Positions 1-64,000 of a stretch of 64,000 nucleotides of DNA are shown piece by piece. Location: NCBI GenBank assembly GCA_963924555.1, contig OZ004585.1, positions 8,386,556-8,450,555 of the forward strand, in the 5' to 3' direction. The notes below the pieces were generated by a model. The model made no database searches. It saw only the letters and a list, made by a program, of their open reading frames with translations, and was not told where the DNA came from. This DNA is from Crambe crambe (Eukaryota; Porifera; Demospongiae; Poecilosclerida; Crambeidae). The position numbers were made by a program, and so were the translations under genes. Position 1 is the first letter of the stretch. Each line of letters begins with the position of its first letter.

Positions 1-3000
1 ACAGCAGTTTCCTCACAGAAATAATCTACACGCAAGCAGTATATTCTTATTGTGATAATTCTCAAATACGACCCACTTCATCTGACTCTGCATAGTAGTC
101 CAGGTCTAAGTTAGTCCTCTCTTTCTTCAGGTAGTCCAGCAAACTCCCATTTCCCATATAAGGCATCACAATGGATGGCCCTGAGACTGAATCAGCACAC
201 ACTCCCACAAGAGTCATGACATTCGGATGGGACAAGTCTTGCATCTTGCAAACCTCAGATAGCACACTCTGAACATCTGACTGCTGTAACATTCCTATGA
301 CATTATAAAAGAGAGGAAGTTTAGTCTTATGACCAAGCTATGTAGCTATGACCCACTCAAACAAAAATTATAATGTACCTCTGAGAATTTTAACTGCAAC
401 TGTTTCTGTATATTGATCATTCAGCCCACGAGACTTCACCAAATGTGCTTTATAGACAACTCCAAATTGACCTGTAGAAAATATTTACTGTAAATCACTG
501 AAATTTCACACACATCTTTGCTCACCTTGGCCCAGGGAGATATCTAATATTCTGATGCTACTGCTTGGGATAATGAGATTGAATGATAGTTGACTGATAA
601 ATTCTGATAGATCAGCTATAAGCATAATTATTTAAAAGTTAATCATACAGAGTTCACTGCACTATGTGGTTTACTCACACTTTAGTACTAAACTTTTGTC
701 AGTAGTTCTGCTCTTCAGCTCTGTCATCTCATAGGTCATTCTCCTTCCCTTGACATTGATGTATCGATAAGAGACGGCAATGATCAGGATTAAACAACAC
801 AGGAAGACCACCACCACTGGGATAACCACTGCTGGGACAATCGCATGTGTAGGGATAGGGTTATTAATGGCAGGTGAGTCATAGAGGAGTCGATCAGGCA
901 GTGGAATGGTCAGATTTTGACCTATCATCACCTAAAACAAAAAAGAGAAGATGTTAAGCAAAAGTTCCTGATTGAGTATGTTAGAGATTCACCACTATGT
1001 ATATAAAATGCATACTGAACTGGTCACTTACAACCACCATGGCTCTGTCCACCCCTTCCCCAGGGTCTGCTGGAGCCACACACAAAATCTACATGTGAAC
1101 AAAATAAGAAATATTTATACGTACTTCCATTAGTCTATATATTAATGTCACAGTTCAAAGGTCAATTAGTAATGTACATGCATGTCACTCGTGGCAACAT
1201 GCAAATTCAAAGCAAGGAAGGAAGGCGGAGTGAGCCGATACACCCAAGCACTCGAGTTTCTAGCTATGGACTTGACGTCACAGTTCAAAGGTCAATTGGT
1301 AACGTGCATGCATGTCACTTGTGGCAACATGCAAATTCAAAGCAAGGAAGGAAGGCGGAGTGAGCTGATACACCCAAGCACTCGAGTTTCTAGCTATGGA
1401 CTTGACTCAACAATGAATCTTGATGCTCTAAGAGTCCAACATTACAAAAGAAAAAGAGAAATATGGTTCAAAAGTCAATAGCTACTGTAGCCAGGCTGGC
1501 GAAGATAGAAACAAGCAAGGGGCTGGATACTGCAGTAAGCCTAGGCCAGTGAAGAATGCAGGGCTGCAGCAATCCAAGATGCCAAAAAACTGCATAGAAA
1601 AAGCCTCACTGAAGGAAGAAGAGGCTTATAGCTAGAAGTAACCAGCCCCAATAGCATGCTATTTCAAATGCAAAAAAAGATTGCCACAGATTTTTTGTGG
1701 GTGCAGGCTAGTAATAATTATTGTTAACAATGATAGTACATACTTGAAAATCTGTCACAGTTCTTATTTTGCAGACTTGTCCTGCAATGGACACTCTTAT
1801 ATCACTTGCATCTACCAGTCCTAAATTTTGTAGCTGGAAGAAAGAAAGATCGAAAGATTGAAAGTTTCACACAAAGCATTGTTAATGGAGTTTGATTGCT
1901 CACATCTATCTGCACTATAGTTGAATTTGAGCCTCTGGGAACAGATCTAGTGACCAGTATGAGTCCAGAGGGGTCAGGCATGACTGATAATTGAAGGCCA
2001 GGAACAGTGGGATCAGGAGGAGGGGCATTGTCCAGACGCAGCAAGTACATGACAGTATTTTGAACAGGCAATGGAGGAGTAATGCAGGAGAGATGAGTGT
2101 TATTCACATTAGAGCAATTAACCTGCAGCAAACATGAATACTAATAATTCCAGTATTCTAGAGGAGGGGAGGAAGGAGGGGGGGGGGGGGGGGGGGGGGG
2201 GGGGAGGAAGAAAGGAGAGGAGGAGAGGGAGAGTGCAGGAAAGGAGAGGAGGAGGGAGAATAGAACTGGGGAGGGGAGAAGAGAAACAGGGGAGGAGAGA
2301 AGAGGAGGGGGAGTATACTCACTATTGTCCCACCAAAAGTGAGTTGAGGATTCTGAGACACATCAAGATCATTTCCAATGAAATAAAGTGTTAGTCCTCC
2401 ACTGAAAAGAATAGTTAATGGATAATTAGCCAGTAGAAATGATTATAAACTCACGATAGTATTAAGTTCTTAGGCTGAATGGAGATGAAGTTAGGGTTAT
2501 TCCTGTACTCAAATACCACTCCAGCCTCACTGATGTTCTGAGCATCAATTCGCACTACCAGTGGAGTAGGAGAGGAGGAAGGGGAGGAGGTGTTAGCGCT
2601 GGTACAAGTTATCTGAGTGGAAGTCCTCACTCTGCAATTGTGCAGTAATAATTGCAAGCCACAAACTCAACGACTCACATGTCTCTGCATTCCAATCCTC
2701 TTGATTCATCTGGTGTAATTCTCGTGGAAGTACCAATATCCAATCCAGTGCCATTGATAGTCAACCTAGTGCCACCTGCCATGGGGCCAAATGCTGGCTC
2801 CACACTGCTCACTGTAGGCAACACCACCATGAAACCATCATGTCTGCCTGTGCTTCTTCCTGCATCTCTCACGAGATTAACCTCCACTCTTTGTGCTCCT
2901 TTTCCCATTCCTGATCCAGTCCGACAGAGCACCTGTACTCCAGAGATGTAGTCCATGTTGAATGGAGTGCAGATCACTCCTCCAACTGTGATGCTGCCGG

Positions 3001-6000
3001 CTTCCATGAAATCACTAAATACCACACCTAGGTCTCTTCCTCTGATGGTAAGGATGGTCCCTCCATCAGGAGGGCCAGAGGAAGGGGAGAACCCTGTAAT
3101 CACAGGAGCTGGACACTGTTCTCCAATAATGATGAAAGGATTAGAAGGCACAAACTGTCTGCACTCCTCTGAAATGGAGCAAATTGCGTGATCACACCAT
3201 CCACACTCAAAACCTGGAGTGTCTCGACTTGCTATACATGAGGAGCAGTCAGTGGCCAAGACTCGGCAATCATAGAGAGTCACTTTAAACAAGATAATTA
3301 GTAATCAAGCACGGGAAGTAGTTAGTTTATTGCTTACAGCTTGCAGCATTGATGGTATCAATTCTGTGATTAACTGCAGGACCATTCCAGATAATTCCAA
3401 TATCAGTGACTTCCATACCACTGCTAGAAGTTAAGGGCAGCTACATTGAGAGATTATTTAATGGCATTAAAAGTGAAGAAATTCTTTAGCATACAACACT
3501 GTTTCCAACTTGACAAGTGAGAGACGTTTCATTGTTCCTTGTAGCATTGAATATTGTGTTTCTGATCAAACACATGTAGCTGTAACCAGGCACCTGAATA
3601 TGTATGAATACAAATGGATCATTCCTAATAACAATGGAAGATAATTTTCTCCTCACAATATTGGGCAAGTTTTTGGTGGTGAGATGGAGTTTGGGTTGGG
3701 CACGAACATGTTGAGTGTAGTTGGTAGCACCATTCTCAAGATCAAGCAGTGGACACACCTCTTGGAATGATGCTGCTGTGTCCAGCTACATTAAAGATGA
3801 TGTAATGATCGAGGAAGGTCACATGACCTACTGTGGTTTGAGTACCTGTAGGAAGTTAGAGGTGTTGGTGCAGCCTTGAGCTGTTCCTCTGCAAAGTTTG
3901 TTGATCACACACCATCCACAGGCATTCCTAATCTCAACACACTCATTACAGCTGTTTCAAATATATACTCATTGAATTCATCACTGCATTTGGATTAAAT
4001 AATGCACTATTCTTACATGTTCATACCTATTAGTAGCATTGCAATTATAAATAGTCAAGGCATTGTCTGTCCTGTCAAATGGCACATTGACCAGTGAACT
4101 CATAAAATTGAAGTGCATCACTAAAGGAAGAAAAACGAAGGAAAATTAAGTGCTAGACCCCTGGGATGCTAAATTGCTGACCATGTATATAATTATGTCC
4201 ACTTTTCAGAGGTTGAACGTCACATGGATCACAACTTATCATCGTGCATGCTATAGCTAACATAATGGGCTCACATATGGCCATAAACTGTATTGCATCT
4301 ACTGATCTCAACCTTCTCTAAGAAACTTTGGGGTGCAGTTGGAACATGAGCACTAATAGTGTCAAAAAAAGTAAGGATGGCTATATGCAGTTCAATAAAA
4401 GCCCCTTACCCATCCAATATTACCAAACTATGAGCTAACTATTCAGAAGCATAGTCAGGATATTAGAAAAAAAGGGGGCAACAAGTGAAAATTTTAACCG
4501 GAAGCCACACCCACCAATTAAATTGGCAAGGAAGTTACAGCTACTTGAAAGATCGCTCGAATGTTACTGCAGTAAGGTACTAGTTGGCCAGGTTAAGACA
4601 TCAGTTTCATACCATAAGGAGTGAATATGCAAATTATAATTTACAAGTCAACACATGAAAATGAACTCTGAAAAAAAAGGGGGGCAAATATGCCTCCCCT
4701 GCCCCTCCTTGGCTACGCCACTGCTATTCCTACTTCACTCCCATTACAGGCCAAGATGAGATATAAAGGGAGTGAAGTAGGAATACCGTATACGAGTTAA
4801 TTTTGGCAGGAGTTTTATTTGGCGTTTGTACCGTGGAAGGCTTTTGGCGGATATCATTATTGGCGGCGGTGTGTTGTCGTGCACTCGCGCGCGCATTGCA
4901 TTCAGGAGCTAGCACAAGCCAGGAGCAAGTCATGGAGTAAGTCATGGAGTTTCACTTGACTAGTTGTGTTCGAGGCTATTACGTATACAAAGTTATCTGA
5001 AATCCAAACGTGGGGGAGTTATTCAGCTGATCCATGGTCCGAGGGAAGAAGGAAACTCGGGGGACCCATACACTGTTGCAGTAATATCAGATGGCAACGT
5101 TGGCAACATTCCGAGATTGATGTGACTGTCAGCTGCCTGCTCACTTCCTCCTTCTTCAAGAACTTTCAAAGAGACATCACGATCGCAAAATAGCTGGAAA
5201 CGGAGCTAGCTAGCTATTATGTAGTCTCGCGCTGTTACACAATATACACTCAAGCCCCACCCCCAGCCCGTAGCCTGGCGCCTAGCTATAGATATTGGCG
5301 GTCATTATTATTGGCGGTTCCAAGACAGACCGCCAAACCGTCAAATTTAATACACCGCCAAATTTAACTCGTATACGGTAGTTAGCTCATAGTTTGGTAA
5401 GGTGATGGGTAAGGGGTTACTTGACTGAAGTTCACTCTCTTGTTGTTGAACTTTTTTGAATCGCACACAGCCATCCCTACTTTTCTTATTAAATATTAAT
5501 TTTTCCCCTTTACCTTTCATCACCTTTAGCATATGGTGTGACAACCTCCTCTGCATGAACATTTTTTGTGCATTCTTAGAATCACTATGTTAACCAAGAA
5601 ATGATGGGGCCATAGAAATGTAATTGGTCACATTTCTTCAGGCCCCACATGTTATAGTTTTATATACCTGCTTGGACTCCACCATATATAAAGGTTTGGT
5701 TGGTGATGTCACAGGTGTACTGTGTGAGTGGGTCAACCTCCATTGCAGGGACAGTGATGTTGAACCTTCCTCTGCTGTCTTCAAAGTGACACATGTAGGT
5801 CTCATTGTTGAGGTTAGCTGGCAACCCTGGACCACCGACTGTCACATTCAACTGGACCAAAGAAAAGTATTATTAGCTATTGATCGATAATCAAAACTCA
5901 CAATTTGCTGGTTGTCAAGCACAAACTGATCAGGTGAGATGGTGTTCATTATGCACTGGGTGTTAGTATCGGCTGAAAGGCCACTGCTAGGGATCCACCT

Positions 6001-7606
6001 GGTGCTGCTGGTGGAGTCTCCATCCCTGCACTGTGATTGTCGGGAACACTTGTTCTCCACCACACACCACCCACACAGAGGGTTGTCCTCCATGAGGCAA
6101 CTAGAACAGTTTGAATTGGAGAAGCATACCTCAGCAGGGATTCTAAACACCTACAACATTGAGAGATCAAATCAATTTTAATGTAATAATTACATACTTC
6201 AGAGGTAGAAGCTGCCAGGACATAGTCCAGTCCTCTCTGCCACTGCAATGCATCCACTTGAAAGGAAATTGTTTGCACATCAAATACATTATTAATGTTG
6301 AGAGTTACACTGGCATTGGAGATGATGAACTAAGACAGAAAGTTAACGCTTTTAGTAGCTATATGAACCATTTAGAAATAACTCACCTTTCCAGTGAAAT
6401 TGCCTACAATTAGAGCAGAACTATAGGCAACATAAGCCACCACCATCAAAGAGAAGCCATCCACTTTAACAGGCACTGAAGCTGTTATTGTATATGGAGG
6501 ACCAATCATTCCAATATTAACTATAACTGATGTATCGACTTGTGGAATAGGATCTGAAATACCACTATTGTCAAGAGCTATGTCAAAAAGTGTCCCAAAA
6601 TTGCAGAATCCCATGAGCTGTGAATTTAAGATAATAAAATAATTATAACATATTTTAATAATCTTCCTTTATGTACCTGAAAGTTCATACACTCACGCCT
6701 GCCCCTACTCCATGTTGGTTGAACACTTCCACTTCCAGCTCGGCATTCATTATACCTCCTCTCCATAGTGCTGTCTATGTCAGCCACTTTAATAGCACAC
6801 ACCTGATTACTTGATCTGCTGTTGCCACGGCACCTCGATAATACGATACTTGCTCCTGAAGAACCACCAAAGTCTTCCACCAGTGACACACCACATATTC
6901 TATCATCATCATTACTAGATATTAGACTCCCACAGGCAAAGTTTTCCTCGTAGAGCGCATTGAAAAAACACAATCCAGTGCAATTGGTCACATGACACAC
7001 CCTCATGACTCTGAGTGCACCAGGAATGGAGCGATCAAGTAAAACAAAATACGAATACTCTCCACTTGTGAATCCATAAAAAACTAATCGGTTAAATCCA
7101 GTTTCAGTTGTTTGATATTCTTGAGAACGCAAGTAGTTATTCCTTTCAGAGCCATATTGTCTCAATAAGATTTCACCAAGATTGTTACTACTTGAGGTAG
7201 GGGGAGTCACGTTACCCACATAATAAGTGTCTCCTGCAGTGAAGACAGCCACACGATCTCTGACACCGAGTTCAATGCCTGTTGTAGCTATGACACTATT
7301 CAAGTCACTGGTGTTGTAGACACTACAGGAGATGTGAGTGCACACCACCAACCACTCCCCATCAGAATTGAGGGAGATACCAACAGCAAGACTGGATAGG
7401 CTGACAGTTTGTTGAAGGACTAGGTCTCTGTTTAGCCTGTAGAGTCGGTTGCCTGCAGCAACAAAAGTTCTTCCCTGACTGTCCACTTGCAAGCCTGGTG
7501 TTTCTGACAGAGGTCCCCCAGGTAGGGAAAACTGCAGAGTAATGCAGTGAGATCGTAGCACTAGAACTTCAATCACCAAAAGAGGCAAAAAGTACAATTT
7601 CTCCAT
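1..7606 (-). CDS. Plexin-ectodomain receptor tyrosine kinase, gene 1 (3' truncated by window edge)
   Basis: Type I membrane receptor. Exons in coding order: 6677-7606, 6387-6617, 6198-6329, 5902-6150, 5668-5851, 4027-4120, 3846-3951, 3495-3785, 3338-3440, 2679-3282, 2455-2631, 2323-2401, 1904-2122, 1744-1833, 1032-1088, 679-931, 526-615, 379-471, 77-294 and 1-25 (partial). All joins keep frame, giving about 1,408 residues to the edge. Order: signal peptide, Sema (about 20-430), PSI 1 (Cys-rich exon 4), PSI 2 (exon 7, CGWCV), PSI 3 plus two IPT/TIG units (exon 10), further IPT-like exons, one transmembrane segment (exon 16), then the kinase N-lobe. The N-lobe has a GQGQFGVVY glycine loop, the VAVK lysine and the alphaC glutamate. 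The catalytic lobe lies beyond position 1. Three PSI units are a plexin feature; Met has one. Ligand unknown, a semaphorin is possible. Introns 5 and 14 are enlarged by inserted repeats. Confidence 0.9.
1089..1743. repeat. Inserted sequence with 130-bp direct duplication in gene 1 intron 14
   Basis: The equivalent intron is 53 bp in gene 2 and 62 bp in the plexin, so about 600 bp were gained here. The insertion contains a 130-bp unit present twice (about 1146-1275 and 1276-1405). It includes agcaaggaaggaaggcggag and ctcgagtttctagctatgga. Confidence 0.8.
2160..2320. repeat. G-rich purine tract in gene 1 intron 12, with counterparts in the paralogues
   Basis: A poly-G run of about 26 bases is followed by gagga-type purine repeats. 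The same intron is purine-rich on this strand in gene 2 (12255-12390) and pyrimidine-rich on the plus strand in the plexin (20715-20830), but the lengths differ. The tract is therefore ancestral to the three copies and unstable. Confidence 0.85.
4397..5425. repeat. Outer inverted repeat around the MITE in gene 1
   Basis: The segment at about 4400-4441 (CCCCTTACCCAT and ACCAAACTATGAGCTAACT) recurs inverted at about 5380-5420. A further 17-bp hairpin, attcctacttcactccc and its complement, sits at about 4727-4783. This suggests nested insertions. Confidence 0.7.
4784..5380. mobile_element. MITE-like DNA element with TIRs and TA target duplication, gene 1 intron 5
   Basis: The left end CCGTATACGAGTTAATTTTGGC (4786 onward) is matched in inverted orientation by the right end at about 5355-5378, and TA flanks both ends. 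That is a terminal inverted repeat of about 22 bp with a TA duplication, as in Tc1/mariner-type non-autonomous elements. It is absent from intron 5 of gene 2 and of the plexin. No transposase frame is present. Confidence 0.75.
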
Positions 7607-8745
7607 TTTTGTGGGTGGCTACAGCCAATTTCAATTCAGCTCACTTTGAATTTTCCGTGGGAAAATGATGCGCATGCGTAGTCTGACAGCACCGCCACGG
7701 GATTGGAAACGGATCACGTGCTCTCGTTAGCAACTACCAACAACCGAGGCGCGTTGACAGCTGAATGACATAGCACTTTTGTCAAAGTTGTTGTTCTGAC
7801 AAGATCCATGAGGTAAGACTTATGCCAATGATACTATAATACACTAGGGCATAGATTTACTGTATGAAATAAATTTTAGCTCAGATTTTCAAGTTTATTC
7901 CTACAAATACTACTGTAGTGGTTAATGGGACTGTAATCCCTCTCACGCTTGATGGAATCAATTGCTGTTGCCCATTTTCTGATCAAAAGGCATGTAAACC
8001 TTAGCTACATGGAATAGTAATGTTGGTTTTTGTATTAGCTGACATATATTGTCTCTAGCATTTGCAAGTGGTGTTAAAACTGTAATCCCTCTCCCAAGAA
8101 ATAGATTAACAATATTGAAACTGTATTAGTTATTTCAGGGAAAGGATAGAACAGTAAATGGAATTGGTGCATTCGTTTTCTATACAATAGTCATCCTATG
8201 GAGATGGCAAGCTTACTATATTTCCCCCCTAATATCCATAGGGTCCACAGGACAGCTGACTGAGCCGAATTCTTGAGGTGGATGGTGTCAAAACCCAACA
8301 GCCAAAAGCTGGAAGTATTGCAATAATGTTGATGAGGGAGAACTGAGCAGAAACTGGCGGATAACTTTGGGGCAAAATTATCTAGCTATAATAATAATGA
8401 ATTTATGTCTAATTTTAATACCAAAAGTCATTCTGGCCTTTCTTTCAAATCAATCACATAAAATTAATGTATAATGAGCAATGATAGGTACTCATAGTTA
8501 TAATTACAAGGAAAAAAGTTATGAATAATTAATAACTTCCTTCCGCAGACTCTCCAACTTCAACTCTCTGACTCTTCACTTCTTCAATACCTTCCCCTTA
8601 GCTTACTTGTACTATTCTGTGAGCTGTAGGGGCAGAATATCACTTTAACTGCCTTGAAAGGAGTGAATATTGATCTCTTTTCACAACGATTAATATAATT
8701 AATGCATGCGCGTGCGCATCTGTCAACGCGCCACGGTTGTGCAGT
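7607..8745. promoter_or_regulatory. 5' flank of gene 1, no gene seen
   Basis: Within 120 bp upstream of the gene 1 ATG (minus strand) there is a CCAAT word near 7625, a palindromic TGCGCATGCGT (NRF1-like) at about 7669-7679 and a CACGTG E-box near 7717. The rest is AT-rich and holds no supported exon. A second NRF1-like cluster (atgcgcgtgcgcat) lies near 8704. Confidence 0.4.
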
Positions 8746-9051
8746 TCATTGGGCGTTTCCAATCCCGTAAAACCTCTTATATCTATGCACGTACACACAC
8801 CACCAACCACTCCCCACCAGAACTGAGGGAGATACCAACAGCAGGACTGGATAGGTTGACAGTTTGTTGAGGAATAGGTCTCTGTTTAGCCTATAGAGTT
8901 GGTTGCCTGCAGCAACAAAGGTCCTTTCCTGACTGTCCACTTGCAAGCCTGTGTTTCTGACAAAGGTCCCCCAGGCAGGGGAAACCGCAGAGTAAAGCAG
9001 TGAGACGGTAGCACTAGAACTAACTACAACAATCATCAATAATTTCTCCAT
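8746..9051 (-). pseudogene. Orphan first exon of the Sema receptor family (broken)
   Basis: The minus strand from 9051 encodes an MEKLL-type signal peptide followed by the family's [21 protein letters not shown] stretch. Compared with gene 2, single-base deletions shift the frame: one G is missing in the GLQVDS region and one C is missing after the RLNRD codons. Homology fades near 8790, and no further Sema exons follow. It lies between the 3' end of gene 2 and the 5' end of gene 1, as expected for a remnant of an unequal duplication. Confidence 0.75.
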
Positions 9052-9563
9052 TTTCTCTTAGCTAAGTAGCTAGCTATTAGTGAATAATAACATGCGCGCG
9101 CTAATGTAATAATGTCTCTCTCTACAGCTGTGGAAATTCGAAAAAGGATCCTCTCCTCTACGTCTCCCTCTGGCTCATAAGTCTGTGCCACAAGACTCAT
9201 ACAGATTTACACTTTATTTGTTTGTATTTATTGCTAGTTGTAAGATCCATCAACACCCTCAGGCCTGTATCCAAGGCCTTTTGAGGCCTCAGAATCTATA
9301 CCCAAACTTGAAAAAATTCAGTTTCGTTATTAATCAACTTTGAACATGAAAACTAGCTAGCTACTCTAAAGATAATTTATTAATAGATTCTCATAAAATT
9401 AGCTTTATGAAACAAATCACCAATGTTTCAACCAGATAGCTAGCTACTCTAGCCTTCATCAGGGTGATACAAAAAAAAAATTATTTAAAAACTTATTAGT
9501 TATTGTAGTTATAGCTACAATTAATGTAGCTGCTGTCCTTAATTATCATGCCATTTAAAAAAT
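9052..9563. other. Gap between orphan Sema exon and 3' end of gene 2
   Basis: No coding sequence is supported here. It contains a short motif at about 9422-9470 (TTTCAACCAGATAGC followed by CTTCATCAGGGTG). It resembles a motif seen in dispersed elements of marine invertebrates, recalled from memory and not searched. The 3' UTR of gene 2 presumably occupies the right part. Confidence 0.35.
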
Positions 9564-11314
9564 TCACAAACTATCAAGTTTAGCTATAGCCAGAGGATTC
9601 ACAATCACAGGTACTTCATAGCTCTGAGGTTCAGGTGCTTTATTAGCTCCATATGCAGCATTCTCCTCCATCACCACATCATTTTCATCTGCAAGTAAAA
9701 TACAGTTTCATTATGTAGCTGCATGTATTGTAGCTGCATGTATTGTAGCTGCATGTATTGTAGCTGCATGTATTGTAGCTGCATGTATTGTAGCTGCATG
9801 TATTGTAGCTGCATGTATTGTAGCTGCATGTATTGTAGCTATAGGAATCTTGCTGACAAGCAGGTACACTTACCTTGTGGTTGTTCTAAAACCATCTTCA
9901 GTTCCATGTAGCCAGCTATTGACTGCAGCCTTGCATCAAAAAGGGATGATAACTCTTCAAAAGTTGGACGCTCTTCGGGAGATTTCCAACATTTACGCAT
10001 GATGGCATATCTATATGAAAAATAAAATACCTCAGTGAAACCTCCAAATAATGGACCCAGGACTTTTGTCCTTTGTGTAGAAAGGTTGTCCTCTTTTAGA
10101 GGTTATTTTGTAGAGTGTAAGTGTTGTCCTTAGTTGAAAAGATTCCTTTTATTATCATCAGTTCCACTGCATAGCTATTACATTTCAGTGGCACTGGCAG
10201 CAGAGTTGGGGTATTCAAGTCTCATCCCTTCTCTTAGCAATCGTGGAAGGTCAATAGGGTCAACGGCTGGGTATGGAGACCTTCCAATGCTGAACACTTC
10301 CCAGCAAGTAACTCCAAAGGACCACTATAAAAATTCAATATCTTAGTTATGGTAGCTATGATGAAATAACTTGTTCAACATACCACATCTGTTTTCTCTG
10401 AGAAAAAGCCATCCTCTAGGCTCTCTGGAGCCATCCACTTGAATGGCAGTCTCACTGCATCATCCTTATTCTGTCTGAAGTAGCCAGTATTGTAGACATC
10501 CTCAGACAGTCCAAAATCAGCCACTTTTAAAATACCTTTAGAATCAAGCCTATCATGCAAGGTTATAGCTAATCAACTGTCAGTCCTGCAAGGTATTATA
10601 ATGTATGAAGTAGCAAAATTGTAATCTTACATGCAATTTCTTGCAGCCAGATCTCTGTGAATAATCTTCTGTAAGGCAAGATATGACATTCCAAGAGAAA
10701 TCTGATGACACATTCTCAACAACAATTTCCTCACAGAAATAATCTACACGCAAGCAGTATATTCTCATTGTGATAATATTCTCAAATACGACCCACTTCA
10801 TCTGTCTCTGCATCATAGTCCAGGTCCAAGTTAGTCCTCTCTTTCTTCAGGTAGTCCAGCAAACTCCCATTTCCCATATAAGGCATCACGATGGATGGCC
10901 CTGAGGCTGAATCAGCACACACTCCCACAAGAGTCATGACGTTCGGATGGGACAAGTCTTGCATCTTACAAACCTCAGATAGCACACTCTGAACATCTGA
11001 CTGCTGTAACATTCCTATGACAATATAAAAGAGAGAAAGTTTAGTCTCATGACCAAGCTACATGTGACCCAGTACCTTTGAGAATTTTAACTGCAACTGT
11101 TTCTGTATATTGATCATTCAGCCCACGAGACTTCACCAAATGCGCTTTATAGACAACTCCAAATTGACCTGTAGAAAGTATTTACTGTAAGATCACTGAA
11201 ATTTTCACACAGATCTTTGCTCACCTTGGCCCAGGGAGATATCTAATATTCTGATGTTACTGCTTGGGATAATGAGGTTGGATGGTAGTTGACTGATAAA
11301 TTCTGATAGATCAG
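9564..11314 (-). other. Kinase-encoding exon block of gene 2
   Basis: Exons 17-24 encode the juxtamembrane end, the complete protein tyrosine kinase domain and the tail. Nothing homologous is visible behind the plexin transmembrane exon. The activation segment reads DVYNTGYF with two tyrosines near the Met/insulin-receptor positions. The matching gene 1 block (1-615) is nearly identical over the shared part, including introns. The intron at 9689-9873 holds a 15-bp minisatellite. Confidence 0.9.
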
Positions 11315-14300
11315 CTATAAGCATATTTAAAAGTTAATTATACAGAGCTCACTGCACTATGTGGTTTACTCACACTTTAGTACTAAACTTTTGTCAGTAG
11401 TTCTGCTCTTCAGCTCTGTTATCTCATAGGTCATTTTCCTTTCCTTATCTTTGATGTATCGATAAGAGATGGCAATGATCAGGATTAAACAACACACGAA
11501 GATCACCACCACTGGGATAACCACTGCTGGGACAATCACATGTGTAGGGATAGGGTTATTAGTGGCAGGCGAGTCATAGAGAAGTCGATCAGGCAGTGGA
11601 ATGGTCAGATTTTGACCTATCATCACCTAAAAAAAGAGAGCGAAAGTTCCTGATTGAGTATGTTCGGGACAGGAGAGATTCACCAGATCTATCATTATGT
11701 ATATAAAATGCATACTGAATTGGTCACTTACAACCACCATGGCACTGTCCATCCCTTCCCCAGGGTCTGCTGGAGCCACACACAAAATCTACATGTGAAC
11801 AAAATAAGATAAGTACTTCCATTAATAATATTAGTACATACTTGAGTATCTGTCACAGTTCTGATTTTGCAGTCTTGTCCTGCAATGGACACTCTTATCT
11901 CACTCACATCTACCGGTCCTAAATTTTGTCCCTGGGAGAAAGAAAGATTGAAACATTGAAACCTTCACACAAACGCATTGTTAATGGAGTTTGATTGCTC
12001 ACATCTATCTGCACTATAGTTGAATTTGAACCTCTGGGAACAGATCTAGTGACCAGTACGAGTCTAGAGGGGTCAGGCATGACTGATAATTGAAAGCTCA
12101 GAACAGTGGGATCTGGAGGAGGGGCATTATCCAGACGCAGTAAGTATATGACAGTATCTTGAACAGGCAATGGAGGAGTAGTGCAGGAGAGATGAGTGTT
12201 ATTCACATTAGAGCAATTAACCTACAGCAAACATGAGTACTAGTAATACCAGTATTCTAGAGGAGGAAAGGAAGGAAGGAGAGGAGGGAAGGAAGGAGAG
12301 GGAGGGTGCAGGAAAGGAGAAAGATGGGGAGGAGGAGGGAGAGGAGAGGGGAGGGGAGGGGAGAAGGGAAGGAGGGGAGGAGTAAGGGGGAGTATACTCA
12401 CTGTTCTCCCACCAACAGTGAATTGAGGATTTTGAGACACATCAAGATCATTTCCAAGGAAATAAAGTGTTAGTCCTCCACTGAAAAGTAGAAGTTATTG
12501 GTTAATGGATAATTAGCAGTAGAAATGATTATAAAAACTCACGATAGTATTGAGTTCTTAGGCTGAATGGAGGTGAAGTTAGGGTTATTCCTGAACTCAA
12601 ATACCACTCCAGTCTCATTGATGGTCTGGGCATCAATTCGCACCACCAGTGAAGTAGGAGAGGAAGAAGGGGAGGAGGCGTTAGTGCTGGTACAAGTTAT
12701 CTGAGTGAAAGTCCTCATTCTGCAGTTGTGCAGTGATAAACACTAACAAACTGAAGCCACAAACTCAAAGACTCACATGTCTCTGCATTCAAGTCCCCTT
12801 GCTTCATCTAGTGTGATTCTTGTGGAGGTTCCAATGTCCAATCCAGTGCCATTGATAGTCAACCTACTGCCACCTGCTATGGGGCCAAATGCTGGCTCCA
12901 CACTGCTCACTGTAGGCAACACCACCATGAAACCATCACGTCTGCCTGTGAGTATTCCTGCATCTCTCACAAGATTAACCTCCACTCTTTGTGATTCTTC
13001 TCCCATTCCTGATCCAGTCCGACAAAGGACCTGCATTCCAGAGATGTAGTCCATGTTGAGTGGAGTGCAGATCACTCCTCCAACGGTTATATTACTACCA
13101 GCTTCCAAGAAATCATCAAATACCACGCCTAAGTCTCCTCCTTCAATGGTAAGGATGGTCCCTCCATTAGGAGGGCCAGAAGAGGGGGAGAACCCTGTAA
13201 TCACAGGAGCTGGACACTGTTCTCCAATAACAATGAAAAGATTAGAAGCCATGAACTGTCTGCACTCCTCTGAAATGGAGCAAATCGAGCCGGGGTGATC
13301 ACACCATCCACACTCAAAACCTGGAGTGCCACGACTTGCTATACATGAGGAGCAGTCAGTGGCCAAGACTCGGCAATCATAGAGAGTCACTTTAAACAAG
13401 ATAATTAGTAGTCAAGCACTGGGAAGTAGACTATTGTTAGTTTATTGCTTACAGCTTGCAGCATTGATGGTATCAATTCTGTGATTAACTGCAGGACCAT
13501 TCCAGATGATTCCAATATCAGTGACTTCACTGCCAGAAGTTAAGGAGAGCTACATATGAGAGAATTATTTAATGGCATTAAAAGTGAAGAAATTCTTTAG
13601 CATACAGCAACAGTTCCAACTTGACAAGTGAGTGATGTTTCATTGTCCCTTGTAGCATTGAACATTGTGTTTCCAATCAAACACATGTAGCTGTAACCAG
13701 GCACCTGAATATGTATGGATACAAATGGATCATTCCTAATAACAATGGAAGATAATTTTCCTCACAATATCAGGCAAGTTCTTTGTGGTGAGATGGAGTT
13801 TGGGTTGGGCACGAACATGTTGAGTGTAGTTGGTGGTACCATTCTCAAGATCAAGCAGTGGACATACCTCTTGGAATGATGCTGTGTCCAACTATGTTAA
13901 AGATGGTGTAATGATTGAGGAAGGTCACATGACCTATTGTGGTTTGAGTACCTGTAGGAAGTTAGAGGTGTTGGTGCAGTCTTGAGCTGTTCCTCTGCAC
14001 AGTTTGTTGATCACACACCATCCACAGGCATTCCTAGTCTCAACACACTCACTACAGCTGTTTCAAATACATACTCATTGAATTCATCACTGTATTTGGG
14101 TACAATAATGCTATCATACCTATTAGTAGCATTGCATCTATAAATAGTCAAGGCATTGTCTGTCCTGTCAAACGGCACATTGACCAGTGAACTCACAAAA
14201 CTGAAGTGCATCACTAAAGCAAGAAAAACATAGAAGGAAAATTAAGTGCTAGAGCCATGGGATGCATAGCTACGTATGCTAACTTGTGCAGAAAAAATTG

Positions 14301-16640
14301 CTGACCATGCATGTATAATTGAACGTCACACAGCTCATCATCATGTATGCTATAGGGGCTCACATATGGCCATAAACTGTACTGCATCCAACTTATGAGT
14401 TATCACTGGCATGGTTAAAAGGATCAATGGTGTACTCTAGGTAACTAACTCACTGACCACAACCTTCTGCAATAAACCTTGGAATTCAGTTAAAACATGA
14501 GCACCATAATCCATATTTATGGCTAGCATTCCTGGCTAGCAGTCTGGCTATTGCTGATGCTATAATAAAATTATGATGTCACTTTTCTGTGACGGCCTCC
14601 TCTGCATGATCATACATTTTTTGTGCATTCTTAGAATCACTACGTTAACCAAGGAATGATGGGGCCCTACAGGCCCCACATGTTACTAGTTTTATATACC
14701 TGCTTGAACTCCATCATACATAAAGGTTTGGTTGGTGATGTCACAGGTGTACTGTGTGAGTGGGACGACCTCCATTGCAGGGACAGTGATGTTGAACCTT
14801 CCTCTGCTGTCTTCAAAGTGACACATGTAGGTCTCATTGTCGAGGTTAGCTGGCAACCCTGGACCACCGACTGTCATGTTCAACTAAACAATTAAGATAA
14901 CATCAATAGATGTATATATTTTTAAATCTCACAATTTGCTGGTTGTCAAGCACAAACTGATCAGGTGAGATGGTGTTCATTATGCACTGGGTGCTAGCAT
15001 TGGCTGAAGGGCCACTGCTAGAGATCCACCTGTTGCTGCTGGTGGAGTTTTCATCCCTGCACTGTGACTGTCGGGAACACTTGTTCTCCACCACACACCA
15101 CCCACACAGAGGGTTGTCCTCAGTAACACAGCTAGAACAGTTTGAATTAGAGGAACACACCTCAGCAGGGATTCTTAACACCTACAACATTATACGTACA
15201 ACTTTGAAAGATCACATATTCTCCTGAATTTAAAATACCTGAGAGGCAGTAGCTGCTAAGACATAGTCCAGTCCTTTCTGCCACTGCAACGTATCCACTT
15301 GAGAGGAAATTGCTTGCTCATCAAATACATTATTAATGTTGAGAGTTACACTGACATTGGAGATGATGAACTACGTAAGAGGGAAAACTTAAGCTTTTGA
15401 TATACGAATCTCTTTGAAATAACTGACCTTTCCAATGAAATTGCCTACAATAGGAGGGTTAGAATTAGGACTATTAGCAGCATAAGCCACCACAATCAAA
15501 GAGAAGCCATCCACTTTAAGAGGCACTGAAGCTGTTATCGTGTATGGAGGACCAATCATTCCAATATTAACTATAACTGAAGTATCGACTAGTGGAATAG
15601 CATCTGAAGCAGCAATATTGTCAAGTGCTATGTCAAAAAATCTGCTAAAACTGCAAAATCCTACGGGCTGCAAATTTAAGATTATATTAATAAGCAACAA
15701 CTAATTATAATCTTTATACCTGAAAGTTCCTATCACATACACGCCTGTCCCTACTCCATGCTGGTTGAATACTTCCACTGCCAGCTCGGCATTCATTGTA
15801 TCTCCTCTCCATAATGCTATCTATGTCAGCCACTTTAATAGCACACACCTGATTACCTGATCTGCTGTTGCCACGGCACCTCAATGATACGATACTTGCT
15901 CCTGAAGAACCACCAAAGTCTTCCACCAGTGACACACCACATATTCTATCATCATCATTACTAGATACTATATTTCCACAAACAAAGTTTTCCTCGTAGA
16001 GTGCATTGAATGAACATGATCCAGTGCAATTGGTCACATGACACACCCTCATGACTCTGAGGGCACTAGGAATGGAGCGATCAAGTACAACAAAATACGA
16101 ATACTCTCCACTCGAAAATCCACCGAAAACTAATCGGTTAAATCCAGTTTCAGTTGTTTGATATTCTCGAGAGCGCAAGTAGTCATTCCTTTCAGAGCCA
16201 TATTGTCTCAGTAAGATTTCACCAAGATTGTTACTACTTGAGGGAGGGGGAGTCACATTACCCACATAATAAGTGTCTCCTGCAGTGAAGACAGCCACAC
16301 GATCTCTGACACCAAGTTCAATGCTTGTATTTATGACACTATTCAAGTCACTGGTGTTGTAGACTGTACAGGAGATGCGAGTGCACACCACCAACCACTC
16401 CCCACCAGAACTGAGGGAGATATCAACAGCAGGACTGGATAGGTTGACAGTTTGTTGAAGGACTAGTTCTCTGTTCAGCCTGTAGAGTTGGTTGCCTGCA
16501 GCAACAAAGGTCCTTCCCTGACTGTCCACTTGCAAGCCTGGTGTTTCTGACAGAGGTCCCCCAGGCAGGGAAAACTGCAGAGTAATGCAGTGAGATCGTA
16601 GCACTAGAACTTCAATCACCAAAAAGAACAATTTCTCCAT
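9564..16640 (-). CDS. Plexin-ectodomain receptor tyrosine kinase, gene 2 (complete locus, frame broken in exon 8)
   Basis: Tandem paralogue of gene 1. Exons: 15720-16640, 15428-15667, 15239-15370, 14933-15181, 14700-14883, 14120-14213, 13952-14057, 13606-13891, 13453-13549, 12777-13389, 12543-12719, 12402-12480, 12003-12221, 11842-11931, 11732-11788, 11374-11626, 11225-11314, 11076-11168, 10797-11014, 10631-10743, 10384-10549, 10182-10324, 9874-10010, 9564-9688 (TGA stop). Layout is signal peptide, Sema, three PSI, IPT units, transmembrane segment, tyrosine kinase (about 1290-1580 of roughly 1,627 codons) and a short tail with Tyr motifs (AAYGAN, SYEVP). Kinase hallmarks are all present: [31 protein letters not shown], and an EERPTF arginine. 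Exon 8 is 286 nt against 288 and 291 in the other copies. A 2-bp deletion near 13760 leads to TAG at 13736-13738, so the full transcript would stop after about 693 residues, before the membrane segment. The locus is either a pseudogene, a secreted ectodomain, or rescued by skipping exon 8. Confidence 0.88.
9716..9841. repeat. 15-bp minisatellite in a gene 2 kinase intron
   Basis: About eight perfect copies of gtagctgcatgtatt lie in the last intron of gene 2, between exons 9874-10010 and 9564-9688. The open reading frame across it is an artefact of a repeat length divisible by three. Confidence 0.95.
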
Positions 16641-16838
16641 TTCTATGGACCCGGCTGCGCGCGCGCCTAGCCTAGCTATTACTGCACATGCGCAGTACAG
16701 CTACCCTCTGGCCTGCATACTAAGTCATGTTCAGTTCCATTCCGAACCGTTTGGCATGGAATATAATTGCAAGGTCACCACGCCCAATAAACTAAGAGCA
16801 AGTGCAGTGAATGCAAGTTCTAGGCAGACTACTTGGCT
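16641..16838. promoter_or_regulatory. Shared head-to-head promoter of receptor kinase gene 2 and plexin
   Basis: Only 198 bp separate the two ATGs, so both genes must start transcription from this interval or overlap each other. It contains a CpG-rich gcgcgcgcc stretch near 16660, a TGCGCA (NRF1-like half-site) near 16687, and CCAAT-like and GC-box-like words near 16790. No TATA box is clear. Confidence 0.6.
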
Positions 16839-39083
<22,245 letters not shown>

Positions 39084-39531
39084 ACTTTCAAGAAAAAAAA
39101 GGAAAAAAAAACATGATTAGAAAAAAAAATGCACCAACCATGTTATTGTATGGACAACTCCTGAACATAGTAATAAATTATTTTTGCAGTGATAAGTGTA
39201 TGATTAATTCCAGATTATGTAATTTCTTGTTATAGATGCTATTCTTAGAAACCACTTGATAATAGGCAGTTCATTATTCTTATATTATTGATTTTTAAAC
39301 TGCTAACATCTAATTTTTGTTTTGCTGTCTTATGATAAAATGTGTGGTAAAGGGTCGTCGTGAAAATAACCGCTAATGCATGTTTAATTTATTTAATAAG
39401 GCCGCGCCGAGGGGAGTGTCCCAAGTAGTCGCTTGGCTTCTATTTTTGCAGTTGTTGATCATTCATCGTTGCTAAGCTAACTTCTGAGTTAGAAAGTAAG
39501 AAGCAGATCAGAAGGAAGAGGGGGAGAGAGA
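39084..39531. other. Intergenic gap, plexin 3' end to SH3-FAM107 gene
   Basis: The plexin 3' UTR has AATAAA at 39172-39177. A GC-richer stretch (gccgcgccgagggg, near 39402) precedes the next gene and probably belongs to its promoter or 5' UTR. No other gene is seen. Confidence 0.5.
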
Positions 39532-40073
39532 ATGGAGATTTATATCGCCAAGTACGACTACGAGAAAGAAAGAGAAGACATTCTGAGCTTCCACAAAGGA
39601 GATAAGTTCCAAATAGCCTCCAAGGCGGATGCCAAGTGGTGGGCTGCCTATGCTATCGAGAGCAAGGACTACGGATACGTACCAAGCAAATATCTGGAGG
39701 TAAGATTTGAAGTAACGTTGTAGGCCTAGCTAAAGCAGTGTGTATTGCAAATGAAGTACTTGATAATTTTACTGATTATCAAAATGATAGAGTGCTGTTG
39801 CTTACTTCCCTAATTTTTGGGGGAGATTATGACTCAGACATTCATAACTCTGGCTGCTAATACGGTAACTGCAGTGTAGTGTCTGTGGTTCAGGTTACAG
39901 CTGATACACAAATAAGTTAATTAGTGCAAACCCACTTCTAGTGTTATGGAGAGAAGCTCTATGCTGTCTTGATCAAGACTCCCAGCCTATGCCTGCAAAA
40001 AAAAAAAAAAAAAAAGCCTTGGGGCATGGGATTTCAAAGGAAGTGTGTCAGTAATGCATCACTGTATTGTGCC

Positions 40074-40134
<61 letters not shown>

Positions 40135-41273
40135 ACCTTCTTTAGGGGAAAACCCCAGCATTGAGCACTTATAGCAAGGCACTGCATAGGTTATCTTTTT
40201 CTCCCACTCCTACAATGTCTGTAAGGAAGAGACACCTGGTGCTTTCTTTCTTAAGTGTTGATTTTCAATTCTGACTTTTGAGTATCTTTTTGCCCAGTGT
40301 CAACATAGCTACATATCTCTCGAGATAATGCACTTCTCTAAATGATTTCTTTTAAAAATTCCTTGTCCATTACAAAAAACAGGATGCCAGACTATCTCTC
40401 AAATCAAGGGAGGAAAAAAAACAACTCTTCTGCAATAATAGCTACATAAAATGTTTAAAGTGTCAGCATTAGGACGGTTGTTTCCATGTCAATTAATATC
40501 GGTGACTGGTAAAACCGTGATATTTGGGACTGAAATATGTGACAATGTTTGTTTGTTTGTGCGTCTGTTGAGGATTCCAGTACGAGTAAATATTGATATC
40601 AGTGGAGTAGGATCATCACAAGCAAAACTGTGGAAATCAACAAAACTTTCCCACATCACCACATTAAGCTACAGAAGTAGGACTCTCTCAAACTATATGG
40701 AACCTGTTGTCTCCATGTCCTGTTGTCACTTGTCCTGTTGTCACTTGTCCTGTTATCTCTTGTCCTGTTGTCTCTTGTCCTGTTGTCTCTTATCCTGTTA
40801 TCTTTATCCTGTTATCTTTGTCCTGCTGCTTTATAAAAATGGGCAAACCCCTCCAATCATTCCTGAAGTACATTATCCAGATTCCAAAACAACAACAACA
40901 ACAACAACAACAGCAATCCCATACGAAACCAATGCTAAGGGCTGAGGTCTGTCATAACTGTATCAGTACTGATAACATGGAAGTGTCTAGCCATCTTCCT
41001 TGGTCTAAAAGCTCTTCTTTCTGTTCTGGTACATGTTAAAGTATTGAAGCATATTCTTTCTTATTTGGATGTTCCACTGCATGTTGTCTCCAGACATCCT
41101 CTTCCTTTAAGTGAGGGCAAATGGGACATAGAAACATTCGTTAATTACAACACAGATGTTCTCTGAGGATGTTCAAAATACCCCCTTCATGACAAAACAG
41201 ACACTTTTGCTACCCCCCAATAAACATCATAACTTAGTATAGATAGAGTGGTGTATTCAAGCTTGGATTTGTT

Positions 41274-41342
<69 letters not shown>

Positions 41343-41739
41343 GGAAAATGACATGCTGCATAATTCAAAAATAATTATTGTGATCACTGCATTGAACATG
41401 GGAGAGGTCTCTTGGCAACACTTCTGCACACAGCAAGTGGAGGAGTGCCATATATTGATTACTCTATTCCAGAACATTATCATTATGTTCAGTTCTGCAA
41501 TGCTTGAAATAAGGCAGCATGCAGTACAGATGTAATAATAGACTTGATAGTCCTCAACCAAGAATTCACGGATGAAATTTGACGAAATTGGCTGGAGAAT
41601 GTCCATAGTGAGGCTGTTATTTCAAGCACCGACTATGCTGCTGTTGCACAATCCAGTCCACTATAAACACAATGTGTGTGTACTATGGTAATGGAAGCAT
41701 TGTGCATGCCCCAAGGTCATCACATAAAGGAAGTACAAT

Positions 41740-41793
<54 letters not shown>

Positions 41794-44535
41794 GTATAAC
41801 CCCATCTTTAGCCTGTCTAGCACTATAGTTTCCTGGCTTCAGGATTTGTGCTAGTTTCCTGCTGGGGGAAGGCCAGTAACAGCACAGACTTAAATACTTC
41901 CTCCATATAAGGAGGAATAGGTAACATGATACTTCATAATTGCTGTAAATAGTGCCCTATAGGGTTACCATGGCATCATCAGCATTGTCTGTGGTCAGTG
42001 GTGTGATGCAAGTGTGTGTTGTGAATACCATTAAGGATTTCAAAATTGGTCATGAATGCGTTTATACTTCAATTATGAACTGAAGGTATTTTAATTGGGT
42101 TATCGTAGCTAGGATTCCAATCTAATTGGTCTAGAGTTCACAGATCAGACAGATATGGAAATATCTCTTATATAGAAGTATTGTTGATAACACACTGGAA
42201 TCTCTCTATTGTGGACACTTTGAGACATAATACTAGGTGTCCTCAATACAGCTAGAGGTTGGATAATACAGTGGAACCTCTCTATTATGGGACCTTCCTT
42301 AGTATAGAGGTGTTCTCAATACAGAGGTTGGTTGATACAGTGGAACCTCTCTATTGTGGACACTTTGGGACCTTGGAAATTGTCCTTAGCATAGAGGTGT
42401 CCTCAATACAGAGGTTGGATAATACAGTGGAGCCTCTCTATTGTGGACACTTTGGGACCTTGGAAATTGTCCTTAGCATAGAGGTGTCCTCAATACAGAG
42501 GTTGGATAATGCAGTGGAGCCTCTCTATTGTGGACACTTTGGGAACTTGGAAAACATCCTTAGTAATAATAGAGGTGTCCTCAATATAGAGGTTATAATA
42601 ACCTCTCTATTGTGGACACTTTGGGACCTTGGAAATTGTCCTTAGCATAGAGGTGTCCTCAATACAGAGGTTGGATAATGCAGTGGAGCCTCTCTATTGT
42701 GGACACTTTGGGAACTTGGAAAACATCCTTAGTAATAATAGAGGTGTCCTCAATATAGAGGTTATAATAACCTCTCTATTGTGGACACTTTGGGACCTTG
42801 GAAATTGTCCTTAGCATAGAGGTGTCCTCAATACAGAGGTTGGATAATGCAGTGGAGCCTCTCTATTGTGGACACTTTGGGAACTTGGAAAACATCCTTA
42901 GTAATAATAGAGGTGTCCTCAATATAGAGGTTATAATAACCTCTCTATTGTGGACACTTTGGGACCTTGGAAATTGTCCTTAGCATAGAGGTGTCCTCAA
43001 TACAGAGGTTGGATAATGCAGTGGAGCCTCTCTATTGTGGACACTTTGGGAACTTGGAAAACATCCTTAGTAATAATAGAGGTGTCCTCAATATAGAGGT
43101 TTATAATACACCTCTCTATTGTGGACACTTTGGGACCTTGGAATTGCATACTATCCTGTGTAGAAGCAGCTGTACTGTACATTTGATCACCATGGAAATT
43201 TGTTTATTTTGCAGCCTTTTGTGGACCCTCTGGAGGGAGAACTTGCTCAGCAGCTGTCTGAGTCTTACTTTGGTGAGAATAAGGTAAGTATTATGTTAAG
43301 AGGTCAAAAATGAGTGCACAAACCTCTTGTGGTGTTTATATAAGTCCCAAAAAAATGTCCCAGAACCCAAAACTCTTTTTTTAATTGTTTTGTACATTTG
43401 TTTGTTTATTTGTTTGTTTGTTTGTTTGTTGTTCCAGAGAGAGGCACTAGAGGAACTAAAGAAGAAAGTGCCACGAACGCCAGGTATGTAAGTATATAGG
43501 ACCATTGGACCCAGTGAGCTCTTCTACTCTAATATTATAAGATAGCAAAAAAAATCACACCAATATTTGAAAAAAAATAAGTCTTCAGTAGAGAATAGAC
43601 AACAAGTTTTATCTATGTTCTGGTCCAAAAGATTAACACTGTTACTATGATGTTGTCAAGTTGTGCAAAGCATACGCAAAACCTAATTCGTCAAAGATAT
43701 GGAGTGTAATTCCTTTACTCGGCCCTTTGTTGCTCATAGCAACTTTGTATACACATGACAGGAATGGGTTGCTAAGCCTCTTCTCTTTCTTCCTTATAAG
43801 GAATGTGATTGCCTTCTGTTAGTATTTGCTAAATAAACTGGAAATCCTTTTTTTTTTGTGGGTATGAGTAGTTACTGAGTAGGCAAATGTTTAGTTTCCA
43901 TTCTTTGTGGAATGTACTGAGCCACTTAAGGGAGGAGTAATTAATTATAAAGGAAGGGACTCCCCCAATTGACAGTTTCCTTTAAGTAGGAGGGACTCCC
44001 CTATACACTAAACAGTCTAGTAGGGAAATGAGTTATATTATAGGGACCTAATCGAGGTGTGTTAATTATGCAGGGACTGCTTCATGTTTACCATAATAAA
44101 GATACTCATTTTCAAGGTCTAGTGTCACTCACAGGGTCTAAAAATAGGTCAAACTTCCCTGTCACTCTATAATCGTGTACGTCTAATCAGACCACCCTGT
44201 AATGAGACCACCTCTCTATCCACTATGTCCCAACAGCACCTATTCCAGCTACAGTGAAACCTGTCTAATCAGACCACCCTGTAATGAGACCACCTCTCTA
44301 TTAAGACCACTCCACCATGTCCCAACAGCACCTATTCAAGCTACAGTGAAACCTGTCCAATCAGACCACCCTGTAATGAGACCACCTCTCTATTATAATT
44401 ATCCCCGGACATAAATCTATCAAGTCTAAATATTGGTTGCAGCATCAGCAAGCAGTGCCTACAATGGTGAAGAGGAGGAGGAAGTTTTAATCATAAAACC
44501 TCTCACAGACTTATCCACAATACCAGATGTATGTA

Positions 44536-44609
<74 letters not shown>

Positions 44610-45434
44610 CATAATTATCAAAAATTCGATGAGAAACAAACTCGAGAATGTTCCATCGGAATTTTGTTTATCCAATATCCATTGATACATACACATATAC
44701 ACATGCATGTACGCATGTATGCATAACAAAGACGCATGTACGCATAACAAAGAGAGACTAATTGTTATTTTATTTCAGGACTGCGAGCAAATAGAACCAA
44801 GGAAACTACCTAACCCTCACTTGGAATCAAAGCAACACATGCAGCTCAACAAAGAAATAAAATTCGCAAATGCAAGGTAAAGATGCCAGCAGTTCATTGA
44901 TTGATCTGGTTTAGGTTTAATCTGAAATATATTTCAGTGTTGCTTGTTTTAGTCTTTGGGTACCGGGTACAATTTATTCCATAGCTAGAGTGGAGTTTCT
45001 GTTGTTGTCATTGTTTTATGTCGTTCTAATTTAATATTCACAGAGGTGGAGCTCAGAATTTGGGGAAGCCAGAACTGCAGAAGGTTATGCAGAGGCGGAA
45101 AGCAGATGCATATGGAAATGTCGGTCCCATTAGACCTGACAGAGTCAATAAAACTAACTCTTCCAGTGGTAGCGAGCTGGAAAAGCAGCTGGCCAGAAGA
45201 ACACAGCTATTGGATCAGGTGAGTTTATCTGTTCTTGGTGACCCTTTACCACTAATTATTTTTAATGTTTGTGTTATTGACGACCCTTTACCGTCAATGT
45301 TATTGACTTGAAAGTTACCGATAAAGTAACGGTATGCTATTTTTGTTTTTCTGTAGGCTGAAAAGGATCAAATAGTGGAGGAAAGCAAACCAGAATTCTT
45401 GAAAGTATCGCTTAGAAAGGCACAGAAGTGCTAG
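39532..45434 (+). CDS. SH3 domain protein with C-terminal FAM107-like domain
   Basis: Predicted 239-residue cytoplasmic protein. Exons: 39532-39699, 43215-43283, 43438-43483, 44443-44528, 44779-44876, 45044-45218, 45357-45434, with all phases consistent. Residues 1-56 are an SH3 domain: ALYDY-like AKYDYE, then LSFHKGDKF, then KWWAAY, then YGYVPSKYLE. The middle is acidic (GEEEEEV). The C-terminal half matches FAM107A/B (DRR1/TU3A family) motif by motif: PRKLPNP, LNKEIKF, GKPELQKVMQRRK, LEKQLARRTQLLDQAE and KPEFLKV. Vertebrate FAM107 proteins are about 130-145 residues, bind actin and have no SH3. I infer an adaptor linking proline-rich partners to actin. The start is the first ATG and begins the SH3 directly. 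Intron 1 (3.5 kb) is repeat-rich. A polyA signal lies near 45572. Confidence 0.85.
40077..40132. repeat. (GT)n microsatellite in SH3-FAM107 intron 1
   Basis: About 27 GT units. Confidence 0.95.
41268..41342. repeat. (TTG)n microsatellite
   Basis: About 25 TTG units in SH3-FAM107 intron 1. The poly-Asn and poly-Leu frames across it are artefacts. Confidence 0.95.
41740..41793. repeat. (CT)n microsatellite
   Basis: About 26 CT units in SH3-FAM107 intron 1. Confidence 0.95.
42190..43145. repeat. 169-bp tandem repeat in SH3-FAM107 intron 1
   Basis: Four near-perfect 169-bp units (shift 42629, 42798, 42967) follow more diverged half-units. Each contains CCTCTCTATTGTGGACACTT and GTCCTTAGCATAGAGGTGTC. 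The identical open frames are a repeat effect. Confidence 0.95.
44150..44400. repeat. Repeat family of about 98 bp, copy C
   Basis: Three units of the same family as 30380-30830, directly upstream of exon 44443-44528. Confidence 0.9.
44536..44608. repeat. (GA)n microsatellite after SH3-FAM107 exon 4
   Basis: About 35 AG units starting 8 bp after the donor at 44529. Confidence 0.95.
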
Positions 45435-45808
45435 CTAATTGCTATTACAACCACTAACCACCAGGAAAAAACACTGCATTATGATTATGTAATAATTATA
45501 ATCATCTCCCTCAATGCCCTCAATGCAAATAGCATTATGTTCCGTCTGTTTTATGTAGAGAGTACTTTCATAATAAATTAATTTCCGCGATTTAATTTTG
45601 CGCGCGTAGAGTGCGCGCGCCGCCTATGAATTTCTTTATTCCTCTTTCACAATGTGACAGGCTGAATTCTGAGAGAGGACGGAAATAGTGAGTATATAAA
45701 AATTACTATAGCTTAGACAATAAAAATAATTTGCAGCTGATTTAGTTTGCATGGTATCATAAAGAAATCAGTCTTAATGTTTTAGCTAATAATTTAGATT
45801 TGAATGAG
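45435..45808. other. Intergenic gap, SH3-FAM107 to noggin-like gene
   Basis: The left part is the 3' UTR with AATAAA near 45572. A CpG-rich cgcgcgcgtagagtgcgcgc stretch at about 45600 is a likely promoter component for the downstream gene. Confidence 0.4.
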
Positions 45809-47440
45809 ATGATGAATGCAGTGAAGTCTACAGGATTGGTGCTGATACTAGCGCTCATGTCATTGCCTGGGAGAGCAATTTTTCCTTCTTCAAGTTTCAG
45901 TGTCAACACTCTTCTCACATGCCTCGTCCCAGGACGCAATGGACAAAGTGTCCCAGAGGAACGAAGGCGTGTCTCTTTTCAGCCCAGTCGATCTGGCACA
46001 GTATGGCTTCCTATGGAATCTGGGTATATGAATTATTACATCATTATTTATAGGAGTATACTAATCTTGAATGTTGCCAAAAAAAAACAAAAAACTTTTT
46101 GCATGCAAACTAGATAATAGCACTGCACTAGGTGGTTAATTCTATAATTATCTCGTATGCACATGCGTACGTTCTAAGTTCATTTTTGTGAGTACACTGA
46201 GCATGCGCTTTTGTCCCAGTAATTGTTCTAGTAAATTTTTCTAGTAACTACATGCAACATGGTGCTTATATTTTCATCACAGATTAATTGAAAGGAGTCC
46301 CTAGCAATTATGCTACTGTAGCAACATGGATAACATGCACATGGTGAAATATTTATATAATCAACACAGATTTGAAAGGAGTGGTTTACAGGATGCTAAC
46401 ACGACGATCCTGAGTTCATTTCTGTCAACTGAGATTCAGGCTCAAGGTCTCGTTAACTATTATGGCACTGACACGATACAACCAGGCACGCCCCCACCAA
46501 GTCCTTTACTTCTACCAGTTGACGGTTCAGGAGGTCAGCAAAATAAATAAGACAAACCTCTGAAAAAGGACAGTCCAAAAGAGAACAACCCTCTCAACAA
46601 GGACAAAGGACATCTAAAAGTACCTTTGTATCATTATAAACTCAAAAGGCTGACCTGGTCCCAAGTGCATCCATTATTCGGAGGTTCCACTAATAAGACT
46701 GACAAGTAGGACATTCTCTCTAATCAGATGTTTTCTTTTAACTGCTGCAGACCAGTTCATACCCGATCCTGATCCCGAGCCTTTCTTCGGCCCATTGGAT
46801 CCCGCTGATAGGAATGTAATCCGCAACTGGATATCCTCAACTGGAGTCAGCAGATGTAACTTGGTAGGGATCCAGCTAGAGTGAAACCTCCAAATAATAG
46901 ACACACTTGGGACCCAGTCCTTCGTAGAGAGGCCGAGGCTATTCTGTTTAGTACAAAGGTACTTTTAGATTGTCCCGAGAGGTTTGTCCTCTTTCAGAGT
47001 GTCCTTTATTGGATGGAGGTTCCACTGTATGAGTCATTGACAGCCTGTTACTATAAAGCTGTGATAGTTCCTGTAGGCTTTAATTTATGGAAACAAAAAA
47101 ATATTTCTTTGCTACAGGACCCTGAATGGACAAGATTTCCTGATACGTATTTTCCGACCTTCTTTGCGGGTGCCAGATGCTTGAATATGGGTGGGGCTCC
47201 TTCATGTTCGTTTCCGGATGGACTGCAATGTGAACCAGACATCAGGTGTGTGGTACAGCCATTGTGTCAACAACAGACGTCATGATTTGACTTCTTTCTT
47301 GTGAGATGCACTCTTTGTCTTCCTTCTTTCCTTCTAGCACGAGTAACAGGGTTAACTTTTTGCCGGCTCTCCGCTGGGACTGTTGCTGGAGTTACATCGA
47401 CAAAAAATGGGTGTGGCAATGTGGATGGAGAAAGGTATAA
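45809..47440 (+). CDS. Noggin-like secreted protein
   Basis: Exons: 45809-46023, 46322-46533, 46751-46863, 47118-47245, 47338-47440 (TAA), in frame, about 255 residues. The N-terminus is a signal peptide (hydrophobic LVLILALMSLPG). Residues around exon 3 (PDPDPEPFFGPLDPADRN) resemble the HPDPIFDP segment of noggins. Exons 4-5 carry the noggin C-terminal pattern: W..RFPDTYFPTFFAGARC, then SCSFPDGLQC, then LPALRWDCCW, then CGW. Noggins bind BMP ligands outside the cell. The usual ending with a CxCxC cluster after CGW is missing: translation stops three codons after CGW, and I found no later exon. This is therefore either a divergent family member or a gene with an unseen last exon. Two ATGs (45809, 45812) are possible starts. 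Confidence 0.72.
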
Positions 47441-47546
47441 AATTACTTTTTACCTCAAAAAGTGAAAAATCCATGCTTGTGTGTGTGCTAATGCAACAGT
47501 CCCATGTAGAAATTGTTTTCCATTTTTTATTAGCTCTATTATGCTA

Positions 47547-47690
47547 GCCTCATTCCCAGGCCTTCAGTTCCTCTCTCACTTGTAGTATCTCGCCAAAGAA
47601 AAGGTAAAGTATTGCGCGGGAGGAAGAGAAGAAGAAAATTAAGCGAGACACTACAAGTGAGAGAGGAAGGCCTGGGAACGAGGCTAATAT
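47547..47690. mobile_element. Foldback MITE-like element
   Basis: AGCCTCATTCCCAGGCCTTC and CTCTCTCACTTGTAGT at the left are matched by the inverse ACTACAAGTGAGAGAG and GAAGGCCTGGGAACGAGGCT at the right, around a short loop. A one-ended relative (GCCTGGGAACAAGACTAGC) lies near 49508. Confidence 0.8.
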
Positions 47691-48080
47691 TATGCTTTAA
47701 TGAATGAATTTGTTCCAAACTTCTGTCACATGTACAATGGTTAGATCAACCAAATTTCCAGACCATAGTCATGGGTTATGGTGAGCTAAAGTTTTTTTTA
47801 AAATGGCCAAAAATTATGATTTCTACTTGGGACTGTACATCACAAATGGCTATAGTATTCTTATGATTATGCCAGCATCATCATTATGCAGGTTGAAATA
47901 CCAATAGCACTGGATTGCACATGTGCCTGTACTCCTAAACTTTCTGCTACGGCATGACACTACAAACCATAATATTTTATCACTTATACACCCGTCCATT
48001 AATAATACACTCCTCCTGTACTGGTACTGAATTACATAATAGTTGCTCATTTTCATTACTGTATAATTTTTACATACATA

Positions 48081-48232
48081 TAAGGTAAAGCGGGGTTATT
48101 CTGTATTCCAAATTGTTCAGACTACTGAGCTCAATGTTGGAGGATATAATCGTAGAATATATCTTTCAAAATAGAGCTCATAAGCTCGAGGAGTTTTCAT
48201 TCAGAATAACCCCCCCCCCGCTTTACCTTATA
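48081..48232. mobile_element. Foldback MITE-like element
   Basis: TAAGGTAAAGCGGGGTTATTC at the left is mirrored by GAATAACC(C)nGCTTTACCTTA at the right. An inner inverted GAGCTC pair is present. Confidence 0.8.
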
Positions 48233-48278
48233 CACGTTAATTAAGCCACAAAATTTTTTGGCTCACAAAAAATTTAAG

Positions 48279-50866
48279 TCATACAGTGTCGTCATTGTAA
48301 GGGAACAGAACAAATGAGTCTCCATGTATATTTCCACTAGTATCCATCCCACCAAATATAAAGAGAGCAGATACTAATTCACATGTTTCTTCAGAGTCAG
48401 AGTCCTGTAGAAATTTGCCTGCGGTATTATTAATTTCATCACAATCAACTGTCGATGGCTTTGAAGTAGGGAAGTCTTTTCCTGATGGGTCAATAATTGT
48501 AATGGCTTGAAATGATTTCTTATCGGATCCACCATCTCCAAAATGACCTTCCTCCTTCTGCCGACAATCAGTTGCATTCGTAGAGGTGTCTTCACCACTT
48601 GAAACAAAGTTTGAAGGCGTCTCGACCTTCGTTTTCAGTCCATCATCAACAGTAGTTGCTAGATTGTGCAGGTTCTTTGTATGATTGCAAGGAATTGGGA
48701 CCCTGATACTGCACATGGCGTGATCGAGTCGTGCCGGGGGAGCTGCTCCTTTGATCATCACTCTTTCCCACACCAAAGTATCTGAAGTTGATGAATTCTA
48801 TATCATGATATGTACATTAATATCACCTATGCATGCACAGGAGAGAAAGAATCGAATGGAGACATCTTAAATACAATAATATCAACAGAATAAATGCTGT
48901 GGGATAGTAAAATTGAAGTATGTGTCCTGTTTTTGTGCATGATGAAATTTTACCCTACAAATACAATATGCATTACAGTTACCCTAAGGACCCTTAGAGA
49001 TAAATATAGTACCTGTGTGTAAGCAATAGAGAGAGTCTTGGGCTCCAGGTGTCGTCCCCTCTGGACTAAGACCTCCAAAGATGTAGAGAGAAGTACGGAT
49101 GACAGCCACACCATGGGCTGCAAGAGGAGGGGGCGGAGTTCCTGTCACCTTGGGGCAGGACCACCTCATGTCATCTGTACAAGTAATAAGAATACAGTAT
49201 GGAGGTGGTCTCTTCAGGGAATGGGTACTGAGATGATCTCATTACAGGGTGATCTGGTGGCAGAGTGGCAGTGGTCTCTTTAGGGAGATCATACCAGCTT
49301 CACTAAAGGTAGACTTACATTACTCACTAAACAACAACAACAGTAACGACCTGGAATGGATACTGAGATGATCTCATTACAGGGTGATCTGGTGGCAGTG
49401 GTCTCTTTAGGGAGATCATACCAGCTTCACTAAAAGGTAGACTAACATTACTCACAACAACAACAACAACAGTAGCTAATAACAACGAACTAACAACAAA
49501 AGTGTAGGCCTGGGAACAAGACTAGCGGCATATTTGACTTAGAGAGTGAGGTAATTTTGTTAACAGCTTGATGGTTCAGTCTGTCCATTGCAGATTGGTT
49601 GTCAGGAAGGTTTGTCCTATGGCTTACAACTGCATGGATTCTATAGGATATGAAGGTTTCTTAGGTCCTTGTAAGCCACTACCTTATAGACAATCATCCT
49701 GAAATTCACAGTATAGACAGACTTTCTATCAAAGTGGAGATAACAACATACCAAGATTCAGGCAGTGTAAGTCTTCCAGTATCTCTTCTCCTGCCATCCC
49801 TCCGTGGATGAAGAACTTGGAACCCACGACAGCTGCCACGTGACCTTGCCTGGGAGACGGGGGAGAGCCTAGTGTTACTGGGGCATGCCACTCACCTGAT
49901 TCTGCATTGTAGAAAGGGCGAAAAGAAAGCATTTGGATAGAGATATAATGATAGCTAAGAAGATAAGATTTGGTCTTTGTCTCAGTGATGATAGTTAACC
50001 CCATAGATGTTAATTTGGCAGTAAAAACCAGACAGTAAAAATCTGACAAGTGGGGAAATATCCGGACACACAGAGTACCTAATGATAGTCCAATCCCACA
50101 AACTGAATAAAATTCTATACTTGCTATTTAATATGAATATTACCATTTCAAAGGCGAACTCACTTGGATTGAGTATATACACCTTTTGATCAGCAACAGG
50201 GTCAGTCCCAGTGTCACCTCCGCTGTAGACTACAATGCTCTGTGACTCTGGGACCATACTGGAACTGGAATGATACGTACGAGGAATGGGAATACAACCA
50301 GAGGTTATGATTTCTTGCCACTTGTTGTCATCTATACATTTGGGGAAACTGTACAATGAAGTAGTGAAAGTGACATGATGTGAATCACTCACTAAAGTTG
50401 TACTTCCATGAATCACTAACTGGACCATTGGGTTTAGCACCGGCAAAAATGAAGAGATTACTGGCTCCTTTCTCCAATGAAGGAACAATACAGGAAGCAT
50501 GTTCATAACGAGCAGGGAGCTCCTCACTGGGTAATGAAGACCACTCTATGCAATCTGTATAATTAATTACATGAGTGGGTTGGTGTGCTTTAATTGGAAA
50601 ATAAGCTACTGACCTTTCTTGAATACAAGCTGATGGAGGTCTGAATATGGGCCTTCAGGAGTGGCCCCTGCTGATATACAAACTGTCCCGATCTCCTCTA
50701 GATCTCCCAACTGATAAAAGTTTGCGCATGCTCCCACCCTAGGGCATGGACCGTTACTGCCTGAGGAGATACCGCTCGAGGCTGAGCCTTCGGGTGCTAT
50801 AGCATACCAGGTGTCCTTTGCAGGCGTGTGACCAGCGTCAAGAATGGGATGAACATCAAATGACAT
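48279..50866 (-). CDS. RABEPK: Rab9 effector protein with Kelch motifs
   Basis: Predicted 463-residue Kelch propeller. Exons in coding order: 50614-50866, 50393-50554, 50164-50331, 49752-49895, 49013-49174, 48279-48781 (TGA), phase 1 at every junction. The start resembles RABEPK/p40 (DTWYAIAPEG, then CPRVGACANF). Kelch repeats follow: ISAGATPEGPYSDLH, RYEHASC with FAGAKPNGPVSD, YHSSSS with YSGGD, PSPRQGHVAAVVGSKFFIHGG, LAAHGVAVIRTSLYIFGGLS, ARLDHAMC and a final LFIFGGMDTSGNIHGDSF. A polar, acidic insertion of about 90 residues in the last exon sits between the last two Kelch blades. Human RABEPK has a shorter insertion at the same place. In the family it binds Rab9-GTP and promotes late endosome to trans-Golgi transport. 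Confidence 0.92.
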
Positions 50867-51017
50867 GATGAATAATTTTGTGCAGCTCAGTTTGCAAGTT
50901 TATGCCGATTCAGCACAAAATTCACCATAGCAACCTAATCACGTGACACAGTATAATGATCATGTGACAGCCAAAGGTCATGTGATTATCATTCTGATGC
51001 AAGCAATAGCAAGATTT
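50867..51017. promoter_or_regulatory. Divergent RABEPK/ATP6AP1 promoter with CLEAR-like E-boxes
   Basis: About 150 bp between the two start codons. It contains TCACGTGAC at 50939-50947 (a match to the CLEAR/TFEB palindrome core), TCATGTGAC at 50960-50968 and GTCATGTGAT at about 50977-50986. ATP6AP1 and other V-ATPase genes are TFEB/CLEAR targets in vertebrates. Function here is inferred. Confidence 0.6.
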
Positions 51018-54000
51018 ATGAGAGTCAACATGGACATTAGAAGATCAAGTCTTCTACTGATCGTATTTTCTATTCTAGTGGCTAACTGCTATGCGCTAAT
51101 ACCACTGATTGGCTGGTCTAGCAGGTATACTAGCTTAGCTTCTGACTAAAATTCTTGGCTATAATTAGTTGTATTCCTTCCACTATCCAGTAATGCCTTC
51201 TCTTCTGTGAAAGGGAGCCAATTTTCAAGTGCCAATGACTTCATTTATGCATCGTCTTTAGAAAAGGTCAATATCGTCATTCTCTTCACTTCTCCAGAGG
51301 TATACTTAAAAAACTTACCTGTAAATGTTTGACAGATGTGATGTGTGTATAAGGGGGCAAAAGGATCTTGCTTATCAGTATGGTAATAGAAGGGACAACC
51401 TGGCAAACTATTGATGGTCATTCACTTTTTAAGATCTAGAACAAAACAATGAACATCAGCGTGTACCTGCGACATTATTCACTGCTACATTGCAAGAGCA
51501 TGTTTTGCTATTTAAACACTGTCATTCGTTTATGTAGTTGAGTTTCGACAGCTTGGCAAAGTATGGTGGCATCTATGGGGAAAAGAATCCTGCTCTTGAT
51601 AGTCTTCAGGTAGAGAGAGAGAGAGAGAGATTTGATTGAGCCCACACACATACAATTCTTATGTTTATCTCTTATATACAGTCAGAAGTAAAGGCCTCAA
51701 AATCAAGTGTCTGGGTAGGAGCTGGTGGAACTGTAGCATCAGATCTCGTGTCGACCTTGTCCTTTCTACTTAACACACAGCCCTATGCTATCACAGGTAT
51801 GCTCGGCTGTTTCATATAGGATAGTGCATAATTTGTGCGTTGCATTCATTGAGACCATACCTTGCTTCTTTGTTAAGGTCCTGATGAAGTTGCCCCTGGA
51901 CGCAAGTTCTTCAAAGTGGTGCTACCAGCTGCTTCAGATGAGGAAGGCTTCATCGTACAAGGTACATACATGATACAAATTCACCAACCAATTAATGCCC
52001 ATTTATGTATTGTGCTATTCCAATTAATGCCATGTTGTAAATAACTCCAATTAATCCACACTGACTTGTTTAGATGATATCATATCCACTGTCATGTCTG
52101 CGGTAAAGAAGCTTCCCGGTTCTCCAACCTATGCTGCTATCTACACCTCGAACCATGTCCACTTGCCACGTTCGTCTCACATGAGGAGTGAAAGTCTTCG
52201 AAGTGTTAATAATCCAGAGATGGAAGTGTTTAGAGCAACTCGTCAGAATAATGATGATAATAGTGATGATGAGCATGTAAAATGTGCCAAGGTGAGTTAC
52301 CACTTTCATGCAAAGATATTTTTATGGGGTGAAGTTTTTATGGTTACACAATGCACACCAGCAACCTCCTCTCTCTAACTGCAGCTCACAAAAAACTCAA
52401 CCTCCAGTTCCAACCTCAACCCCAACACCGACCCTTGCATGCTCTTCTGTATTAACACAACAATAGTACGCTTCCACTATCCTGATCCTGACGATATGAT
52501 AGAGGAGACTCTGTCAGGGGTGGACTTCGTGGACGGGTAAGTTAGTACAGTGTGTTCCGTCTATCTGGTTCTTAGTATTAGGTTAGGAGAGTACAACTTA
52601 CCTTGTAGTACCAGACACTCAATTGCTATTAGTTGCAGCAGTAAAAGTTTCATTTTACCAGTCTGGACATGTCAAACTTTTCCTGTTAAATAGACAATGG
52701 ATAATTCATAAAAAAGAACTCTAAATAATGCCCACCCTATTAATTCTAAGCAACTGCACTGATTGAATATAAGTTTGTACCAAAAACATTCTAGCACTAA
52801 GGTGTGCATTATTTAGACCTCCTTATTACGATCCGAGTACAATATTTAAGTCTCTCAGCTAGCTAATCCATGTGGGTGGCCAAGTATCTGATCTTGACTG
52901 TATGACACTGTACTATTGTATAAACCATATAGAGCCTGCGATGCCTCGAGAAAATGTGCAGATTACGGAGCAGCTTGCATTCATGTGAGAGTGAGAGCAA
53001 ACAGCTCCTATAATGAGGCAGCAGATGAGCATGATATGATGTAAGTGCAGGGGTAAAAAATTGTGATTTGCAAAAATCAAGGTGTATCTTGGTTTCACTG
53101 TACTCTTAATTGAAACCTATTCAGAGACCACCTCCTTTTAAAGACCACTTGGTTAATGTCCCAATAATGCTTGTACCGTTAACTTTTGCCTCGGCACTTT
53201 GTGCTGGAGGCGACTATGTGTGTGTGCGTGGTATGTATGTCTTATTAGTAGCACACACACATAATTGTACGCATGTGCATGACCTTGACCTTACAGTCGT
53301 AGCTCAGTCAACTAGAAAGTGAGAAAGTAACTATAAAGCAGCGAGAGTTGGCAAGTCAATGATCGTCTGAAAAAGTACAGGGAGCAAGAAAACCAACATG
53401 AAAGCCATAACCAGCGAGAGCAGATGGTACAAAGCTCAAGATTTTCTGAAAAGACAGCAAGATAGTTAAATAGCAAGAAGAGCATAAGCTACAAAGTCAT
53501 CAGTAGGCAAGTTAACAGTCGTGAGAAAGCAGAAAGAGAGCCAAGCAGCGAGAACAGAGGCAGTAGGATCGTCTGAGAAAGTACTGGGAGCAAGAAAACC
53601 CGAGAAAACCAATAAACAGTGAGAGCAGAGGGTATACAGCTCAAAGCAGCAAGAGAGCCTACAAGAAAGCCTTAAATACCAAGAACAGAAGTTAAAAAGT
53701 CACAAGTAGGCTGAGGAAAAGCAGAAAGAGCCAACAAAACTAAGCAAACAAGCCATAGCTAGCCACTAGTTTGCAAGTCATTGATGTGAATAATAACATG
53801 CATGTAAAATTCAGTCTTCAGTATACCTGCAATCAGTGACAACCAAAGTAAGACCACCTCCCCTTTTGGTGCCCCAGAGGTGGTCGCTATAGACAGGGAT
53901 TCACAGTAGTTGTAAGAGCTAGCAAGAGTAGTAACATGATAGGTACTCTGTTAAATTTATGTCTGTCAGTCTGAAATATTAAGGGCCATCAGAAAATGAT

Positions 54001-54891
54001 CAGCTATTCTGGCTCATTAACTTTTAGTGATAAAAAAATTAGCTGCTGTATTTCTTCCTCACAGCTTTGTGTTTCCTCGTGGGCATTGTAAAGATGATAC
54101 AACTGAAGACCTTTCATTGAATAACTCCGTTCGTTGTGGTTTCTACTCCATGAAGCTCTACATCGACGACCAGCTCTACCGCCAAGGCACTGAAGAGAGG
54201 TACATCTTCGAGAAGTTGCAAATTCCTGCCGGCACTGCCTATGCCTGCGGAAACAATAATATCAGGAATAATTATACTGCTACTAATCACACCATTGAAG
54301 GTGCTCAAGTCAGAGCAGGAGGGTCAGCCTACACGTATCATTTCAATGATCTACAGGTAGGTATACATAGTAATGAGCTTCTTTGTTTGTTTGTTTATTT
54401 GTTTGTTTGTTTGTTTGTTTGGGGGGGAGGGGGCAGAAAGCTTTTCACTCCTATGGACCAGGAAAAGGGTTTTCTTCTTTCAGGACAAACTTGAGACACA
54501 CAAACTTCTGATTATTGTTTGTTTGTTTATTTGTTTGTTTTGCATTTCAGAGAGTCCACATTGAGACGTTTCACTGTATGCATTATGATAATTATATTTA
54601 ATTAACCCCTGTGATTAACCCATAATTGTTGTTGTTGTTTTTTTCTTCTTCTTCTTCTAGTTTCAAGTCTACAAAGGGTTCTCTCAAGCCAAAAGTACTG
54701 GCAATGCTGTCTTTGGTTCTGTCTACAACTGCCAGAGCTACCTGGGACACATTTCCCTGATGGGGTTGGTAGCCGTCCTCCTCCTGGTTATAATCCTCTA
54801 CGTGGCCGTCATTTCCGTCTTCAGTGTCAAGACCATGGATCGTTACGATGACCCCAGAGGCAAGACTATAACTGTTGAAAACTTGCATTGA
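51018..54891 (+). CDS. ATP6AP1: V-type ATPase accessory subunit S1 (Ac45)
   Basis: Exons: 51018-51124, 51191-51299, 51538-51609, 51682-51796, 51878-51961, 52074-52291, 52385-52536, 52933-53040, 54065-54356, 54661-54891 (TGA), in frame, about 495 residues. It has an N-terminal signal peptide (LLLIVFSILVANC), then a long luminal region with several N-glycosylation sequons (NST, NTT, NSS, NYT, NHT). One C-terminal transmembrane helix follows (LMGLVAVLLLVIILYVAVISVFSV, within exon 10), then the short tail KTMDRYDDPRGKTI. That tail is the diagnostic signature of the ATP6AP1 family (vertebrate TMDRFDD-KGP). The protein associates with the V0 sector of the proton pump and guides its sorting. The start could be ATG 51018 or 51030; both precede the same signal peptide. 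Intron 8 (1 kb) carries purine-rich degenerate repeats. Confidence 0.9.
53041..54064 (+). other. ATP6AP1 intron 8 with purine-rich degenerate repeat
   Basis: About 53330-53760 is a diffuse repeat of AGCAAGAGAGCC, AAGTACAGGGAGCAAGAAAACC and GAAAGCAGAAAGAG words, strongly purine-biased on the plus strand. No exon is seen. Confidence 0.6.
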
Positions 54892-55456
54892 TTAGACTCT
54901 GTGGTGTTGTATGGTTATTATTATTTGTAGTGAAGTGAATATTCAATAATAATGCTTCATTGTTGTGCTAGTGCTAGTGTGTATAAGGATCTCTCTCTCT
55001 CTTCTCTTTTCTCCTCTCCCCCTTCTCTCTCTCATATTATTTTCCTGGTAGCTATTGTTAGGATTTTAGGGATGACACAACAACCTCAATCCATAGAAAT
55101 AATACACACATATTGCAAATACTTAGCTATCTATATAGCATGAGCATATAACTTAGCTTAACTTAACTTAACTTAACTTAGCTTAACTTAACTTAACTAT
55201 ACTGGTACTACTGGAGAAGAAAGTGTAGGAGCAACTGTAGACATCTGGCGTCCGACGTTTTGCGCGAAGAGTGACAAGGAGGCTTCTTGGACTTTCGAAT
55301 GAATAAACTCTTTGAATTTCCCGCTCTTTCTTACTATATTAGAACGCATGCGCATATGTGCACTTGATGTAACACGACCTTTTACCCAATTCGATGATGA
55401 TTGTACATGTGGGCGTGAACATACCTTCATAGCTTAATAGAGATCTACGACCTACA
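54892..55456. other. Intergenic gap, ATP6AP1 to SLC26 gene
   Basis: It contains a (AACTT)n run at about 55150-55196 and an NRF1-like CGCATGCGCA near 55344, about 110 bp upstream of the SLC26 ATG. A minus-strand frame at 55197-55430 shows no family features. Confidence 0.5.
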
Positions 55457-63489
<8,033 letters not shown>

Positions 63490-64000
63490 GTCAGTTTGTG
63501 ATTAACTGCCTCAAGTATGTATTGGGTGGGGCCTAGAAGTGCGGTGCTGAAAACCCAACATGCATAGCTGAACATGCTGTCTTTATAAGTGAAGAGATGA
63601 ACACTGTATTACAGCAATCAGGTGCTATCTGTAAATTTTTGGAAAGCCTGCATATTGCTCCTAGCTTAGGAGGGTAGGCTTGATGTAATGTCAATGATAA
63701 AGACAAAGTGAGTGGTGTACTGGTTGCCATGATGCACCATCTGACACCACTTGTGTCTCATTTTTAAGCACACTTTTCAGGGTATCTGATTGGTCAAGTA
63801 TGTATTGGGTGGGGCCTAGAAGTGGGTGCTGCAAACCCAACATGCACAACTGAACATGTTGTCTTTATAAGTAACACTGTATTGCCATTCAAAGTCTAAA
63901 TTTTTGGAAAGCCTACAATATTGTAAATTTTTGGAAAGCCTGCATATTGCCTCCTAGCTTGGAGGGCAGGCTTGATGTAATGATATTAAGATAAGAATGA
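63490..64000 (+). other. SLC26 intron 15 with a 280-bp direct duplication
   Basis: AGTATGTATTGGGTGGGGCC at about 63513 recurs at about 63798. The following sequence (aacccaacatgca, gttgtctttataagt, ggaaagcctgcatattg, aggcttgatgtaatg) is duplicated in the same order. No exon is seen before the window ends. Confidence 0.75.

Follow-up and report, generated by a model that had tools for sequence, protein, structure and literature searches.

A demosponge array of plexins and plexin-kinases with shared ectodomains and predicted joins inside the transmembrane exon

A 64,000-nucleotide stretch of the Crambe crambe genome (here called the window; C8:8386556-8450555 of assembly G000, which holds 143 Mb in 119 contigs) is probably part of a demosponge array of plexins and plexin-kinases, in which recombination within the transmembrane exon would have joined plexin ectodomains to different cytoplasmic modules. 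The window contains two receptor tyrosine kinases and one plexin with one and the same ectodomain, as had been predicted originally: in genes A and B it is followed by an intact tyrosine kinase, and in gene C by a complete plexin RasGAP. Exon models for the three genes were made with a splice-aware script, comparison between paralogues and correction by hand. All internal boundaries are GT-AG and there are no internal stops, in the case of A after correction of exon 7. Genes B and C lie head to head on opposite strands, and A comes after B on the minus strand. The window holds exons 1-20 of A and the first 25 bases of exon 21; the remainder of that exon and exons 22-25 come from the adjoining sequence to the left (L010), the gene reaching 1,072 bases beyond the window edge. 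The kinase of A is therefore only partly in the window, and the original prediction could not have covered the whole of it. The main features, in window coordinates, are as follows.

7606 to -1072, minus strand: gene A, plexin-kinase, 25 exons, 1603 aa; in-window part 1..7606
790..797, minus strand: swap junction of A, in transmembrane codons of exon 17 (679-931), from the breakpoint scan
8749..9057, minus strand: broken fragment of a first Sema exon, between A and B, by sequence similarity
9564..16640, minus strand: gene B, plexin-kinase, 25 exons, 1606 aa, by gene model and Pfam
9564..11314, minus strand: B exons 18-25, tyrosine kinase and tail (a stretch of 22 protein letters present), by model and Pfam
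11374..11626, minus strand: B exon 17, with the ectodomain end, transmembrane helix and kinase-type juxtamembrane; junction near 11485-11492
11732..16640, minus strand: B ectodomain exons 1-16 (Sema region, 3 PSI, IPT/TIG), by gene model, Pfam and profile
16641..16838, no strand: B/C spacer of 198 bp between divergent start codons, a candidate shared promoter from coordinates only
16839..39083, plus strand: gene C, plexin, 27 exons, 1847 aa, by gene model and Pfam
21444..21705, plus strand: C exon 17, transmembrane helix and plexin-type juxtamembrane (MADECKR), by alignment
21706..31933, plus strand: repeat-rich C intron of 10.2 kb between the transmembrane exon and the first RasGAP exon, by gene model
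31934..39083, plus strand: C exons 18-27, plexin RasGAP with Rho-GTPase-binding domain, by gene model and Pfam

The 16 ectodomain exons are common to A, B and C, with identical order and phase. Eleven of them (exons 3-7, 9 and 12-16) are equal in length in all three genes, and exons 1, 2, 8, 10, 11 and 17 show small differences. The exon lengths are 921, 240, 132, 249, 184, 94, 106, 126, 99, 97, 613, 177, 79, 219, 90, 57 and 253 nt for B exons 1-17 and 927, 240, 132, 249, 184, 94, 106, 126, 99, 103, 613, 177, 79, 219, 90, 57 and 262 nt for the same exons of C; the lengths singled out earlier as shared (132, 249, 184, 94, 106, 177, 79, 219, 90, 57) were indeed found in A, B and C, in like phases. 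Beyond these lie exons of 90, 93, 218, 113, 166, 143, 137 and 125 nt in B (18-25) and of 343, 142, 141, 154, 132, 182, 167, 213, 136 and 177 nt in C (18-27). Nucleotide identity of the coding blocks is far beyond chance (A-B 88-97%, A-C 88-95%, and B-C 90-99% as far as the transmembrane helix), and dS across the ectodomain blocks is 0.01-0.21. This low divergence, together with a junction located in exon 17, bears out the claim that the exchange between plexin and receptor kinase was recent.

The Pfam scan covered B and C, A being judged by its 84-86% like ectodomain. It reported three PSI and four TIG stretches in each gene, PK_Tyr_Ser-Thr in B (263.5 bits), and Plexin_cytopl (517.6 bits) and Plexin_RBD (109.2 bits) in C. 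At E 0.01 the Pfam Sema model found nothing in either B or C. The Sema region was called from a profile of ten sponge relatives, one of which has a reported Sema, compared with PDB chains; plexin ectodomains were matched, with 6fkm ("Plexin A, isoform A") covering profile positions 26-619 and 5l5g (Plexin-A2) positions 167-1155 at 452 bits. The proposed Sema, three-PSI, IPT ectodomain is thus supported by Pfam for its PSI and TIG parts and by the profile for Sema. Gene C has the PSI-IPT, RasGAP and RBD of a plexin, its Sema by profile only; A and B combine a complete plexin ectodomain of three PSI with a tyrosine kinase, which is the domain content of Met-LP, and the three PSI of B differ from the truncated, one-PSI ectodomain of Met RTKs. 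Diversifying selection on Sema was considered and rejected, dN/dS giving no support (omega 1.34 for B-C, interval 0.62-3.80; 0.36-0.57 for the other five pairs). Over the whole genome, the Pfam Sema model matched three times (C65:1279, C65:11619 and C13:6486082), each in a long open frame and never inside the window; these are possible semaphorin ligands.

The point at which the outputs diverge lies in exon 17. Similarity between A/B and C stops at 21578 in C, 794 in A and 11489 in B. We aligned the transmembrane exons of A, B and C with those of plexin-kinase G (contig C18, L048), plexin-kinase F (C8:8.76 Mb, L047) and the array plexin L049. Left of the junction G, A and B match C, and right of it they match F. 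For example, over the 60 bases left of the junction G scores 0.80 to C and 0.40 to F, and over the 60 bases right of it 0.40 to C and 0.82 to F. The corresponding values for A and B are 0.92-0.93 to C versus 0.48-0.52 on the left, and 0.52-0.53 to C versus 0.73-0.83 to F on the right. F shows the same breakpoint pattern with another parent, matching L049 left of the junction and G right of it. The breakpoint is resolved to 7 bases in A and B and to 10 in G; for F the figure is 17 or 3, according to which second parent is used. Both junctions, that of the A/B/G type and that of F, fall in transmembrane codons of the same exon. The original prediction had ectodomain exons followed by kinase or RasGAP exons; the continuation holds, but the clean exon join does not, the switch being inside exon 17. 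Clean exon shuffling at the 16/17 or 17/18 intron is ruled out for A, B and F, where similarity changes within that exon. Since the matched kinase stretches contain introns, the events took place at the DNA level and not via RNA copies.

The second join involves another plexin class. In the RasGAP tree, which took in 3 of the 20 loci L011-L030, C groups with Halichondria panicea P0151 (HpPLX_A1; support 97), and three array loci (C8:8.05-8.22 Mb) group with H. panicea P0172 (HpPLX_A3; support 100). The F ectodomain has a summed tblastn score of 626 bits to P0172, against 348 or less for the other ectodomains compared, and is 83-94% identical in nucleotides to L049 in seven blocks of 134-1772 bases and 80-82% in three shorter ones. 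Its kinase is 88% like that of A at the nucleotide level. In H. panicea the same kind of ectodomain precedes a RasGAP, which makes the direction of the swap clearer for F than for A, B and C. New here is the placement of one juxtamembrane-kinase module behind two plexin classes, with both RasGAP partners surviving and the joins in transmembrane codons.

Further members lie left of A on the minus strand, in the order E, D, K5, K4, K3, K2, K1, K0. The D and K entries consist of residues anchored to B by tblastn rather than full gene models. E, D and K5 are given below, together with the stalk tract of B that recurs in K0-K4.

-2,640 to -1,440 (L010), minus strand: E, broken, with part of a Sema exon running in frame into an exon of the kinase activation loop
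-8,837 to -3,500 (L010), minus strand: D, an A1-type ectodomain, 55-66% identical to B by region
-23,000 to -19,000 (L009), minus strand: K5, a plexin-type ectodomain with a pseudokinase
12572..14231, minus strand: B stalk tract, exons 6-12 with introns, 86-92% identical in nucleotides in K0-K4

E is the remnant of a third plexin-kinase copy. The transmembrane frame of D ends in a short tail, as read from the frame. In K5 the VAVK lysine is replaced by Arg, HRD by HRN and DFG by DYG; K1-K4 keep HRD and DFG in the parts recovered, and K2-K4 are recent tandem copies (87-99% in nucleotides in blocks of more than 400 bases). No kinase or RasGAP match was found beyond K0 in a search to -160 kb. The notion that K0 is a plexin, prompted by RasGAP exons further left, was rejected, since its transmembrane exon is of the K type and another Sema-like frame, recognized by eye, starts beyond it at about -150.4 kb; it is listed as tail-less. 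The Amphimedon Plexin-A1 to -A4 of PMC6374515 also have short intracellular parts, as D and K0 appear to have, but the accessible portion of that paper gives no kinase-bearing sister genes in Amphimedon. A degraded K5-like copy lies at about -111 kb.

In contrast to the stalk tract, the Sema regions of K0-K4 are 44-47% identical to B in amino acids over 291-304 residues, and 38-40% in longer tblastn stretches. Likewise, the Sema exon of G has a dS of 0.43-0.47 against A, B and C, and its stalk exon 11 a dS of only 0.15-0.24. These contrasts are of the kind that gene conversion of the stalk would leave behind. An array with additional predicted plexin-kinases, a pseudokinase version and tail-less versions, and with like stalks beneath diverged Sema regions, is also new. 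Part of the family may be dying, because E and the fragment at 8749-9057 are broken, K5 is a pseudokinase, D and K0 are tail-less, and the first exon of G (L048:582-1499) has no in-frame ATG at the aligned start of A, B and C.

Comparable proteins occur in other demosponges. The nearest public proteins are demosponge ones, best in H. panicea (RasGAP 66%, kinase 60%), where four records called "plexin-A2-like" (P0003, P0005, P0007, P0010; about 1600 aa) combine PSI and TIG with a tyrosine kinase 56-60% identical to that of B. They resemble A and B in domains and differ in being named as plexins. Among the best six, the H. panicea plexin-kinase ectodomains are 36-38% identical to B. Predicted plexin-kinases of Ephydatia muelleri are also in public protein sets. 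K1-K4 and these two sponges indicate that plexin-kinases are older than the A/B/C event. Within each species the two kinds of receptor are close: the A1-type plexin ectodomain of H. panicea is 59-70% identical to its own plexin-kinases and 37% to C, and in E. muelleri identity between the two kinds is 66-76% over long stretches.

We compared 32 listed proteins with A, B and C, and built Sema and stalk trees from 24 of those 35 together with K0-K4 and D (the trees omit HpPK_b, d and f, EmPK_159, three Ephydatia plexins, two PSI-RTKs, two TIG-RTKs, K5, F and G; Geodia was dropped from the Sema tree). Both trees group by species, with plexins among plexin-kinases, and give support of 100 to this genome, to Ephydatia, and to the H. 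panicea plexin-kinases with P0151. The A and B ectodomains group with their own species' plexins, and the same grouping by species in two other demosponges is a further new element. Monophyly of all plexin-kinase ectodomains was rejected (stalk dlnL 1943, p 1e-42; Sema dlnL 1468, p 8e-66); the stalk tests used LG+G4 with a fast search, and their constraints were all plexin-kinases, those of Ephydatia and those of this genome. For an Ephydatia-only clade the Sema data led to rejection (p 8e-35) and the stalk data did not (p 0.58). Ephydatia has two types of Sema, both of which occur with a kinase and with a RasGAP, and these form clades (100 and 99) that are gone in the stalk tree; this result rests on public gene models, which are possibly chimeric, and one of them (Em0014g149a, 2251 aa) looks extended. 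Plexin-kinase monophyly was not rejected for this genome (stalk p 0.099, Sema p 0.176) or for H. panicea (Sema p 0.21), and repeated exchange is therefore less certain in these two than in Ephydatia.

Another potential reason for the grouping by species is that a single plexin-kinase fusion arose in a demosponge ancestor and conversion within each species has since homogenized the ectodomains of plexins and plexin-kinases, with hardly any new fusion. We regard this as a serious possibility, though we lean against it. Plexin-kinases do occur in three demosponges with kinases in one clade (98), the stalk tract looks conversion-like, and the gene placement is what an old shared cluster would give: the seven plexin-kinases used here and both plexins of H. 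panicea are apparently on one contig, as are two EMCRGX plexin-kinases and three EMCRGX plexins of E. muelleri. However, the joins differ. Those of Ephydatia lie at the end of the plexin juxtamembrane, which is kept to MAEECKR, and those of Crambe and H. panicea within the transmembrane segment. Moreover, to explain F an A3-type ectodomain must have been joined independently to the same kinase, and the kinases of the H. panicea plexin-kinases form a clade with two TIG-RTKs (100) within a single clade of all 13 H. panicea kinases of this family (100), several of which carry other ectodomains. As these kinases with other ectodomains are close kin of the plexin-kinase kinases, ectodomain exchange would extend beyond plexins. 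The two TIG-RTKs of H. panicea, P0004 and P0006, have kinase and juxtamembrane in common with its plexin-kinases.

The kinase module is also dispersed in the Crambe genome. At five loci it is 75-91% identical in amino acids to the B kinase, among the pieces listed, behind at least three ectodomain types. For example, the same kinase stands behind a third kind of IPT-transmembrane segment at L050 (C6:2.706 Mb; C6:2706200-2707400) and behind a diverged A1-type upstream segment at L051 (C10:4.66 Mb), and L052 (C8:6.757 Mb) is a kinase piece without such a segment upstream. It could be argued that each dispersed copy is an old plexin-kinase in its own right, and that gene conversion between chromosomes recently homogenized their kinase modules, with no recent re-joining to different ectodomains; the variety of upstream segments would agree with this, as would the left edge of the shared module, whose position in F and G is the same almost to the codon. 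We consider it rather unlikely, since F is young on both sides of its junction, its ectodomain being close to that of the array plexin in the longer blocks, as described above.

The kinases of A and B have the Gly loop, VAVK, HRD, DFG and APE, and from sequence only are predicted to be active; dN/dS between the two is 0.29 (bootstrap 0.17-0.51), indicating constraint. For their placement, a tree of 56 kinases was built from 48 of the 120 public proteins listed and eight Crambe kinases, among them partial ones of F and K5 but not E or K1x. The proteins were picked by similarity to B, few other RTK families are sampled, and support values were recounted on unrooted trees. The eight kinases form one clade (100), are joined by those of Ephydatia and H. 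panicea at 98 and by Amphimedon RTKs at 100, and belong with all 36 sponge RTKs in the tree at 83. Within this demosponge clade the other ectodomains include SRCR, ADAM, Ig and sushi. Met is in a separate clade (82; 100 with Branchiostoma) that excludes A and B, and direct membership of Met is rejected. This agrees with the claim that the kinase is not Met proper. The stronger claim, that it is foreign to Met, was upheld only in part: it lies outside the Met clade, but sponge RTKs, Met, a Branchiostoma RTK and one Met-LP (Patiria) group at 100 against Ret, FGFR2, Eph and Src-type kinases, which are few families, and with Met-LP left outside, the node uniting sponge RTKs and Met is supported at 59. 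The kinase, though outside Met, may therefore share a deep ancestor with it. Apart from this family, C16:4.97-6.05 Mb contains a large array of long open frames that match tyrosine kinases (at least 26 matches).

The earlier statement that no plexin-kinase had been described did not hold. As set out in the accessible part of PMC6374515, Met-LP RTKs of Lophotrochozoa and Echinodermata have a complete plexin ectodomain and a kinase, two independent origins are proposed for them, one in each group, and in A. planci the Met-LP gene adjoins a plexin-B gene; predicted plexin-kinases of H. panicea and E. muelleri were moreover already in public sets. The same portion of the paper treats the Met ectodomain as a truncated plexin (Sema, one PSI and four IPT), lists six plexins for Amphimedon, of which four have short tails, and mentions neither Met nor Met-LP for that sponge. 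Three other papers (PMC8242945, PMC8662651 and PMC9798719) mention sponge plexins or RTKs, without plexin-kinases in the portions available. A search of titles and abstract openings in the open PMC literature, with subscription papers and preprints outside its scope, gave no sponge plexin-kinase among the matches listed. A and B are like Met-LP in joining a complete plexin ectodomain to an intracellular tyrosine kinase, but they come from a demosponge, their kinase is in the sponge RTK clade, and they have a near-identical plexin partner, a resolved junction and several output variants in one array. With Met/Ron they share the Sema-PSI-IPT and kinase order and the deep kinase node, and they differ in having three PSI instead of one and a kinase outside the Met clade. 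Compared with class A-like plexins, C has PSI, TIG, RBD and RasGAP, and A and B have the same ectodomain without the RasGAP.

That ectodomain and kinase descended together from an early animal plexin-kinase, also the parent of Met and Met-LP, is improbable in our view. The domain order is that of Met-LP (PMC6374515, accessible part), the grouping at 100 is compatible with such descent, and phmmer scores Met and FGFR2 nearly equally (202.8 and 206.8 bits). Because of the recount of support on unrooted trees, we gave this explanation more weight and lowered that of the main reading slightly. Nevertheless, the kinases sit among sponge RTKs with the other ectodomains named above, Met stands apart, the sampling favours relatives of B, and the ectodomains group with each species' own plexins. 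An artefact of assembly or gene models, or a set of functionless pseudogenes, is very improbable: the array has tandem repeats and broken copies and is read from genomic sequence, but the models are contiguous and without stops, the kinase is constrained, a like gene is on another contig (L048), and two other sponges have like predicted proteins.

Recombination inside the transmembrane exon, the reading that we favour, would have yielded an ectodomain with RasGAP in C, or with the juxtamembrane-kinase module of a sponge RTK family in A and B. Ligand-bound plexins cluster and switch off Rap-type GTPases, and receptor kinases are switched on by clustering. Through the plexin ectodomain, A/B and C could bind the same or overlapping ligands; a common ligand is plausible, and the clustering driven by it would activate different outputs, a kinase for A/B and a Rap/Ras-GAP for C. 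The 198-bp spacer perhaps drives co-expression of B and C, which might balance the two outputs in one cell. Array-wide gene conversion would keep the stalk tracts alike as the Sema regions diverge, and tail-less and pseudokinase members may act as decoys or partners. More broadly, and only tentatively, demosponge plexins could be an output-swapping system, in which an ectodomain is repeatedly re-joined via the transmembrane exon to a RasGAP, a kinase, a pseudokinase or no tail, giving matched receptors for one ligand, with the stalk homogenized and Sema free to diverge.

When a receptor changes its output but keeps its outer half, the event usually has to be pieced together from the distant past, as with the origin of Met. 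In this window both products of the putative swap stand head to head, 90-99% alike in the exons they share; the joins of A and B are placed to within 7 bases, and a second, parallel join lies elsewhere in the same genome. Whether twin receptors can answer one ligand with a kinase output and a GAP output becomes testable, in an animal believed to lack neurons. Caution is needed with sponge proteins named "plexin-A2-like", which include receptor kinases.

The right part of the window holds other frames. An SH3-domain frame lies at 39493-39720, 410 bases past the stop of C (Pfam 46 bits), weak Kelch-type matches below the Pfam cut-off are found at 48282-50545 on the minus strand, and frames at 56600-60100 resemble, by eye, what we take to be an SLC26-type anion transporter.
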